A DNA stretch of 64,000 nucleotides from Prochlorococcus marinus CUG1438 (GTDB lineage Bacteria > Cyanobacteriota > Cyanobacteriia > PCC-6307 > Cyanobiaceae): the NCBI GenBank assembly GCA_017644325.1, contig JAEPLS010000002.1, positions 310,001-374,000 on the forward strand. The letters are read 5' to 3'. Below, one piece after another: positions 1 to 64,000 of this stretch. Position 1 is the first letter of the stretch, and the number at the start of each line of letters is the position of its first letter. The position numbers were made by a program, and so were the translations under genes. The notes under the pieces were generated by a model. That model saw nothing but the letters and a program-made list of their open reading frames with translations. It was not told the DNA's origin and did no database searches.

Positions 1-1
1 T

Positions 2-313
2 CATTGTATGGAAATTCTCAAACAAAATGGCTGGGAAGTAAAAGAAACCCCTAATACAGGAGATCAAGGGGTTGACTTAATTGCGTCAATAAATGATTTG
101 AGAATATGTATTCAATGCAAAGATCATGAAAAAGCTATTGGAAATAAAGCAGTTCAGGAAATTTCAGCTGGTAAATTATTTTGGAAAGGCACACATGCAA
201 TAATTGTTTCAAAATCTGGCTTTACAAAGTCCGCTCATCAACTAGCACAATCAAATAAAGTGGAACTAATAAATGAATATCAATTAAAAGATTTAAAAAA
301 GTTTATTTTTTAA
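2..313 (+). CDS. Mrr-like restriction endonuclease domain protein (5' partial)
   Basis: The protein reads as the C-terminal part of a PD-(D/E)xK nuclease of the Mrr_cat type. Counting from the ATG at base 8, GDQGVD supplies the acidic residue (D23) and IQCK supplies the Q-x-K pair (Q36, K38), followed by a helix and a final strand (AIIVS). The frame stays open upstream of that ATG (His-Cys codons at 2-7), and this family usually has a Cys-containing helix just before that point, so the gene probably starts outside the window. It may be a restriction or DNA-repair nuclease; no methylase is visible beside it. Confidence 0.7.
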   Translation, partial: HCMEILKQNGWEVKETPNTGDQGVDLIASINDLRICIQCKDHEKAIGNKAVQEISAGKLFWKGTHAIIVSKSGFTKSAHQLAQSNKVELINEYQLKDLKKFIF

Positions 314-327
314 ATAGTTTAAATAGC

Positions 328-732
328 TTATATCAATTGTGTTAAGCCCTCTTTATAAAGCAAAAGTGTTGTAAAAATTCCTGAGGCCCACATTAAACCT
401 CTAGCTGTTGGGATATTAAATACATATGCACCAATATATAAAAAACGAAAAATAGGATGAATCAATGATGCAATTATTGCGATATTAGAGTCAGTTAAAG
501 TAATCAAGCAGAGAAGACATGCGGGTGCATGTAGGGAAATACTTTCCCAACAATTTTGGTGACACCAAACTGCTCTTTTACCAAAAGAAGGTAATTCATC
601 GAATAAAGCCCTTGGAGCCGCCATATTTTCAACAGAATATCCTGCTTTAACTCTCCCAATAGTTAATGGAATAATTGATAATAAAACAACTCCAACGGAT
701 AGACAAAGGCTCCAGGCGAAAGTTACTTGCAT
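328..732 (-). CDS. MAPEG family membrane protein
   Basis: A 134-residue protein with about four hydrophobic helices. It carries the MAPEG-type segment in which an N-x-x-A-P-R stretch is followed by the loop W-C-H-Q-N-C-W-E near residues 56-63. MAPEG proteins are integral membrane enzymes acting on glutathione or lipophilic substrates; bacterial members are mostly uncharacterised, so the substrate is unknown. It is convergent with the nuclease upstream. The family call is fairly secure, the function is not. Confidence 0.7.
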   Translation of the reverse strand: MQVTFAWSLCLSVGVVLLSIIPLTIGRVKAGYSVENMAAPRALFDELPSFGKRAVWCHQNCWESISLHAPACLLCLITLTDSNIAIIASLIHPIFRFLYIGAYVFNIPTARGLMWASGIFTTLLLYKEGLTQLI

Positions 733-850
733 ATGATTTAGATAATATTATTAGCTTAATAATTGAAGCTCTTTATCGTGATAAATGAAAAATCATTACC
801 ATATATAAAACATTGCAAAAAATGATTTAATTTATATAAAAAAATCATTT

Positions 851-976
851 ATGGATATTTCAAAGATAATATTAATTTTTGGCATTAGTTTAATAATATA
901 TTTTGCTTTTCTGTTTTTAGGTTTTTTTCTTAAGAAAAACAATCTTAATGCACAGAATCTTAAAAAAGAAGAATAG
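851..976 (+). CDS. Small single-span membrane protein, 41 aa
   Basis: A clean ATG-to-TAG frame of 41 residues. Residues 5-27 form one hydrophobic helix, followed by a Lys/Asn-rich tail ending KKEE. Small one-helix proteins of this kind are common in picocyanobacteria. I do not recognise the family. There is no clear Shine-Dalgarno sequence. Confidence 0.5.
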   Translation: MDISKIILIFGISLIIYFAFLFLGFFLKKNNLNAQNLKKEE

Positions 977-1107
977 ATTATTAACTCCACGAAAATTTAT
1001 TATTTTCTCAATATTTTTATATCTTTTTGGATATATTTCATGGAAATAAAATTTGATCCTAATAATAATAAGGAATATTTGAAATTCAATAAGAAAGTTG
1101 CTGGTAT

Positions 1108-1401
1108 ATGAAAAATTTTTATAAATTTCTTAAAAGTTTTATATTTATATCATTTTGGCTTATTTTATCCTCATTTTTAATCCAATATTGGAATATCTTT
1201 CATTGGGAATATATCTACTTAAACTTCAGAATAATATTTGATAGAGAATTTTGGTTTGTTGCAGAAAAAATTCTTTTAGGATTTGATATTGGATACTGGT
1301 TAGAAGAAGCACTAAAATTCTTGAGTTATGAAATACCTAAAGAATCTTTTAAATATTTTCCAATTTATTTCGTTTTAAAGTCTATTTGGATAAAAAATTA
1401 A
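1108..1401 (+). CDS. Hypothetical aromatic-rich protein, 97 aa
   Basis: An ATG-started frame rich in Phe, Trp, Tyr and Ile with one strong hydrophobic helix at residues 9-27 (FIFISFWLILSSFLI) and a weaker aromatic segment later. It is probably membrane bound. It converges with the PAP protein at 1410, only 8 bp separating the two stops. No family recognised. Confidence 0.5.
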   Translation: MKNFYKFLKSFIFISFWLILSSFLIQYWNIFHWEYIYLNFRIIFDREFWFVAEKILLGFDIGYWLEEALKFLSYEIPKESFKYFPIYFVLKSIWIKN

Positions 1402-1409
1402 TTTATATT

Positions 1410-1952
1410 TTAGAAGATTTTAATAAATTGCTTAAAATTAGTGAATAAAGTCGATGATTCTATTTTTCTTAAAACAAATAAAGTACCTTTATCACCTCTA
1501 CAGATTCTGAGCTTATTACTTAAATAAGTTATATCTAACCATCCTAATTGTTCATTATTTATTTCTTTCATAGCATTTATTTTTTTTCTTCCAAATTTAG
1601 GACCAATGACGCCAGCATGCGTAAATGAGACCCCAATTTTTTTTTCATTTATGTAATAAAGTCTTATTAAAATACCAGTACCAATAATTGAATTTATTCC
1701 TCTTGGTTTAAGTAAATTAAGACCATTTAAATTAAAAGGATCAAGAAATTGGAGATTATCGATAAAAGGAGAGTATTTCAAAAACGGACTATTAGAACTA
1801 CTCCACCTAAGCTCCCAGACTCCCTTTAAATCATTTCTATCTTTACCAAAGGAAAAGTTATGATTAATTTCAAGTTGTTCGGCAATAGCTTGAATCTTCT
1901 CTGAATTTGGAGATTTAAGAAGCAAATTTAATAATTTATCTTCGGATTCCAT
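1410..1952 (-). CDS. PAP/fibrillin family protein (short form)
   Basis: A 180-residue protein with the fibrillin signature near residue 44 (KGVWELRWSSS), which corresponds to the G-x-W-x-L-x-Y/W-S/T opening of the lipocalin-like PAP barrel. The C-terminal part ends in the typical late strands (LRICRGDKGTLFVLRK). Fibrillins associate with thylakoid lipids and plastoglobules in plastids; in cyanobacteria they are linked to photoprotection, though individual roles are poorly known. A second, longer PAP protein lies at 4394. Confidence 0.7.
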   Translation of the reverse strand: MESEDKLLNLLLKSPNSEKIQAIAEQLEINHNFSFGKDRNDLKGVWELRWSSSNSPFLKYSPFIDNLQFLDPFNLNGLNLLKPRGINSIIGTGILIRLYYINEKKIGVSFTHAGVIGPKFGRKKINAMKEINNEQLGWLDITYLSNKLRICRGDKGTLFVLRKIESSTLFTNFKQFIKIF

Positions 1953-2030
1953 TTAATAATCGCTGAGTATATAGCTAAGGATAAATACTTACCTCTATGT
2001 GCTATATTCTACCCAGAATATGTTGATTTG

Positions 2031-2315
2031 ATGACAAAGAGCTATTGGCTAAAGAAAATTTCAATTCCAAATGCTGATTTATTTCTGGAATATATAAGGA
2101 CAGTATTGCCTTGGATTAAATCTGTGGGAGGAGTAATAGTAAAAAGAGATATGATACAAGAATCAACCTCAAACGAATGGGATGGAGGGCAACTTGGATT
2201 AGTTATAGAATTCGAATCAAAATTTGCTGCTAAAAAAGCATTTTATTCTGAAGTATTCCAAAAATATCTTCAGTCCAGAGATTTAATGGACTTAGTTACT
2301 ATAAGTACTCTTTAA
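2031..2315 (+). CDS. DUF1330-like ferredoxin-fold protein
   Basis: About 94 residues with the DUF1330 pattern: an N-terminal YWLKKISI strand, an LPWIKSVGGVIVKRD segment, then LGLVIEFESKFAAKKAFYSEVFQKY, matching the IEFpS-x-e-A-A-x-a-F-Y motif of this dimeric alpha/beta family. An in-frame TTG lies directly before the ATG at 2031; I chose the ATG. The biochemical role is unknown. It diverges from the PAP gene across a 78-bp gap. Confidence 0.6.
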   Translation: MTKSYWLKKISIPNADLFLEYIRTVLPWIKSVGGVIVKRDMIQESTSNEWDGGQLGLVIEFESKFAAKKAFYSEVFQKYLQSRDLMDLVTISTL

Positions 2316-2457
2316 ACAGTCAATAGCGATTTCAAACAAACAACTTATAAATTCTTATAAGTATTTATTACTATTAAATTATTTATGTAATATTTATAAC
2401 TTCACTAGCAATTGTATGTTTTGCAAAATTTAAGTGTAAAAGTAATCCGTTAATCAA

Positions 2458-2637
2458 ATGAACTATTCAACAGAAAAAGATGATTATTTGATGACAACTC
2501 CATATACAAAAAAAATTCAGCAAAAATTTGAAAAGGTTAAATCTTTTTTAGAGCAAAATGGATTTAATCCTTCATCAGAGAGCTTAATGCAAGATATAGT
2601 TAGTTCAGAAGAATATATTGCTAAAAATGGCCTATAA
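2458..2637 (+). CDS. Small hypothetical protein, 59 aa
   Basis: ATG to TAA, charged and soluble, predicted mostly helical (QQKFEKVKSFLEQNG then SLMQDIVSSEEYIAKNGL). The composition is protein-like rather than random AT-rich translation. It converges with the 59-aa membrane protein at 2642, with 4 bp between stops. No family recognised. Confidence 0.5.
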   Translation: MNYSTEKDDYLMTTPYTKKIQQKFEKVKSFLEQNGFNPSSESLMQDIVSSEEYIAKNGL

Positions 2638-2641
2638 AATA

Positions 2642-2821
2642 TCAGAATATATTCAGAGTCCTTAAATAATAAAAACCGCCTATTAGAAAAGGTAATAATA
2701 TTCCAATAAATAAAAAAATGGATTTCTTTGATTCACCTTCTGATATGGGGTTAATTTCTGGTTCAATTGCGAAGCCATTTTGTCTACCACCACTTTCGGT
2801 TGTATAACCTTTTTTATCCAT
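2642..2821 (-). CDS. Small membrane protein with Hlip-like N-terminus, 59 aa
   Basis: The N-terminus (GYTTESGGRQNGFAIEPE) strongly resembles the soluble leader of picocyanobacterial high-light-inducible proteins (T-E-x-G-G-R-x-N-x-F-A-x-E-P). The chlorophyll-binding helix (ExxNGRxAMIGF) is absent. Instead there is one plain hydrophobic helix (FLFIGILLPFLIGGFYYL). It may be a thylakoid protein sharing only the leader. The start is the only ATG in range. Confidence 0.6.
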   Translation of the reverse strand: MDKKGYTTESGGRQNGFAIEPEINPISEGESKKSIFLFIGILLPFLIGGFYYLRTLNIF

Positions 2822-2906
2822 AAGAAAAATTATCTATGCAGATTATCTCATGTAAAAACTTTTTTAGAAAAATTTTTTACATTTAGAATTAAACTAATTT
2901 ATGAAC

Positions 2907-3041
2907 CTAATAGTTGATTTCAATCTGAGATTTCAATTTGGCAGCTTTTTTTAAAAGACCTACAACTTCCTTCCGGCCATTCGCAAACTCGGCTTTATTG
3001 AGTAATTCACTATATTTTTTTGTGATTTCTCTATGATTCAT
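2907..3041 (-). CDS. Small basic helical protein, 44 aa
   Basis: ATG to TAG. The sequence is a single amphipathic Lys-rich helix-turn-helix pattern (REITKKYSELLNKAEFANG then RKEVVGLLKKAAKLKSQI). It is soluble and basic. Codon use and composition suggest a real gene. Function unknown. Confidence 0.5.
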   Translation of the reverse strand: MNHREITKKYSELLNKAEFANGRKEVVGLLKKAAKLKSQIEINY

Positions 3042-3127
3042 TTTTATTATTGAATTACATAAATTATAAAGTTACTAAAAATTTTTTTTGTATAAAGGAT
3101 ATCAAAATAGTGTTCTTGTACCTTTAC

Positions 3128-3430
3128 CTATTTAAACAAACCTTTTTTCTTTGGTTTAGTCTCTTCTTTAATAACTTCTTTTTTTCTCCCAAAAAATCCC
3201 TTTTTTTTTACTGGTAAATTCTCCTCAACAGGTTTAGATTTTCTATTAAAAAGCCCTTTTTTAGGTTCTTTTTTAATTGATTCTTTTTTATCGGAAACCT
3301 TTGTTTTTTTAAGGTTTAATTTTGAGTTTTTGGGTTTATTATTTGCGAATAAAGTTTGATAAACAAAAAAAACAAAAACAGCAAAGAAGCCTAATGCCTG
3401 TACTAAAGCAGTTCCAAGATTATCAAACAT
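3128..3430 (-). CDS. Membrane-anchored protein with Lys-rich KKGLF repeats, 100 aa
   Basis: One hydrophobic helix at residues 8-28 is followed by a strongly basic tail holding three copies of a short motif: KKGLFNRK (57-64), KKKGFFGRK (75-83) and KKKGLFK (94-100). The tail would be cytoplasmic or stromal-side and could contact membranes, nucleic acid or an acidic partner; that is inference. Its ATG directly follows the TAA of the secreted protein at 3431 with no gap, so the two are probably co-translated. Confidence 0.6.
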   Translation of the reverse strand: MFDNLGTALVQALGFFAVFVFFVYQTLFANNKPKNSKLNLKKTKVSDKKESIKKEPKKGLFNRKSKPVEENLPVKKKGFFGRKKEVIKEETKPKKKGLFK

Positions 3431-3616
3431 TTATGCCTCAACCTTATATAGTAATTCTTTTTCTTTCGCATCTAAGCATTCTTTATCATCAGTCAAGCAT
3501 TCGATTTCAGCCTTCTTCTCAGTATGAGAACTGCAGCCGCCTGCATTAGCACTAGATGTTGAAAACAAAGTAAGTACACCTAAAATTAAGGAGCATGAGG
3601 TATTAAAAAGTTTCAT
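3431..3616 (-). CDS. Small exported Cys-containing protein, 61 aa
   Basis: I chose the internal ATG at 3616 because it opens a clean signal peptide (MKLFNTSCSLILGVLTLFS) with a probable cut after S-A-N-A, followed by a mature part starting GGCSSH. An upstream in-frame ATG at 3652 would bury the signal. The mature chain has three Cys and many acidic and Lys residues. A protein with the same GGC-x-x-H start is at 17246. It is the first gene of a two-gene unit with the KKGLF protein. Confidence 0.6.
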   Translation of the reverse strand: MKLFNTSCSLILGVLTLFSTSSANAGGCSSHTEKKAEIECLTDDKECLDAKEKELLYKVEA

Positions 3617-3707
3617 AGGTTTTATTGTTATTATGGAAAAATAATTTCGCAATTGCGAAGATAATCTTTTCTTCTAGTAAAAATATCCCCTTTATATATA
3701 CCTCTCT

Positions 3708-3887
3708 CTATTTGTAGTAATTCACTAAGTCGATAATTAATATTGCTAGTAATGCAAAACCTAAAATGAAAGGTAAATAAGGATATTTATTTAAAATTTT
3801 GTTTAGTTTATTTTTCGATGTTTGTTTTTCCTTTTTCTTTTCCCTAGGTGGTAGGCCTAACTCTTCCCTTCTCTTAGCTTCTCCCAT
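3708..3887 (-). CDS. MGEAKRR-type small membrane protein (DUF2839-like)
   Basis: I chose the start at 3887 because MGEAKRREELGLPPREKK is a recognisable cyanobacterial N-terminus; an upstream ATG at 3920 is also in frame. The basic N-terminal half is followed by a single C-terminal helix (PFILGFALLAILIIDLV). The role is unknown. The DUF2839 assignment is from memory of the motif. Confidence 0.55.
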   Translation of the reverse strand: MGEAKRREELGLPPREKKKEKQTSKNKLNKILNKYPYLPFILGFALLAILIIDLVNYYK

Positions 3888-4012
3888 AATTTTTAATCTA
3901 TTTAAGACTATTTTATACATTTAGCAAAAGTAATGTATTGTTCCAGATTTAAATTATTAACGTTTAATTTAGAGTAAATTTTGGATATATTTTAAATAAA
4001 TAAAAAAATCAA

Positions 4013-4120
4013 ATGATAGAAGTAGTTTGGTCAGTAAATATAATGATTGCAATTCTGATTATTGGTGTAGCCTGGGTTATTTATTACATATTCACTTACG
4101 ATCAAAAATTTAGTGCTTAG
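4013..4120 (+). CDS. Tiny single-span membrane protein, 35 aa
   Basis: ATG to TAG. It is almost entirely one helix (VNIMIAILIIGVAWVIYYIF) with a short polar tail, like the low-molecular-mass subunits of photosynthetic complexes, but I do not recognise it as a known Psb, Psa or Pet subunit. It lies 4 bp upstream of the Nif11-like gene and is probably co-transcribed with it. Confidence 0.5.
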   Translation: MIEVVWSVNIMIAILIIGVAWVIYYIFTYDQKFSA

Positions 4121-4124
4121 ATAA

Positions 4125-4307
4125 ATGTCAGATAAAGATCTAAGTAATTTTCTAAAAAAGATAGAGCAACTGAATCAAATTGCTGAGCTAATAAAAAATA
4201 ATCCTAGTAAAAAGTTGTCCCTTTCAAAATGCAAAAATCATGATGAAGTAATTAAATTAACCACTGAATGGGGTTTTGAGATTGGTAAAAGGTGGGGAGA
4301 ATATTGA
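4125..4307 (+). CDS. Nif11-like short protein, 60 aa
   Basis: The sequence follows the Nif11 layout: SDKDLSNFLKKIEQ, a variable helix, then a HDEVIKLTTEWGFEI block matching the ending in which an A/T-x-x-x-G-(F/Y)-x-I segment is conserved. The tail GKRWGEY is typical of picocyanobacterial stand-alone members. Nif11 domains also serve as leader peptides for lanthipeptides, but there is no GG cleavage site or Cys/Ser/Thr-rich core here, so this is probably not a peptide precursor. Confidence 0.6.
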   Translation: MSDKDLSNFLKKIEQLNQIAELIKNNPSKKLSLSKCKNHDEVIKLTTEWGFEIGKRWGEY

Positions 4308-4393
4308 TTAATTTTCTTACCAGCATTTTTAAAATTGCCATCAACTTAAAATTAAATTCCTAAGATTAAGTTAGTATTTCTTGTATTGGAGTT

Positions 4394-5164
4394 ATGAAAG
4401 AAATTGGAGAGATAAAGTCAGATATATATAAAATAGCTGCTGTAACAGATAGAGGGCAAAGATTAAATAAATTAATTTCTCCTATGTATAAGGAAAAAAC
4501 TAATGAAATGGATGAATTGATTAAAGCTCTTAAAAACTTTAGTTTTGAAATATCAGAAAAATCATTATCTGGAGAGTGGGAATTGATTTTTTCTAATGTT
4601 GAATTATTTCGAAGTTCTCCTTTCTTCCTTGCTATTGAAAAGGCATTAAATGATGAATTCAAAAGTAATCTTTTTTTTAAATTACATCAATTGCAAGTAG
4701 GATCTTTTGGTATATCTACTATTGGTAGAATTGCTCAAAAGATTGATTTTGACAAAAAAGAATTTATATCTACTTTTGACACTACAATATTCGGGCTCAC
4801 AACAATTCCTATCTTAGGTTGGTTCAAACTATTTCCTACTTTTGGTGGAAGAGTAATAACCCTAGCAAGTGATTTAGTTTTAAGAAATAATTTACTTGAT
4901 ATGAACTTACAAAAGACAAAAGTTTCCAAAGTTGATGGACTTAATAAGATTCCATTATTTAGTGAATTACTTATGGATAGATGGTATCCAGTTAAAGAGG
5001 TATGGAATAAATTACCTTGGAATAAAGAATCGCCTAATTGCCAGGTTTCAATTGTATATTTAGATGAAGAAATGAGAATTATGCAGGATATGTATGGGTC
5101 TATTTTTATTTATATAAGGCCTTCAATTTCTTTATTGAATTCAAATGCAATATCTAATAATTAA
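4394..5164 (+). CDS. PAP/fibrillin family protein (long form)
   Basis: A 256-residue protein. A helical N-terminus (residues 1-55) precedes the fibrillin signature LSGEWELIFSNVELFRSSPFF near residue 58, and the chain ends with YLDEEMRIMQDMYGSIFIYIR, the last barrel strands of the PAP fold. It is probably a thylakoid-associated, lipid-binding protein. It is distinct in length and sequence from the PAP protein at 1410, so the two are not a recent duplication. Confidence 0.75.
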   Translation: MKEIGEIKSDIYKIAAVTDRGQRLNKLISPMYKEKTNEMDELIKALKNFSFEISEKSLSGEWELIFSNVELFRSSPFFLAIEKALNDEFKSNLFFKLHQLQVGSFGISTIGRIAQKIDFDKKEFISTFDTTIFGLTTIPILGWFKLFPTFGGRVITLASDLVLRNNLLDMNLQKTKVSKVDGLNKIPLFSELLMDRWYPVKEVWNKLPWNKESPNCQVSIVYLDEEMRIMQDMYGSIFIYIRPSISLLNSNAISNN

Positions 5165-5294
5165 AAAACTGACTTATATTCGCAGTAATTTATAGAAATA
5201 AATCTACTAAAAATTTATTTTAAAGATTAATTAATAAAAACATCTCACATCTCAAACACAAATAAGTTATGTTCATAATGAACATTTTTTTATT

Positions 5295-5609
5295 ATGCTT
5301 AGAAATCAAGAAAAAAATTCTGTTGTTAGAGGAATATTTTTAATAGGAGGCTGGGGCTTAGGTCTAGACAGATTCTACGAAGGAGATAAAAAAGGTGGTT
5401 TTTTATCAATAATTGGTTGGAGCATCACATTTTTTAGTTTTATCTTTCTTAAATGTTCAGGTTATGAATATGTTGAGGGTGTAAAAAATTATTCAGATTA
5501 TTCCACTAACCCACTAGTTATATTGCCTTTACTTGCTGGCGCATACGGAGGCTTTCTAATAATCAAGAAGGCATTTAGATTAGCAAAGCAATTTGAAAAT
5601 GCTGAATAA
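5295..5609 (+). CDS. TM2-domain-like membrane protein, 104 aa
   Basis: The segment GGWGLGLDRFYEGDKKGGFLSIIGW matches the TM2 pattern (two helices joined by G-x-x-x-D-R-F-Y-x-G-x-x-x-x-G). A second hydrophobic pair lies near residues 72-90. TM2 proteins are small bacterial membrane proteins of unknown function. An AT-rich 130-bp gap precedes the gene. Confidence 0.65.
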   Translation: MLRNQEKNSVVRGIFLIGGWGLGLDRFYEGDKKGGFLSIIGWSITFFSFIFLKCSGYEYVEGVKNYSDYSTNPLVILPLLAGAYGGFLIIKKAFRLAKQFENAE

Positions 5610-5627
5610 TACAACCAGAAGGCAAAT

Positions 5628-5789
5628 TCAAGATAATAATCCAGATACTTTCAGATAAAATTTAAATAAAAGAATTACTAAAAGGTTTACTATTGCTAAA
5701 GCTACTAAACCATTTCTATTTTTTACATCTAATTTCTTGACTAAGTTAGAAAGGTAAACGACTGGATTTTCTGGCTCTTTATTATTCAA
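5628..5789 (-). CDS. Possible small membrane protein, 53 aa (TTG start)
   Basis: The frame has no ATG; TTG at 5789 gives 53 residues with a polar start (NNKEPENPV) and a single C-terminal helix (GLVALAIVNLLVILLFKFYL). The polar-then-helix layout looks genuine, but the non-ATG start and small size leave doubt. Confidence 0.45.
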   Translation of the reverse strand: MNNKEPENPVVYLSNLVKKLDVKNRNGLVALAIVNLLVILLFKFYLKVSGLLS

Positions 5790-5885
5790 ATTTTATTTAA
5801 ATATTAATTTGAAAAGAAAATATCACAGTTTCATTTAAAGAATCAAAATTGTAAAGATGAATATCATAAAAGAAATAAATAATTT

Positions 5886-6260
5886 CTAACCCATAATTCC
5901 TGCATTTCTTAAAAACGCTTTACCTATATTGCCAATTACAAAAAATAGAGACAAATTAATTAGAAGGATTATTAGTAATGCCAACATTTTATAGTTTGGA
6001 TTAGTTGTAATGCCATCAAATCCATTATTAAGAAATCTTTTAAAAAGTGATTTGTCAATATTTATTTTTTGTTTCTCAGAATCAAGTTTAACTTTTTCTT
6101 CTAAAGAATCTTGAGTACTGGCTTTCTCTAGAAATTCTGTAAATGCCTTAACATTCTCTTCTTTTTTATTACCCTCATTAATATCTTTATTTTCTTCATT
6201 CAAATTGGGGGGCGATTCGATTGAATTATTTTCCTCAGGATTAAGTTTTGAATCTTCCAA
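5886..6260 (-). CDS. Acidic protein with C-terminal membrane helix
   Basis: The first half is rich in Glu, Asn and Asp (EENNSIESPPNLNEENKDI), followed by charged helices and one strong helix near the end (ALLIILLINLSLFFVIGNI). The frame extends to a TTG at 6314, but the extra 18 residues add a hydrophobic stretch unlike the rest, so I prefer the TTG at 6260; neither start is certain. No family recognised. Confidence 0.55.
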   Translation of the reverse strand: MEDSKLNPEENNSIESPPNLNEENKDINEGNKKEENVKAFTEFLEKASTQDSLEEKVKLDSEKQKINIDKSLFKRFLNNGFDGITTNPNYKMLALLIILLINLSLFFVIGNIGKAFLRNAGIMG

Positions 6261-6436
6261 ATTAGTAATAAATGCTAGAAGTATATTACACCATAAAAAA
6301 ACCCACTCGATCAAATGAAGAGAGGGTTAGCTAAGATTAAAGTTCTTTATAATATAATAATTTATTTTAATTAAATTTGCGGTAGTAGGGTTATGAAGTT
6401 TTAATTTAACTTATAGTCAAAGTGTTTTTATTACAG

Positions 6437-6643
6437 ATGTTAGATGCGAATACTAAAAAAGCATGTAAAGGTGATCCCTCAATAAGAGAAATCAAAATTA
6501 GAAATATAGAACATGCTATTGAACAAGCAGAATTGATGATAAAAGAATCAAAAATGAGCCCAGAAGAATTAATCTTCTTAAAAAGAAAAATATCGGACTC
6601 AAGACAGGATCTAGAGATACTTTATTTAATGAAAATCCAATGA
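6437..6643 (+). CDS. Small helical protein, 68 aa
   Basis: I chose the ATG at 6437 over a GTG at 6422. The chain is charged and almost wholly helical, with heptad-like spacing (EHAIEQAELMIKESK, then EELIFLKRKISDSRQDLEILYL), suggesting a short coiled coil or helical hairpin. Function unknown. Confidence 0.5.
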   Translation: MLDANTKKACKGDPSIREIKIRNIEHAIEQAELMIKESKMSPEELIFLKRKISDSRQDLEILYLMKIQ

Positions 6644-6757
6644 ATATAAAGAGGTTAATCTTTTAGAGGATTGAATTTTTGAAAAGAAAATTAATTTGTA
6701 TATTTGAAGACTTATAAAGTACGAAGGGAATGTCAGGATCTTAATAAATGTTTTGTT

Positions 6758-6859
6758 ATGTATAAAAATAATCTTCATATACCTTTAAAGGTTGTTCCAT
6801 ACATCTTTTTTTCAATTACTGCTATTGCAATAACAGCAGCTGCATATGTAATTACGTAG
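6758..6859 (+). CDS. Tiny single-span membrane protein, 33 aa
   Basis: ATG to TAG. A short polar start (MYKNNLHIPLK) leads into one helix (VVPYIFFSITAIAITAAAYVI). It resembles other tiny thylakoid-type proteins by shape only. The assignment as a gene rests on composition and length. Confidence 0.45.
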   Translation: MYKNNLHIPLKVVPYIFFSITAIAITAAAYVIT

Positions 6860-6931
6860 CTTTAAGTGCTATTGGAATGCTCTAAAGTTTTAAAAACTAA
6901 ATAAATTAAAATATTTGTACAAAGTAATTAA

Positions 6932-7174
6932 ATGAATAAAGTCAAAACATCAATTTTAACAATTTCAATAATCATTTTTTCCCTTCTAGGAATTCAAAAA
7001 TTAATTTATATCTACCAAGATAAAGATTTAAAACATAAAGAAGAAACGATCCTAAATGAATCTATTCGTATTTTAAATGAATGCTTCGATCTTGAAAATA
7101 AAAATAAAAGAACTCACAAAAAATCAATTGAATTAATTGAATATTGCTTAGAGAAATATAGATATAAAAACTGA
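6932..7174 (+). CDS. Signal-anchored hypothetical protein, 80 aa
   Basis: An N-terminal hydrophobic helix (ILTISIIIFSLLGIQKLIYIY) is followed by a charged helical domain with two Cys (ILNECFDLENK and IEYCLEKYRY) that could form a helical hairpin outside the membrane. No family recognised. Confidence 0.5.
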   Translation: MNKVKTSILTISIIIFSLLGIQKLIYIYQDKDLKHKEETILNESIRILNECFDLENKNKRTHKKSIELIEYCLEKYRYKN

Positions 7175-7307
7175 TTTCAAAATTTTAATGATGAATTCTT
7201 TTAATACTCTACTAACATGCAAATTAATACAATTATTCTTGATTAATTAGCTTGGTATGTTCCATGGTTTTTTATGAATAATATTTTCCTAATTTAATGT
7301 TTTTAAA

Positions 7308-7715
7308 ATGACTAAAGTCAAATGTTCTTATTTAGGAGACTTAAACTGCGAAGCTATTCATCTACAATCAGGAACTTTTATAAGAACGGATGCCCCTTTA
7401 GATCACTGTGGCAAAGGTGAAAGTTTTTCCCCAACTGATTTATTAGCAACATCTCTAGGGACTTGCCTGCTAACCATTATGGCAATTAAAGCTAAATCGA
7501 AAGGATTTGATTTGGAAGGTATATATTTAAATATTGAAAAACTAATGACACAAAATACCGAGAGAAAGATTAAGGAACTAATAATAGATATTTTTGTCCC
7601 AGTGCGTACTTCTAATGAAACTATTGATTTTTTGAAAAAAGCCTCCAAAGAATGTCCAGTCACAAAAAACTTATCTGAAGAAATAGATATTAAAATTACT
7701 TGGCATCAAAAATAA
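7308..7715 (+). CDS. OsmC/Ohr family peroxiredoxin-like protein
   Basis: A 135-residue OsmC-fold protein. The two redox Cys of the family are visible: C53 in LLATSLGTCLLT and C116 in KECPVTKNL. The GKGESFSPTDLLA segment before the first Cys is the family's active-site entry. OsmC proteins reduce organic hydroperoxides, using lipoyl or thiol partners. This protein would protect against peroxides formed in the light. Confidence 0.85.
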   Translation: MTKVKCSYLGDLNCEAIHLQSGTFIRTDAPLDHCGKGESFSPTDLLATSLGTCLLTIMAIKAKSKGFDLEGIYLNIEKLMTQNTERKIKELIIDIFVPVRTSNETIDFLKKASKECPVTKNLSEEIDIKITWHQK

Positions 7716-7744
7716 ATCTCAAAAATAGTAATTAAATCAAAATT

Positions 7745-7813
7745 ATGAATTACTTTATTGGATTAATCATTCTACTTTTTGGAATTTACATAACAAATGA
7801 TTTAGAATTATAG
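7745..7813 (+). CDS. Possible micro-protein, 22 aa
   Basis: ATG to TAG, one hydrophobic helix (YFIGLIILLFGIYIT). Such a short frame can arise by chance in AT-rich DNA. I list it only because the helix is complete and it lies just downstream of the OsmC gene. Confidence 0.25.
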   Translation: MNYFIGLIILLFGIYITNDLEL

Positions 7814-7919
7814 ACTAGATCTACAAGAAAAAGACTTTCAAAGAAAAAGAAATAATCCTTTAAATTTTATTCTTGAATTAAGCTATTAGTAATATTTTTA
7901 TACTTAGAGAAATGTTTTC

Positions 7920-8204
7920 TTATTTTTTAACTATTTTTTGATCAATAAAACCAATCAAAGGGATCATGAAATTAACATTAATTCCAATGGTGCACCAGAT
8001 ATAAGTAATAAGGAAAATTATTTTTATATATAAATTAGGGGGTAAAGTGAAAAATATTTTGAAAAAACCTCCAATAAATAATGCCAATATTCCAATTTGA
8101 AAAAGACCTTTGATTATCCATATAAGTCCATTTTCTTTGATGTTTTTATAAAACCAAAAAGAAACAAAAGAACCTATCAATATGTATATAAGATTTATGA
8201 ACAT
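7920..8204 (-). CDS. Hypothetical three-helix membrane protein, 94 aa
   Basis: Three hydrophobic segments (residues 3-18, 28-52 and 58-88) with very short loops. It is probably an integral membrane protein. No family recognised. Confidence 0.5.
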   Translation of the reverse strand: MFINLIYILIGSFVSFWFYKNIKENGLIWIIKGLFQIGILALFIGGFFKIFFTLPPNLYIKIIFLITYIWCTIGINVNFMIPLIGFIDQKIVKK

Positions 8205-8341
8205 CTTTTAAAGAAAATCTAAATAATTCCTATTAACATGGCACGAAGACAATTATTACTCTTCTATTTGAAATTTTTTTAAAAAAGTCGAAAAGTTATA
8301 CAAAAAACAATAAACGCAAAAATCGATTTCTACTTTCTGCC

Positions 8342-8725
8342 CTAAAACATTTTTGATTTTAATAAATCAACTCTTTTTTGATTTACTCCTAAATCACTTT
8401 CTCCAACTCTTGATTCTGATCTTATTGATAAGATATTTGATTCAGGTAAAAAGGATACTTCTAAATCATCAACGTACTTCATCCATTTACTAGTCGCCTC
8501 AGCATGAAGATAATCCCTATTTATTTCTACAATCTTTGTTCTAGGAGTATTTTCTATTAATGTTTTAATCTCTTCAAAAGGTTCTTCAATATTGTTAACC
8601 TCCCAGTCTTCTTTTACACAATGAGCAACTTCAATACAAGGTTTTAATTCTATATGGGAGGCATATGATGAAGAAGGGAATAAAAAGCCTGAACAAATTA
8701 AAATAGCTAGAAAAAATATTTTCAT
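8342..8725 (-). CDS. DUF1499 family exported protein
   Basis: A signal peptide (MKIFFLAILICSGFLF, cut near SYA-S) precedes a DUF1499 domain. The visible pattern is C-x-x-x-A-H-C-V at the mature start, then TPRTKIVEINRDYLHAEA, FVDD-like KYVDDLEVSF, and the closing SIRSESRVGESDLGVNQKRV, which matches the R-S-A-S-R-x-G-x-x-D-x-G-x-N-x-x-R-V ending of the family. It is a periplasmic or lumenal protein of unknown function. Confidence 0.8.
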   Translation of the reverse strand: MKIFFLAILICSGFLFPSSSYASHIELKPCIEVAHCVKEDWEVNNIEEPFEEIKTLIENTPRTKIVEINRDYLHAEATSKWMKYVDDLEVSFLPESNILSIRSESRVGESDLGVNQKRVDLLKSKMF

Positions 8726-8840
8726 TAAGAGATGGAATCTTCAAGACATAATCTAACGAATGGAAGGAGAATGTGGAAAAGTGAATTTAAAATTTCTCAA
8801 AAAAAAGTATTTGGTTCTTTACTAAGATATGAATAATTAA

Positions 8841-8940
8841 AAAAAAAAAGACCCCTCATTGAGAGATCTTTTTAAAAAACTGAACTAGAACAAGTGTTTC
8901 CTTGTTTCCACTGTACTAGATCAATTCCTCCTACACACAT
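8841..8940 (-). ncRNA. Probable Yfr2-family small RNA
   Basis: Read on the minus strand, an imperfect hairpin (8885-8919, outer CTAG/CTAG arms, about ten base pairs) presents a loop holding GGAAACA twice (8895-8901 and 8903-8909). Two or more GGAAACA elements in one loop is the hallmark I know for the cyanobacterial Yfr2 family. The RNA ends in a hairpin with AAAAAGA/TCTTTTT arms (8845-8873) and a run of T. No convincing ORF lies here. The 5' end is estimated. Confidence 0.7.
8845..8873 (-). terminator. Intrinsic terminator of the Yfr2-like RNA
   Basis: Arms AAAAAGA and TCTTTTT close a stem with an inner CTC/GAG pairing and two mismatches. On the minus strand it is followed by more than ten T; on the plus strand by five T, so it could work both ways. 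Confidence 0.65.
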
Positions 8941-9016
8941 AACAAATATTACATCTTAAATGAAATATGTTGTGTATCGTAGGCCTCTATATTAACTGTC
9001 ACATAGATCTAAATAT

Positions 9017-9053
9017 AAAAAAAGCACCCAAACTTTAAAGTTGAGTACTTTTT
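9017..9053 (-). terminator. Intrinsic terminator of the Yfr10-like RNA
   Basis: A long stem built around CAACTTTAAAGTTTG with outer AAAAAG/CTTTTT arms and a seven-T tail on the minus strand. The symmetrical arms also give T on the plus strand. Confidence 0.75.
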
Positions 9054-9095
9054 ATTTATCAGAAAAAAGTGTGTGAGGAGTTTCTGATGTATATA
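9017..9095 (-). ncRNA. Probable Yfr10-like small RNA carrying the Yfr1 motif
   Basis: The minus strand holds the exact 11-nt Yfr1 motif ACTCCTCACAC (plus-strand positions 9071-9081), identical to that in the true Yfr1 at 36983-36993. Here the core CTCCTCACAC sits in the loop of a perfect 8-bp stem (ATCAGAAA with TTTCTGAT, 9058-9065 and 9081-9088), with the leading A of the motif pairing in the stem. A strong terminator follows (9017-9053). In Yfr1 the motif is single-stranded between two hairpins, so this is not a Yfr1 copy. The Yfr10 family is known to share the Yfr1 motif in otherwise different structures. The 5' end is estimated. Confidence 0.75.
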
Positions 9096-9132
9096 ATTTA
9101 CTCCGTAGATAAATTAAAACGCTACAGTATAA

Positions 9133-9348
9133 ATTACTAATTATTCAAATTTCTCAGAAAAATTTGACTCTGATGAAAAAAATAATCATGAACATAAAAA
9201 ATTCTTGAAAAGCAGTTACAAAAAAATCATTTTTATTATTTCTGCAATTGCTCTTTTTTCAATAATATTGGGTGTTGTCAAATATTCGCTTACTTATATT
9301 GAAAATAATCCCGAAAAATACTTACCTAAAAAAGTGAGAGAAAATTAA
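9133..9348 (+). CDS. Small membrane protein with possible ATT start, 71 aa
   Basis: The frame opens directly after a stop and has no ATG, GTG or TTG until a TTG at 9205. The upstream 24 codons (TNYSNFSEKFDSDEKNNHEH) look like ordinary protein, and an ATT at 9133 would start it cleanly. After this comes one helix (KIIFIISAIALFSIILGVV) and a polar tail. Either ATT initiates, as in infC, or the TTG at 9205 does, giving 47 residues. Family unknown. Confidence 0.45.
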   Translation: MTNYSNFSEKFDSDEKNNHEHKKFLKSSYKKIIFIISAIALFSIILGVVKYSLTYIENNPEKYLPKKVREN

Positions 9349-9414
9349 GTATAAATTCACTTCAAAAAATCTATAAAGTGTCTTAAATATGTTCTAAACA
9401 GACAAGCTTGAGAC

Positions 9415-9558
9415 ATGAAAATCAAAAATACTTCAGCTTTTAATAAGACTAATATTCATTTAAGTCAATTTAAAAATAAGCATAAATATCAAATACTTGA
9501 GAATTACTGGAGGAAAAGAAAGAAAGAATGTGAGAAAAATCTTTCGAAATTTTGCTGA
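9415..9558 (+). CDS. Small basic protein, 47 aa
   Basis: ATG to TGA, rich in Lys, Asn and aromatic residues with an RKRKKE cluster near the end (NYWRKRKKECEKNLSKFC). It could bind nucleic acid, but this is only suggested by charge. It lies 9 bp before the exported protein at 9568. Confidence 0.4.
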   Translation: MKIKNTSAFNKTNIHLSQFKNKHKYQILENYWRKRKKECEKNLSKFC

Positions 9559-9567
9559 ACGATAATT

Positions 9568-9816
9568 ATGAATTTTCTTTTTTCTTTTTTATTAGCATCT
9601 GTGATGTGGGTTCAAGTCCCACAGTGGGAAGCTGACTGGTCAAAATGTGCTGTAGATGTTCCTGATTCATCATGTCACTGGTACGTAGCCGCTCCCGATA
9701 ATACATTTGGGGAAGGATTTAATTGGGAAAACGCTCCTTGGTTTGATGCTAATGGATTACAGGATGTAGCTAAGATTGAGAAAGAATCTGTAGTAGAAAA
9801 ACTTCAAAAAAACTAA
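9568..9816 (+). CDS. Exported Trp-rich protein, 82 aa
   Basis: A short hydrophobic N-terminus (MNFLFSFLLASVM) acts as a signal or anchor. The mature part is rich in Trp and has two Cys (DWSKCAVDVPDSSCHWYVA) likely to pair outside the cytoplasm, then FNWENAPWFDANGLQDVAK. Part of the coding DNA reads as a perfect tRNA T-arm (9606-9622). Function unknown. Confidence 0.6.
   Translation: MNFLFSFLLASVMWVQVPQWEADWSKCAVDVPDSSCHWYVAAPDNTFGEGFNWENAPWFDANGLQDVAKIEKESVVEKLQKN
9606..9622 (+). other. tRNA T-arm-like sequence inside a CDS
   Basis: GTGGGTTCAAGTCCCAC forms a 5-bp stem with the 7-nt TTCAAGT loop and contains an exact B-box (GGTTCAAGTCC). No matching acceptor, D-arm or anticodon arm lies upstream, so it is not an intact tRNA. 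It could be a tRNA 3' fragment or chance. Confidence 0.4.
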
Positions 9817-9899
9817 AGTTTATATTTCATAATTAAACTTTTAAAAGTATTTAAATCTAGTTGCTTAAAGGTTAACTTTTGATTAATTAAAAAATTTTT

Positions 9900-10046
9900 A
9901 TGCGTTTCAAAGTAAGTCTCAAAAAAAATGGAAAGGAATTTGATGAAGTTGTTATAGCTAATAATAAAAAAGAAGCTATGGAAGTAGCTTTAAAAAACAA
10001 TCCAAAAGCTCAAGCATTAAATTCAGATTGGACATTTAAGATTTAA
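9900..10046 (+). CDS. Small alpha/beta hypothetical protein, 48 aa
   Basis: ATG to TAA. The sequence alternates strand-like and helix-like parts (MRFKVSLKKNGKEFDEVVIA, then KKEAMEVALKNNPKAQAL, then WTFKI), a compact beta-alpha-beta layout also seen in other picocyanobacterial small proteins. It ends exactly where znuB ends on the other strand. Function unknown. Confidence 0.55.
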   Translation: MRFKVSLKKNGKEFDEVVIANNKKEAMEVALKNNPKAQALNSDWTFKI

Positions 10047-10832
10047 TTATTTGCGAAGATTAGGAATTAAAAGGGACGCAACACAAATAACGCTAATTGC
10101 AGGTCCAGGCGAAAGATTGAAGACTATAGAGAGAATAAATCCAAGAAGTGAGATACATAATCCAAAAAATGAAGATCTCATCATTGCAATTCTTAAACTA
10201 TGAGCCTTATTTAGCCCTAACAAAGTGGGCGTGGAAAGAAGAGCAATTACAAGAATTACTCCCACTGCTGACATTGAACTAACAATTACTAATGCCGTTG
10301 TAAAACTCAAAGCAAGATTTAATAAAGAAACGTTTATACCGCTCGCGGATGCACCTTCTGGATCTAATCCAACATAAACAACCTTTTCATATCCAAAAGT
10401 CATTAAAAATATAAATACCAAAAAAGAAATTATTGTTCTAAGTAAATCTCCAAAATTTGCTGTCAATAAATCGCCAAATAATACTGCCTCCAAATCAATC
10501 CTTATTCCGAGTAAAGGGATTATAAGGACCCCAAATCCAAGCATTCCAGCGAGAATAGTATTCATAACTGCTTCATAATTTTCACTTTTTCTATTAGTTA
10601 AACTTTCCGCAATTACTGAGCCCAGAAGACCACTTATAACACCACCAATTGAGGGGTGAATTCCAAGCGCTAATGCGAGAGCAAGTCCAGGCAACACACA
10701 ATGAGAGATTAAATTAACTTGTAATAATCTCTTATGAGTGATTAATACAGTTCCCATAGCTGGGCATAAAATCCCGGAGAATATAGTTATTATTAATGGA
10801 ACCAGCCACCAGTTGTTATTAATAAAAGACAT
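10047..10832 (-). CDS. znuB: Zinc ABC transporter permease
   Basis: A 261-residue ABC-3 family permease with about eight helices, including the family-typical GTVLITHKRLLQVNLISHCVLPGLALALALG near the N-terminus and VGVILVIALLSTPTLLGL later. With ZnuC and ZnuA it imports Zn(II), or possibly Mn(II), across the inner membrane. It starts 17 bp from the divergent zur gene and lies downstream of znuC on the same strand, with zur in between on the opposite strand. Confidence 0.85.
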   Translation of the reverse strand: MSFINNNWWLVPLIITIFSGILCPAMGTVLITHKRLLQVNLISHCVLPGLALALALGIHPSIGGVISGLLGSVIAESLTNRKSENYEAVMNTILAGMLGFGVLIIPLLGIRIDLEAVLFGDLLTANFGDLLRTIISFLVFIFLMTFGYEKVVYVGLDPEGASASGINVSLLNLALSFTTALVIVSSMSAVGVILVIALLSTPTLLGLNKAHSLRIAMMRSSFFGLCISLLGFILSIVFNLSPGPAISVICVASLLIPNLRK

Positions 10833-10849
10833 TATTCGAATGATTCGGT

Positions 10850-11284
10850 ATGATCAAAAATACGGGACAAAAAAAGATTTCGGAAACAATGGTAACTAAG
10901 TCTGACATTACCAAAAGACAAGAACAACTTCTTGAAGAACTTAATAAATGCGAGGATGAATTGACTGGTCAAGAGTTGCATAGACAATTGATAGAAAGTG
11001 GAAAGGCTATGGGACTGACGACTGTTTACAGGAATCTTCAAGTTCTGATAAAGCATGGCTTAATACGTTCTAGACATCTCCCAACTGGAGAGGTTCTGTA
11101 CACTCCCGTAGATAGAGATATTCATCATTTGACCTGTGTTCAATGTGGTGAGACATCAAAAATGGAAGGATGCCCGGTAAAAGATATTCATACACCCAAA
11201 ACAAATCCAAAGAAATTCCAATTGTTGTTTCATACTCTCGAATATTTCGGGCTTTGCCAAAACTGTTATCAAGCTCAGAATTAA
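10850..11284 (+). CDS. zur: Fur-family zinc regulator
   Basis: A 144-residue Fur-family repressor: winged helix with the recognition part LTTVYRNLQVLIKHGLIRS, then the dimer domain with HHLTCVQCGE and FGLCQNCYQ, the two CxxC pairs of the structural zinc site. Its position inside the znu locus supports Zur rather than Fur or PerR. The ATG at 10850 is used; an internal ATG at 10889 is also possible. When zinc is bound it would repress znuA through the palindrome at 12170. Confidence 0.8.
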   Translation: MIKNTGQKKISETMVTKSDITKRQEQLLEELNKCEDELTGQELHRQLIESGKAMGLTTVYRNLQVLIKHGLIRSRHLPTGEVLYTPVDRDIHHLTCVQCGETSKMEGCPVKDIHTPKTNPKKFQLLFHTLEYFGLCQNCYQAQN

Positions 11285-11297
11285 AAAGGAACATTCT

Positions 11298-12068
11298 CTA
11301 ATCACAGAAATTATTTTCGTTTATAGAGCTAATGTTTATTGCCTCTAATTTATCTTGTATTTGGTCAGGTCTACCAACTGCCAAAACACTTTTATCAAGA
11401 ACGATTACTTGATCATAGTTTTTTAGAGAATCGCCCCAATCATGGCTACTTACGAGCAAAGAAAGTCCGGCATCGGCAAGTTGACGAACAATTTTAAGAA
11501 AATCCTCCTTTGCAGGTGGGTCCAAAGCTGCACAAGGTTCATCTAAAAGAAATATTTTTGCTGGGGACATAAGAGTTTTTGCTAATAGAGCTCTTTGCTG
11601 CTGTCCTCCTGAAAGAGAATCAAGTCTTCTATTAGCCAAATTAGCAATTCCTACTCTTTGCATTGTCGCTTCTAATTCACAACATTTATTAATCCAAGAA
11701 TTAGGATATTCTAGAAGAGCCTTGATTTGAAAGGGGTTATTACTTCTTGATTTTGAATACTTTATTTGACCAAGAGATACCAATTTTTCAACTGTAATGG
11801 GAAACTTCCAATTCATAGAACTTCTTTGAGGCATAAGTGCCACTAGAGCTCTAGATCTATATAAATTTTCACCATCAATTTTTATTTCGCCTTTATCTGG
11901 AGTATTTTGTCCTTGCAATATCCTCAAAAGGGTTGATTTTCCGGCACCATTTGGACCTACTAGCGCTGTTAGAGTTCCAGGTTTAATCTCAACCGATACC
12001 TTACTTAAAGCTGGCTTACTTTTTTCTGTGTATGCAAATGTTAAATTTTCAGCGACTAAAGTAGCCAT
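11298..12068 (-). CDS. znuC: Zinc ABC transporter ATPase
   Basis: A 256-residue ABC ATPase with Walker A GPNGAGKST (38-46), signature LSGGQQQRALLAKTL and Walker B IFLLDEPCAALD, and the switch His in VSSHDWGD. It energises ZnuB. It is longer than minimal ABC proteins because of a loop after the Q-loop (NNPFQIKALLEYPNSWINK). A perfect 7-bp inverted repeat (12109-12131) overlaps its likely promoter. The stop at 11298 is 13 bp past the zur stop on the other strand. Confidence 0.85.
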   Translation of the reverse strand: MATLVAENLTFAYTEKSKPALSKVSVEIKPGTLTALVGPNGAGKSTLLRILQGQNTPDKGEIKIDGENLYRSRALVALMPQRSSMNWKFPITVEKLVSLGQIKYSKSRSNNPFQIKALLEYPNSWINKCCELEATMQRVGIANLANRRLDSLSGGQQQRALLAKTLMSPAKIFLLDEPCAALDPPAKEDFLKIVRQLADAGLSLLVSSHDWGDSLKNYDQVIVLDKSVLAVGRPDQIQDKLEAINISSINENNFCD

Positions 12069-12108
12069 TAATTAATCTTCATGAAAAAAGTCACTTTACA
12101 AGCTTACC

Positions 12109-12131
12109 AATAATACAAGCTGCGTATTATT
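12109..12131 (-). promoter_or_regulatory. Candidate operator/promoter of znuC
   Basis: AATAATA and TATTATT form a perfect 7-bp inverted repeat with 9 bases between. On the minus strand a -10 TATTAT (12110-12115) and a -35 TTATGA 17 bp upstream fit the same element, so a bound regulator would block the promoter. The 7-9-7 spacing differs from the standard Zur box, so the regulator is uncertain. Confidence 0.4.
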
Positions 12132-12154
12132 TTCATAACATTTGATACCTTTTC

Positions 12155-12186
12155 TTGTCAGATGTAATGAAAATGATTATCATTTT
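12155..12186 (+). promoter_or_regulatory. znuA promoter with overlapping Zur/Fur box
   Basis: A -35 TTGTCA (12155-12160), a 17-bp spacer and a -10 TATCAT (12178-12183) form a good promoter. A perfect palindrome AAAATGATtATCATTTT (12170-12186) covers the -10 box. It has the 1-base centre and core ATGATnATCAT typical of Fur-family operators. Metal-loaded Zur would exclude RNA polymerase. The leader to the ATG at 12208 would be only about 20 nt. Confidence 0.75.
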
Positions 12187-12207
12187 TAAGTGTTTAATAA
12201 TTTTTTT

Positions 12208-13722
12208 ATGTCAATTTTTAAAAGACTTTTATCAAATAAAACATGTTCAAGTAAGTCAATTATTAAAAATTCCGTAATCGCTGGAACGATTATATTTTCT
12301 GGTTTTGGGCAGGATGTAATGGCTAAAGGGAAGTCATACGTAGCAGTAGAACCACTAGTTTGTGATTTAGTTAAATCTATTGCGTTACCATCTGACGAAG
12401 TTACATGCTTAGTAGATAGAAAACAGGATGTTCATGACTTAAAGATCAATCCAAGACAAGCTCAATTACTAAATAGCGCAGACAAAGTATTCACTCTTGG
12501 CAAAGAAATGACTCCAAGTATGAGAAATTGGGAAAGTAAAAAGAATACTATTGTTGTAGGTGTTAGTGCAATAGACGTAGATGATCATTCTGATCATGAA
12601 GGTCACGATGACCACTCAGACCATGGCGGACATGACGATCATGCTGAACATTCAGCTAAGGTAGATGATCATTCTGATCATGGAGGTCATGATGATCATG
12701 CTGAGGGTGCTTTCGAATGGGCAGGTAAATTCCAGCTTTCTAAGGGTTCATACAAATGGTCATTTGAAAAAGTCGATGGCGAATATGCAGATCCTGCAAT
12801 GAAGATGGTGATTCTCAAATCTAATGACATAGAAGGGTCTGAAGATTTAGCCAAAGAATTATTAGGATCTAAAGACTCAATAAGCAGAAAAAATGATGGA
12901 ACTTTGATAGCAAGTAATAAAGCTTTTGTTCTTAACTTTGATCAAAGAAAAGAAAGTACTGTTTTTAACGTGGATATCAAAGAAGATGGTGAATATATAT
13001 TTTTTACTGAACACATGCCTTTTGAGTTTGAAGCAACTCAACACTTTTTTAAAGACGTTTCAAATAGTGATGTAGAACCAATAGCACAAGTTCCAGACGA
13101 AGGAGAGGGGCATCACCATCATGACCATGGAGGTCTAGATCCACATGTATGGCATGATCCACATAACATCATAAAAATGGGAGATCTTATAAGCAAAAGT
13201 TTAAAGAAAGATATTTCAGTTTTTAATAGAGGTGACAGAAAACTAATTAATGAAAGATTCGAAAAAGCTGATTCTCTCTTAGAAGGCTTAGATAGTTGGA
13301 TCGTCGAACAAGTAAGCTCTATTCCTGAGGAAAACAGAGTAATTGTCTCTAAACACAAAGCAATGGAATACTACGGGGATGCATTTGGTTTTGAAACCAT
13401 TAGTTTACTTGACTTTCTTGGAGACTCCTCAAGCTTAAGGCCAGACAACATAAGTTCTACTTTAAAAATGTTAGATGAAGAGAAAGTTCAGGCGATATTT
13501 CCTGAACAAATTCCAGCATCTAAGTTATTAAGGAACTTAAGTAGACAAAGTTCAGTTCCTTTAGCTTCTAATCAAATATTCGTTGATGGATTGATGATGG
13601 ATGGTAATACGGTTTCAGTAGCCGTTCACAACACTTGTACAATTGTTGATTCATTAGGTGGAAGCTGTGATAAAGAATCTGGCTCCAATCTTGAGTCTGA
13701 ATGGTATAAACTTTCAGATTAA
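12208..13722 (+). CDS. znuA: Zinc-binding ABC substrate-binding protein with inserted module
   Basis: Numbered from the GTG at 12190 (510 aa); I prefer the ATG at 12208. A signal region is followed by the ZnuA N-lobe with H82 in QDVHDLKINP. Then comes a His/Asp-rich repeat (132-172, DHSDHGGHDD units), then an extra domain (173-290) beginning FEWAGKFQLSKGSYKW. A second His cluster (308-313) leads into DPHVWHDP, and the C-lobe carries VSKHK and IFPEQ. A usual ZnuA is about 300 residues, so the insert and His loops explain the size. It captures periplasmic zinc for ZnuBC. The insert matches one in the next gene. Confidence 0.85.
   Translation: MSIFKRLLSNKTCSSKSIIKNSVIAGTIIFSGFGQDVMAKGKSYVAVEPLVCDLVKSIALPSDEVTCLVDRKQDVHDLKINPRQAQLLNSADKVFTLGKEMTPSMRNWESKKNTIVVGVSAIDVDDHSDHEGHDDHSDHGGHDDHAEHSAKVDDHSDHGGHDDHAEGAFEWAGKFQLSKGSYKWSFEKVDGEYADPAMKMVILKSNDIEGSEDLAKELLGSKDSISRKNDGTLIASNKAFVLNFDQRKESTVFNVDIKEDGEYIFFTEHMPFEFEATQHFFKDVSNSDVEPIAQVPDEGEGHHHHDHGGLDPHVWHDPHNIIKMGDLISKSLKKDISVFNRGDRKLINERFEKADSLLEGLDSWIVEQVSSIPEENRVIVSKHKAMEYYGDAFGFETISLLDFLGDSSSLRPDNISSTLKMLDEEKVQAIFPEQIPASKLLRNLSRQSSVPLASNQIFVDGLMMDGNTVSVAVHNTCTIVDSLGGSCDKESGSNLESEWYKLSD
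12577..12682 (+). repeat. Direct repeat coding for the His-rich segment of ZnuA
   Basis: A 22-bp identical stretch occurs at 12577-12598 and again at 12661-12682. It encodes the DHSDH units of the metal-binding loop. The near-identity at DNA level suggests recent duplication within the gene and potential length variation by slippage. Confidence 0.7.
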
Positions 13723-13799
13723 ATTTTTCTAATAAAAACGGTTTTCATTTCTTATTATTACTATTATTAAACTATTGTTTATTTGGTAAAAATCATTAA

Positions 13800-15149
13800 A
13801 TGAGCATCAAAGATAAAGTTCCAGTTACTATTCTCACTGGATTTCTAGGTTCAGGGAAAACTACTTTACTTAATAGAATACTAAGTGAAGAGCACGGGAA
13901 AAGAATAGCCGTAATTGAGAATGAATACGGTGAAGTAGGGATAGATCAAGGGCTCGTAATTAATGCCGATGAAGAAGTGTTTGAGATGTCAAACGGGTGC
14001 ATTTGTTGTACTGTTCGCGGTGATTTGATAAGAGTCCTTGGCAACCTTATGAAAAGAAGAGATAAGTTTGACTATGTTTTAGTAGAAACGACCGGATTAG
14101 CAGATCCTGGGCCAGTCGCGCAGACATTTTTCATGGATGAAGAAATTAGTTCTGAATTTACTCTTGATGGAATTGTAACTTTAGTTGATGCTGCTCATAT
14201 TGATCAGCAGCTAGGAAGAAGTGATGAAAGTTCAGAACAAGTTGCGTTTGCAGATGTTCTTGTCCTTAATAAAACTGATTTAGTCTCTGATGATGCACTA
14301 GATACTCTTGAATCGAGATTGAGAGATATGAACCGAATGACTCGAATCATTAGAGCCGAGAATGCCAAAGTACCAATCGAAACAGTCCTAAATCTAAGTG
14401 CATTTGATCTCGATCAAATCCTTAAACGCAGACCAACATTTCTTGAACCAGAATATCCTTTTGAATGGACAGGTGTTTACGACCTTGCTGCAGGTAAATA
14501 TGAATTAATGCTAGAAGAAGGTCCCGATCCAGAAATGTCCCTAGTAGCTCTCATTAACCAAGGTGAGAGTGAGGAAGAACTTAAAGATGGTGCTGAATCC
14601 TCCGTAAGACTTTATGCAGAAAATGCTAATACTTTGGAGCCTGGAAATACTGTCCCATATGGAGAACATGTAAATCTAAAATTGGAGGATAAAGGGAATA
14701 AATCCTTCATCCTTAACATAGAAAAGCCAACAAAAATAGGTTTATATACACAGCACACTGCTGAAGAATTTAATATGAAAGTCATTAAAAGTGACGAAAA
14801 TAAAGAGATTCCATTTAATACTGAAAGGTTCTGGCAAGCCGAGCACGAGCACGATGATGAAGTAACGTCCATTGCAATTGAACGATTTGGAGATGTTGAT
14901 CCAGAAAAACTTAATACTTGGTTGGGCAGACTTCTTTCTGAAAAAGGGGTGGATATATTTAGAACTAAAGGTTTCATTAGCTACTCAGGCAACCCACAGA
15001 GAATAGTTTTCCAAGGGGTACATATGTTATTTACAGCGCAACCTGATAAGGAATGGGGTAACGAACCTCGTAGAAACCAACTTGTTTTTATAGGTAGAAA
15101 TTTGGACGAGAAAGAGATGAAAGAAGGTTTTGAAAAATGCCTGATATAG
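13800..15149 (+). CDS. COG0523 zinc-chaperone GTPase with inserted module
   Basis: A 449-residue CobW/COG0523 G3E GTPase. Walker A is GFLGSGKTT (14-22), the metal motif GCICC has C67, C69 and C70, and NKTD (157-160) is the base-recognition motif. The C-terminal CobW_C part includes RTKGFISYSG and FQGVHMLF. Between them lies an extra domain (221-335) starting FEWTGVYDLAAGKYEL, homologous to the insert in ZnuA, then a HEHDDE metal-ligand-like stretch. It probably delivers zinc to target enzymes under zinc shortage. It follows znuA by 77 bp. Confidence 0.85.
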   Translation: MSIKDKVPVTILTGFLGSGKTTLLNRILSEEHGKRIAVIENEYGEVGIDQGLVINADEEVFEMSNGCICCTVRGDLIRVLGNLMKRRDKFDYVLVETTGLADPGPVAQTFFMDEEISSEFTLDGIVTLVDAAHIDQQLGRSDESSEQVAFADVLVLNKTDLVSDDALDTLESRLRDMNRMTRIIRAENAKVPIETVLNLSAFDLDQILKRRPTFLEPEYPFEWTGVYDLAAGKYELMLEEGPDPEMSLVALINQGESEEELKDGAESSVRLYAENANTLEPGNTVPYGEHVNLKLEDKGNKSFILNIEKPTKIGLYTQHTAEEFNMKVIKSDENKEIPFNTERFWQAEHEHDDEVTSIAIERFGDVDPEKLNTWLGRLLSEKGVDIFRTKGFISYSGNPQRIVFQGVHMLFTAQPDKEWGNEPRRNQLVFIGRNLDEKEMKEGFEKCLI

Positions 15150-16195
15150 AATCATTTAGCCCAAGAGGCATGTTCCACGAGGGATGGACAGCTGAAGTTA
15201 ATGATTATGCCATAGTTTGTGGTTGGGCTACTAAAGGAAAGTTATTCATTGTTGGGGATGTAGCAGGAGGTATTTTTGCCTTTGAAGGAGATACTGGGAA
15301 AATTATTTGGAAAAAAGAAAATACACACTCTGCTGGTCTATTAGCAATGTCCATTCATCCAGAAGGAGAGATTTTTGCAACTTCCGGTCAAGATGGAAAT
15401 ATTCAAATATATAATTGTCACGAAGGTAAAGTAATTAAAACTCTCGATCTTGGCAAGGCTTGGGTAGAGCATCTTAAGTGGTCAAATGATGGCTTATTTC
15501 TTGCAGCAGCTTCTTCAAAAAAAGTATATGTTTTTAATGAAATTGGGGAAGAAAAATGGGTATCAGATGATCATCCAAGCACAGTGAGTGCAATAAAATG
15601 GTCAAATAATAATGAGTTAGCTACAGCCTGCTACGGGAGAGTAACATTCTTTGACATAGTAAATAATAAAACGAATCAAAAGCTCGAGTGGCAAGGATCA
15701 TTAGTCTCAATGGAATTAAGTCCTGATGGTGATATAGTCGCTTGCGGGAGTCAAGACAATTCAGTTCATTTTTGGAGAAGATCAACCGGAATGGATGCTG
15801 AAATGACAGGATACCCAGGAAAACCCAGTCACCTTTCTTTTGACGATAGTGGGAAATTACTGGCAACTAGTGGCAGTGAAAGAATTACAGTGTGGAGCTT
15901 TATAGGTGACGGTCCCGAGGGGACTATGCCTGGAGAGCTATGGCACCATACCGAACCTATTTCTAGCCTAGCCTTTTCAAATAAAGGCATGCTTGTAGCT
16001 TCCGGATCTAGAGATGGTTCTGTTGTCGCAAGTTTTCTAAAAAAAGACGGTAATGGTGACCCAGTTGGGGCTGCATTCGCAGGCGATTTAGTGGGTGCAC
16101 TTTCGTGGAGACCTGATGATTGTGCACTAGCTGCAGTTAACGCAAAAGGTGTAGTAAATGTTTGGAAATTTAAAGTTCGTACTAATTCTTTTTGA
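15137..16195 (+). CDS. WD40-repeat protein of the zinc operon
   Basis: A 352-residue protein made of about seven WD40 blades. Each repeat has the SIHPEGEIFATSGQDGNIQIY type pattern, for example MELSPDGDIVACGSQDNSVHFW and LAFSNKGMLVASGSRDGSVV. There is no signal peptide, so it should be a cytoplasmic beta-propeller scaffold. It overlaps the GTPase by 13 nt, implying translational coupling, and may hold the chaperone and its client together. No enzymatic motif is seen. Confidence 0.8.
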   Translation: MPDIESFSPRGMFHEGWTAEVNDYAIVCGWATKGKLFIVGDVAGGIFAFEGDTGKIIWKKENTHSAGLLAMSIHPEGEIFATSGQDGNIQIYNCHEGKVIKTLDLGKAWVEHLKWSNDGLFLAAASSKKVYVFNEIGEEKWVSDDHPSTVSAIKWSNNNELATACYGRVTFFDIVNNKTNQKLEWQGSLVSMELSPDGDIVACGSQDNSVHFWRRSTGMDAEMTGYPGKPSHLSFDDSGKLLATSGSERITVWSFIGDGPEGTMPGELWHHTEPISSLAFSNKGMLVASGSRDGSVVASFLKKDGNGDPVGAAFAGDLVGALSWRPDDCALAAVNAKGVVNVWKFKVRTNSF

Positions 16196-16228
16196 AGGAA
16201 TTTAAGCAGGAAAATAAAATAATTCAAA

Positions 16229-16384
16229 CTACCAATAGTTAGCTTTTAAATGTCTCTCCATACAAATGACCTCGCAGTCATTATCTATCCCTTTTGGATG
16301 GATATCGCAATATGAGAGACATTGAAAATATTCGTCTATAGGATTTGATTTATCAGTTTTACTAATTTCTTTCGAATGAGTCAT
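16229..16384 (-). CDS. Small Cys-rich protein, 51 aa
   Basis: ATG to TAG. The core has four Cys with two His (FQCLSYCDIHPKGIDNDCEV then ICMERHLK) in a C-x3-C and C-x4-C layout that could bind a metal or form disulfides. No signal peptide is visible. It converges with the WD40 gene, so a link with zinc is tempting but only positional. Confidence 0.6.
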   Translation of the reverse strand: MTHSKEISKTDKSNPIDEYFQCLSYCDIHPKGIDNDCEVICMERHLKANYW

Positions 16385-16574
16385 AAAAGATTTCCTCAAT
16401 TATTTAAAATTAAGATAGACGAATTAAATATCAAAAGAAATAAGCAAAACTTACTAAAAATATCTCAAAAAAATTAGCACAATTGATTTCTACTTTCGGA
16501 CATTTTTAATTAAAAAGCAATGCGTATAAAGACGGATTGTCTTAAGAGACATATTTTCCTAATTTTATATTGTT

Positions 16575-16888
16575 GAGTTCTAGGAGGTCTTTCAAAATGA
16601 TCGATAGCCTGCCTGAAATTTCGGAATAAGCCGAACTAATTTAATTAACTGCTCCAATTATTTTTTATTAATGTCTAAGCTTCCTTCTTCTGCATCGCTT
16701 AGGTGCCCTTTAAGAAACAAGCTTAATTCTAGAGTTTTTGCCCCAGTTAAAGACAATTAGTTAATTTTGGTGAGCATTAGCTTAACAGAAGTTAGCAACA
16801 AGGATCCATGATTTAGGTGCGTTATTAACTTCAGTAAAAAATATAAGTAAGAGATAAAAGAGAGCTTACTAAATAAGCTCTCTTTTTT
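16575..16888 (+). ncRNA. Probable RNA gene or tiny-ORF transcript
   Basis: The gap 16385-16945 has no normal gene. TATATT at about 16566 is a plausible -10 box, and a strong terminator ends at 16888. Inside are AGGAGG (16583-16588) followed by a 10-codon ORF (16597-16629), and a 29-codon ORF (16671-16760, starting MSKLPSSASLRCPL). The picture is of a stable transcript of about 310 nt, perhaps a dual-function sRNA. Some Prochlorococcus Yfr RNAs hold short ORFs, but I cannot name this one. Bases 16385-16560 show nothing else I can support. Confidence 0.45.
16856..16888 (+). terminator. Strong intrinsic terminator
   Basis: AAAGAGAGCTTA and TAAGCTCTCTTT form a perfect 12-bp stem with a 5-nt loop and a T-tail. 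It is the best plus-strand terminator in the window. Confidence 0.85.
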
Positions 16889-16945
16889 ATAAGATGACTT
16901 TATTCTGGTTTTATAGATAATGATTAAAGCAATAAAATTTTAAAA

Positions 16946-17221
16946 ATGGTTCGATATTATTGCCCATATTGCAATCCTAAATATCAATTTCAAAAACAAT
17001 CCTCAAATGGTACTTTGATTTGTGGCTTATGTGGCGAGGATCTTGTAAAAAAACCATTTATTAGATTGAACCAGATAATTGCTTTAGTTGCCGCTTCATC
17101 ATTACTTCTACCATTAATATATACTTTTATTTATTTAATTAAAAATCAAATAAATCCTCCTAATAAAAATTATCAAGCGAATAGTACTTTAATGATAATT
17201 ATCAAAGAAACAATTTCATAA
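16946..17221 (+). CDS. Zinc-ribbon membrane protein, 91 aa
   Basis: Two CxxC pairs (YYCPYCNP at residues 6-9 and ICGLCGE near 26-29) form a short zinc ribbon. One helix follows (IIALVAASSLLLPLIYTFIYLI), then a polar tail. It is probably membrane anchored with the ribbon in the cytoplasm. The ribbon resembles that of DnaJ-type or rubredoxin-like proteins but is too short for a firm family. Confidence 0.65.
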   Translation: MVRYYCPYCNPKYQFQKQSSNGTLICGLCGEDLVKKPFIRLNQIIALVAASSLLLPLIYTFIYLIKNQINPPNKNYQANSTLMIIIKETIS

Positions 17222-17234
17222 GACAATTTAAAAA

Positions 17235-17260
17235 CTATGTAGAGGTTAACCTCTACATAG
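17235..17260. terminator. 26-bp perfect palindrome between convergent genes
   Basis: CTATGTAGAGGTT is followed at once by its exact reverse complement. It lies just after the zinc-ribbon gene and covers the last codons and stop of the minus-strand gene at 17246. It has no strong T-run, so termination efficiency is unclear; it may act as a two-way terminator or RNA-stability hairpin. Confidence 0.55.
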
Positions 17261-17479
17261 TGATTTATTTAAACAGGAATTTTTTTTCTCAATCTTTATT
17301 TGATCATCAATATTTTTTAATTTATTTTTATTACTTATTACTTTGTTTTTTTGTCCACAATGTTCTTTGCATCCACCATTAAATAAATTATGTGCATATA
17401 AATTAGAAGTATTCGTAAGCAATAAAAGAAAAATTATTTTATAAATTTGATAAAAATAAGACTTAATTTTTAATAACAT
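17246..17479 (-). CDS. Small exported Cys-rich protein, 77 aa
   Basis: A hydrophobic signal (IYKIIFLLLLTNTSNLYAH) is followed by a mature start NGGCKEHCGQK and a C-terminal pair (NSCLNKSLCRG). Four Cys and a His could bind metal or form disulfides in the periplasm or lumen. The GGC-x-x-H start resembles the exported protein at 3431, suggesting one family. The stop codon lies inside the palindrome at 17235. Confidence 0.6.
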   Translation of the reverse strand: MLLKIKSYFYQIYKIIFLLLLTNTSNLYAHNLFNGGCKEHCGQKNKVISNKNKLKNIDDQIKIEKKNSCLNKSLCRG

Positions 17480-17510
17480 TTTCTCAGAATTAGTAAATAA
17501 TTAATACAAG

Positions 17511-17750
17511 TTAATAATTCCAAGGTGTGTTTATAAGACCCCAAATATCGAAGAAGAAAAATAAAACTGCAATAACAACAAGATCCCATGCTCTTTCCCT
17601 AAAAGCCCAGGGCGCAATAAAAACTTCTCCAAGTCCGTGAAGTGCCGCACCTACTGGTAGATGATCAAGGACCAACAAACTGTGAGAGAGAATAAAAAGA
17701 AAGCTTGCGAAATATCTAAAAAAAACAAATTGCCAATTACTAGAACTCAT
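17511..17750 (-). CDS. Conserved-looking membrane protein, 79 aa
   Basis: Two hydrophobic segments (FFRYFASFLFILSHSLLVL and LVVIAVLFFFFDIWGLI) flank a polar loop with HLPVGAALHGLGEVFIAPWAFRERAWD. The Gly/Pro/aromatic pattern is well ordered, suggesting a genuine conserved protein. It lies 125 bp upstream of the divergent ATP-grasp gene. Family unknown. Confidence 0.6.
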   Translation of the reverse strand: MSSSNWQFVFFRYFASFLFILSHSLLVLDHLPVGAALHGLGEVFIAPWAFRERAWDLVVIAVLFFFFDIWGLINTPWNY

Positions 17751-17875
17751 ACCTTTTAGATTTTTAAAAAATATACTTCAATGATCAAAATAATGATATA
17801 GATCGAGTCAAGAGATATCATTTTTGGTAGCCATAAATACGAATAAAGATAAAAAGCTAAAGTAAAAATTATTAA

Positions 17876-19321
17876 ATGGTGAAAAATATGTTTTCAAGTT
17901 ATCAGCCTAAAAATAGTTTCGATGAATACTTTAAGGATAATGTCAACTCTGCGAGAGAAATATTGATTCCACTTCTTTCCTCTTTAGATAATATGGGTCT
18001 TGAAGAATTAAACAGGAATCATTCTGCCGCAAAAAAATTATTACTAAGGCATGGTGCAACTTTTAGATTAAACGATACTGGTCTAAAAGGTACTGAGAGA
18101 ATATTACCTTTTGATCCACTTCCTAGAATAATTAGTAAAGATGATTGGGTTACCTTAGAAAAAGGACTTAAACAAAGGCTTGAGGCAATTGATTTATTCC
18201 TAGATGATATTTATAATTCTCAAAAAATAATTAATGATGGAATAATTCCAAGAGAATTAATAGAGAGTTCAGAAGGTTGGAGACCTCAGATGATAGGTTT
18301 CAAACCTCCACTAAATAAATGGTGTCAAATTTCAGGACTTGATTTAATAAGGGACAGAAATGGAGATTGGCATGTTTTAGAAGATAATTTAAGGTGCCCT
18401 TCTGGGGTTGCCTATTTTTTAGAAAATAGACTAGTTATGAAAAATATTTTTCCTAATCTTTTCTCTGGAAGAATAGTAAAACCAATTGATGAATATCCAT
18501 CATATCTTTTAAAAACTCTTCAAGAACTCGCTGTTTGGACGGATACTCCCAAGATAGTTCTACTAACTCCAGGAATTTTTAATAGTGCTTATTTTGAACA
18601 TAGTTATTTAGCTCAAGAAATGGGTATACAACTAGTACAGGGTCATGACTTAGTTTGTAATGATGATTATGTATATTTAAAAACTACCTCCGGATTAAAA
18701 AGAGTAGATGTCATTTACAGACGAATTGATGATGATTTCTTAGATCCTCTTAATTTCAGAAAAGATTCCTGCCTTGGTGTTAGCGGATTACTTGATGTTT
18801 TCAAGGCAGGTCATGTTGCTTTAGCAAATGCACCTGGGACTGGAATAGCAGATGACAAAATGATTTATTCTTTTGTTCCAAAAATGATTAAATATTATCT
18901 TAATGAAGAAATTATTATTAAAAATGTAGAAACGTATATTTGCCATTACCAAAAGGATCGGGAATACGTTCTAGAAAATTTATCAAAACTTGTTGTTAAG
19001 TCTGTCGCTGAAGCTGGAGGATATGGAATGTTAATTGGTCCTCACTCAACTACAAATGAAATAGATGAATTCTCTAATAAAATCAAAAAAAATCCAAGAA
19101 ATTTCATAGCCCAACCAACATTAGAATTATCTACAGTGCCATCTTTATGTGATGGAGAACTGTATCCATGTCATGTTGATTTAAGACCATATATTTTGAG
19201 AGGGAAAGATTCATGGGTTAGCCCAGGTGGGCTTACGAGAGTAGCGTTAAAAAAAGGATCATTAGTCGTCAATTCATCTCAAGGTGGAGGATGCAAAGAT
19301 ACATGGGTTGTAGGAAAATAA
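17876..19321 (+). CDS. Circularly permuted ATP-grasp protein
   Basis: A 481-residue member of the circularly permuted ATP-grasp group (DUF404/DUF407). Recognisable parts are FPFDPLPRII-like ILPFDPLPRIIS, GLDLIRDRNGDWHVLEDNLRCPSG with the Asn-Arg core, and the late KSVAEAGGYGML and AQPTLELSTVPS blocks. Such enzymes are predicted to ligate amino groups to carboxylates. The start ATG at 17876 has an alternative at 17888. The alpha-E gene follows after 1 bp and the transglutaminase gene after that. Confidence 0.85.
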   Translation: MVKNMFSSYQPKNSFDEYFKDNVNSAREILIPLLSSLDNMGLEELNRNHSAAKKLLLRHGATFRLNDTGLKGTERILPFDPLPRIISKDDWVTLEKGLKQRLEAIDLFLDDIYNSQKIINDGIIPRELIESSEGWRPQMIGFKPPLNKWCQISGLDLIRDRNGDWHVLEDNLRCPSGVAYFLENRLVMKNIFPNLFSGRIVKPIDEYPSYLLKTLQELAVWTDTPKIVLLTPGIFNSAYFEHSYLAQEMGIQLVQGHDLVCNDDYVYLKTTSGLKRVDVIYRRIDDDFLDPLNFRKDSCLGVSGLLDVFKAGHVALANAPGTGIADDKMIYSFVPKMIKYYLNEEIIIKNVETYICHYQKDREYVLENLSKLVVKSVAEAGGYGMLIGPHSTTNEIDEFSNKIKKNPRNFIAQPTLELSTVPSLCDGELYPCHVDLRPYILRGKDSWVSPGGLTRVALKKGSLVVNSSQGGGCKDTWVVGK

Positions 19322-19322
19322 T

Positions 19323-20264
19323 ATGCTTTTAAGTCGTGTAGCAGAATCTCTTTACTGGATAAATCGTTATTTAGAACGTGCAGAAAACATATCTCGTTTC
19401 GTGGAAGTAAGTGAAGCAATGTCATTAGATTGTCCACCAGGAAGTGCAGAACCCTGGCTCCCTTTAATAGATGCTTCAAGTGATAGAGAATCTTTTGATA
19501 AAAGATTCCCAGAGAAAAAACCTGATGACGTTATTAATTTTTTAATAAGAGATCGTTTAAATCCAAACAGCATTATTTCTTGCATTCAAATGGCAAGAGA
19601 AAATGCAAGACAAATCAGAGACGTCATGACCACGGAAATGTGGGAACAAATTAATATTTTATATTGGAATATGCAAGAAGGTGAAGCAATATGGAACAAA
19701 CCAAGGCAAGAACAATTAAGTGAAATAAGGAGGGAATGTCAGCTATTTTATGGAATTACAGATGCGACTCTAAGCAAAGACCTTGCCTGGAGATTTAGCA
19801 TTCTTGGAAGATTAATTGAGAGAGCAGACAAAACATCAAGAATTTTAGATGTTAAATATTATTTACTTCTTCCCAGTTTAGATGAACTTGGAGGAGTACT
19901 TGATGAGCTACAATGGATTGCTCTTTTACGCTCAGCTGGAGCCTATCAAATGTTTAGGAAGGCAGTGCAAAATTCTATAAAGCCTAATTCAGTTGCGAGA
20001 TTTCTTTTACTTGATCCAATTTTTCCGAGATCAGTAAGATACTGCCTTGATGGAATAAGCAATACACTTAGAATGATAGATACCTCTCCATCTACAGAAA
20101 ATCCTTCAGAATTAGAGTGCATGAGAGGTTTGCTTCAAGCAAAGTGGAGTTATATCAGAATTGAAGATATAATCAATCATGGTTTACATGAAGCAATTGA
20201 TTCATTGCAAATGGATTTGAATAAATTAAATGATCTCATTCAAGAAAAATATTTTATTAATTAA
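19323..20264 (+). CDS. Alpha-E domain protein (DUF403)
   Basis: A 313-residue, all-helical protein opening with LSRVAESLYWINRYLERAENISRFVEV, the standard alpha-E N-terminus, and later SIISCIQMARENARQIRDVMTTEMWEQIN. The name reflects a conserved Glu-rich helical fold of unknown chemistry that always travels with the circularly permuted ATP-grasp protein. It is 1 bp after that gene and 11 bp before the transglutaminase-like gene. Confidence 0.85.
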   Translation: MLLSRVAESLYWINRYLERAENISRFVEVSEAMSLDCPPGSAEPWLPLIDASSDRESFDKRFPEKKPDDVINFLIRDRLNPNSIISCIQMARENARQIRDVMTTEMWEQINILYWNMQEGEAIWNKPRQEQLSEIRRECQLFYGITDATLSKDLAWRFSILGRLIERADKTSRILDVKYYLLLPSLDELGGVLDELQWIALLRSAGAYQMFRKAVQNSIKPNSVARFLLLDPIFPRSVRYCLDGISNTLRMIDTSPSTENPSELECMRGLLQAKWSYIRIEDIINHGLHEAIDSLQMDLNKLNDLIQEKYFIN

Positions 20265-20275
20265 AAAGTTTATTA

Positions 20276-21133
20276 ATGAGAATTAAATACATTCACAAAC
20301 TTGAATATAAATACGAAGAACCTATTCAATTAGGCGAGCATAGATTATGTATAAAGCCAAGGTCAAATGGATTCCAAAAGCTAAAGAATTTTGAATTAAA
20401 AATAACACCAGAACCAGAAATTATCTATCCATTACTTGCTGCCAGCGGAGAAGAGATTAATAGAATCAGATTCAGTGGATTTACGGATAATTTAATTATT
20501 GAATCAATTAGCGAAGTTGAAACTATTAAACATCCAAACATTATTGAAGGGGTTAAAAATAGAGATTTAACATTACCTTTTTGTAGAAGCATTATTAACA
20601 GAGATTTACAGGGAGCATTAGAGGGGTGGATGCCCAATGGACAGCATGATCCCTCTGCCGTAGAACTTGCCCAAGAAGCTTTAGCAGGAAGCATTAATAA
20701 CGTATTATCATTTACCTACCAGCTAATAGAGATTATTCAAGATCGGGTCAAATATACCAAAAGGCATACTGGTCCAGCATGGCCGGCTAGCAGAACACTT
20801 AGAGAACGTATTGGTTCATGCAGAGATTTAGCAATGCTAATGGTTGAATCTTGTAGGTCTATTGGAATTCCAAGTAGGTTTGTAAGTGGTTATCATTTTG
20901 AAGAGCCTTTACCCACTGAGTTAGATTTACATGCTTGGGCTGAGTTATATATTCCGGGGGCTGGTTGGAGAGGTTTTGATCCAAGCGGAAAAGGATTAAT
21001 AGACGAAAGATATTTAACATTAGTAGCCTCTTCCAAATCTAATTTAACTTCTGTAATTACAGGAAACTTCATAGGAAAAAATAATTTAGAAAATACTTTA
21101 TCCTGGGAGATCAAACCCCTTAAAATTCAATAA
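20276..21133 (+). CDS. Transglutaminase-like cysteine peptidase-fold protein
   Basis: A 285-residue protein with the bacterial transglutaminase N-terminal beta domain (IKYIHKLEYKYEEPIQLGEHRLCIKPR) and a papain-like core. The catalytic triad is readable: C182 in RIGSCRDLAM, H219 in DLHAWAELY and D235 in GFDPSGKG. It could cut or form amide bonds made by the ATP-grasp partner. Third gene of the cluster; 11 bp after the alpha-E gene. Confidence 0.85.
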   Translation: MRIKYIHKLEYKYEEPIQLGEHRLCIKPRSNGFQKLKNFELKITPEPEIIYPLLAASGEEINRIRFSGFTDNLIIESISEVETIKHPNIIEGVKNRDLTLPFCRSIINRDLQGALEGWMPNGQHDPSAVELAQEALAGSINNVLSFTYQLIEIIQDRVKYTKRHTGPAWPASRTLRERIGSCRDLAMLMVESCRSIGIPSRFVSGYHFEEPLPTELDLHAWAELYIPGAGWRGFDPSGKGLIDERYLTLVASSKSNLTSVITGNFIGKNNLENTLSWEIKPLKIQ

Positions 21134-21307
21134 AAACTAAATTTTTAATCTTTAAAAACAAGAAAAAAAAATAAATAAAAATATCTTTCTTTTTTAGTGT
21201 TAATTGATACGTTGTTAGAGAAATATATCTGTTTACATTTGTTTAATCTTTTAAGAAAATTGAACTCAAGTCTAGAAATTCCAGTTATCAAATCAAACAA
21301 ATCAAAA

Positions 21308-21781
21308 ATGTTTGAACTTATAAGCTATGAAAAATTTCGTGATACAAAAGATGTCAGGTTTTTCGATATTAGTATTAATGAATCAAATTTTAGAGATCTA
21401 GTTATTCACAGTGGTCCTGCAGTTAGTCCGCCAAATGAAGAGCAATTTAATAATTGGCAATTTTACATACATCACAATCAAGAAGATAATCTATTAGCTA
21501 TCTCTGGTGGTAGAACATTTTTTCTTGTTAATTTTGGTTGGGATTATCCTTTTTATAAAGTTAGATTAGAATCTTGCGGATATATTCTAAGGATACCTAG
21601 AGGAACTTTTCATAGATCAGTATCTGACGAAAACGGTTCTATAGTTTTAAATCAAGCCATTAGAGATAAAGATGGCACAGTTGAATCTGAATTCAAGGTT
21701 ACGAATAGCAAAGATAACAAAAAACTTCTTGATTGTATAACCAATCTAGAACCTAGATTTAAAATTTATAGTGTTAAATAA
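21308..21781 (+). CDS. Cupin-like protein, 157 aa
   Basis: I start at the ATG at 21308 (MFELISYEKF); a GTG at 21197 would add 37 unlikely residues. The later part has a cupin-like pattern: GWDYPFYKVRLESCGYILRIPRGTFHRSVSDENGSIVLNQAIRD, with G-x-x-x-x-I-P-x-G-x-x-H as the second cupin motif. Only one His is evident, so metal binding is uncertain. Function unknown. Confidence 0.5.
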   Translation: MFELISYEKFRDTKDVRFFDISINESNFRDLVIHSGPAVSPPNEEQFNNWQFYIHHNQEDNLLAISGGRTFFLVNFGWDYPFYKVRLESCGYILRIPRGTFHRSVSDENGSIVLNQAIRDKDGTVESEFKVTNSKDNKKLLDCITNLEPRFKIYSVK

Positions 21782-21865
21782 TCTTAAAAAGGAGTTCCAA
21801 ATTTACACATCAATTTAAAAAAATTATCTAATTGTTATAAAATAAAAATATTGGAATTTTTGGGT

Positions 21866-22384
21866 ATGAAATTTTTTAGTTTTTTAAAATATTTTTTATG
21901 TATAACTTTGACTTTCTTGGTTTTATCCTCTCCAGTTTTTGCTGGGGCAAATGTAGCTGTTAAGGGCGAGGGAGATGAAGTTCCAAGTTATGTTAGAGCT
22001 AATATTACAGGATTTGATTTCCATGGAGAGGATCTTCATTTATCATCTATAGCTGGAGCTGTTGCAAGAGACGCAGATTTTAGTGATGTTGATTTACATG
22101 GAACTACATTAACTCTATCTGATTTAAAAGGTTCTAATTTAAATGGAATCGATCTGACAGATACTCTCTCTGATCGAGTTAACTTCCAAAAAACAGATCT
22201 TAGGAATGCTGTTTTAATAAATATGATTGCGTCTGGCAGCAGTTTTGCGGGAGCTCAAATAGAAGGAGCAGATTTTTCTTATGCCATTCTTGACAGTGAA
22301 GATCAAAGAAATCTTTGTGCAATTGCTGATGGGATCAATCCTACAACAGGAGTTTCAACTAGAGAAAGTCTAGAGTGTAATTAA
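21866..22384 (+). CDS. Exported pentapeptide-repeat protein
   Basis: I start at the ATG at 21866, which opens a signal peptide ([20 protein letters not shown], cut after VFA). The mature domain has A(D/N)LXX repeats: [59 protein letters not shown] and [13 protein letters not shown], forming a right-handed quadrilateral helix. It closes with a two-Cys tail ([12 protein letters not shown]). It resembles thylakoid-lumen pentapeptide proteins. Confidence 0.8.
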
Positions 22385-22394
22385 AGATTTTAAA

Positions 22395-22748
22395 TCATAA
22401 GTAAATTTTTTTACCGTTATCAAATTTATAAAAATTTTTTTCATCTTCTTGAAATATCATTTCTCCATTTAATTTGGATTTCTTAAATTTTGAAAGTCTT
22501 GCTCTGTGAATATTGGATTTTCTAAATATGACATTTTCTTTATCATTTTTTCCAATACTTATGTTTATATTTGGGTTTGAAAAAGTTTTTTCTTCCTCCC
22601 TTAAAAAAATTCTTTCAATATTTGATTGTTTACTCAACATTTGCTTTTTAAATTTCGTTAATTTAACGTTTTTTATTTTTTCTGAATAATTTATTTTGTA
22701 GAACAAAAAGATAATTATAAAAATTATAAAAATTAAGAATTTATTCAT
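22395..22748 (-). CDS. Hypothetical membrane-anchored basic protein, 117 aa
   Basis: An N-terminal helix (FLIFIIFIIIFLFYKI) is followed by a Lys/Asn-rich soluble part with repeated K-x-x-K pairs. It is the last gene of a likely minus-strand unit with the 63-aa protein and the PfkB kinase (3- and 21-bp gaps). No family recognised. Confidence 0.5.
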   Translation of the reverse strand: MNKFLIFIIFIIIFLFYKINYSEKIKNVKLTKFKKQMLSKQSNIERIFLREEEKTFSNPNINISIGKNDKENVIFRKSNIHRARLSKFKKSKLNGEMIFQEDEKNFYKFDNGKKIYL

Positions 22749-22751
22749 TAC

Positions 22752-22943
22752 CTATTTAATTTTAATTTGAATATCTACCCCTAAGTTACTCTTAGTTGTT
22801 AATATTTCTTTTTTTAGAAATCCATAGGTAAAAATTCTTGATAATGTTTTCAAGGATTTAAAAACTAATACGAAAGTAAACAAAAAAAATATAATAAGGT
22901 TTTCAACGATAATATTTTTATTTCCATTTTTTAAATTATTCAT
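22752..22943 (-). CDS. Hypothetical small membrane protein, 63 aa
   Basis: One helix (NLIIFFLFTFVLVFKSL) with basic flanks and a polar C-terminus. It sits between the PfkB gene and the 117-aa protein on the same strand. Function unknown. Confidence 0.4.
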   Translation of the reverse strand: MNNLKNGNKNIIVENLIIFFLFTFVLVFKSLKTLSRIFTYGFLKKEILTTKSNLGVDIQIKIK

Positions 22944-22964
22944 GAAATTTTAAGTCACCTATTT

Positions 22965-23828
22965 TTAAATAATTTTTTTATATGGTCCAAAAAATTCACT
23001 AGCATCTCTACCTAACATTTTAGCAAGTTTTAAGCTTTTATCTATATTCCATTTTGATGCCATTCCATAAAGAATACCGGCAGCAAAAGAGTCACCACAT
23101 CCATAAGAATCAATCTTTGGTTTTTTGTTTTTAAGAGCCTTATATCTTCCTCCAGGAAATATTATTCCCCCTTTCTCTCCCTCAGTTTTTATAGTGTATC
23201 TAGGCTTTTTCGATAACTCGGATAAAGAAAAAACCTCACCAGGATCAAGATTACTACCTATTAATCCATCCAATATAATATTTGACTTATTTATAGTGTC
23301 TAAACCCACTCTTGGAGTTGTACAAAGTATTGAAGCTGATCTGGCAAATTTAAAAATCTCTATATCAGATGCAGTAATGAAAATTCCGTCCATTTTTTTT
23401 AAAATGTTCCATTCTAAGTTGTCTTTATATTTTGGAGCCAACCTTTCTCCAATAACTGTAATTGCTCTCTCGCCTTTATAGTCAGTCAAACTAAATCCTC
23501 TTCTAGTAGGTTTATCACGCCATGCCACATGTAATTTCATTCCCATATTTGAAAGAATTTTGAAGCATTTATTTCCATAATAATCGTTACCTAATGCAGT
23601 AAAAAAATGAATTTGGTTTGTAGTTAATTCAGAGAGTTTTTTCGCAATAATAGAACCTCCACCAGCTGGATATTCAAGAGAATTTTCAGAATGAGAAATA
23701 ACACCCGGTTTTGGTAATTGATCGACCTGTAAGAAATTTATCCACTCAACATGACCTACTACAGCAAAATTTAGGTTTCCTTTTTTAAATTTATATTCTT
23801 CAAATGTATTATTATTTTCAACAACCAT
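22965..23828 (-). CDS. PfkB-family sugar/nucleoside kinase
   Basis: A 287-residue ribokinase-fold protein. The N-terminal PfkB signature region is AGGGSIIAKKLSELTTNQIHFFTALGNDYYG. The C-terminal catalytic motif reads DSYGCGDSFAAGILYGM, in which the usual D-T-x-G-A-G-D has Cys in place of the first Ala. The Asp base and anion hole are kept, so it should be active. The substrate is unknown. It heads a three-gene minus-strand run. Confidence 0.75.
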   Translation of the reverse strand: MVVENNNTFEEYKFKKGNLNFAVVGHVEWINFLQVDQLPKPGVISHSENSLEYPAGGGSIIAKKLSELTTNQIHFFTALGNDYYGNKCFKILSNMGMKLHVAWRDKPTRRGFSLTDYKGERAITVIGERLAPKYKDNLEWNILKKMDGIFITASDIEIFKFARSASILCTTPRVGLDTINKSNIILDGLIGSNLDPGEVFSLSELSKKPRYTIKTEGEKGGIIFPGGRYKALKNKKPKIDSYGCGDSFAAGILYGMASKWNIDKSLKLAKMLGRDASEFFGPYKKII

Positions 23829-23869
23829 AATCTCTTAAATACTATTATTAAAAAGAAATTTTTTGACAA

Positions 23870-24244
23870 ATGAATTCATTTAACATTTTAAAAGATAATA
23901 AACAGATACTATCTTATCTTTACCTTTTTATATCTATCTTTGGTGCTGTTCTTCCTATGATGGCAAATTTTGAATTTGCTATGGAATACGGAAATAGTTT
24001 TGATATTAATAAGTTCATTGCCTTAGCTAATGTAAACCCTGCAGCTCAATCTGTTGCGAGAGATTTATTAGTAGGAGCTAGCGCTATTTTTTTATGGATG
24101 GTAAATGAATCAAAAAAATTAAATATGAAAAATATGTGGATTGTTTACCTAGGAACTTTTCTTATAGCATTTGCATTTTCTGCACCTTTTTTCTTATTTC
24201 TAAGAGAGAGAAGAATTATTGAATTAGAGAAAAATTTAATTTAA
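23870..24244 (+). CDS. DUF2834 membrane protein, 124 aa
   Basis: Three to four helices, with GAVLPMMANFEFAMEYG after the first helix and ARDLLVGASAIFLWMVNESKKL later, matching the DUF2834 pattern (a G-x-x-x-P segment, a D-L-L pair and a W-x-x-x-E pair). Function unknown. It diverges from the PfkB gene and converges with the MFS gene. Confidence 0.65.
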   Translation: MNSFNILKDNKQILSYLYLFISIFGAVLPMMANFEFAMEYGNSFDINKFIALANVNPAAQSVARDLLVGASAIFLWMVNESKKLNMKNMWIVYLGTFLIAFAFSAPFFLFLRERRIIELEKNLI

Positions 24245-24252
24245 AAGATTAA

Positions 24253-25482
24253 TTAAAATACTTTCTTAATAAGAAATCCAAAAATCATAATGCAAGAAAT
24301 TGAAATAGATAACCAGATAATTGAAGCATAACCAAATAGATCTAATATGATTCCCGAAATAAATGGTCCAAAAAAATAACCCATAGCAAAACATTGTGAT
24401 AATAAAGCAAGAGCAAAACCTTTATCCTTTGAGGGAGCTATTCTGAAAACTAAATCTGTTGAAGTTGGAAGAAATGAAGCAGTACCTAAACTAACTAATA
24501 ACAATGAAAAACAAATTAAATAAAAAGCTGTAATATTTAAATAATTAGAAATAAATAATATAAATGTAGCGAAAGAGAAGTTTATTAAACTAAATTTCAA
24601 TCCAAATAATCTACCTTTCTTTGATATCCAAGAACCCACAGGCCATTGTAAAAATAATAACAAAATCAACTGAATGGAAATCATAAGACTTGTTATTTCC
24701 TTATCTAGTGCATTCCTATGTACTCCCCCTTTAACAAGATCCAAAGGTAAAGTTACTTGAATCAAAGCCAGCGAAGTAGTTATCAATAATATAGATAAAA
24801 TTATTATTGAGGAATTCCTATTCCACCCAAATTGTCCCTCGTTAATTGGATCTACAAATTTTTTTTGGAAAGTCTCTAAAATTCTTGAGATAGAAGAATT
24901 ATTTCTCGAAATTAAATAAACAATAGCGAACATACAAAAAATATCATTTACAAATATTGATTTTGAGTAAAAAAAATTAGTCATAAAACCGCCTATTAAT
25001 ACCCCTAAAAATATTCCTAAAGCCTCCGAACTTCTAACAAGAGAATAAGCTTTTCGTGTTTCGATCGGATGACAGAAACAAGGTACTCCAAACTCGGCAG
25101 CAGGCCAATATATTCCTGCTGCGGCTCCAACAAATGATTGTCCAATTATGTAAAAAAATGTATCTCTTGAAAAAATAAGGAATAAGCTTGCAGCAATACT
25201 TAGTATTGATGAAGCAATTAATGGGAATTGTATTTTACCTGTTTTATTTAGATAATTACCGGTAAAGAATCTTGTCAAGGTGCCAATTATTGCCGAGATA
25301 GTAAATCCCAAGCCTATATTTGTTGCCGATAATCCAATATTATTGAAAATGAGTGATGTTAAATAAATAACACCTCCTGCTCCAAAGGCAGCATAAAATC
25401 TTATCTTGGTAATTAACCTCAAAGGATATGGAAATTGAATCCACCAATTTTTGCTTATTTGAAAACTATTTGGACTAATCAC
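24253..25482 (-). CDS. Major facilitator superfamily transporter
   Basis: A 409-residue, 12-helix MFS carrier with the loop-2/3 motif GTLTRFFTGNYLNKTGK and the matching half-way loop WPVGSWISKKGRLFG. No substrate signature is seen; drug or sugar export is possible. The start codon is GTG at 25482, only 2 bp from the GTG of the divergent hydrolase gene. Confidence 0.8.
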   Translation of the reverse strand: MISPNSFQISKNWWIQFPYPLRLITKIRFYAAFGAGGVIYLTSLIFNNIGLSATNIGLGFTISAIIGTLTRFFTGNYLNKTGKIQFPLIASSILSIAASLFLIFSRDTFFYIIGQSFVGAAAGIYWPAAEFGVPCFCHPIETRKAYSLVRSSEALGIFLGVLIGGFMTNFFYSKSIFVNDIFCMFAIVYLISRNNSSISRILETFQKKFVDPINEGQFGWNRNSSIIILSILLITTSLALIQVTLPLDLVKGGVHRNALDKEITSLMISIQLILLLFLQWPVGSWISKKGRLFGLKFSLINFSFATFILFISNYLNITAFYLICFSLLLVSLGTASFLPTSTDLVFRIAPSKDKGFALALLSQCFAMGYFFGPFISGIILDLFGYASIIWLSISISCIMIFGFLIKKVF

Positions 25483-25484
25483 AA

Positions 25485-27059
25485 GTGAAATTCATTTTTA
25501 TAATTTTTTTAGGTTTTTTTGGTTTATTTCTTAATAATGGTTCAAAAGCTGCTGAAAAGATAAATATTAAATTTGAAGAGATGAAAATCCCTCTTACTAT
25601 AGACCAATTATCAAAATTAGAAAAATACAAAGATGATTCAACAGAATTAATAGATTGGTTAAAAAATAATGGATTAATAAAAGTTTTTGAATTATCTAAA
25701 TTTCTAGAATTTCCAATTTTCAAGGAAGAAGGATTGAACAGAGAAGTATTAAGAAGTTGGGTAGGGCGTAAAATCCTAACAGAACTAAGTAAAACCATTT
25801 CAGTTCCTAATGACAATAATGGGATAGAAATTTTCAATACTATAGAAAATTTGTTAGATCAAAAAAAAGCAGTTTCAACTTTAGACATCATAAAGGCAAT
25901 ACCCTCAAAAGAGATTAATTTAGATATTGATAATTTGATTTTAATAATTTCATCATGGAAAAATGAATTAGCAATGCAACAAGGTCTTATATCGAAATTA
26001 AATAATCTTGAGAATGTTAATGAAGACAACTTTAATAAAAGTGAAGATAATTTCACTTCAGATCTTATTAAGAAAAATAAAAAAGTTTATGCTCCTCACC
26101 GAGTAGAACCATTTGAAGTTGAACTATGGAAAAGTAACAAAAAAAATTATGATAAAGAACTGATAATTTTTATGCCTGGTCTTGGAGGCGAAATAAATAA
26201 TTTCAAATGGATAGGAAACGAGTTAACTAAAAGAGGATGGCCAATAGTATTTATAGATCATAGAGGAAGTAATTTAAAAGCATTTAAAGAAGTAATAGAG
26301 GGTAAAGAAGCCATCCCAGGGAGTGTTGACTTTTTCTTGTATAGATTAAAGGATTTAGATGCTGTATTAAAAGCTCATAAAAATGGAAAATTTGGTTTAC
26401 CAAATGATTCTTATATCTTGATGGGGCATTCACTTGGAGCTTTAATAGCACTTTTATATGAGAGCAATAAACCAATCGATCAACTTGAAGAAAGATGTGA
26501 TTCAGCATTAAAAGACTTTGCAGTTACGAATTTATCAAAATTACTTCAATGTCAATTAAGTGAAATTCCACTTTATGAGAAAAATAACGTTAATAAGGCA
26601 ACTGCAATAATAGGCTTTAACTCTTTTGGCAGTTTATTATGGCCAAAAGATTATAGTTCTGGGATAAAAATACCAACTCTACTTATAGGTGGTACATATG
26701 ACCTTATTACGCCTTTAATTAGTGAACAATTTATAGTTTTTTCCGCCTTAAATAATCCATCAAATAGGTTTCTAATTATTGAAGGGGCGAGCCATTTTTC
26801 GCCAATCAGAATAAAAAATAGTTACATAAAAAATAGTGATCTCTTCAAAATAGATAAATCTTTTATCGGTTCAGATCCAATTTCAGTACAAGATTTATCT
26901 TCAAAATATATACTTAAATTTATAAAAAATATTAAGGTTAAAGAGAGTCCAAGTTTAATTAAAAATCAAAGAGAGATGGGACTTGATTTCCATCTTTTAG
27001 ATCTTGAAACCATAAAAGAAGTTTCAAAAAATCAGTACTCTATTCTTGGATCTAAATAG
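25485..27059 (+). CDS. Exported alpha/beta hydrolase with DUF1400 N-terminal domain
   Basis: A 524-residue protein. A signal peptide (FIFIIFLGFFGLFLNNGSKA) precedes a helical DUF1400-like domain (about 25-190) typical of cyanobacterial extracellular lipases. The hydrolase core follows with the elbow MGHSLGAL (nucleophile S316), an oxyanion MPGLGGE and the late GASHFSP His. It is probably a periplasmic lipase or esterase. It starts with GTG at 25485, and its last 28 nt overlap the convergent permease gene. Confidence 0.75.
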   Translation: MKFIFIIFLGFFGLFLNNGSKAAEKINIKFEEMKIPLTIDQLSKLEKYKDDSTELIDWLKNNGLIKVFELSKFLEFPIFKEEGLNREVLRSWVGRKILTELSKTISVPNDNNGIEIFNTIENLLDQKKAVSTLDIIKAIPSKEINLDIDNLILIISSWKNELAMQQGLISKLNNLENVNEDNFNKSEDNFTSDLIKKNKKVYAPHRVEPFEVELWKSNKKNYDKELIIFMPGLGGEINNFKWIGNELTKRGWPIVFIDHRGSNLKAFKEVIEGKEAIPGSVDFFLYRLKDLDAVLKAHKNGKFGLPNDSYILMGHSLGALIALLYESNKPIDQLEERCDSALKDFAVTNLSKLLQCQLSEIPLYEKNNVNKATAIIGFNSFGSLLWPKDYSSGIKIPTLLIGGTYDLITPLISEQFIVFSALNNPSNRFLIIEGASHFSPIRIKNSYIKNSDLFKIDKSFIGSDPISVQDLSSKYILKFIKNIKVKESPSLIKNQREMGLDFHLLDLETIKEVSKNQYSILGSK

Positions 27060-28054
27060 GCAATTAAAATATCTACAAAGAGATTTAAAGAAACTATAAG
27101 CATAGAAGTAAAAATTACAATGCCTTGAACCAAGGTATAGTCTCTCTGAGAAATTGCTTCATGTAATCTTAAAGCAATTCCTGGCCATGAAAAAGTTACT
27201 TCAAACAAAAGAGCACCTCCTGCCAAGGAAGCCATTGTCAAACCAGAAATAGTGACAATTGGCAATAGAGCATTAGGTAAAGCATGATTTAAAAAAATTC
27301 TTTTCCTAGATATTCCCCTGCAAATAGCTGCATTTACATAATCACTTTTTAATGTCTTTTCTAAATTTACTCTTAATGAACGGCTGAATATACCACTCAA
27401 AAGAAGGCCAAGTGTAATGGAAGGAAGTGCGAGATGATAAAGGCTATCTTTAAAAGCAATAATATTATTTGAAAGAATACTATCTAAAACTAGGAAACCT
27501 GTAATTTGAGGTTGTTCCTGGAAGATTGGAAATCTACCTCCAATTGGGGAAATATTAAAAAACACAGAAAATAATAATTGCGCTAACATCGCTCCCCAAA
27601 AAGGTGGGATCGCATAAGTGGCAATTCCTAATATTCTCGCAATATAATCAGTCTTTTTACCTCTTTTTCTTAAGCTAATTAATCCCAATGGGAATCCTAT
27701 TAATATGGCACTTAATATTGAAAAAAAACCAAGCTCAAGACTTGCAGGCAAAGACTTAAGAATAATATTTAGGACTGGCTCTTGGGTACTAAGAGATTGG
27801 CCAAAATCTAAGTGCAATATATTTTTTATATATATAAAATATTGATTTATTAAAGGTTCATTTAGACCCAATTTATTTCTCAGAAATTCCCTTGAAACCT
27901 CATCGGCGCCAGATCCAAGTATGGCATCGACAGGGTCGCCTGGTGCAACTCTTAATAAAATAAATACTAATGAAGAAATTATCCATAACATTATTGGTAT
28001 TAATGAAATTTTTTGTAATGAATAATTTAGTAGTTTATTAAAGTTTCTACTCAT
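27032..28054 (-). CDS. Peptide/nickel-type ABC permease (DppB-like)
   Basis: A 340-residue inner-membrane permease with six helices and the EAA-type loop ICRGISRKRIFLNHALPNALLPIV. It opens with the DppB-type VFILLRVAPGDPVDAILG. It overlaps the binding-protein gene by 8 nt. No DppC, DppD or DppF gene is beside it, so the transporter must be completed by genes elsewhere. The substrate could be peptides or another small solute. Confidence 0.85.
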   Translation of the reverse strand: MSRNFNKLLNYSLQKISLIPIMLWIISSLVFILLRVAPGDPVDAILGSGADEVSREFLRNKLGLNEPLINQYFIYIKNILHLDFGQSLSTQEPVLNIILKSLPASLELGFFSILSAILIGFPLGLISLRKRGKKTDYIARILGIATYAIPPFWGAMLAQLLFSVFFNISPIGGRFPIFQEQPQITGFLVLDSILSNNIIAFKDSLYHLALPSITLGLLLSGIFSRSLRVNLEKTLKSDYVNAAICRGISRKRIFLNHALPNALLPIVTISGLTMASLAGGALLFEVTFSWPGIALRLHEAISQRDYTLVQGIVIFTSMLIVSLNLFVDILIAYLDPRIEY

Positions 28055-29618
28055 AAATTAACTTAAGATCACTCAATGAGATTATTCCTGCACCATTAAA
28101 AATAGGTTTTGATATTTTACTTTGAGACCATGCTTTTTGAGAGGATATCCAAATAGGAATATAAGGGATTGAATTTGCTGCTATTTTTTCAATTTCAACA
28201 AGTTTTTCTAACCTTTTAATTCCACTTATTTTTTCACTCTCAAGAAATAAACTTTTCACTTTATCAGATCCCCAAAAACTACCACTGTAAACAGATTCTC
28301 CTTGTTTACATATGCCATCAACTATTTCATTACAGCTTAAAAGGGGGGTGAGATAGGCTTCTGGATCTGAATAAGCTCCAGTCCAATCGAGAATGACTGC
28401 AGTATAGATCCCTAAACTTAGATTCTTATAAACTGTTGTAGATTCAACTCCGTTTAGTACAACATCAATACAATCTTTCAAAGAATTTTTTATTTCTTCC
28501 TGCCACGTCAAGGCAATAAGTTTATCAGCTGGTACATTCGATCTATAAGTAAGGGGTATTCTCAAAATGTTTCCATTACAATAATTTTCTTTTTGCAATA
28601 ACCTTCTCGCTTCTAAATAATCATATTTAGGCCACACTTCTTTATTATCTTTTTTTAATATTGGAGGAATGATCGATCTAGATGGTTTCCTTAATCCATA
28701 ACTTACTTTGTCACTAATTAATTTCCTATTGATACTTTTTGCCAAAGCCATTCTTAAATTAAGATTACTTAAAGGATAAGAACTAGTTTTAAGGCTTATA
28801 AAACTTAATTCGGTGAAAGGGCTATTACCTTCTTTAAACTGTTTATTCCTACTTAAATTATTTAAACTTTTTCTCTGACTATCATCAATTGAATTTGATA
28901 AGAGGACGTCAATTTGCTTACTTTTTAAAGCACCAAAAAGAGAAGATGAATTTGAATATCCCACAAAATTAATGCCATTATTTAAGGGCTTTTCACCCCA
29001 ATAATTCAAATTTGGATCAATTGATTGAACTTCATTAGAAAAACTGGTTAGTACATATTTGCCAGTACCAACGAATTTCTCATTTAAAAACTTATCAGAA
29101 TATTCTTTGTAAAATGAAGGAGATATTGGAGTTAAATTTACTGATGTAAGTAAACCATTTAAAGAACTTGATGGTTTATTTAAATTTATTATGACTGAAT
29201 ATTCACTTGGCGTTTCTATTGATTTAATCTTATTTCCTAAAATATAATTCATAGTTCCAATTCTTTTGAATCTATTAAAAGTAAACTTTATTGCATTTGA
29301 GTTAAATGAAGTCCCATCGTGAAAAAAAACATTTTTTCTTAAATTAATAGTTATTTGAAGTCTATCTTTTGAAATGATTGGCATCCCCGAGGCCAATTGA
29401 GGTGTTAATTCTCCGTTAGAATCTAATTCATACAATGTATCTCCAAGAGAACTGATTAATTGAATTGCTTTTAGAGTATTAGCTCTAGCTGGATCTAGAG
29501 ATTCAATCTTTCCAGAACTTGCTACTATGATTTTTTTTGATATTCTTTTTGAACCGCAAGAATTCTGTAAAAAAGAAATTAAAATAATAAATATTGATAA
29601 AAGAACTTTTTTTTTCAT
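28047..29618 (-). CDS. ABC substrate-binding protein, family 5
   Basis: A 523-residue SBP_bac_5 protein. The signal region (LLSIFIILISFLQNSC) has a lipobox-like Cys, though the -3 to -1 residues (Q-N-S) are unusual. The family pattern is clear: SLDPARANTLKAIQLISSLGDTLYEL, NLRKNVFFHDGTSFNSNAIKFTFNR and NLRMALAKSINRKLI. It would capture peptides or similar solutes for the permease that follows. Confidence 0.85.
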   Translation of the reverse strand: MKKKVLLSIFIILISFLQNSCGSKRISKKIIVASSGKIESLDPARANTLKAIQLISSLGDTLYELDSNGELTPQLASGMPIISKDRLQITINLRKNVFFHDGTSFNSNAIKFTFNRFKRIGTMNYILGNKIKSIETPSEYSVIINLNKPSSSLNGLLTSVNLTPISPSFYKEYSDKFLNEKFVGTGKYVLTSFSNEVQSIDPNLNYWGEKPLNNGINFVGYSNSSSLFGALKSKQIDVLLSNSIDDSQRKSLNNLSRNKQFKEGNSPFTELSFISLKTSSYPLSNLNLRMALAKSINRKLISDKVSYGLRKPSRSIIPPILKKDNKEVWPKYDYLEARRLLQKENYCNGNILRIPLTYRSNVPADKLIALTWQEEIKNSLKDCIDVVLNGVESTTVYKNLSLGIYTAVILDWTGAYSDPEAYLTPLLSCNEIVDGICKQGESVYSGSFWGSDKVKSLFLESEKISGIKRLEKLVEIEKIAANSIPYIPIWISSQKAWSQSKISKPIFNGAGIISLSDLKLIYE

Positions 29619-29630
29619 ATATTTAAATAC

Positions 29631-29885
29631 TTAATTAATCTTTGATTGTTTTGAACAAAAAACTTGTAATGTTATTTGATTTATTTCTAAAGCGAATGTT
29701 TTTTTAAAATCACAAGCAAAAGGCCACTCCCTAACCCAACAAATTTTTTTTTCAATATTTAAACCAATTACTTGAAAAGTCTTATTGCTATTTTTAATTT
29801 TTACACAAGCCCCTTTGTAAAGATCTTCAGAACAAATTAAATTATTTTTTTGAATTTTATTAACTAATAGTTTTGAATTAATCAT
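29631..29885 (-). CDS. Hypothetical Cys-containing protein, 84 aa
   Basis: A soluble protein with five Cys (ICSED, GACVKI, KKICWVREWPFACDF, QVFCS) and beta-like stretches. It has an SH3-like feel: GACVKIKNSNKTFQVIGLNIEKKICWVREW. It lies 12 bp upstream of the binding-protein gene on the same strand, so it may be co-transcribed. No family recognised. Confidence 0.55.
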   Translation of the reverse strand: MINSKLLVNKIQKNNLICSEDLYKGACVKIKNSNKTFQVIGLNIEKKICWVREWPFACDFKKTFALEINQITLQVFCSKQSKIN

Positions 29886-29955
29886 TAAGTTACTTAAACC
29901 TAAGACTTACTTTCTTCGGTTTAACAAGCTATTAAGAAATTTGCAAACTATTTCT

Positions 29956-31257
29956 TTAAATGCAACTTAATTGACTTGCGATAGTTTTGACTTCATGAAG
30001 CGAATTTATTTCATCTTTTGATTTATCAAAATTTCCATTATTCACCTCATGAGTTATAACAACAATTTCAGCTTCGTCCTCAGTTACATCTAGTTGAACA
30101 ATTGATTCGATCGATACATTATTATTTCCAAAAATATCTCCAATCTTTCCAATTACGCCAGGACTATCAGAACAAATAATTCTAAGGTAATTTTTTTTAT
30201 TTATTTTAGAAGATTCTATTATATGACAGTTTCTCCAGAAATCAAAAGATAATAATGGATCGATTGAGTTATTATTTTTTAGAGTTGTTGCATGCAGATT
30301 TAATATATCTGATACTACTGATGCAGCAGTTGGACCACTCCCTGCACCTGGACCATACAACATTATTTCTCCAAGAGGATCAGCCTCTATCAATAATGCA
30401 TTATTAACTCCCATAACTGTTGCTAATGGATGAGATTTTGGAATCAAGGAAGGGCCTACCCAAATATTCAAAGCAAGTGAATCATTACTATTAATTTTTT
30501 GCCTTTCGGAAAGAGCCAAAAGCTTTATTTCAAATCCTAATTTATTCGCATATTCGATATCCTTTAGATTAATGCTACTAATTCCCTCTGAATGTATTTC
30601 ATCTCGTTTTATTTTACCTCCAAATGCGAGTTCACTAAGAATAGAAATCTTATCAGTAGCATCATGCCCCTCAACATCTGCCGTTGGATCTAATTCTGCA
30701 TAACCAAGGGTTTGAGCCAATTTTAATGTTTCCTTATAATCAGCTTTTTCTTTTGCCATCTTTGAAAGAATAAAATTCGTTGTGCCATTTATTATCCCCA
30801 CCATTTTTTTAATGCTGTTACTTTTTAATGATCTTTTTAATGGTTCAATTATTGGAATCCCTCCGCAGACTGCTGCCTCTGACAATATATAAACTTCTTC
30901 TTTAGCAGCAGTTTTATATATTTCTTCCCCATGTCTGGCAATGACTGCTTTATTTGCTGTAACAACAGATTTACCTGATTTTAATGATCGCATAATAATA
31001 GTTTTAGCCAAATCAACTCCTCCCATCACTTCAACAATTACATCGATGGAGGGGTCATTAATTAATTCAAATGGATCATCAGTTAATAAGTTATTATCTA
31101 GCTCAATATCCCTTTTTTTACAAAGATCTTTAACTGCTATTTTTGCAATTTCTATTTCTTTTAGAATTGGATGTGAATCAACTTCAGAACTTAATATTTT
31201 ATAAATACCTGAACCTACAGTTCCAAAACCTACGATGCCAATTTTACATTTTCTCAT
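29956..31257 (-). CDS. hom: Homoserine dehydrogenase
   Basis: A 433-residue enzyme reducing aspartate semialdehyde to homoserine for Thr and Met synthesis. The Rossmann start is IGIVGFGTVGSGIY, the catalytic region has VTANKAVIARHG and AAVCGGIPIIEPLK, and the signature YAELDPTADVEGHDATDKISILSELAFG is complete. The last 80 residues form an ACT regulatory domain (RIICSDSPGVIGKIGDIF), indicating feedback control. Last gene of the run that begins with chlI. Confidence 0.93.
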   Translation of the reverse strand: MRKCKIGIVGFGTVGSGIYKILSSEVDSHPILKEIEIAKIAVKDLCKKRDIELDNNLLTDDPFELINDPSIDVIVEVMGGVDLAKTIIMRSLKSGKSVVTANKAVIARHGEEIYKTAAKEEVYILSEAAVCGGIPIIEPLKRSLKSNSIKKMVGIINGTTNFILSKMAKEKADYKETLKLAQTLGYAELDPTADVEGHDATDKISILSELAFGGKIKRDEIHSEGISSINLKDIEYANKLGFEIKLLALSERQKINSNDSLALNIWVGPSLIPKSHPLATVMGVNNALLIEADPLGEIMLYGPGAGSGPTAASVVSDILNLHATTLKNNNSIDPLLSFDFWRNCHIIESSKINKKNYLRIICSDSPGVIGKIGDIFGNNNVSIESIVQLDVTEDEAEIVVITHEVNNGNFDKSKDEINSLHEVKTIASQLSCI

Positions 31258-31302
31258 TTTTTATTTCTTTTTAACTTTGAGTTTAATTTTATATTATTAG
31301 GC

Positions 31303-31722
31303 CTACAAAAATTCATTTGCTTGAGACTGCATTTTCAATAATATGTTTAAAAAACCATTTGATCGTGAAGGGGTTAAGCTTGCTTTTAAACCAGTATCTT
31401 CTATAAATTTATTATCTATTTCAACAACTTCATTTGGTGTCAGTTCATTTAATCCACTAATAAGAAATGCCAATAAACCCTTTGTTATGAGAGCATCAGA
31501 ATATCCTTCCCAAAATAATTTACCAGCTTTAATAGTTGCCTTAACAAAAACCTCTGAAACGCATCCCTTAACCTTATTCTCTTCAACAAGGATATTATTT
31601 TCTGGTTTTTTCAATTTTTTGCCCAACCACAAAATGTACTCATATTTTCTTTTTGGATCTTCTGATTTCTTCAACTTTTCGACTAAATTCGATAAATTAC
31701 CATATTTTTCTTGATTTTCCAT
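31303..31722 (-). CDS. sufE: SufE cysteine-desulfurase activator
   Basis: A 139-residue SufE-fold protein. The persulfide-accepting Cys is C54 in NKVKGCVSEVFV, preceded by RKYEYILWLGKKL, the usual start of the fold. It accepts sulfur from SufS and passes it to the SufBCD scaffold for Fe-S cluster assembly, important for photosystem I and ferredoxin. It sits between the cyclo-ligase and hom. Confidence 0.9.
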   Translation of the reverse strand: MENQEKYGNLSNLVEKLKKSEDPKRKYEYILWLGKKLKKPENNILVEENKVKGCVSEVFVKATIKAGKLFWEGYSDALITKGLLAFLISGLNELTPNEVVEIDNKFIEDTGLKASLTPSRSNGFLNILLKMQSQANEFL

Positions 31723-31759
31723 TTCTAAAACTATTAATAAACAACCTATAGATTTTTAA

Positions 31760-32317
31760 TTATACAAACATTTCTTTTTCTGTGATAAAGCCTGACAAAG
31801 GAATATCCCATTCAGCTCTCGTTAAAGGGGCTTCACTCAAGCAGTCAGAGGTCAATACTCCAATACATGGGACCTCCCTCCAATTTTCATCACTCCTTAA
31901 TTTATCAAAATAGCCTCCTCCATAACCTAATCTTATTAAATTTTTATCAACAGAAAGACAAGGTACAAGTATCATGCTTATCTCCTTGTGACTTAATGAA
32001 AATGAGTTATTTGGACTTAGTATCCCTTCAGAGTCTTTAGTAAGAGGACTTTCATCCCATGGATAAAATAACAACTCTTTTTTATTTTTACATCTAGGCA
32101 AAGCTAGAGGAGTTATTTCTTTAAGACTTCTGATATCTACTTCATTTTTTAGAGGCCAATATATTGCTATATAACCAATATTTTTATCTTCCTTCACAAA
32201 TGAATCAACATAAATTTTTACATTCTTTTCTACATTTCCCATTTGATTAAGTGAACTTTTATCTCTAAGCTTTCTAAACATGTCCCTCTCTAGTTTCTTT
32301 TTTTTTAAAATAGACAT
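31760..32317 (-). CDS. 5-formyltetrahydrofolate cyclo-ligase
   Basis: An ATP-dependent enzyme converting 5-formyl-THF to 5,10-methenyl-THF. The closing motif LIRLGYGGGYFDKL is diagnostic, with the phosphate-binding GYGGGYYD equivalent. I start at the ATG at 32317, 7 bp after the ruvC stop; a TTG- or ATG-type extension to 32344 would overlap ruvC. It is part of the chlI-ruvC-sufE-hom run. Confidence 0.85.
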   Translation of the reverse strand: MSILKKKKLERDMFRKLRDKSSLNQMGNVEKNVKIYVDSFVKEDKNIGYIAIYWPLKNEVDIRSLKEITPLALPRCKNKKELLFYPWDESPLTKDSEGILSPNNSFSLSHKEISMILVPCLSVDKNLIRLGYGGGYFDKLRSDENWREVPCIGVLTSDCLSEAPLTRAEWDIPLSGFITEKEMFV

Positions 32318-32324
32318 ATTGATT

Positions 32325-32798
32325 TCAGTTAAAGCCTTCTTCATTTAGTTTTGTGAGTGCGATGGCCAATGCATCCGCTGAATCATCAGGTTTTGGAGGC
32401 TTTTTAAGTTCTAATTCATTCATCACAGAATCAAGAACTTCCTTTTTTGATGCTTTTCCAGACCCAGCAATAGTTAATTTTATCTGAGCAGGGGCATATT
32501 CACTAACATGAATTTTTTTTGAGGCTAAGACCATCATAATCACACCTCTAGCCTGAACAACGCTGATAGTAGTACTTGATCTATAAAAGAAAAATTTTTC
32601 TACCGCAGCTATATTTGGATTCCAATGATTAATTAATTCATTAAGATCGTTGAATATCTCATAAAGTCTATCTTCCTCTTTTTTATCTTTACCTGTCTCA
32701 ATAACTCCACAATCTAATAATATTTTTTTTTCATTTTCTATTTCGATAATTCCATAACCAACTCTTGCTAATCCAGGATCAATTCCAATTATTCTCAC
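32325..32798 (-). CDS. ruvC: Holliday junction resolvase RuvC
   Basis: A 157-residue RNase H-fold nuclease. The acidic catalytic set is visible: D7 in [14 protein letters not shown], the Glu in [10 protein letters not shown], and the Asp pair in [13 protein letters not shown]. It cuts four-way junctions formed by RuvAB during recombination. It starts 5 bp after chlI. Confidence 0.93.
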
Positions 32799-32803
32799 TT
32801 TAA

Positions 32804-33925
32804 TTAAGCTTCTGCAGACAATTGAAACTTTGAAAGATTTTCTTTTTCATCTAAATCAAAAACTTTACAAAAAGCTTGAATAACTCTTTCACCTGAATCA
32901 ACTTGCTCTAGCGGATCTTTTCTTAGCCTATGTCTTAAAGAGCAAGAAATAACCCTTGCTATGTCATCTTCTTGCACTTCAGTTCTACCCTCAAATGCTG
33001 CAATTGCCCTTGCCGATCTATTTGTAACAATATCTCCACGTAAACCATCAACATCAAGTTCTCCGCAGATTGCAGAAATATTCAATCTAAGGTCATCGTC
33101 CATTTTGACAGAATTTAATATCTCTTGCGCTTTAATAACCTTTTGTTGAAGTTCATCCTGCTGTTTCTCAACACTCAATGAAAACTCATCAGGATTATCA
33201 TCAAAAGAAGTCCTTTGATCTACTACCTGAACTCTTAATTCAGCATCTCTAACTGTCTTTACCTCAACACTCATTCCAAACCTATCTAATAATTGAGGCC
33301 TTAATTCTCCTTCTTCTGGATTACCTGAACCAATAAGAACAAACCTCGCAGGATGTCGAACCGAGACTCCCTCTCTTTCAACTGTATTCCATCCGGAAGC
33401 AGCCGAATCTAAAAGTACGTCAACTAGATGATCATCAAGTAAATTCACTTCATCAACATATAGTAAACCCCTATTCGCTTTTGCCAATAAACCTGGTTCA
33501 AATGCCTTAACACCTTCACTCAAAGCTTTCTCTATATCTATAGTTCCACAAAGCCTATCTTCAGTAGCTCCTAATGGTAAGTCAACCATAGGCACTTGTT
33601 TTTGAACACTTTCTATATTTTCTCCTTGAACAATTTTTTCCAAAACTTCTTTACTCTGCAAATCAGGATCAATTAAAGAACTATTATATGGATCGTCTTT
33701 AACGACGTCTATTGCTGGCAACAAATCAGCTAAGGCTCTAATTGTAGTTGATTTTCCAGTCCCTCTATCACCCATTATCATCACTCCTCCAATTCTTGGA
33801 TCTATAACATTTAATAAAAGAGCTAATTTCATTTCCTCCTGACCAATTACAGCTGTAAAAGGGAAAACCCGTCTTTTCTTTGTTGAAGTCACAATTTTAG
33901 TTTTCTTTGATATACAAATAATCAA
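32804..33925 (-). CDS. chlI: Magnesium chelatase ATPase subunit I
   Basis: A 373-residue AAA+ protein. Walker A is GDRGTGKST (52-60), Walker B is [17 protein letters not shown], and the sensor region is [22 protein letters not shown]. With ChlD and ChlH it inserts Mg into protoporphyrin IX, the first committed step of chlorophyll synthesis. Its length is usual for cyanobacteria. First gene of a five-gene minus-strand run. Confidence 0.95.
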
Positions 33926-34012
33926 TAGATGCTACTTCAGAAAATGTTTTTAGTAAATATCCTTATCAAATTTAACGACAGAGAAATCAAATTTAATTTA
34001 ATTTAAAAGTTT

Positions 34013-34762
34013 CTAATTTTTTTTGGAATTATTCAAAAACCATTTTATTTGATGGACAATTCCTCTTAAAACATTTATTTCGTGCATTGATGTATTAGCC
34101 CTCAAAATGTAATTCTTGAATTTACTTATTTTTTTTTTGGAGGTATGTTTTAAAAGATATCCAACTCCCAAAAGCATTTCCTCTATCTCATTAAATGAAT
34201 CTTGTATTTGTTTTGATGATGCAAGATTAAAAACTTCTAATTCCCTATTAAGATTTTTTATAGAAGCCTTATTTAATTCATACAAAACTATTGAAACTGC
34301 ATGAGAAATATTTAATGAGGGATTATCCTGAGAAGTTGGGATATTAAAAGTCTTATTTGCCAGAAGCAATTCATTATTAGTTAAACCTCTATCCTCTCTA
34401 CCAAATATAATTGCCAAATTATTTATCTTTTTAAAGGATAAAGTCCAATCAAATATATCTTCAGAGGATTCGAAAAAAGAATCTTTACTTACATCAATCC
34501 TTCCACAAGATGCTAAAACTAAATCACAATCAAAAATTGCTTTTTCAAGATCATCAAAAATATTACAATGCTCAAGAAATTTCTGACCTTTAAGGGCCAT
34601 CTTTTTTGCTTCTAAAGAATATATATCGCATTTTGGAGAAACAATTCTTAATTCGTCGACTTCAAAGTTGGAGCATAATCTTGCAACACTCCCAACATTT
34701 AAGGGGCCATTTGGTTCAACTAATATAACCTTTAAATTCGAAAAATTTCTTTTCATAGTCAT
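34013..34762 (-). CDS. TrmH/SpoU-family RNA 2'-O-methyltransferase (TrmJ-like)
   Basis: A 249-residue SPOUT methylase of the TrmJ group. Motif 1 is VEPNGPLNVGSVARLCSNF, motif 2 is LAIIFGREDRGLTNNEL and motif 3 is SLNISHAVSIVLYEL, which form the knotted SAM site. It probably methylates a tRNA anticodon-loop ribose. It overlaps the cytochrome gene upstream by 4 nt (ATGA type), implying translational coupling. Confidence 0.85.
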   Translation of the reverse strand: MTMKRNFSNLKVILVEPNGPLNVGSVARLCSNFEVDELRIVSPKCDIYSLEAKKMALKGQKFLEHCNIFDDLEKAIFDCDLVLASCGRIDVSKDSFFESSEDIFDWTLSFKKINNLAIIFGREDRGLTNNELLLANKTFNIPTSQDNPSLNISHAVSIVLYELNKASIKNLNRELEVFNLASSKQIQDSFNEIEEMLLGVGYLLKHTSKKKISKFKNYILRANTSMHEINVLRGIVHQIKWFLNNSKKN

Positions 34763-35145
34763 TCAAGACTATGAAGATATTCTAACAAATTAGACATATT
34801 CTCAGGATCAATTTCAAAACTTGGCATAGGAGGAGTTAGGCCTCCAGTAACTTGTTTTATTATCTCTTTATCATTCAAACGATGAGTTATCGAGTGTAGG
34901 TCTGGGCCCACTAATCCTCTTGCTGTAATTCCATGGCATCCAACACAATTCATCTTAAAAAGGGCATCTCCATCCTTAACAGATCCATTAAGCCCAAGAG
35001 TTTCAACAATATATTTATTATTCTCGTGATAGTTAAAGAAAATTATTAAAAAACATATAAATGAAACTAAAAAAACAATTAAAAACTTTTTCAAGAATGC
35101 TCTTTTATGATCAGTTTCTACTGCAGATGATGAAGATGTTGACAC
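34759..35145 (-). CDS. Cytochrome c (cM-like)
   Basis: A 128-residue membrane-anchored class I c-type cytochrome. A single helix (FLIVFLVSFICFLIIFF, 21-37) anchors it; heme attachment is CVGCH (67-71), and the axial Met is M107 in GLTPPMPSF. Size, anchor and the MPSF ending fit cytochrome cM of cyanobacteria, which is linked to respiration and stress control of electron flow. Overlaps the RNA methylase by 4 nt. Confidence 0.75.
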   Translation of the reverse strand: MSTSSSSAVETDHKRAFLKKFLIVFLVSFICFLIIFFNYHENNKYIVETLGLNGSVKDGDALFKMNCVGCHGITARGLVGPDLHSITHRLNDKEIIKQVTGGLTPPMPSFEIDPENMSNLLEYLHSLE

Positions 35146-35198
35146 AAAAAAAAGTCTCTATGTAACAATTGTGTATAAGAATATCAAAAAAGGCAAAA

Positions 35199-35318
35199 AT
35201 GATCGAACCTCTTCTGTGTGGAATTGTTTTAGGGTTAGTTCCAATAACTCTTCTTGGATTGTTTGTAAGTGCATGGAATCAATACAGAAGAGGTTCAGGG
35301 ATGTTGGACCTTGATTAA
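35199..35318 (+). CDS. petG: Cytochrome b6f complex subunit PetG
   Basis: A 39-residue single-helix protein: [20 protein letters not shown], then an [11 protein letters not shown] ending, exactly the PetG layout. It stabilises the cytochrome b6f complex in the thylakoid. Its last 24 nt overlap the convergent rsmD gene. It diverges from the cytochrome gene across 53 bp. Confidence 0.93.
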
Positions 35319-35897
35319 AAATGTTAATCTTGATTGCCCATAATTTCTGACATCTACAGTTTCCCATAAAGTACTTTTATTAATAAATAATTTTGGAGAA
35401 TGTTCACAAATAACTATTGAATCTTTTTTTAAAAAATTACATTGAAATATCTGATTCAAAACTAGCTCATAGAAATTAACATCATATGGAGGGTCTAGAT
35501 AAACAAAATCAAATTTTAATTTATTTAAATCCATAATTTTAGAAGATAAGTTTCTCTCGAAATTTGGTTTTGTCCAGTTCAAAACATCATTACAAATAAC
35601 ATCAATATCATTTTTTCTTTTATCTATGCCCTGCAATGAAAGTATATTTTTCAAGCAAATTTTTGAGTTGTTTTTATTTTTTTCAATTGCAACAATTTTC
35701 TTTGCCCCATGATTATATGCTTCGCAAGATATAGCTCCAGTCCCACTAAACAAATCTAACCAGTTACTATTTTCAACCTTATTCTTCAATATATTAAATA
35801 TAGCCTCTCTAACCCTCAAAGTTGTTGGTCTTGTATAAACATTATTTGGACCAAAGAGTTTTTTACCACCTATTAATCTTAAGTTTGTCTTCATCAA
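35295..35897 (-). CDS. rsmD: 16S rRNA (guanine966-N2)-methyltransferase
   Basis: A 200-residue Rossmann methylase. It opens with [28 protein letters not shown], has the SAM motif [20 protein letters not shown] and the catalytic [10 protein letters not shown] (N/D-P-P-Y). It modifies G966 in 16S rRNA. It follows hisH by 11 bp on the same strand and overlaps petG at its 3' end. Confidence 0.9.
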
Positions 35898-35908
35898 GTA
35901 ATTATTAG

Positions 35909-36526
35909 TTATTTAATATTACTAAGCCATCTTCTCAAAAGTTTTTCACCTGTTTTACCAGACTTTTCTGGATGAAATTGACAAGCCAATAAATTATCAA
36001 TTTCAATAATCGCTGTTAATTTTTTAGAACCATAATCAACTTGAGCTGCAATAATATTTAAGTCATCTGGAATTGCATGATAGGAATGTACAAAATAAAC
36101 CCAATTATCTATTTCTTTTAGTTCTACTAAAGTATTCGGTTTAGTAGGCAAAAGTTGGCACCAGCCCATGTGTGGGATTCTATGGTTAACCACATTAGGA
36201 ATTTTTTTTATTTTTCCTTTCAGAATGCCTAGTCCTTTAACTTTACCTTCGTCACTGGATTCAAAAAGAAGCTGAAGGCCTAAACAAATCCCCAAAAAAG
36301 ACTTCCCACTTTTAATCCAATTTTTCAAATCAGATATTAAATCCGTATTTGTAAGATTAATAATCGCAGGATCAAATGCACCAACCCCAGGAAGTATTAT
36401 CGCCTTACAATCTTTTGTTTCTTTAAAATTTTTAATTAATATTATTTCTTCTCCTAGACTTTCTAGAGATTTTGTTACGGAATGAATATTACCCATTCCA
36501 TAATCTATAAGTCCTATTTTATGCAA
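35909..36526 (-). CDS. hisH: Imidazole glycerol phosphate synthase glutaminase subunit
   Basis: A 205-residue class I glutamine amidotransferase. The triad is C81 in SFLGICLGLQLL, and H185 and E187 in CQFHPEKSG. It supplies ammonia to HisF in histidine synthesis. It lies between trxA and rsmD with 11-bp gaps on each side, so the three genes form one operon. Confidence 0.93.
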   Translation of the reverse strand: MHKIGLIDYGMGNIHSVTKSLESLGEEIILIKNFKETKDCKAIILPGVGAFDPAIINLTNTDLISDLKNWIKSGKSFLGICLGLQLLFESSDEGKVKGLGILKGKIKKIPNVVNHRIPHMGWCQLLPTKPNTLVELKEIDNWVYFVHSYHAIPDDLNIIAAQVDYGSKKLTAIIEIDNLLACQFHPEKSGKTGEKLLRRWLSNIK

Positions 36527-36537
36527 AGCTGTTTATT

Positions 36538-36861
36538 TTATAAATGCTTAGTTAGAGTGCTTGACAGAGTTGCTTTTGGTACAGCTCCCACAACGGTATC
36601 AACCTTTTGACCACCTTTGAATATCATTAACGTTGGAATACTTCTAATTCCGTATTGACTTGCAACATTTGGATTCTCATCAGTATTTAATTTGAAAACT
36701 TTAATTTTCCCTTCAAAGTCTTTTGAAATTTCTTCTACAACTGGTGCAACCATCCTACATGGACCGCACCATGGTGCCCAAAAATCTACCAATACTGGTA
36801 AATCACTTTGTAGTACATCTTTGTCAAATGAAGAATCAGTTACGGCTGGAGCTGATGACAT
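36538..36861 (-). CDS. trxA: Thioredoxin
   Basis: A 107-residue m-type thioredoxin with the active site WCGPC (31-35), the cis-Pro in [10 protein letters not shown] and buried D26 in VLVDFWAP. It reduces target disulfides using ferredoxin- or NADPH-thioredoxin reductase. Yfr1 lies directly upstream on the same strand. Confidence 0.95.
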
Positions 36862-36952
36862 AATTTAAGTATTCCTTTTAGAAAATTTAGCAGGCAATTC
36901 TTTTTAGTGATGGTTTCATTACAGATAAAATAATATAAGTAACAAAATATCT

Positions 36953-37010
36953 AAAAAAGCCCGATTAATCGGGCGATTTAGTGTGTGAGGAGTATGGGGT
37001 TGCCCCCATC
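36953..37010 (-). ncRNA. yfr1: Small RNA Yfr1
   Basis: On the minus strand: a 5' hairpin from GGGG-CAA-CCCC, the single-stranded core ACTCCTCACAC (36983-36993), a short AT linker, then the perfect terminator GCCCGATTAATCGGGC (36959-36974) with six T. Sequence, size (about 57 nt) and position between guaB and trxA all match the cyanobacterial Yfr1 RNA, which represses outer-membrane porin mRNAs by antisense pairing. Confidence 0.95.
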
Positions 37011-37090
37011 ATTTAATAATAACTCTAAATGCGAAATTTGTTCAGTTTAAAGCTTAATTTACCAAGATTTAACATTTTGCTTTAAGTAAT

Positions 37091-38254
37091 CTATTTACCC
37101 ATTCCAAGTTGCTGAGCTTTTTGATAAACCTTACCCTCTGTAAGAAGAGATGGCGCAATAACTATTTCTACCTCTTGCATCTCTTTGATATTTTTAGCCC
37201 CAAGAGTGCTCATTGATGTTCGTATAGCTCCAAGCAAATTATGTGTCCCGTCATCAAGCAATGCAGGTCCTTTAATTATCCTTTCTAAAGATCCCGTAGA
37301 CCCAACTTCAATTCTTGTTCCTCTCGGCAAAATAGGACTTGGTGTGGCCATACCCCAGTGAAACCCCTTACCTGGAGCATTTGAGGATTTAGCTATAGGT
37401 GAGCCAATCATTACAGCATCAGCTCCACACGCTAAACATTTACAGATATCTCCGCCCGTCACAATTCCTCCATCTCCAATGATGGGGATATAACGACCAC
37501 TTTCTTTAAAGAAATCGTCTCTTGCTGAACTACAATCAGCAATTGCGGTTGCTTGAGGAATTCCAATTCCTAGGACCCCTCTTGAGGTACATGCAGCACC
37601 AGGGCCGATACCAACCATTAATCCTGAAACTCCAGCTTCCATAAGAAGCTTAGCAACTTCGTAAGTAACACAATTACCAGCCACGACAGGGACTTTCATA
37701 GATTTGCATAGATCTTGAATGTTTAAGGTTGCCTTTCCTTCCATACCAATATGCTCAGTTGAAACTACTGTGCCTTGAAGGAAAAATAAATCTAATTTAG
37801 AATTATTAAGTGTTTCTTGAAATTTAATAGCCGCTTGAGGAGTTCCACTAAAAGCAGCTATACCCCCTTTTTCTTTGACCTCATTTATTCTCTTTGAAAT
37901 CAATTCTTTCTTGATAGGTTCACTGTATATCTTCTGCATTAACGGAACAAAATCATTCTTCCCAACTGATGCAATTCTATTTAATATTTCATCAGGATTT
38001 TCATATCGTGTTTGAATTCCCTCCATATTAATGACCCCTAGGGCACCTAATTTTGCAAGTTCTACAGCCGTATCTACGTCAACAACGCTGTCCATTGCAC
38101 TCGCTACAATAGGAACCTCTCTCTTTAAATCACCTATTAACCAGGAAGGATCTGTCAAATCATAATCCAGTGTTCTCTTGCCAGGGACTAAAGCTATTTC
38201 ATCAATTCCATAGGCCCTTTTGACTCTTTTGTTTAAACCAAGTTCAATATTCAC
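37091..38254 (-). CDS. guaB: IMP dehydrogenase, GuaB3 type
   Basis: A 387-residue TIM-barrel enzyme with the IMPDH loop GIGPGAACTSRGVLG (catalytic C222), and GDGGIVTGGDICKCLACGADAVMIGS. The CBS pair present in usual 490-residue IMPDH is missing. This short form is the GuaB3 branch found in cyanobacteria and actinobacteria. It makes XMP from IMP for guanine nucleotides; a GMP reductase role was once suggested. Located upstream of Yfr1. Confidence 0.88.
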   Translation of the reverse strand: MNIELGLNKRVKRAYGIDEIALVPGKRTLDYDLTDPSWLIGDLKREVPIVASAMDSVVDVDTAVELAKLGALGVINMEGIQTRYENPDEILNRIASVGKNDFVPLMQKIYSEPIKKELISKRINEVKEKGGIAAFSGTPQAAIKFQETLNNSKLDLFFLQGTVVSTEHIGMEGKATLNIQDLCKSMKVPVVAGNCVTYEVAKLLMEAGVSGLMVGIGPGAACTSRGVLGIGIPQATAIADCSSARDDFFKESGRYIPIIGDGGIVTGGDICKCLACGADAVMIGSPIAKSSNAPGKGFHWGMATPSPILPRGTRIEVGSTGSLERIIKGPALLDDGTHNLLGAIRTSMSTLGAKNIKEMQEVEIVIAPSLLTEGKVYQKAQQLGMGK

Positions 38255-38433
38255 GAAATTTTTCTTTTATTTTGATTAAGTTAACAACTAAAGGGGTAAT
38301 AAGCCAAGGTTTATTCAAAAACAATAGTTTTTTTTTTAATTTGTGTGTAAATGTGAGTATTTGGCAATTAAAATTACCTTTTTTTTTATTCATTATGACG
38401 ATCAGCGATTATTATTAAAAAAAGGATTTTTAT

Positions 38434-41031
38434 ATGTCTGATATTGTTGATTCAGGAAATTCTGGATTAAGCGAAGATAATGATCGAATTATTCAAACCG
38501 ACTTAAGAAATGAGATGTCGCGCTCATACCTAGAGTATGCAATGAGTGTCATAGTTGGGCGCGCCCTCCCAGATGCAAGAGATGGATTAAAGCCGGTACA
38601 TAGAAGAATACTTTATGCAATGTATGAACTAGGTTTGACTAGCGGTAGGCCATATAGAAAATGTGCAAGGGTTGTTGGAGAAGTACTTGGTAAATACCAC
38701 CCCCATGGTGACACTGCTGTCTATGATGCTTTGGTTCGGATGGCTCAGGATTTTTCTATGAGGATGCCACTTATAGATGGTCATGGAAACTTTGGTTCTG
38801 TAGATAACGACCCTCCCGCAGCAATGAGATATACAGAATCTCGTCTACAGTCTCTTACAGATGAGAGTTTACTAGAAGATATTGAATCTGAAACTGTAGA
38901 TTTCGCTGATAACTTTGACGGTTCTCAGCAAGAACCTACAGTGCTACCTGCGAGAATCCCACAACTACTTTTAAATGGATCATCAGGAATAGCAGTAGGA
39001 ATGGCGACTAATATTCCTCCTCATAACTTAGGTGAATTAATCAATGGTCTAAGATCAATAATTAAAAACCCTTCGCTTGAAGATAGAGAGCTTTTTGAAC
39101 TAATTAAAGGCCCTGATTTCCCTACTGGTGGACAAATCTTAGGAAGAGATGGTGTCAGAGAAACCTTTAAAACAGGAAGAGGTTCTATAACTATGAGAGG
39201 TGTAGCAAATATTGAGCAAATTAAATCTACAGGCAGGGCAGAGAAAGATGCGGTAATAATTACAGAACTACCTTTTCAAACTAATAAAGCGGGCTTGATA
39301 GAGAGAATTGCAGACTTGGTTAATGAGAAAAAATTAGAGGGCATTTCTGATATTAGAGACGAAAGTGATAGGGATGGAATGAGAATTGTTATCGAACTTA
39401 AAAGGGATGCCTATCCACAAGTAGTTTTAAATAATTTATTTAAGTTAACACCTCTACAAAATAATTTTAGTGCGAATATTCTAGCCTTAGTGAATGGAGA
39501 ACCTACAACGCTCTCACTTCGAAAAATGTTAGATGTATTTTTAGATTTTAGAGTAGAAACAATAAGGCGAAGAACTGGTTTTTTATTAAAAAAGGCAGAA
39601 GAAAGAGATCACATTGTAAAAGGCCTTTTATTAGCCTTAAGTGCTATGGATGAAATTATAAATCTAATAAGATCGGCGAAAGATACAATTACAGCTCGAG
39701 AAAAATTACAAACTGATCATGAGTTATCTTCGACGCAAGCAGAAGCAATTTTGCAAATGCAGTTAAGAAGATTAACAGCCCTAGAGGCTGACAAAATAAG
39801 AGGGGAACATGATGAATTAACCCAGAAAATCAACCAATATCAACAGATATTGAATAGTAAAGAAAGAATTCTTGAAATTATTCTTGAAGAGCTTAATAAA
39901 ATAGATGAAAGATTCTCTTCTCCAAGAAAAACAGAAATCCTAGATTTAGGTGGTGGTCTAGACGATATTGATCTTATAGCCAATGATAGATCAGTAGTTT
40001 TATTAACTGAAGCAGGTTATTTAAAAAGAATGCCTGTAAATGAATTTGAATCTACTAGTCGCGGATCAAGAGGTAAAGCTGGCACAAAGACCCAGGAGAA
40101 TGATGATGTAAAATTATTTATAAGCTGTAATGATCACGATACTCTTTTACTTTTCAGCGATAGAGGTGTAGCTTATGCCCTCCCAGCATATAGAGTTCCT
40201 ATGAGTAGCAGAACAGCGAAAGGTACTCCATCAGTTCAACTTCTCCCAATCCCAAGAGAAGAAAAAATAACTTCACTAGTTGCTGTTGATTCTTTTGTTG
40301 ATGATCGTTACTTACTAATGCTAACTAAAGCTGGCTATATAAAAAGGACGGCACTTTCTGCTTTTTCGAAGATCCGTTCAAATGGTTTAATTGCAATTAA
40401 TCTTGAGGATGGAGATGCCCTAACTTGGGTAAGGTTATCAAAAGAGGGTGATAGTGTTTTAATTGGATCAAAAACAGGAATGGCGATTCATTTCAGACTA
40501 GATATTAATGAATTAAGGCCTTTAGGCAGGACCGCAAGAGGTGTTAAATCAATGAACTTGAGAGAAGGAGACAGCCTAGTTTCCATGGATGTTTTACCAT
40601 CTAATTTAGTTGATAAATTGGCTAAAATTGAAAACCTCACTGAAGAAATTGATGACAATGTTGAGGAGAACTCATCAGACGGTCCTTGGGTATTAATAGC
40701 AAGTGCATTTGGATTAGGTAAGAGAGTACCTGTAACTCAGTTTAGATTACAAAAAAGAGCAGGAATGGGTTTGAGAGCAATAAAGTTCAGAATTAAAGAT
40801 GATGTACTGGTTTGTTTAAAGGTTTTTGGCGAGGGCGAAGAATTACTTCTTGTGACCGAAAAAGGTGTGATAGTAAGAACAAATGCAGATAAAATCTCTC
40901 AGCAATCCAGAGCGGCTACTGGAGTGAAATTACAGAGATTAGACGAAGGTGATCATTTATCGGAAGTGGTATTAGTTCCTCGTGAACAAATAGAGGAAAC
41001 AGACCAACTTAACCCAGCCGAAGAGAATTGA
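38434..41031 (+). CDS. gyrA: DNA gyrase subunit A
   Basis: An 865-residue type IIA topoisomerase subunit. The N-terminal winged-helix/tower domain includes [37 protein letters not shown] and the catalytic Tyr Y133 in [11 protein letters not shown]. The C-terminal half has six beta-pinwheel blades (for example [12 protein letters not shown] and [11 protein letters not shown]) and a GSRGKAG segment in place of the full GyrA box. An acidic tail ends it. It introduces negative supercoils. The gyrA-versus-parC distinction is not absolute. Confidence 0.9.
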
Positions 41032-41055
41032 AAGATAAACGGTTAATTAAATAAT

Positions 41056-42267
41056 ATGGAAATACTTGATATTTTAATTTTAGGCTCCGGTCCTGCAGCA
41101 TTATGTTTAGCTTCAGAATTAGCCAAGCAGAATTTGAATATAAAGGGAATATCTACTAAATCTCCAAATGAAAAATGGGAGAATACATATGGCATATGGG
41201 CATCTGAACTAGAGGAGCTAGGATTAGAGTCTTTATTATCTCATCGCTGGTGTAAAACTGTTAGTTTTTTTGGGGATGGCGAAAACCAAGAGGGAGATAA
41301 TCCAACAAAACATAATTATGATTATGGTTTAATAAATCAAGAAGCCTTTCAAAATGAACTTTTAAAAAACTGTAAAGGTATTGAATGGTTGAATGAAACA
41401 GCAAAAGACATTAAAGAAAAAAACAAACTATCTGAGGTAATCTGTTTTTCAGGTCTTAGAATAAAGGCAAGATTAGTTATCGACGCAAGTGGTCATAAAA
41501 GCAATTTTATAAAAAGACCATTTCAAAATGAAATCGCTCAACAAGCTGCTTATGGAATTGTTGGTAAATTTTCGTCGCCACCTGTTAATAAGGAAGAATT
41601 TGTTTTAATGGATTTTCGTCCCAATCATTTAAACGATGAAGAAAAGTTATCCTCCCCTTCCTTTCTTTATGCAATGGATTTAGGAAATGAAACTTTTTTT
41701 GTTGAAGAAACCTCATTAGCAAGTTATCCTGCATTATCTCAAGAAAATCTAAAAAAAAGACTTTTTAAAAGACTAAATAGTAAGGGTATTAAGGTAAGTG
41801 AAATTTTTCATGAAGAGAATTGCCTTTTCCCAATGAATTTACCCCTCCCATTTAAAAAACAATTTGTACTTGGTTTCGGAGGGGCTGCAAGTATGGTTCA
41901 TCCTGCATCAGGATATATGATCGGATCTTTATTAAGAAGGGCTCCACTCCTCGCAGAAAAATTAGCAATCTTTTTAAAAGAACCTCATCTAACTTCTCTA
42001 GAACTAGCTACAAAAGGCTGGGATATCCTATGGCCTTACGAGTTAACACAAAGACATAAACTTTACCAATATGGTCTTAGAAGATTAATGAGTTTTGACG
42101 AAAGTAGATTAAGAAGCTTTTTTTCAAATTTCTTTAGATTATCGACCAATGAATGGGTGGGTTTTCTTACTAATACACTTCCACTTCCAAAACTAATTTA
42201 TGTGATGAGTAAGATGTTTATAAATTCACCTCTAAAAGTAAAACTAGGAATGCTTAAATTAAATTAG
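41056..42267 (+). CDS. crtL: Lycopene cyclase
   Basis: A 403-residue flavoprotein with the FAD-binding start DILILGSGPAALCLASELA and the cyclase region TYGIWASELEELGLESLLSHRW. Later parts include VIDASGHKS, and GFGGAASMVHPASGYMIGSLLRRAP. It closes the ends of lycopene; beta-type is likely, though Prochlorococcus also has an epsilon-type relative that I cannot exclude. It lies 24 bp after gyrA and converges with the GH57 gene. Confidence 0.85.
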   Translation: MEILDILILGSGPAALCLASELAKQNLNIKGISTKSPNEKWENTYGIWASELEELGLESLLSHRWCKTVSFFGDGENQEGDNPTKHNYDYGLINQEAFQNELLKNCKGIEWLNETAKDIKEKNKLSEVICFSGLRIKARLVIDASGHKSNFIKRPFQNEIAQQAAYGIVGKFSSPPVNKEEFVLMDFRPNHLNDEEKLSSPSFLYAMDLGNETFFVEETSLASYPALSQENLKKRLFKRLNSKGIKVSEIFHEENCLFPMNLPLPFKKQFVLGFGGAASMVHPASGYMIGSLLRRAPLLAEKLAIFLKEPHLTSLELATKGWDILWPYELTQRHKLYQYGLRRLMSFDESRLRSFFSNFFRLSTNEWVGFLTNTLPLPKLIYVMSKMFINSPLKVKLGMLKLN

Positions 42268-42272
42268 TATTT

Positions 42273-43856
42273 TTATTCTGTCCAATCATCAATATTAATT
42301 TCGGGAAAAACTTTATCTTCTTCCTCAATATCTTCAAGTAGTTTTAAATTAATAATGGAATGATTTTTAATCATTTCAACCAATTGCCAGAACCTGAATA
42401 AGTGTTTTTCTATCCTCTCTTTTGCAAGCTCAGTTGTCGTTCCTGCTCTTAGAATAAAACTCCAATCAGAGGATTCAGAGAGAAGTAGTTCTCTTGCTGC
42501 TTGCTTTAGGAGTCTTAAAGATAAATCATTATTAGATTTTTTTAAGGATAAATCAACGAAAGTTGAGCCTGCTTTTGTAATTTCTGGAACGACCCATGCG
42601 TTTGCATCATTAATCCAATAATTGTGGTATCCACCTTGTCCCCAACTTGATGGAGATGGATCACAAATCTGAAGATTTGGCTTTTGCATTAAGAATTCTT
42701 TTAAATTTGTAAGCTTAATTGAATATTTACTAGATTTCTTTAAAATATTTTCTATAAAAACAGGTCCCTCATACCACCAATGACCAAATAACTCTGCATC
42801 AAATGGAGCTACCAATAAAGGATTAAAGGAAGAGGATAAGGTTAATTTTTCAAATTGTTTGGATCTCGCCAGAAGATAAGCATCAGCATCCTTTCCAGCT
42901 TTCATTTTGGCCTCATTTTCTAAGTAAAACTTCTTTTCCCCTAACGGTACGTTTTCATCTGTAATCTTATGAAACTTTAACCCTAAAGGTCTTTTTGTTA
43001 AGATGCCTCTCTTTTGGAGCTTAAAGATAGGCAATTCCCAACCCAAATCTTTATGAAATTCCCGATAAGCTTTGTCGCCAGGGAATCCATCCTTGGCAGA
43101 CCAGACGGGCAAGGTTGCCTCACTATCTCTCCCAAAGAATGCAACTCCTTTTTTCGAGCATATTGGAGCATATACACCATATCTTGGCCTTGGTGTGGAA
43201 TTTAGAATCCCATGACCGTCTAATATTGTATATCTAATTCCGGAATTAAATAGTATCTCATCTAAATTTTCATAATATGCACATTCAGGTAACCAAATAC
43301 CTAAAGGCTTTGTTCCAAAAATATTTTCATGACTCCTAATTGCTGTATTAATTTGTCCTTTAACAGTTTCAGGATTCTCCCTTAGAATTGGCAAATATCC
43401 GTGAGTAGCTGCACAAGTAAGAATATCCAAATTTCCAGAGTTATTTAAAACCTTAAACTTATCAATTAAATTTCCAGAACAATTTTGCCAATATAAGTAT
43501 TTATCATTCAGATTTTTCATTAAAAATGCAGAGGCATTTTTTTCTTCTAATGGCAGTTCCTTTAAAAAATCTTTCCTTGTTTCAATCCAGCTTGGGAAAG
43601 TATCTTTAATTTGTTTATTATTTAGAAGCGATAATAATGTTGGAGACAAACTAATAGTAAGTTTTGTATTTTCAGGATCTTCTTTTTTGGAAGATTCTAT
43701 TGATTGAAGTAGTGGTATGTAACATTCCAAAATCGCCTGAAATAACCAATCCTCTTCTAAAGAGTTTTTTTCATTTTTTTTTACATAAGGAAGATGAGCA
43801 TGTAAAACTATCGCTAACTGACCTAAAACATTTTTTTTGTGGTATTGCCCATTCAT
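42273..43856 (-). CDS. GH57 glucan branching enzyme (DUF1957 type)
   Basis: A 527-residue family-57 glycosidase. The first motif is LHAHLPYV, the nucleophile region is GIWLPECAYY, and the acid/base region is FDAELFGHWWYEGP. The C-terminal helical DUF1957 part contains ELLLSESSDWSFILRAGTT. Such enzymes make alpha-1,6 branches in glycogen. It should work with MalQ at 59905 in glycogen turnover. Confidence 0.85.
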   Translation of the reverse strand: MNGQYHKKNVLGQLAIVLHAHLPYVKKNEKNSLEEDWLFQAILECYIPLLQSIESSKKEDPENTKLTISLSPTLLSLLNNKQIKDTFPSWIETRKDFLKELPLEEKNASAFLMKNLNDKYLYWQNCSGNLIDKFKVLNNSGNLDILTCAATHGYLPILRENPETVKGQINTAIRSHENIFGTKPLGIWLPECAYYENLDEILFNSGIRYTILDGHGILNSTPRPRYGVYAPICSKKGVAFFGRDSEATLPVWSAKDGFPGDKAYREFHKDLGWELPIFKLQKRGILTKRPLGLKFHKITDENVPLGEKKFYLENEAKMKAGKDADAYLLARSKQFEKLTLSSSFNPLLVAPFDAELFGHWWYEGPVFIENILKKSSKYSIKLTNLKEFLMQKPNLQICDPSPSSWGQGGYHNYWINDANAWVVPEITKAGSTFVDLSLKKSNNDLSLRLLKQAARELLLSESSDWSFILRAGTTTELAKERIEKHLFRFWQLVEMIKNHSIINLKLLEDIEEEDKVFPEINIDDWTE

Positions 43857-44081
43857 ACTTTTTATAATTTATGCCTGTAATACTATAAAAAATCAAAATT
43901 AACCTTTTTAAAAAGGAAGCTTTAATCCTAAAAGAATACTTTAATAATTTAAGTATTTCATTTTTTTTTTCAGAATTTTAACCAATATTGTTAAGTTATA
44001 AATTTATAGCAAATTTTAATTAAACAAAATCTAGTCAAATTTTTTTAATTAGCTTAATATAAGTTTAAGTTATTCCTTCTA

Positions 44082-45722
44082 ATGTCAAAAGATCCTGGAA
44101 GAATTTTGATCTTTGATACAACTCTTCGAGATGGAGAGCAATCTCCAGGTGCCAGTTTAAATCTTGAAGAAAAACTTGCTATCGCCCATCAACTAGCAAG
44201 ATTAGGAGTTGATGTTATTGAAGCTGGATTCCCTTTCGCAAGTCAGGGTGATTTTAAAGCTGTTAACAAAATTGCCAATGCCGTAGGGAAAGAAAATGGT
44301 CCTACAATATGCGGCTTATCTAGAGCATCTAAAGGAGATATAAAAGCATGTTATGAAGCAATAAGTCCAGCGCCCAAGAAAAGAATACATACTTTTATTG
44401 CTACAAGTGATATTCATCTAAAACATAAACTTAAAAAATCTAGAAAAGATGTTCTTCAAATAGTTCCAGATATGGTTAATTATGCAAAATCATTCGTAGA
44501 TGATATTGAGTTCTCTTGTGAAGATGCCTCCAGGAGTGAACCTGATTTTTTATACGAAGTGATTCAACTAGCAATCTCTGCAGGAGCGACAACAATAAAT
44601 ATTCCTGATACTGTTGGATTTACAACTCCTAGTGAATTTGGCAAATTAATTGCCGATATAAATAAAAATGTTCCAAATATTGATGAAGCAGTAATCTCGG
44701 TTCATGGTCACAATGATTTAGGTTTAGCAGTAGCCAATTTTCTAGAGGCAGTAAAGAACGGAGCAAGACAACTAGAATGTACTATAAATGGAATTGGGGA
44801 AAGAGCCGGGAATGCTTCGCTAGAAGAATTAGTAATGGCACTCCATGTTAGGAAAAGTTTTTTTAATAATTTTTTCAAAAGAAATCCTGACTCGCCAACT
44901 CCTCTTACGGCGATAAGAACAGAAGAAATAACAAAAACCTCAAGACTTGTTTCAAACCTAACCGGAATGACGGTACAACCTAATAAAGCAATTGTGGGGG
45001 CTAATGCTTTTGCACATGAGTCAGGCATTCATCAAGATGGGGTTTTAAAAAATAGACTAACTTACGAAATTATTGATGCAAAAACTGTTGGTTTGATTGA
45101 CAACAAAATATCTTTAGGAAAACTTAGTGGAAGAAGTGCAGTAAGAGCAAGATTAGAAGAGATGGGATATGACTTGAGCCGAGAAGATTTAAATGATGCA
45201 TTTACTCGTTTTAAGGATTTAGCTGACAGGAAAAGGGAAATTACTGATAGAGACTTAGAAGCAATTGTTAGTGAACAAGTACAGCTCCCAGAAGCTAAAT
45301 TTCAATTAAGTCTTGTACAAGTAAGTTGCGGTAATGCATCTAAACCTACTGCAACCATTTCACTCCTAAACACGGAAGATAATACTGAAGATACTGCTGT
45401 ATCAATAGGAACTGGACCCGTTGATGCTGTATGCGAGGCTTTAAATAAATTAGCTAAAGTTCCTAATGAATTAATTGAATTTTCTGTTAAGTCGGTAACA
45501 GAAGGAATTGATGCCTTGGGCGAAGTGACAATAAGAATTAGGAGGGATAATAAAATATATTCTGGTCATTCTGCTGATACTGATGTTGTAGTTGCTGCTG
45601 CGAATGCTTACGTTAATGCTTTAAATAGGCTTGTCTTTTCTGAGAAAAAAAATTCAATTCACCCACAATTTGATAATTTAGAAAATTCTAATAAAGCATT
45701 TCTATCTAATCATGCAAATTAA
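44082..45722 (+). CDS. leuA: 2-Isopropylmalate synthase
   Basis: A 546-residue LeuA. The TIM-barrel signature is [15 protein letters not shown] (12-26), the metal-binding [16 protein letters not shown] is intact, and a C-terminal LeuA regulatory domain (about 390-520, with [14 protein letters not shown]) should give leucine feedback. It commits 2-ketoisovalerate to leucine. The 225-bp AT-rich gap upstream shows no leader peptide or attenuator that I can support. Confidence 0.93.
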
Positions 45723-45803
45723 ATTATTTCTTGAGAATATTAAGTATCATTTAAAATAACCTCTTAATACTGTAGATTAATTGAATAGTTAAAGCTGTAA
45801 ATA

Positions 45804-46196
45804 ATGAGAGAAAGATTACTAGGATATTGGGCACTTTCATGGCTTGGTTTAATCAGCAATATATCTGCACTTCCAATAATTGCACTAATAATAAGTTATG
45901 GGCCACCACTAAAAGTTGCAAATATAACTCTTGCCATAAGTCTTGGTTGGCCTGCTGCAATCGTAGGAATAGTTTCTTCAGCGGCTCTTTTGGCAGAGAG
46001 AAAATGGGGAGTAACTTTAACTCTAGTATCACTATCAATGGTGATTGCTGGGACGGGTCCTTATTCAGTGTTAAGACTCATAACTCTTAAAGACGTTTTT
46101 GGAATTGGCGGGTTTACCCTCTTAACAACATTATTAAGTACGTTAGCTCTTCTATATTGGTGTAATCCAAAACATAGAAGAAGTATTAGATTATAA
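45804..46196 (+). CDS. Four-helix membrane protein, 130 aa
   Basis: Four hydrophobic segments (about 13-30, 42-63, 69-88 and 99-120) joined by short loops, with a basic end NPKHRRSIRL. The ordered Gly/Pro spacing suggests a conserved protein. It lies 81 bp after leuA and converges with the HD-domain gene (9 bp). Family unknown. Confidence 0.6.
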   Translation: MRERLLGYWALSWLGLISNISALPIIALIISYGPPLKVANITLAISLGWPAAIVGIVSSAALLAERKWGVTLTLVSLSMVIAGTGPYSVLRLITLKDVFGIGGFTLLTTLLSTLALLYWCNPKHRRSIRL

Positions 46197-46205
46197 AATT
46201 GAAAA

Positions 46206-47678
46206 TCAAGAAAAAGTATTATTCTTACTAGTTGGATACTGAATTCTTCTATGTCTAATTCTTTTCCACACATTCAAGAATGCCCTTTTTACGAGAAAAA
46301 TTTCTCCTTTCGATAAATTACTATTATCTAATTGCCCATCTTTTTCACGTGAGTAAATAATATTAGATATTGTTTCCAAAGCTTCTTTGTCAGATGCATT
46401 AATATTCATAGCTCTTAGGGCGGCTTCACATCCATCTGCAAGCATTAAGATGGCTGTTTCTTTTGACTGAGGAATAGGACCTTTGTATCTAAAATAATTT
46501 TCATTAATGTTAAGATTCTTTTCTTTAGCCTTTTGGAAAAAATATCCCATTTTTAAGGTGCCTTGATGTTCAGGGATAAAATTGGCTATTAGTTTAGGTA
46601 GTCTATTTTTCCTTGCAAATTTCAATCCTTCATCAACATGAGCCTGCAATACTTCTGCACTTTTAATAGGATCATCCAACTCGTCATGTGGATTTTTTGA
46701 ACCATCCTGATTTTCGATAAACCAGTTTGGTGCATGTAATTTACCAACATCATGATATAAAGCTCCAGTTTTAATTAAATCAATATCACCACCAATCATT
46801 CTTGTTGCTTCCTCTGCTAAACCACATATAAGTAAGGTATGTTCAAAAGTACCAGGAGCTTCAAGTGACAATCTTCTAATTAGAGGTTTCTCCTTATCAG
46901 CTAACTCTAGTAACCTTGCTTTAGTTAATAATCCAAATACCGATTCAAAAATAGGAATAAATAAAATAGTAAAAAGCATTACTATTGCCAAGAGCAATGA
47001 ATCTGAAAATATATTACCGTTAGCCAAAATATAATCTTGCTTGTTAATAATAAACATTTTATCTTTACTTATCAATATCCATTGACTCAGAAACGATCCT
47101 AATGGGACAAAAATTGATAGTTGAAGTAACTGAGCTCTACTTCTTATTCTTCCTCCAAGTAAAGATACTACAGAAGCGCAAACTAATAAAATAAAAATCA
47201 AATTATTATTTATAGCAACTGCTGGGTCTGGCCAACTAAGGCTTGCTATTGATACCCAAGCCAAAGCAGTTATACTTCCCATTCCCTGAGATATTATTAA
47301 CGCCGGTGGAATTATCATAGATAATGGACTTATTGTTGAAGCAAAGGCTAATTTCGTCGCTTGTACTGCTAAAAGAAGAGTAATGATCAAGATAATCTGT
47401 CTTGAAGAAATTGTGGGGTTCTCTTTTTTTGAAACTAATATCAAAATTCCAGAACTAATAAATATTTCGGTAAAGGTCAAAAGCCAAGAAAAAATATCTT
47501 TGATATCTAAAGGCGAGATTAGAAGCAATTTATAGGAAGAAATTATTGAAATTAAAATACATATTAAAAAAATTATGAGATTATCTATTCTTGAAATTTT
47601 AATGGGTTGTTTTACTGGAACTTGACTTCTACTCCACAGATAAAACAATTTTTTTAGGGTAGTTGTGATGTTTTGCAC
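46206..47678 (-). CDS. Membrane HD-domain phosphohydrolase (PgpH-like)
   Basis: A 490-residue protein. The N-terminal half has about six helices; the C-terminal half is an HDIG-type HD domain: GTFEHTLLICGLAEEATRM, GALYHDVGKLHAPNWF, then NFIPEHQGTLKMGYF. This is the arrangement of PgpH-type c-di-AMP phosphodiesterases, but without the large extracellular 7TMR domain, so it is a short form. The gene diverges from folD across 74 bp. Confidence 0.8.
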   Translation of the reverse strand: MQNITTTLKKLFYLWSRSQVPVKQPIKISRIDNLIIFLICILISIISSYKLLLISPLDIKDIFSWLLTFTEIFISSGILILVSKKENPTISSRQIILIITLLLAVQATKLAFASTISPLSMIIPPALIISQGMGSITALAWVSIASLSWPDPAVAINNNLIFILLVCASVVSLLGGRIRSRAQLLQLSIFVPLGSFLSQWILISKDKMFIINKQDYILANGNIFSDSLLLAIVMLFTILFIPIFESVFGLLTKARLLELADKEKPLIRRLSLEAPGTFEHTLLICGLAEEATRMIGGDIDLIKTGALYHDVGKLHAPNWFIENQDGSKNPHDELDDPIKSAEVLQAHVDEGLKFARKNRLPKLIANFIPEHQGTLKMGYFFQKAKEKNLNINENYFRYKGPIPQSKETAILMLADGCEAALRAMNINASDKEALETISNIIYSREKDGQLDNSNLSKGEIFLVKRAFLNVWKRIRHRRIQYPTSKNNTFS

Positions 47679-47752
47679 AGAATATAAATAAATCTATTTG
47701 AATAATTTAAAATTATAGGCATGCTAGGTGTAAAAAGGAGATGTTTTTCTAA

Positions 47753-48649
47753 ATGTCATTAAAACTAGACGGTAAAAAATTATCTCTTGAAATTGAAGAA
47801 AGATTAAACAACTACATCTCTAAAAATAAAAAAATTGCAAAAAGAGTCCCCGGTTTAGCTGTAATAAGAATAGGTGAAGACCCAGCGAGTGGTGTTTACG
47901 TCAATAACAAGGAAAAAGCATGTTCAAGGATTGGAATAAAAAGCTTTATTTTTCATCTAAAAGATAATATAGAGCAAGAAGATGTTGAAAAACTAATAAT
48001 CAAACTTAATTCTGATAAGGATATTGATGGTATATTGCTTCAACTTCCCATCCCAAAGAAGTTTAATGAGCAAAAACTGATCAGCTATATAAATCCAAGC
48101 AAAGATGTAGATGGATTAAATGAGATAAACATTGGCAAATTAGTAAAAAATGAGCCTGCGATGAGATCATGTACACCAGCAGGAATTATTAATTTGTTAA
48201 GATCCCAAAATATTACAATTGAAGGCAAGAAAATTGTTGTTATCGGAAGAAGTTTGCTTGTTGGGAAACCCCTGTCTCTAATGTTGTTGAATCAAAATGG
48301 GACGGTTACAATGACTCATTCAAAAACATTAAATTTGAATGAAGTCTGTAGAGAAGCTGACATACTAATTGCAGCTGCAGGAAAACCCAATCTTGTAGAT
48401 TCGAGTTTTGTGAAAGAAGGAGCAGTAATTATTGATGTTGGAATACATAGATTAAAAAGTTCCGAGAAAAATCAAACCAGATTATGTGGCGATGTATTAT
48501 TAGAAGATGTCATTTCTAAAGTATTTGCTTACACGCCTGTCCCAGGAGGTGTTGGACCCATGACAGTAACAATGTTACTTGTAAATACTATTTTTAGTTG
48601 GCAAAAACAATTTGGTCTATCATCAACTCTTAATGACCTTTTGCCATAA
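47753..48649 (+). CDS. folD: Methylene-THF dehydrogenase/cyclohydrolase
   Basis: A 298-residue bifunctional FolD. Active-site Lys is in [14 protein letters not shown], the second signature [13 protein letters not shown], then [13 protein letters not shown] and [18 protein letters not shown] bind NADP. Finally [15 protein letters not shown] is present. It supplies one-carbon units. First of a folD-crtE-DUF212 run. Confidence 0.93.
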
Positions 48650-48686
48650 ACTCTAAGATGAAAAAATTTTTTACTATAGGTATAAG

Positions 48687-49589
48687 ATGACTGAAGTTAT
48701 AAATAGTATTTCTGATTTTGAACAATATCTTAAAAACACTAAAAAGGATGTTGAAGAAGCACTTGATTTTTCCTTAGGCCCTGAGAATCCAGAAATATTA
48801 AGAGAATCAATGAGATATTCCCTTTTAGCTGGAGGGAAAAGGATACGTCCAATTTTATGTTTAGCATCTTGCTCACTGGCTGGTGGAGACCCCTCTCTTG
48901 CTATTCCTACTGCAGTAGCTATAGAAATGATACATACAATGTCCTTAATTCATGATGATCTACCTGCTATGGATAATGATGATTTGAGAAGAGGTAGGCC
49001 AACGAACCATAAAGTATATGGAGATGCAATTGCTATTCTTGCAGGCGATGCTTTATTGACCAGAGCCTTCGAAATGGTCTCTTTAAGAAGCCCAGGAGTC
49101 GATCCAACTAGATTATTAAATGTAATTGGTGAATTATCACTAGTTGCAGGTGCGCCAGGTTTAGTGGGAGGACAAGTTGTTGATTTAGAATGCGAAGGCA
49201 AAGAAGTCGACCTTGAGACTCTCGAATATATTCATCTTCATAAGACTGGGGCTTTATTAAAGGCTTGCGTAAGAACAGGCGCGATGATCGCAGGTGCTAA
49301 CGAAAAACTTTTACAAGCTCTAACAACATATGCAGAGGGAATTGGTTTAGCCTTTCAAATAATAGATGATATTCTTGATTTAACTTCCAGCAGTGAAAAA
49401 CTTGGCAAAACTGCGGGTAAAGATCTTTTAGCTGACAAAACGACTTACCCTAAGTTACTTGGAATGGAGGAGTCAAAGAAAAGAGCATTTGATTTAGTTA
49501 AACAAGCAAAAAAAGCAATTGAACCTTGGGGTGCAGATGCAAAGTATTTAATATCTCTAGCCGACTTTATTACAAATAGAGACAGATAA
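48687..49589 (+). CDS. crtE: Geranylgeranyl diphosphate synthase
   Basis: A 300-residue trans-prenyltransferase. The first Asp-rich motif is [16 protein letters not shown] and the second is [18 protein letters not shown] marks the substrate-binding part. The residues upstream of the first motif (IHTMSLIHD) suit a C20 product. GGPP feeds carotenoids, chlorophyll phytol and quinones. It follows folD by 37 bp. Confidence 0.9.
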
Positions 49590-49602
49590 ATAGTTTTAAT
49601 TT

Positions 49603-50082
49603 ATGTCTGAGTTTTTTACCTTCTTTAACAATTCAGTTCTTTTCTGGAGCTTATTATCTTGTTTACTAGCTCAGTTTTTTAAAATTATATTCAATTTCTT
49701 TTCAACTGGAAAGATAAGGTTTGGAATTATGTTCGAGACGGGTGGTATGCCTTCGAGTCATTCCGCCTTAATAACTGGTGCTACATCTGGGATAGGATAT
49801 GAATTGGGATTTGATAGCTCAATATTTGCATTATCAGTTGCTGTTGCACTAATAGTTATGTATGACGCTAGTGGTGTTAGAAAATCAGCTGGAGTTCAAG
49901 CGGCAGAAATCAATAAACTATCAAAAAAACTGGACCCTCAATCTGAATTACTTTTAAAAGAAACCTTGGGCCATACAAAAATTGAGGTCATGGTAGGGAG
50001 TTTTTTAGGACCATTAATTACTTTGCCTGGAATGTTTTTTTTAGGTTCTCCTCTCAAAATATTTGATTTGATAATAAATTAA
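49603..50082 (+). CDS. DUF212 divergent PAP2-family membrane protein
   Basis: A 159-residue membrane protein with the DUF212 signature FETGGMPSSHSALITGATSGIGYELG and VMYDASGVRKSAGVQAAEIN, then LKETLGHTKIEVMVGSFLG. The P-S-S-H and H-T-x-x-E motifs suggest a phosphatase related to PAP2. It follows crtE by 13 bp, an arrangement shared by many cyanobacteria; a role in prenyl phosphate handling is inferred. It overlaps cobB by 4 nt. Confidence 0.85.
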   Translation: MSEFFTFFNNSVLFWSLLSCLLAQFFKIIFNFFSTGKIRFGIMFETGGMPSSHSALITGATSGIGYELGFDSSIFALSVAVALIVMYDASGVRKSAGVQAAEINKLSKKLDPQSELLLKETLGHTKIEVMVGSFLGPLITLPGMFFLGSPLKIFDLIIN

Positions 50083-51470
50083 GAATTCTTGAGAAAACTA
50101 ATTTGGGTGGCATTTATAAAGTTTTTTGCTAATTCTCTTGAACTTGGCAAATGTAAATGAATCCAACTTGCATGCAATTTTTCATCAAAAAAGCCCTCAT
50201 TTTTGTATTCAGTTTTCCAAGATTTAATTTTCCATGGGGAAGAAAGTTTCTTATTTTGCTCAGCTTTTCTTAAATCAAGTTCAGATAAGTTATTTTCAAT
50301 TTCCCAATAATGAAATTCATGTCCCCGAATTGATTGATTTTGTTTAATGATCGGAGTATCTTTTAAACCCTTAATATATCTATAACCTACTGAAAGTTTA
50401 CTTTTTTTTGTTCTAAAGGGAAGAATACCACTCATTTTATGATTATTACCCTTTTCATCCTGTAAAAAGTCCCCTAAAATCATCATCCCTCCGCATTCTG
50501 CATATATAAATCCACTTTTGCGGAATTTCCTTAACGAATTTAAGCTTTTTAAAGAGTTACTTATATGATCAGCATATTTTTCAGGAAATCCCCCAGGAAT
50601 AATTAAAGAAGAAGCCTCATTTGGTATTTCTTCATCATCATAAATACTCCATGAAATCAATGGAATTCCTATCTCACTCAAAAACTCCTTAGTTTCGGGG
50701 TATTGAAAATGAAAGATTTTATCTTCGGCAATTGCGATAGGTTTACTTTTGTCTGTTTTAAAAACCTCAAAACTGGAAGAATTAAATATTTTCTTCTTAG
50801 GAGATTTCAGGAATTTAACAAGAGAACATAAATTAAGATTTCTTTCTGCGAAATTTGCAAAATATTCAACATCAATTTCCTTACCATCGTCCAATGGAGA
50901 TATCAAACCTAAATTAGCTTTGCTTAAAGTTATTTTTGAATCAGATGGTAGAAAACCGAGAATTTCGGTATCTTCATCTTTAAAAACTTCTTCAATTAAT
51001 TTTTTATGTCTATCTGAATTAACGTTATTAAATATAATTCCTGCTATTGACAACTCACTATCGAAATCCCTAAAACCTCGAACCGTGGCTAAAAGAGAAG
51101 CTACTTGACCTCTGGCATTAATAATAAAAATTACTGGAGCATTGAGAAGTTTAGAGATATTTGCTGTGCTTGAAAAAGTAGTCGACCCTAACCCGTCGAA
51201 TAGACCCATTGCCCCTTCAATTAATGAGAATTCATATTTCAAAGAATGTTTTAAAAAACTTTCTTGAACCCATTCCTCACCACTTAAAAAAACATCTAAA
51301 TTCCTACAAATAGGTTGGCCAATTGAACTAAGTTGTTGTTGATCAAGATAATCTGGGCCAACCTTAAAAGTTTGGATCTTTATACCTTTTGAAAACGCCC
51401 AACAAGATATCAAAAGAGATAATGTAGTTTTCCCACTATCAGTTGAAGGAGATGATATTACACAAGGCAT
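50079..51470 (-). CDS. cobB: Cobyrinic acid a,c-diamide synthase
   Basis: A 463-residue enzyme. N-terminal P-loop: SSPSTDSGKTTLSLLI; C-terminal class I amidotransferase with nucleophile in YAECGGMMIL and closing HASWIHLHLPS. It amidates cobyrinate side chains, fitting pseudocobalamin synthesis in Prochlorococcus. It starts 3 bp after opcA. Confidence 0.92.
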   Translation of the reverse strand: MPCVISSPSTDSGKTTLSLLISCWAFSKGIKIQTFKVGPDYLDQQQLSSIGQPICRNLDVFLSGEEWVQESFLKHSLKYEFSLIEGAMGLFDGLGSTTFSSTANISKLLNAPVIFIINARGQVASLLATVRGFRDFDSELSIAGIIFNNVNSDRHKKLIEEVFKDEDTEILGFLPSDSKITLSKANLGLISPLDDGKEIDVEYFANFAERNLNLCSLVKFLKSPKKKIFNSSSFEVFKTDKSKPIAIAEDKIFHFQYPETKEFLSEIGIPLISWSIYDDEEIPNEASSLIIPGGFPEKYADHISNSLKSLNSLRKFRKSGFIYAECGGMMILGDFLQDEKGNNHKMSGILPFRTKKSKLSVGYRYIKGLKDTPIIKQNQSIRGHEFHYWEIENNLSELDLRKAEQNKKLSSPWKIKSWKTEYKNEGFFDEKLHASWIHLHLPSSRELAKNFINATQISFLKNS

Positions 51471-51473
51471 TTA

Positions 51474-52775
51474 TTATTTATTAAAACTATCAAATATTTG
51501 AAGAGCTATTTTAATGGAATTTTCAAAAAGAGGACTTGTGTTACCTCTACTACTGCCCAATAACTTACTAACATCATACTCTGATGTAGAAAAAGAATTT
51601 GGAACAACTTGTTCTATTAATTCCATATTAGCCATTCCCCCTGCTTCAAGTCTCATACACTCCACTGATTCACAACCAAGTATTACACAAGTGTTATTTT
51701 TTTGAACCTCACTAATTTTTGAAATCAATCTCAATCCAATAACTTGTCCTAAATGAATACTTGGATTTCCCAAGGATAAGGGATTAATTGATGCTGAAAT
51801 TATTTCACCATTAATTCTTTCAAATTCAATTTTTGTTGATTCTGTATTCCTTTCAACCCTTAGAAAAGACCAACCAAGTTTATCACTAATCCATGAGATC
51901 AAAAACAAAGCTTGAATCATATGATCTCCTGCAATATCAATATCAATATCAGTAATATGATCTAAAATCGGTCTTCTCGAAGGCGGATCAAAAATCATTG
52001 CCAATGATTCTCTCCAATTTTTCAATCTAACCCAATTCAAATCATTAATAGCTTTATTTGAATTATTTAATTGATCTAAAACTTTTAAACATCTTTTAGG
52101 CGATCCGAGAGCCGTATCAATTATTAACCTTAGACCACATTTAGCAAAATATTCGAAAACATCAGGAGATTCATCCAAGCTTCCATTCCACCACAACCAA
52201 GAAGGTAATTCATCAATAGATAATTCATCAATTATTTTTAATCCTTTATGGGCTATTGAGTCTGGGTTCCCCCTTATAACAACTAAATCCCCACATATCG
52301 GTTGCATAGTTGAGGTATCACTTAATGGACAGTAAGCGGACACAAAAGTTTTGAAATCTGAATTTTTATTTAGTGTTGGCGCTAGAGTCACTAATCTTCT
52401 CGGATTCAATGTACTTATTGATGATTCAAAAAATTGACCTCTAAAGTCTTCAAAGTCTTTATTAGATAAATCTTCCCTCAACAAATTTAATAGTTCTTCA
52501 CTATTAAGGGCAGTAGTTATGGGAAGTCCTCGATCTAATATAAATTTTTTAGCAACTTCAATTATCTCTGGACTTAAGTTTCCAGTAATTGGTCCATTTA
52601 CTAGTCCTTTTTGAACTAAACATTGTTCTAGCCAAGCAGGCTGCCAGACGATCAATGTAAAAGTATTGGCTCCAGTATTATCTTTATCTTCTGAAATCCA
52701 TAATTTATTAAGGTAATTAGAAATTTCCTGATAAGGTAGCTCTAATGGAGTTTGGAGTGTTAATTGAGGTTTCAT
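51474..52775 (-). CDS. opcA: Glucose-6-phosphate dehydrogenase assembly protein OpcA
   Basis: A 433-residue OpcA. Conserved parts include TFTLIVWQPAWLEQCLVQKG, RRLVTLAP and SGDLVVIRGNP-like CGDLVVIRGNP, SDLPSWLWWNG-like DELPSWLWWNG, and ESVECMRLEAGGMANMELIEQ. OpcA activates Zwf in response to redox state, so the pentose phosphate route runs in the dark. Lies 2 bp after zwf. Confidence 0.9.
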   Translation of the reverse strand: MKPQLTLQTPLELPYQEISNYLNKLWISEDKDNTGANTFTLIVWQPAWLEQCLVQKGLVNGPITGNLSPEIIEVAKKFILDRGLPITTALNSEELLNLLREDLSNKDFEDFRGQFFESSISTLNPRRLVTLAPTLNKNSDFKTFVSAYCPLSDTSTMQPICGDLVVIRGNPDSIAHKGLKIIDELSIDELPSWLWWNGSLDESPDVFEYFAKCGLRLIIDTALGSPKRCLKVLDQLNNSNKAINDLNWVRLKNWRESLAMIFDPPSRRPILDHITDIDIDIAGDHMIQALFLISWISDKLGWSFLRVERNTESTKIEFERINGEIISASINPLSLGNPSIHLGQVIGLRLISKISEVQKNNTCVILGCESVECMRLEAGGMANMELIEQVVPNSFSTSEYDVSKLLGSSRGNTSPLFENSIKIALQIFDSFNK

Positions 52776-52777
52776 TT

Positions 52778-54301
52778 TTAAGGTCTGCGCCAGAAAATAT
52801 TATCTTTTGACAGTAATTGATCAGATTCAGGAGGGCCCCACGTCATAGATTCATAATTATAAATAGGTAACTTCCAAGGAGAATTATCCATCAATTCTAT
52901 TAATGGCGTATAAAGTTTCCAGGCCGCCTCTACTTCATCACTTCGAGTAAATAAAGTTGGGTCAGAAAGCATTGCATCAGCTAATAATCTTACATAGCCT
53001 TCATCTGAAGGTTCTCCAAAAGATTCATCATAAGAAAATTCCATCTCAACAGGTCTGGATTTCATTCCAGAACCAGGAGATTTAACCTCAAATTTGAAAG
53101 TTGCACCTTCATTTGGCTGAATCCTAAGGATAAGTTGATTTGGGGCGGGATTTATTATTGTTGATTCAAATAAATGAACAGGAACGTCTTTGAAAGTCAA
53201 AACAATTTCTCCAAGTCTTTTTGGTAGTCTTTTCCCTGTTCTCAAATAAAAAGGAACCCCTTGCCAACGCCAGTTATCAACGAAAACTTTTGTAGCAATA
53301 TAAGTTTCTGTTGTGCTATTACTATTAACACCATCTTCCTGTCTATATCCTTTGAGTCGATTTGAGATATTTCCACCTTCTCCATATTGACCTCTTATAC
53401 AACAATTCCATGGCTCATTTTCATCAGCAAGTTTTGAAGCTTGAAGAACCTTAGCTTTTTCATTTCTTATTGCTTCTGGTTCAAATTTTCCGGGAGGTTC
53501 CATAGCAGTAACGGCCAGCATTTGAGTCATATGATTTTGAAGCATATCTCTTAAAGCACCAGAGCTTTCGTAATAACCTGCTCTATCTTCCACACCTACT
53601 GTTTCAGATGATGTAATTTGAACACTTGATATATAATTTCTGTTCCAGATTGGTTCAAAAATAGTGTTAGCAAACCTCAAAACAAGAATATTCTGAACTG
53701 TTTCTTTACCTAAATAATGATCAATCCTGTAAATCTGACTTTCTTCAGCGCAACTTTGAACGATCTTATTCAGTTTTTTTGCACTTGAATAATCTTTTCC
53801 AAAAGGTTTTTCAATAACTAAACGACTTTTCTTGGAGTCATCTAAAAGGCCAGCCGACTTAAGAGCTTTACATCCACTTGCATAATAATTCGGAGATACT
53901 GATAAATAAAATGTTCTATTCCCATGAGTAGCTTGTGTTTTATCAATTTCATTTAATCTTTTAGAAAGTCTTACGACGTGATCACTTTTTTGTAAGTCAA
54001 CTGGTTCATAGAAAAGATAATTAGAAAATTGATCCCACTCCCTTTCTTTACCAGATATTTGATTGGATAGCTTTGCTCTCATCTTTTGTCTAAACTCATC
54101 ATCAGTCCAAGGTCTTCTGGCACAGCCAATAATTCCAAATTCACTAGGAATTCTTCTTTGCAAATAGAGTTCAAATAAGGCTGGTATTAATTTTCTATGA
54201 GTAAGATCTCCACTCGCACCAAAAATTACTAAGCATTGTGGAGAAATGACTCTTTCTTGCCGTAAACCTAATCTTAGAGGATTACTTAGAGTTGAAGGCA
54301 T
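52778..54301 (-). CDS. zwf: Glucose-6-phosphate 1-dehydrogenase
   Basis: A 507-residue Zwf. NADP site: VIFGASGDLTHRKLIPALFEL; catalytic motif: RIDHYLGKETVQNILVLRFAN; co-substrate part: KPFGKDYSSAKKL. It opens the oxidative pentose phosphate route and gives NADPH at night. First gene of the zwf-opcA-cobB operon. Confidence 0.95.
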   Translation of the reverse strand: MPSTLSNPLRLGLRQERVISPQCLVIFGASGDLTHRKLIPALFELYLQRRIPSEFGIIGCARRPWTDDEFRQKMRAKLSNQISGKEREWDQFSNYLFYEPVDLQKSDHVVRLSKRLNEIDKTQATHGNRTFYLSVSPNYYASGCKALKSAGLLDDSKKSRLVIEKPFGKDYSSAKKLNKIVQSCAEESQIYRIDHYLGKETVQNILVLRFANTIFEPIWNRNYISSVQITSSETVGVEDRAGYYESSGALRDMLQNHMTQMLAVTAMEPPGKFEPEAIRNEKAKVLQASKLADENEPWNCCIRGQYGEGGNISNRLKGYRQEDGVNSNSTTETYIATKVFVDNWRWQGVPFYLRTGKRLPKRLGEIVLTFKDVPVHLFESTIINPAPNQLILRIQPNEGATFKFEVKSPGSGMKSRPVEMEFSYDESFGEPSDEGYVRLLADAMLSDPTLFTRSDEVEAAWKLYTPLIELMDNSPWKLPIYNYESMTWGPPESDQLLSKDNIFWRRP

Positions 54302-54411
54302 ATTTTTAGTATTCTTTTTTTAAAATCCTCCTTTTTTACAAGATTAGCTACATAATGTGTCTAAACCAAAAAGTATTTAGTGAGTGAAAATTAAATCTAA
54401 ATGTTAAAGAT

Positions 54412-55524
<1,113 letters not shown>

Positions 55525-55703
55525 TTAGTTTTCTTTATATAAAAGATTATCAATTTGTATTGTAATTTGTAGTGATTTTACAAAAATGGTTACGTTTTGA
55601 GATCGGAATAAATAAGCGAAATTATTTTTATTTTTCAGTATTTGTTGTTTTTATCTGTATAGTTACACAGAAATAATTTTTTATCTTTTTAAAAAATTGA
55701 TTT

Positions 55704-56237
55704 ATGAATAATCCTCAAGGATCAGTAGATCATTCTAAAAATGACTACAGGACAATTGAGCAAACCATGGAAAAGCTTTCTGGCGGAACGAGAAGACTTG
55801 CAGCTCAGCTAACTACTTCAGCAAGTTTCGATTCTTTGTGGAATGTTTTAACAGATTATGATCGACTAAACTTATACATCCCAAATCTATTGTCAAGCAA
55901 AAAAATATATCAAAAGAAAAATAATGTCCACTTAAAACAAGTTGGGGCACAAGATTTTCTCGGAATGAAATTTTCAGCTGAAGTAACTATCGATTTATTT
56001 GAGGATAAAGAACTTGGCCTTTTAGAATTCAGTTTGATTAAAGGTGATTTCAGAAAATTTGAAGGCAGTTGGAAAATTCAAAATATTAAAGATACTTCAA
56101 AAAATTCATTAATCTATGACCTTACTGTTCAGGGTTGTCAGTGGATGCCCATAGGGATGATAGAGAAAAGACTAAAAAAGGATCTTTCAGAAAACTTAAT
56201 AGCTGTCGATAGACAAGCAAAATCATCACAAAATTAG
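55704..56237 (+). CDS. SRPBCC (COQ10/cyclase-like) lipid-binding protein
   Basis: A 177-residue START-like fold. Signature parts are TTSASFDSLWNVLTDYDRLNLYIPNLLSSKKIY at the start and GSWKIQNIKDTSKNSLIYDLTVQ. Proteins of this type bind hydrophobic ligands such as quinones or aromatic polyketides. In cyanobacteria the function is unknown. It lies next to tRNA-Glu. Confidence 0.75.
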   Translation: MNNPQGSVDHSKNDYRTIEQTMEKLSGGTRRLAAQLTTSASFDSLWNVLTDYDRLNLYIPNLLSSKKIYQKKNNVHLKQVGAQDFLGMKFSAEVTIDLFEDKELGLLEFSLIKGDFRKFEGSWKIQNIKDTSKNSLIYDLTVQGCQWMPIGMIEKRLKKDLSENLIAVDRQAKSSQN

Positions 56238-56254
56238 TTTATTTTTTTAGAAAA

Positions 56255-56327
56255 TAGCCCCAAGGGGATTCGAACCCCTGTCGCCTCCGTGAAAGGGAGG
56301 TGTCCTAGGCCTCTAGACGATGGGGCC
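56255..56327 (-). tRNA. trnE: tRNA-Glu (UUC)
   Basis: A full cloverleaf of 73 nt: acceptor GGCCCCA paired with TGGGGCT, D-stem GTC/GAC, anticodon stem CCTCC/GGAGG around CTTTCAC (anticodon TTC), and T-arm AGGGG-TTCGAAT-CCCCT. The CCA end is not encoded. This tRNA also supplies glutamate for 5-aminolevulinate and chlorophyll synthesis. Confidence 0.95.
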
Positions 56328-56368
56328 TGGAAGTTAGCATAACTGCTTATTAAAAATTAAGAGTAAAG

Positions 56369-57520
56369 CTAGCCTTTCGTCAAGTTTTGTTGCTCTTTGT
56401 TTTGTCCTTGCCACACAGGAACGGTGAAATGGAAGCATGAACCAACTCCCATCTCAGATACAACCCATATTCTGCCTCCATGGACCTCCACTATCCTTCT
56501 GCATACAGACAACCCTATCCCAAATCCTGAAGTTCCTTCAGAAGTCTGTGGGAGCCTGACTCTATCAAGAAAAATTCTTTTTTGTTCGCTTACAGGAATA
56601 CCAGCTCCTTTGTCACAAACTGTTATTTCTACCCATTGATTGGTCTTGTGTATCATTGTAATTTTTATAGATCCAGAGTCTTTAGAAAATTTGATAGCAT
56701 TTTCAATTAAATTTAAAAATACTTGCCTCATTCTTCTTTGATCTGCAAATACACTTGGCAAGTCAGATGGAATATCAGTATCAATTACAATTTTCCTTAG
56801 TCTCCAAAACTTTTCTAATTCGAGTATCACTTCAGCACTAATGTTTCCTAAATCAATTTTCTGAGGGTTAAATAATGCTTCCCATTTTGTTGTTCCAACT
56901 TCTAAAAGATCCTGAGATAATAGTTCAATTTCTTCTAATCTTCTTTTTATCACCTCTTGCAATTTTGAAATATTTATTTGTCCTAGCTTTTGACTTTGAA
57001 CAGCTAAAGTAGCTGCCGTCAAGGGAGTTCTTAATTCATGCGCTACCATTCTTAATAATCTTTCCTGGGACTCTATTCTTTTTGTTAATGTCTCATTTTC
57101 TTGTCTTAAAACAAGAAGTTCGTCTTCTAGAAGAAATTCTTTTTGAGTTCTTATGGAATCAAGTTTGGATGGTTGCAAATTAATACCTAGATTTTTTGTC
57201 AAACCTTCCTGTGTCCACCTTGGCAACCATTTCTGCAACTGAGAGAAAATATTACTTCCAGCAAATATTTGCTTTGGAGATGGGGAAACTTTTATTAGAG
57301 CGGGAATAGCAACTAATCTATGTAACTCAAGTAATTCCGGTTGTTCAGTGGGCTCAGAGACCTGAAGAGAAATCTCAAATTCACAGTCATCTGATTCTAA
57401 ATAAGCTATTACTGACTTAATATCACTACTAGAAAGTTGATTTCTGGCAGCTACAAGTATTAATTTTAGCTCTTTTTTATCATTCAAATGATTTCCCCTG
57501 AAGTGTTGAAAAGCTGTCAA
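56369..57520 (-). CDS. sasA: Clock output histidine kinase SasA
   Basis: A 383-residue kinase. Residues about 17-100 form a KaiB-like thioredoxin-fold domain ([29 protein letters not shown]), then a coiled coil, HisKA with H161 in [15 protein letters not shown], and HATPase with [12 protein letters not shown] and [20 protein letters not shown]. It reads the KaiC state and phosphorylates RpaA. No ATG is at the 5' end; TTG at 57520 or at 57487 (LNDKKELK) could start it. Confidence 0.92.
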
Positions 57521-57593
57521 TCCTTATAAACACATTAAGATATTTTTTTTTATTCTACTAATAAGCTATGAAATAAATAGGACTTATTTATAT

Positions 57594-58136
57594 ATGGTTG
57601 TCATTAATCAAAAGAAAGATTTAAATTTTGGGAAAAATAATCATCCAGAAATTACTATAAATAGTAATTTAAAAAGATGGTTTTCCAGAAATATTGGGTT
57701 GTGGAAATCTAATAGAACTTACTTCCTTGATGAATCACAAAAAACTTATAATTTATGTATGAATATAAATATAGAAGCTCTTGAAAATGCCACCGAATGT
57801 GAGCATCACTATAAATTTACTTGGTATCCAGAAAAAAAATATAATTTCTTTGAGGAAAATCCTCAATATAAAGAACGAGGAGAAATGCGTGCATTTTTAA
57901 AGGGACATCAACTTATGAGGGAAAATTTTTATCTAAGTGATGATGAAGGAATTTCAAATATTAAGCAAGTAGATGAACACGAAATGATTTTTGAATCTTC
58001 TTACAAAGATTGGTACATTCTTGAACATACAAGACTAGTAGATTTGGATAAATATAGATTTAGGGTGATATACTCATGGAAAAACAATAAGCTAAAAATA
58101 GTAGAAAACCATCATGAAATTAAAATTATTAAGTGA
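57594..58136 (+). CDS. CpeS/CpcS-like lipocalin-fold protein
   Basis: A 180-residue protein. The start FSRNIGLWKSNRTYFLDESQK resembles the G-x-W-x-S-x-R-T segment of CpeS/CpcS chromophore lyases, and the rest alternates beta strands ending RVIYSWKNNKLKIVEN. Prochlorococcus keeps remnants of phycoerythrin metabolism, so a bilin lyase is plausible, but the C-terminal part is less typical. It diverges from sasA across 73 bp. Confidence 0.5.
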   Translation: MVVINQKKDLNFGKNNHPEITINSNLKRWFSRNIGLWKSNRTYFLDESQKTYNLCMNINIEALENATECEHHYKFTWYPEKKYNFFEENPQYKERGEMRAFLKGHQLMRENFYLSDDEGISNIKQVDEHEMIFESSYKDWYILEHTRLVDLDKYRFRVIYSWKNNKLKIVENHHEIKIIK

Positions 58137-58198
58137 AGAGTTTGAAAAATGAAAATGTAAATATGTAAGATGTTATTTTATTATTAAAGTCTTAATTA

Positions 58199-58648
58199 AT
58201 GAGTACTAATTTTCGAAAAAAAAAGTTTTTTAATTTATTAAATATACCTTTACTTTTTTACTTAACTATTTGTGAAATAAATTTCTTAAACAAAAAACTA
58301 TACGCGAATTCAAAACTTCCAGCTTCTAAAGAAGATGTATTTTTGTATAAACAAATAGGAGCTTCTTTCTTATGCAAATCTGTAAATGACAATATAGATT
58401 TTGACTTCAACAAAGCTTTTGCAGTTTCAACGTATACATTTGCGGAAGTTATTTTTTCCAAGCATGGCAACTTAATTAAAGAGGCAGGTAAAGAAAAATT
58501 AACTACACAAAGAGTACTTTATATTGGAGAGATTGAGATTCTAAATAGTGCAATAAAAATTTGTCCCAAAGAAATCCCCAATGATGTAAAGAAAAGATTT
58601 AAGGAAACTCTAAATAAATTAAAAAAACAAAAAAATAAAAAGAATTAA
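58199..58648 (+). CDS. Hypothetical exported protein, 149 aa
   Basis: A basic start and hydrophobic helix (LLNIPLLFYLTICEINFL) look like a signal, with a possible cut near LYANS. The mature domain (PASKEDVFLYKQIGASFLC to the end) is helical with two Cys (FLCKS and IKICPK) that may pair. Similar proteins occur in cyanobacteria; I do not know the function. Confidence 0.6.
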   Translation: MSTNFRKKKFFNLLNIPLLFYLTICEINFLNKKLYANSKLPASKEDVFLYKQIGASFLCKSVNDNIDFDFNKAFAVSTYTFAEVIFSKHGNLIKEAGKEKLTTQRVLYIGEIEILNSAIKICPKEIPNDVKKRFKETLNKLKKQKNKKN

Positions 58649-58658
58649 TATCAAATAA

Positions 58659-59654
58659 TTATCTAAACATTGAGCTAACTGAACTTTCTTCATGAATTCT
58701 CCAAATAGCCTCTCCCAGCATATTCGCAACTGATAGAACCTGTAACTGGGGAAAACTATTTTTAACCTCAACGGGAATACTATTAGTTACTATAACCTGC
58801 TCAAATAAATCCTTAGCACTTAATCTTTCACATGAAGGTGGAGAGAATACTGCATGCGAGGCACAAGCGAATATTCTTTTAGCACCCTCTTGTTTTAATA
58901 GGTTCGCTCCAGAACAAATTGTGCCTCCAGTATCTATCATATCGTCAATTAAGATAGCTGTTTTACCTCTAACTTCTCCAATTACTGTTAAGCTTTCAGC
59001 AACATTATGACCTGCTCTTCTTTTATCAATTATTGCTAGGGGAGCATCATTCATTTGTTTTGCAAATGCTCTTGCTCTAGCAACTCCCCCTACATCAGGA
59101 GAAACAACAACAACTTCTTTTAAATTTAAAGTTTCTAAATAATCTACTAAAACCGGTGAACCGTAAATATGATCACATGGAATGTCAAAATAACCTTGTA
59201 TTTGAGCCGAATGCAAATCCATTGCTAGAACTCTATCGACTCCCGATTTCTCAAGTAAATTAGCAGTAAGTTTTGCGGTTATGGACTCTCTCCCCGAAGT
59301 CTTTCTATCTGCCCTCGCATATCCAAAATAAGGAATTACTGCTGTTATTTGCCTGGCAGATGCCCTCTTGCAGGCATCAACCATAATCATTAATTCCATT
59401 AAACTATCGTTTACTGGAGCGCTTGTAGGTTGTATTAGGAATACATCACAACCTCTAATTGATTGTTGAATCTGAACATAAAGTTCTCCATCTGCAAATC
59501 TTTTGGATATTAAGGGTACATTTTCTATCCCAAGGTATGATGCAATTTCTTCGGCTAATCTAGGATTGGTTGTTCCGCTTACAAGCCTTAATCTACTGTT
59601 TGTTAGATTAAAGTTCGATTCTTTATTTTGCACTGCCGTGATGAAACTTGTCAC
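58659..59654 (-). CDS. prs: Ribose-phosphate pyrophosphokinase
   Basis: A 331-residue PRPP synthetase: KRFADGELYVQIQQSIRGCDVFLIQPT, the metal-binding DLHSAQIQGYFDIPCDHI, the catalytic loop VVSPDVGGVARARAFAK and the PRPP loop AILIDDMIDTGGTI. It makes PRPP for nucleotides, His and Trp. The 250 bp upstream holds nothing else I can support. Confidence 0.95.
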   Translation of the reverse strand: MTSFITAVQNKESNFNLTNSRLRLVSGTTNPRLAEEIASYLGIENVPLISKRFADGELYVQIQQSIRGCDVFLIQPTSAPVNDSLMELMIMVDACKRASARQITAVIPYFGYARADRKTSGRESITAKLTANLLEKSGVDRVLAMDLHSAQIQGYFDIPCDHIYGSPVLVDYLETLNLKEVVVVSPDVGGVARARAFAKQMNDAPLAIIDKRRAGHNVAESLTVIGEVRGKTAILIDDMIDTGGTICSGANLLKQEGAKRIFACASHAVFSPPSCERLSAKDLFEQVIVTNSIPVEVKNSFPQLQVLSVANMLGEAIWRIHEESSVSSMFR

Positions 59655-59904
59655 GAAATTAGCACTGTAAAACTATATCTTTATCGTAGTCGGTTCTGTG
59701 AATTTCGCAAAAGATAATGCCTAGATCTTTTCAAAAGTCACATCTCTTAAGCAAAAACTCAAAAAAGGTTGAATAAAATCATAATTAACTTTAAATTCCT
59801 TATGAAATTAATCAGAATTATTTGTCAAATAAAAAGAATTTGTATATCGTTGAATTTAAAGAATTAATAACAATTAAATTTTAAAGACTAAAGTTATAAC
59901 TAAA

Positions 59905-61428
59905 TTGATGGCTATTAAAACAATTCTTTCAAAAAAATCATTAGGTATACTTATGCATCCCACATCTATTCCAGGTGGGATAATATGTGGAACTTTTGGA
60001 AGAGGTGCTAAAGATTGGATAAAAAAGCTCCATAAATATGGGATTGAATACTGGCAATTTTTACCTCTTTCACCCACCGACTCTACAGGATCTCCATATA
60101 GTTCACCATCAAGTTTTGCCCTAAACCCATGGTTTCTTGATGTAGAAAATTTAATCGAGAAAGGTTTTATATTTATTATTAATAAAGAAGAATTAGAACT
60201 AATAAATCAGAAAAAAAATTATTTTGATTTTGATATTGCTGATGAATTAACAAAAAAATTAGGTCACCTTCTTTTAAAAGGTTGGAGTTCCCAATCTGAA
60301 GAGAGAAAACATAACTTTTATAAATGGCTTAGTAATAATTCTTGGGTTGAAGATTATGCAATATTTGTCGTTATTAGAGAGGAATTCAGTATGTTACCTT
60401 GGTGGGAATGGCCACATGAATTTAAAACAAAAAATAACAAGTTTTTAAAAACATGGACTAAGAAAAAAAAGGAAGAGATACTTATTAAAAAATTAATACA
60501 ATGGCATTTAGATGAGCAATGGAGGGAAATTAAAAACTTTGCAAAATCATTTAATATTAAGCTTATAGGAGATTTGCCCTTTTACGTTTCTAGGGACAGC
60601 GTAGACGTATGGAGTAATAAATCTCTATTCTCAATATTTAAAAATGGAGACTTAATATTTCAGAGTGGGGTGCCACCTGATTATTTTTCATCAACAGGAC
60701 AATTATGGGGTACCCCAACTTACTTTTGGTCAAAACATAAGAGGACAAATTTCAATTGGTGGAGGAAAAGATTTATCAGGCAATTTGAACTTGTAGATTT
60801 ATTAAGATTCGATCATTTCAGAGGTTTAGGAGGTTACTGGAGAGTTAGTGGCAACTCTAAATCAGCAATGTTTGGCAAATGGATTAACTCCCCAGGTAGA
60901 ACACTATTAAAAAAACTAAAAAAAGATTTAGGAGCTGACTACTTACCAATTATCGCGGAGGATCTGGGAGTTATAACACCAAATATAGAAAAATTAAGAA
61001 ATGATTTTCAACTGCCTGGTATGAAGATATTACAATTCGCTTTTGATGGGAACGAAGATAACCCATATTTACCTAAGAATATTAAAGGAGAAAATTGGGT
61101 AGTTTATACTGGTACTCATGACAACTCTACTTCCATCTCATGGTGGGGGTTTTTAGACGAAGAATCTAAAAAAAGAATTAAAGATGAGTATAAATTTTCA
61201 GAAAATCCTTCTACGAGTTTAATTAAAATAGGAATGGAAACAAATGCTAATCTCTTCATCGCTCCAATACAAGATATATTATCTCTGGATGACTCAAGTA
61301 GATTAAATAAACCTGGTACTACAAAAAATAACTGGAGATGGAAGTTAGATCAAACTTTGGAAGAGATAGAAGACGATCTTAGAAAGTTTGGTGAACTAGG
61401 TAATAATTTTGGGAGAACAAGGAAATAG
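59905..61428 (+). CDS. malQ: 4-Alpha-glucanotransferase
   Basis: A 507-residue GH77 enzyme. Motifs: GIEYWQFLPLSPTDSTGSPYS, then IGDLPFYVSRDSVDVW, the nucleophile region LLRFDHFRGLGGYW, the acid/base AEDLGVITP and the transition-state YTGTHDNST. It remodels maltodextrins in glycogen breakdown. It is normal length. Confidence 0.92.
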   Translation: MMAIKTILSKKSLGILMHPTSIPGGIICGTFGRGAKDWIKKLHKYGIEYWQFLPLSPTDSTGSPYSSPSSFALNPWFLDVENLIEKGFIFIINKEELELINQKKNYFDFDIADELTKKLGHLLLKGWSSQSEERKHNFYKWLSNNSWVEDYAIFVVIREEFSMLPWWEWPHEFKTKNNKFLKTWTKKKKEEILIKKLIQWHLDEQWREIKNFAKSFNIKLIGDLPFYVSRDSVDVWSNKSLFSIFKNGDLIFQSGVPPDYFSSTGQLWGTPTYFWSKHKRTNFNWWRKRFIRQFELVDLLRFDHFRGLGGYWRVSGNSKSAMFGKWINSPGRTLLKKLKKDLGADYLPIIAEDLGVITPNIEKLRNDFQLPGMKILQFAFDGNEDNPYLPKNIKGENWVVYTGTHDNSTSISWWGFLDEESKKRIKDEYKFSENPSTSLIKIGMETNANLFIAPIQDILSLDDSSRLNKPGTTKNNWRWKLDQTLEEIEDDLRKFGELGNNFGRTRK

Positions 61429-61442
61429 TTAATAATAGAAGC

Positions 61443-61937
61443 TTATTGATCAATAATCTTATTTTCAATATTTTGAATCTCAATAACATTCACATTTAAA
61501 ATAAAGTATCTCTTTAACACAAAAATAGTTAGAACTAATATAAAAAAATACAAAAATGTTCCCTGCCAGGTATTTATAAGGTCAAATTTGCTGAAAAGAA
61601 AATCCCTTTTTTCTCTCTTAAAAGTTTCTCTTTTTCTAGTTGATAATTCAAGTAATGTATTTTTTTTAAATTCTAAACATTCCTCCAATTTAATTAATAT
61701 AGATCTTATGAATGGATGATTTGGCCTGATATTTTCATTATTATTTTCAATAGAATCTATTGTTTGTATAGGAATTTTTGAAATAAATGACAATTCTTGT
61801 ATAGTTAGTTTTTGTTTTATTCTTGCCTCTTTCACTAACTTCGCAATTTCTCCATAATTATCAAATTCCTCTTGATCCAAATGTTTCTTATTTTCAACTT
61901 TTTTATTAAACAAAAATATACTTCTCAAAATATCCAT
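61443..61937 (-). CDS. RodZ-like helix-turn-helix membrane protein
   Basis: A 164-residue protein. The N-terminal HTH (ARIKQKLTIQELSFISKIPIQTIDSIENN) is of the HTH_25/RodZ type, then a basic linker and one membrane helix (GTFLYFFILVLTIFVLKRYF), and a short outside tail. RodZ links MreB to the wall; the short tail suggests a reduced form. A 36-aa ORF overlaps its start by 13 nt. Confidence 0.7.
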   Translation of the reverse strand: MDILRSIFLFNKKVENKKHLDQEEFDNYGEIAKLVKEARIKQKLTIQELSFISKIPIQTIDSIENNNENIRPNHPFIRSILIKLEECLEFKKNTLLELSTRKRETFKREKRDFLFSKFDLINTWQGTFLYFFILVLTIFVLKRYFILNVNVIEIQNIENKIIDQ

Positions 61938-62035
61938 AATACTTGCTCAAACTTTTTGTTAAATGTTAATGTCTCCTCACCTTCAATAAGTTCATCAAGT
62001 GGAATATTAAAAAATTGAATTATACGGCTTCTCAT
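61925..62035 (-). CDS. Possible 36-aa ORF overlapping the HTH gene
   Basis: An ATG-to-TGA frame (MRSRIIQFFNIPLDELIEGE at the start) running into the next gene by 13 nt on the same strand, as in translation coupling. It is too short to judge by composition. It could regulate the HTH gene or be chance. Confidence 0.35.
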   Translation of the reverse strand: MRSRIIQFFNIPLDELIEGEETLTFNKKFEQVLWIF

Positions 62036-62118
62036 TTTTTTAAAATAAGATCTTTGTTTAATTTAAATCAATTAACAAATTAAAAATAATTAGTTAATTA
62101 CCTGAAATAAATAAAAAG

Positions 62119-63774
62119 CTAAACTGAAGTAATAATATTTTGAACCGCGCTTTTGGCAATATTTAAAGGGCTAAATGTATCTCTAATTAAAATAATAAGT
62201 TTTTTTGCATCACTAAGTTCTAATTTGTCATCTTTGATAAGGCTTAAAAGAAGATTCTTTCGAACTTCTGATCCTTGTTTACTAATAAATAATTTTAGTC
62301 CAGCATTGGCTACTGGTATAAGATCAGAATTAATATTCTCAGAATCCTTAAATAAAATATTTAATAAGCTTTCAACCTTCTCTATTTGAATTCGGCCTTC
62401 ATTATCAAAAACAACTTCTAAAAGTATTTCTAAAATTTCCTCAGAATTATCGGTAAGAAGTTTTTTTGCAATGTAAGGATAGGCTATTTTTAAAATTTTA
62501 AATTCAGGATCTAGTCTTAGTGCCAAACCCTCTTGACTAACAACAGCTCTTATTATTAAGGCAAACCTACTAGGCACTCTAAATGGATAAGAGTACATAA
62601 GTTTTGAAAACTTATCAGTTACGTTTTTAAGATTAAAATTACCAACCTCAGCACTTAAGGAATCACCTAGAACTTCTTTTAATGGTGTGACAAGTTTTTG
62701 AAGGTCTTGATCTTTGGTTAAAAAACCTAACCTCTGAAAATCTTGTGCTAGAAGGTAATATTCTTCATTTATTATGTGAACAATTGCCTTTATAAGAGTA
62801 AGTCTATCTGAGTTTGTGATTTCATCCATCATTCCGAAATCAACATAAGCTAAATTCCCACAGTCTGAATCCCCCCCCTTCAGCGCAAACATATTTCCAG
62901 GATGTGGATCTGCATGAAAATATCCATATTCAAATAATTGCTGTAAGCCACTAATTACACAAGTTTTTATAAAAGAGGAAGGTATTAAGTTGTTTTGCTC
63001 CAACAAAGCCCGATCTCTTAACTTGACTCCATCAATCCAAGAGGTTGTAATAATCCTTTTAGATGAAAACTTTTTTTCAAATTTAGGTATAAAAACGTTA
63101 GGATTTTCCTTGAAAAAACCTGCAAACTTCAAAGCATTTTCACCCTCTTTTTCATAATCAATTTCATCAAAAAGAGCCTTACCAAATTCGTCTATAATTT
63201 CTCCAATTCCAACCCCAATATTTAATGGCAAAAATGGGGATAGAAAAGTTGCTAAAAACCTTAAGATCACTACATCTCGTCTTATTAGAAAATACAAATT
63301 GGGTCTCTGTACTTTTACAGCCAGATAATTATTATCTTTTTTGGCTTTATAGACTTGACCTAAGCTCGCTGACGCAATAGGGCTATCTGGGAACACATCA
63401 AATAATTTATTAGCTGGAGCTCCAAGTTCCTCCTCGATTATTTTTAAAGCAATTTTGTGTTCAAAGGGTGGGAGATTATCCTGTAAATTGGTTAGCTCTG
63501 CAAGCCAATCTTGTCTAACAAGATCCGGCCTAGTTGAAAGCGCCTGTCCTAATTTTATAAAACATGGCCCTAAATTTGTTATTACATCGAAAAGATATTT
63601 TGAGAGATTTTTCTGTACATTTTTATTTTTACTGTTACCTTGAAAAAGTATTCTTAAAAAAAGAAAAAAAATAGTTAAAAGGATATATAAAGCTCTTGGT
63701 ATAAAAATCCATGGTCTCAAAATCAACCAAATTAAGTTTCCTGTTGCTGAATATTTTGTATAAGGACTCGTCAT
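62119..63774 (-). CDS. ABC1 (UbiB/AarF) family kinase-like protein
   Basis: A 551-residue protein. The KxGQ motif and its extension read FIKLGQALSTRPDLVRQDW, the ATP-loop is ASASLGQVYKAK, and the DxHPGN loop is YFHADPHPGNMFAL. A hydrophobic N-terminus (FIPRALYILLTIFFLFLRIL) may anchor it. ABC1 kinases support quinone or lipid handling; cyanobacterial members are linked to plastoglobule-type stress. Divergent from the decarboxylase gene. Confidence 0.88.
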   Translation of the reverse strand: MTSPYTKYSATGNLIWLILRPWIFIPRALYILLTIFFLFLRILFQGNSKNKNVQKNLSKYLFDVITNLGPCFIKLGQALSTRPDLVRQDWLAELTNLQDNLPPFEHKIALKIIEEELGAPANKLFDVFPDSPIASASLGQVYKAKKDNNYLAVKVQRPNLYFLIRRDVVILRFLATFLSPFLPLNIGVGIGEIIDEFGKALFDEIDYEKEGENALKFAGFFKENPNVFIPKFEKKFSSKRIITTSWIDGVKLRDRALLEQNNLIPSSFIKTCVISGLQQLFEYGYFHADPHPGNMFALKGGDSDCGNLAYVDFGMMDEITNSDRLTLIKAIVHIINEEYYLLAQDFQRLGFLTKDQDLQKLVTPLKEVLGDSLSAEVGNFNLKNVTDKFSKLMYSYPFRVPSRFALIIRAVVSQEGLALRLDPEFKILKIAYPYIAKKLLTDNSEEILEILLEVVFDNEGRIQIEKVESLLNILFKDSENINSDLIPVANAGLKLFISKQGSEVRKNLLLSLIKDDKLELSDAKKLIILIRDTFSPLNIAKSAVQNIITSV

Positions 63775-63839
63775 TAAAGTTTAAAAAATATCAAAAAAGG
63801 GTCTAATCAAACACATTCTATATCTGTCGATAATACTTT

Positions 63840-64000
63840 ATGAGCATTTCATCTTTTCTAACTAAAAAGTTTTTAAAGTCACTTTTCTTTCCCGCGCATA
63901 ATAGGGGAGAGGCGTTACCCAGGAAATTAGTAAAATTACTTAATAATCCACCTGGTCATTGGGACTTACCTGAACTACCAGAAATAGGCTCACCATTATC
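63840..64000 (+). CDS. Orn/Lys/Arg decarboxylase-family protein (3' partial)
   Basis: The first 53 residues only. The opening FFPAHNRGEALPRKLVKLLN, then GHWDLPELPEIGSPLS, is the standard N-terminal entry of PLP-dependent Orn/Lys/Arg decarboxylases in cyanobacteria. The PLP Lys lies outside the window, so activity cannot be judged. The ATG at 63840 is the only sensible start. Confidence 0.75.
   Translation, partial: MSISSFLTKKFLKSLFFPAHNRGEALPRKLVKLLNNPPGHWDLPELPEIGSPL

Follow-up and report, generated by a model that had tools for sequence, protein, structure and literature searches.

The putative zinc-binding protein ZnuA and the neighbouring COG0523 GTPase of Prochlorococcus marinus CUG1438 each carry a copy of one homologous domain, about 110-125 residues long and so far unnamed. 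Both genes lie in a window of 64,000 nt (GCA_017644325.1, contig JAEPLS010000002.1, 310,001-374,000, forward strand), the whole stretch of DNA that was analysed, and the features around them are collected in Table 1. An earlier note on this DNA had proposed a shared insert from paired motifs, all of which are present in ZnuA and the GTPase: FEWAG/FEWTG, LSKGSY/LAAGKY, DPAMKMV/DPEMSLV, FNVDI/FILNI and TEHMPFEF/TQHTAEEF. Its boundaries need small corrections, as the ZnuA insert given as residues 175-289 had been counted from the alternative GTG start, and the GTPase insert given as 221-331 belongs to a domain that is a little longer.

Table 1. Features of the znuA region, in window coordinates
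Feature	Position	Strand	Basis or remark
znuB permease gene	10047..10832	-	named by eye from sequence and position
Fur/Zur-family regulator gene	10850..11284	+	named by eye from sequence
znuC ATPase gene, divergent from znuA	11298..12068	-	named by eye from sequence and position
Zur-box-like palindrome (candidate), between znuC and znuA	12168..12182	+	at most one mismatch
znuA, cluster A-I substrate-binding protein	12208..13722	+	Pfam ZnuA 9.8e-42; ATG start, alternative GTG start 12190
His/Asp-rich ZnuA loop preceding domain	12580..12702	+	sequence; 12 His within 45 residues before domain
Shared domain, ZnuA copy, about residues 169-294 from ATG	12712..13089	+	invariant Asp195, His269, Glu273
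HHHHDHGG cluster after ZnuA domain copy	13111..13134	+	sequence
COG0523 (CobW-type) G3E GTPase gene, 449 aa	13800..15149	+	Pfam cobW 2.4e-61, CobW_C 3.6e-25; YjiA 6.3e-62
Shared domain, GTPase copy, residues 220-342, between G domain and CobW_C	14457..14825	+	invariant Asp243, His319, Glu323
HEHDDE motif after GTPase domain copy	14844..14861	+	sequence; invariant in 31 rows (alignment A5)
WD40 beta-propeller gene, overlapping GTPase gene end	15137..16195	+	Pfam WD40

Homology of the two inserts is established by profile comparisons in both directions. When the 1.63 Mb genome is searched in full with a profile built from GTPase copies (A4; six rows, the window GTPase among them and ZnuA absent), ZnuA is recovered at E 1.3e-11, and the list up to E 10 contains only ZnuA and the GTPase itself. 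The ZnuA-only profile recovers the GTPase at 1.1e-4 with no further match apart from these two proteins, hhalign of the two insert profiles gives a probability of 95.7 and E 8.5e-9, and a single full-length BLASTP comparison of ZnuA with the GTPase gives 7e-5. Chance or convergent similarity of the motifs would be in keeping with the low identity of the two copies (21%) and with the narrow margin of the ZnuA profile, for which the best of 10,000 shuffled inserts reaches 16.8 bits, within 3 bits of the real GTPase at 19.8. With the GTPase profile, the best of 10,000 shuffled inserts reaches 11.7 bits versus 41.9 for the real one. The genome-wide and hhalign values, the matching predicted structural elements and the existence of intermediates that link the two copies, such as the carriers found by tblastn on plasmids, leave chance similarity a negligible probability.

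AlphaFold models of both inserts are confident, with eight main elements in register and the main secondary-structure elements in the same order (block-mean pLDDT 71-93 and 77-92). The predicted architecture is mostly beta, with strands, one helix and further strands, and a beta-sandwich fold is plausible. The full-protein models have mean pLDDT values of 50.8 and 61.5, at which the placement of the domain within the whole proteins is unreliable. A single, mostly beta domain had been anticipated by the earlier note, which named differing predicted folds or the lack of a profile match as grounds for abandoning the idea; the profile matches are significant and the predicted elements agree. Invariant positions of the domain comprise Glu, Gly, Asp, His and Glu-Phe, and the Asp, His and Glu of Table 1 are invariant in 19/19 diverse copies. 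This Asp lies immediately ahead of strand 3, and in the H-x-x-x-E-F motif the His and Glu directly follow the last main strand; these residues could be structural. Other near-invariant positions vary, for example the DP-x-M motif, which is altered in the Pantoea and Paraburkholderia copies and in three further genomes (G083, G060 and G048).

Searches with the shared domain against Pfam, NCBIfam and the PDB, using single sequences and the 19-row set, yield no convincing family match. In Pfam the best E among the 19 diverse copies is 0.014, with each family appearing in one or two of the 19 members, and the best value of the PDB profile search is 0.89. The identities suggested by weak Pfam matches to CBM_35 (best 0.017, 2/19 members), PA14 (0.1, 1/19) and DUF2911 are judged to reflect chance. 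NCBIfam NF005913 ('hypothetical protein', 442 positions) matches two of the 19 members with a best E of 3.4e-4; re-examined with nine of the 19 members or close equivalents, it is rejected as the family of the domain, being a partial match of 19.4 bits versus a cut-off of 382 in two haloarchaeal members only. The same 19 copies have no match in Pfam or NCBIfam at E up to 1 to the ZinT (YodA) family. Fold searches give lists filled by the GTPase or substrate-binding part, or no convincing match, and so bear little on the fold of the insert. No relative is found in viral contigs or, with the ZnuA copy as query, in phages, and the titles and abstract starts of the papers listed in literature searches contain no description of the domain.

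Both host proteins belong to well-defined families. The window ZnuA scores 143.7 bits against Pfam ZnuA (cut-off 29), and structural alignment of its AlphaFold model with AdcA-N and further cluster A-I structures reaches a top Z of 13.7 (7jj8, rmsd 2.6, 113 aligned); together these assign it to cluster A-I. Zinc is its putative metal; a review leaves the specificity in picocyanobacteria open, describing the cluster annotated ZnuA as almost absent from Prochlorococcus and a second cluster as of unclear Zn/Mn specificity (PMC8786288). The GTPase has the cobW G domain, the GCxCC motif (GCICC at residues 66-70, invariant in 31 rows) and CobW_C of the COG0523/CobW G3E family. Escherichia coli YjiA (1nij, 4ixm) has the same G domain and CobW_C, which correspond to residues 7-214 and 352-444 of the window GTPase, and joins them by ~6 residues versus ~137. 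The domain is thus dispensable to the family core, as had been proposed, given YjiA and the ZnuA proteins of four relatives that also do without it. A signal-like stretch is visible by eye at the start of ZnuA and none at the start of the GTPase, which would put the membrane between the two copies, ZnuA outside and the GTPase inside.

The gene neighbourhood shares features with a Zur regulon and with COG0523 subfamily 5. The palindrome is the sole site in the window with at most one mismatch to the Zur box; looser matches are no more numerous than expected by chance, and it is a candidate by its position and one good match. In Synechococcus WH8102, znuC and znuA are likewise divergent and accompanied by extra genes, a Zur box has the same place as the window palindrome, and all six genes synw0968-0973 rise in a zur mutant, suggesting Zur repression (PMC9337993). 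That account calls synw0972, synw0973 and synw0968 uncharacterised and the Zur regulation of synw0973 unclear, and the parts of its regulon description drawn on here name no domain (PMC9337993). Prokaryotic members of COG0523 subfamily 5 lie in gene clusters with znuABC and genes for WD40 repeats, and a location downstream of Zur sites is predicted for several (PMC2770081). The window GTPase is likened to them by its neighbours, namely the WD40 gene and the znu genes (znuB and znuC by eye); the portion of the subfamily account used here describes no inserted domain and calls the C-terminal region highly variable (PMC2770081). A WD40 gene is a recurring neighbour of domain-bearing GTPases, lying behind the GTPase at three further loci (L180 by Pfam, L181 by record annotation and L051 by eye).

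The domain extends well beyond this operon, with third carriers and a stand-alone form, for which the earlier note had suggested a search. Among its carriers are, in haloarchaea, substrate-binding proteins and stand-alone lipoprotein-like proteins with His-rich ends; in Alicyclobacillus, a permease-like protein; and, in Pantoea, Paraburkholderia and five further genomes of the cyanobacterial phylum, COG0523 GTPases. A plasmid tblastn search with the G048 GTPase copy finds a haloarchaeal substrate-binding protein and the Alicyclobacillus protein at 1e-13 each. The latter has a NicO-like H-x4-D-H motif by eye but matches nothing in Pfam or NCBIfam at E up to 0.1, and is therefore called permease-like at most. 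Similar inserts occur in marine alphaproteobacterial ZnuA. The scan of genome contigs under-samples phyla, with 80 of 272 relatives listed, all of them Prochlorococcus or Synechococcaceae by title. The surroundings of the domain-bearing GTPase were read in five other genomes of the cyanobacterial phylum, and NicO genes adjoin it in three of them; none is seen near the G060 or G085 GTPase, both of which lie near contig ends. Of the three stand-alone haloarchaeal genes, one lies behind a urease gene cluster, and those of Halosolutus and Halomontanus have no obvious metal neighbours. Other domain genes adjoin znu-type, COG0523-type, metal-transporter and metal-regulator genes, a pattern partly expected because most of the hosts are metal proteins themselves.

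How the two copies came to be neighbours is addressed by the domain tree, which splits GTPase from extracytoplasmic copies with support of 98/91 and places the window copies on opposite sides. The adjacency of the genes would fit a recent duplication of the domain within this operon; because the tree separates the two groups, this origin is rejected and is very improbable, all the more as the window pair is 21% identical versus 30-32% for the ZnuA copy and haloarchaeal substrate-binding protein copies and 37% for the window and G048 GTPase copies. The two inserts are copies of an old domain. The same split bears on the earlier proposal of a docking module linking the periplasmic and cytoplasmic proteins. 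In such a reading the copies would bind a common partner (such as ZnuB loops on each side) or each other and couple uptake to delivery. Most carriers in the genus have the two genes in the same operon, and in most genomes with both copies the domain matches start ~1.7 kb apart among the matches listed. However, the copies reside in opposite compartments, and matches of ZnuA size and GTPase size lie about 624 and 874 kb apart in G424 and G502. Each copy also occurs without the other: orthologous ZnuA proteins have zero, one or two domain copies, the domain is missing from one ZnuA clade, domain-bearing GTPases adjoin domain-less ZnuA in some relatives, and domain-bearing haloarchaeal substrate-binding proteins adjoin COG0523-type proteins without it. 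Given the compartments, this independent occurrence, the tree and the stand-alone and permease-loop carriers, a direct bridge is rejected as the main reading and docking is considered distinctly unlikely.

The reading favoured here, at roughly even probability, is that the domain is an accessory module for capture or hand-off of divalent metal beside His-rich stretches, comparable to the ZinT-like domain of AdcA. The earlier note had pointed to the DHSDHGGHDD and HHHHDHGG loops of ZnuA and HEHDDE of the GTPase, which are present, and proximity to His-rich stretches holds in the copies examined. The 60 residues that follow the domain contain at least two His in 22/22 copies, and the 45 residues before it at least three in 11/12 extracytoplasmic copies, with only zero or one there in GTPase copies (n=10). 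The His motif after the GTPase domain does not depend on the domain, since a domain-less relative (G285) retains a similar one. Streptococcus pneumoniae AdcA is likewise a zinc substrate-binding protein of cluster A-I; it, too, has a His-rich loop and an additional globular domain rich in strands, and this loop and domain jointly aid zinc recruitment at low zinc (PMC7858048). The AdcA domain differs in being C-terminal, a lipocalin-like barrel with a three-His site (PMC7858048), whereas the domain described here is inserted inside the His loop, has no ZinT match in Pfam (E up to 1) and also occurs in cytosolic GTPases. In the favoured reading, a metal or metal-gated site would be built from the invariant Asp together with the His and Glu of H-x-x-x-E-F. 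Within the flexible loop of ZnuA, the domain would gather scarce zinc for the high-affinity cleft, as the ZinT-like domain and His loop do in AdcA; in the GTPase, between the nucleotide domain and CobW_C, it would aid metal loading or release with GTP hydrolysis. Zur would probably derepress both genes together under zinc scarcity, and nickel or cobalt may be cognate in some carriers, those with NicO or urease neighbours.

Metal binding and possible metal transfer by the domain are inferred, and the main competitor is a beta domain that binds a non-metal ligand (carbohydrate, peptidoglycan or protein) or acts as a rigid spacer. The sub-threshold Pfam matches to beta-sandwich families (CBM_35, PA14) point that way, but their values are near chance level; the domain is found both in the cytosol and outside, its carriers are mostly metal-related, and its Asp, His and Glu are invariant, so that this alternative is unlikely while still deserving some weight. 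Unlikely, too, is a broader form of the metal-handling reading, in which one domain receives metal outside (substrate-binding protein loop, permease loops, free lipoproteins) and inside (GTPase), so that receptor, permease and metallochaperone would pass Zn, Ni or Co along like-with-like sites in bacteria and archaea, with the ZnuA copy number (0, 1 or 2) tuned to zinc scarcity.

Since distant bacteria and archaea have the domain both as a free-standing protein and within further proteins, mostly metal-related ones, it is probably a reusable metal-handling part. A domain with no convincing Pfam, NCBIfam or PDB match marks both the putative periplasmic zinc receptor and the cytosolic metallochaperone-type GTPase of abundant ocean phototrophs. 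To the old question of how receptors hand scarce metal to their clients, the domain brings a small protein unit that can be expressed, three invariant residues that are candidate ligands, and natural variants of zero, one and two copies; its signature could serve to annotate hypothetical metal proteins.

The window ZnuA and the adjacent COG0523 GTPase carry one shared domain of about 120 residues (12712-13089 and 14457-14825). The earlier note had proposed this, and it is borne out by BLASTP, profile-profile and genome-wide profile matches. One BLASTP run comparing the full-length proteins gives E 7e-5, and the two insert profiles match each other with a probability of 95.7 and an E-value of 8.5e-9. 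The GTPase-insert profile was built from six rows (the window, one Synechococcus-type genome, two other genomes of the cyanobacterial phylum, Pantoea and Paraburkholderia) with no ZnuA rows. Searched against the complete 1.63 Mb genome with a limit of E 10, it hits just two places: the GTPase, which is one of its rows, and ZnuA next to it, at E 1.3e-11. In the reverse search, the ZnuA-insert profile finds the GTPase at E 1.1e-4 and nothing further beyond ZnuA. Both profiles were controlled with 10,000 shuffled inserts. Weight is placed on the GTPase-type profile because its margin is large (real match 41.9 bits, best shuffle 11.7 bits), whereas that of the ZnuA profile is narrow (19.8 versus 16.8 bits). 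The window ZnuA insert used as a single query gives a match (E up to 1) in 33 of 60 relatives, and the weaker second match in same-genus genomes is usually a GTPase-size frame approximately 1.7 kb downstream.

The genes belong to a zinc locus of znuB, a regulator, znuC, znuA, the GTPase and a WD40 gene, recognized from sequence with family names assigned partly by Pfam. Its ZnuA shares 98% identity with the one in the Prochlorococcus record L083. Looser Zur-box matches are no more frequent in the window than in shuffled sequence. A study of Synechococcus WH8102 reports that all six genes synw0968-0973 (znuB, znuC, znuA and uncharacterised genes) are up in a zur mutant, which its authors take to suggest Zur repression (PMC9337993). 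PMC2770081 describes COG0523 subfamily 5 as clustering with WD40 genes and znuABC, and places predicted Zur sites upstream of several members; the operon logic was thus already known. According to a review, Prochlorococcus almost lacks the cluster annotated as ZnuA, and a different, Zn/Mn-type cluster is widespread (PMC8786288). The window substrate-binding protein (SBP) may belong to either, and published work leaves its metal unsettled. Three consecutive ORFs further along (17876-21133) resemble, by eye, an ATP-grasp-type, alpha-E-type and transglutaminase-type set.

The GTPase carries the domain between its G domain and CobW_C. An alignment with Escherichia coli YjiA covers residues 7-214 and 352-444; YjiA joins the two parts by about 6 residues, compared with 137 in the window protein. 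All 24 family genomes without the domain that were searched with the window GTPase have some COG0523 protein, the best being 42-48% identical in 23 of them, so that genomes of the family mostly either have this GTPase complete with its domain or do not have it. The remaining genome, G285, has a relative (loci L197 and L221) with 60% identity over the G domain, which lacks the insert, retains a similar flanking His motif and has a seemingly truncated CobW_C running into a WD40-like tail; it is possibly a GTPase-WD40 fusion or a decayed pair. WD40 genes also adjoin domain-bearing GTPases in other cyanobacteria and come after those of Pantoea agglomerans and Paraburkholderia, and the WD40 product is likely a functional partner of these GTPases.

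In ZnuA, the domain lies within the His/Asp-rich loop. This loop is continuous in the domain-less ZnuA proteins (365-397 aa) of four genomes (G018, G024, G027 and G033), yet the adjacent GTPase in each retains the domain. Two tandem copies are present in the ZnuA of G023 and G032. Among 79 distinct ZnuA frames, taken from the loci of the best 80 of 272 relatives, selected for domain presence and including cut frames, 56 have one copy and 23 have two. Copy number (0, 1 or 2) requires four changes on a ZnuA-core tree of 23 rows, from which the window and locus L092 were left out by a text filter; the domain-less proteins form one group. One 873-aa ZnuA reading frame with two copies (L189, genome G269) extends across a run of unknown residues, so that either an assembly artefact or tandem duplication of the gene may lie behind it.

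Of 271 Cyanobiaceae genomes at least 90% complete, 118 carry the domain, among them 82 of the 87 in the window's genus. By hand count, 9 of these 82 give a single match, 66 give two and 7 give three; the frames of the single-match genomes are GTPase-size. The best 80 of 272 relatives in the genome-contig search are all Prochlorococcus or close kin. In three genomes the ZnuA-size and GTPase-size frames start farther apart than the usual 1.7 kb: approximately 624 kb in G424 (C1:355056, C1:979302), 874 kb in G502 (C1:33971, C1:907614) and 6.8 kb in G458 (C14:17187, C14:24003). A sample of the phylum yields 31 of 386 genomes, and the carriers read are ZnuA or COG0523 proteins. Outside the family, domain-bearing GTPases occur in G048, G060, G083, G085 and G095. 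A NicO nickel-transport gene adjoins them in G048, G083 and G095; none was seen beside those of G060 and G085, both of which lie near contig ends.

Among 72,556 plasmid records, each of four diverse queries finds the domain in 11 and a Prochlorococcus ZnuA copy finds it in 6; it was not found in the viral contigs and phages searched. Plasmid carriers include haloarchaeal metal SBPs of Halorubrum, Haloarcula halophila, Haloarcula rara and Halorientalis, of which Halorubrum and H. halophila have two domain-less COG0523-type genes upstream. Plasmids of Halosolutus, Natrinema and Halomontanus encode stand-alone forms 183-208 aa long, whose start resembles a lipobox (by eye) and whose ends are rich in His. 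The Natrinema versiforme gene (L145:4872-5423) directly follows a cluster of ureC, a urease gamma subunit gene, ureG, ureD, ureE and ureF, hinting at nickel. In Alicyclobacillus, a 303-aa membrane-type protein (L182:4782-5693) with no Pfam family match at E up to 0.1 holds the domain within a His-rich stretch, has an H-x4-D-H motif (by eye) and is encoded near divalent metal transporter and metal-sensitive regulator genes. The COG0523 GTPases of P. agglomerans and Paraburkholderia also carry the domain, the annotated Paraburkholderia frame lacking the start of the G domain, and Pantoea soli has a broken copy.

A recent local duplication would explain two copies in adjacent genes. A tree of 22 copies instead places ten GTPase-borne copies on one side (support 98/91) and twelve extracytoplasmic copies (ZnuA, haloarchaeal SBP, stand-alone and permease-like) on the other. 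Identity of the ZnuA copy in the window is 21% with the copy in the neighbouring GTPase and 30-32% with haloarchaeal SBP copies. The split and the identities together rule out such a duplication. The simplest reading, from the few phyla sampled, is that the domain entered the ZnuA and GTPase families separately and long ago.

AlphaFold2 was run on the full proteins with shallow Prochlorococcus-type alignments. Mean pLDDT is low for the host proteins (50.8 and 61.5), but the inserts are modelled well, with block means of 71-93 over GTPase 221-340 and of 77-92 over ZnuA 171-270. The main elements of the two insert models match in register, with additional short unpartnered strands in each. The earlier note's description of a beta-sandwich is plausible; in structure searches, matches were taken up by host domains or were not convincing for the insert.

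Features of the window zinc locus (nucleotides) and paired elements of the two insert models (residues)
Feature	Position	Strand or location	Basis
znuB	10047-10832	-	by eye
Fur/Zur-type regulator gene	10850-11284	+	by eye
znuC	11298-12068	-	by eye
Zur-box-like palindrome	12168-12182	between znuC and znuA	sole window site with at most one mismatch
znuA	12208-13722	+	Pfam ZnuA
COG0523 GTPase	13800-15149	+	Pfam cobW and CobW_C
WD40 beta-propeller gene	15137-16195	+	Pfam WD40; overlaps GTPase end
strand	GTPase 221-229 / ZnuA 171-177		model
strand	GTPase 232-238 / ZnuA 180-187		model
strand	GTPase 245-252 / ZnuA 197-204		model
helix	GTPase 258-272 / ZnuA 209-219		model
strand	GTPase 277-279 / ZnuA 224-227		model
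strand	GTPase 290-294 / ZnuA 239-243		model
strand	GTPase 301-307 / ZnuA 250-257		model
strand	GTPase 311-318 / ZnuA 261-267		model

Six residues are invariant in 19 diverse copies: the Glu of (F/W)E(W), the Gly of L-x-x-G, the Asp of DP-x-M, and the His, Glu and Phe of H-x-x-x-E-F. They include D195, H269 and E273 of ZnuA and D243, H319 and E323 of the GTPase. In the models, the Asp precedes strand 3 and the His/Glu pair follows the last main strand; antiparallel pairing of the strands, if present, would bring these ends near each other. At least two His residues follow within 60 residues of the domain in all 22 copies, and at least three lie in the 45 residues before it in 11 of 12 extracytoplasmic copies, compared with 0-1 in the ten GTPase copies.

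No convincing match to the domain was found in Pfam, NCBIfam or PDB sequences, and the portions of the literature searched yielded no description of it. It resembles AdcA-C, the ZinT-like domain of the Streptococcus pneumoniae zinc SBP AdcA, in being dispensable for the core. In AdcA, that domain and the His-rich loop are reported to help recruit zinc when it is scarce (PMC7858048). By sequence profile the domain is not a ZinT: Pfam and NCBIfam scans of 19 diverse copies gave no ZinT family at E up to 1. The reading favoured here is an accessory module for metal capture or hand-off, whose cargo in some carriers may be nickel or cobalt. Within the GTPase, it might control metal loading or release beside the His motif. 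On this reading, it is an accessory domain of the metal-receptor kind whose sequence is new and which a cytosolic metallochaperone-type GTPase also carries.
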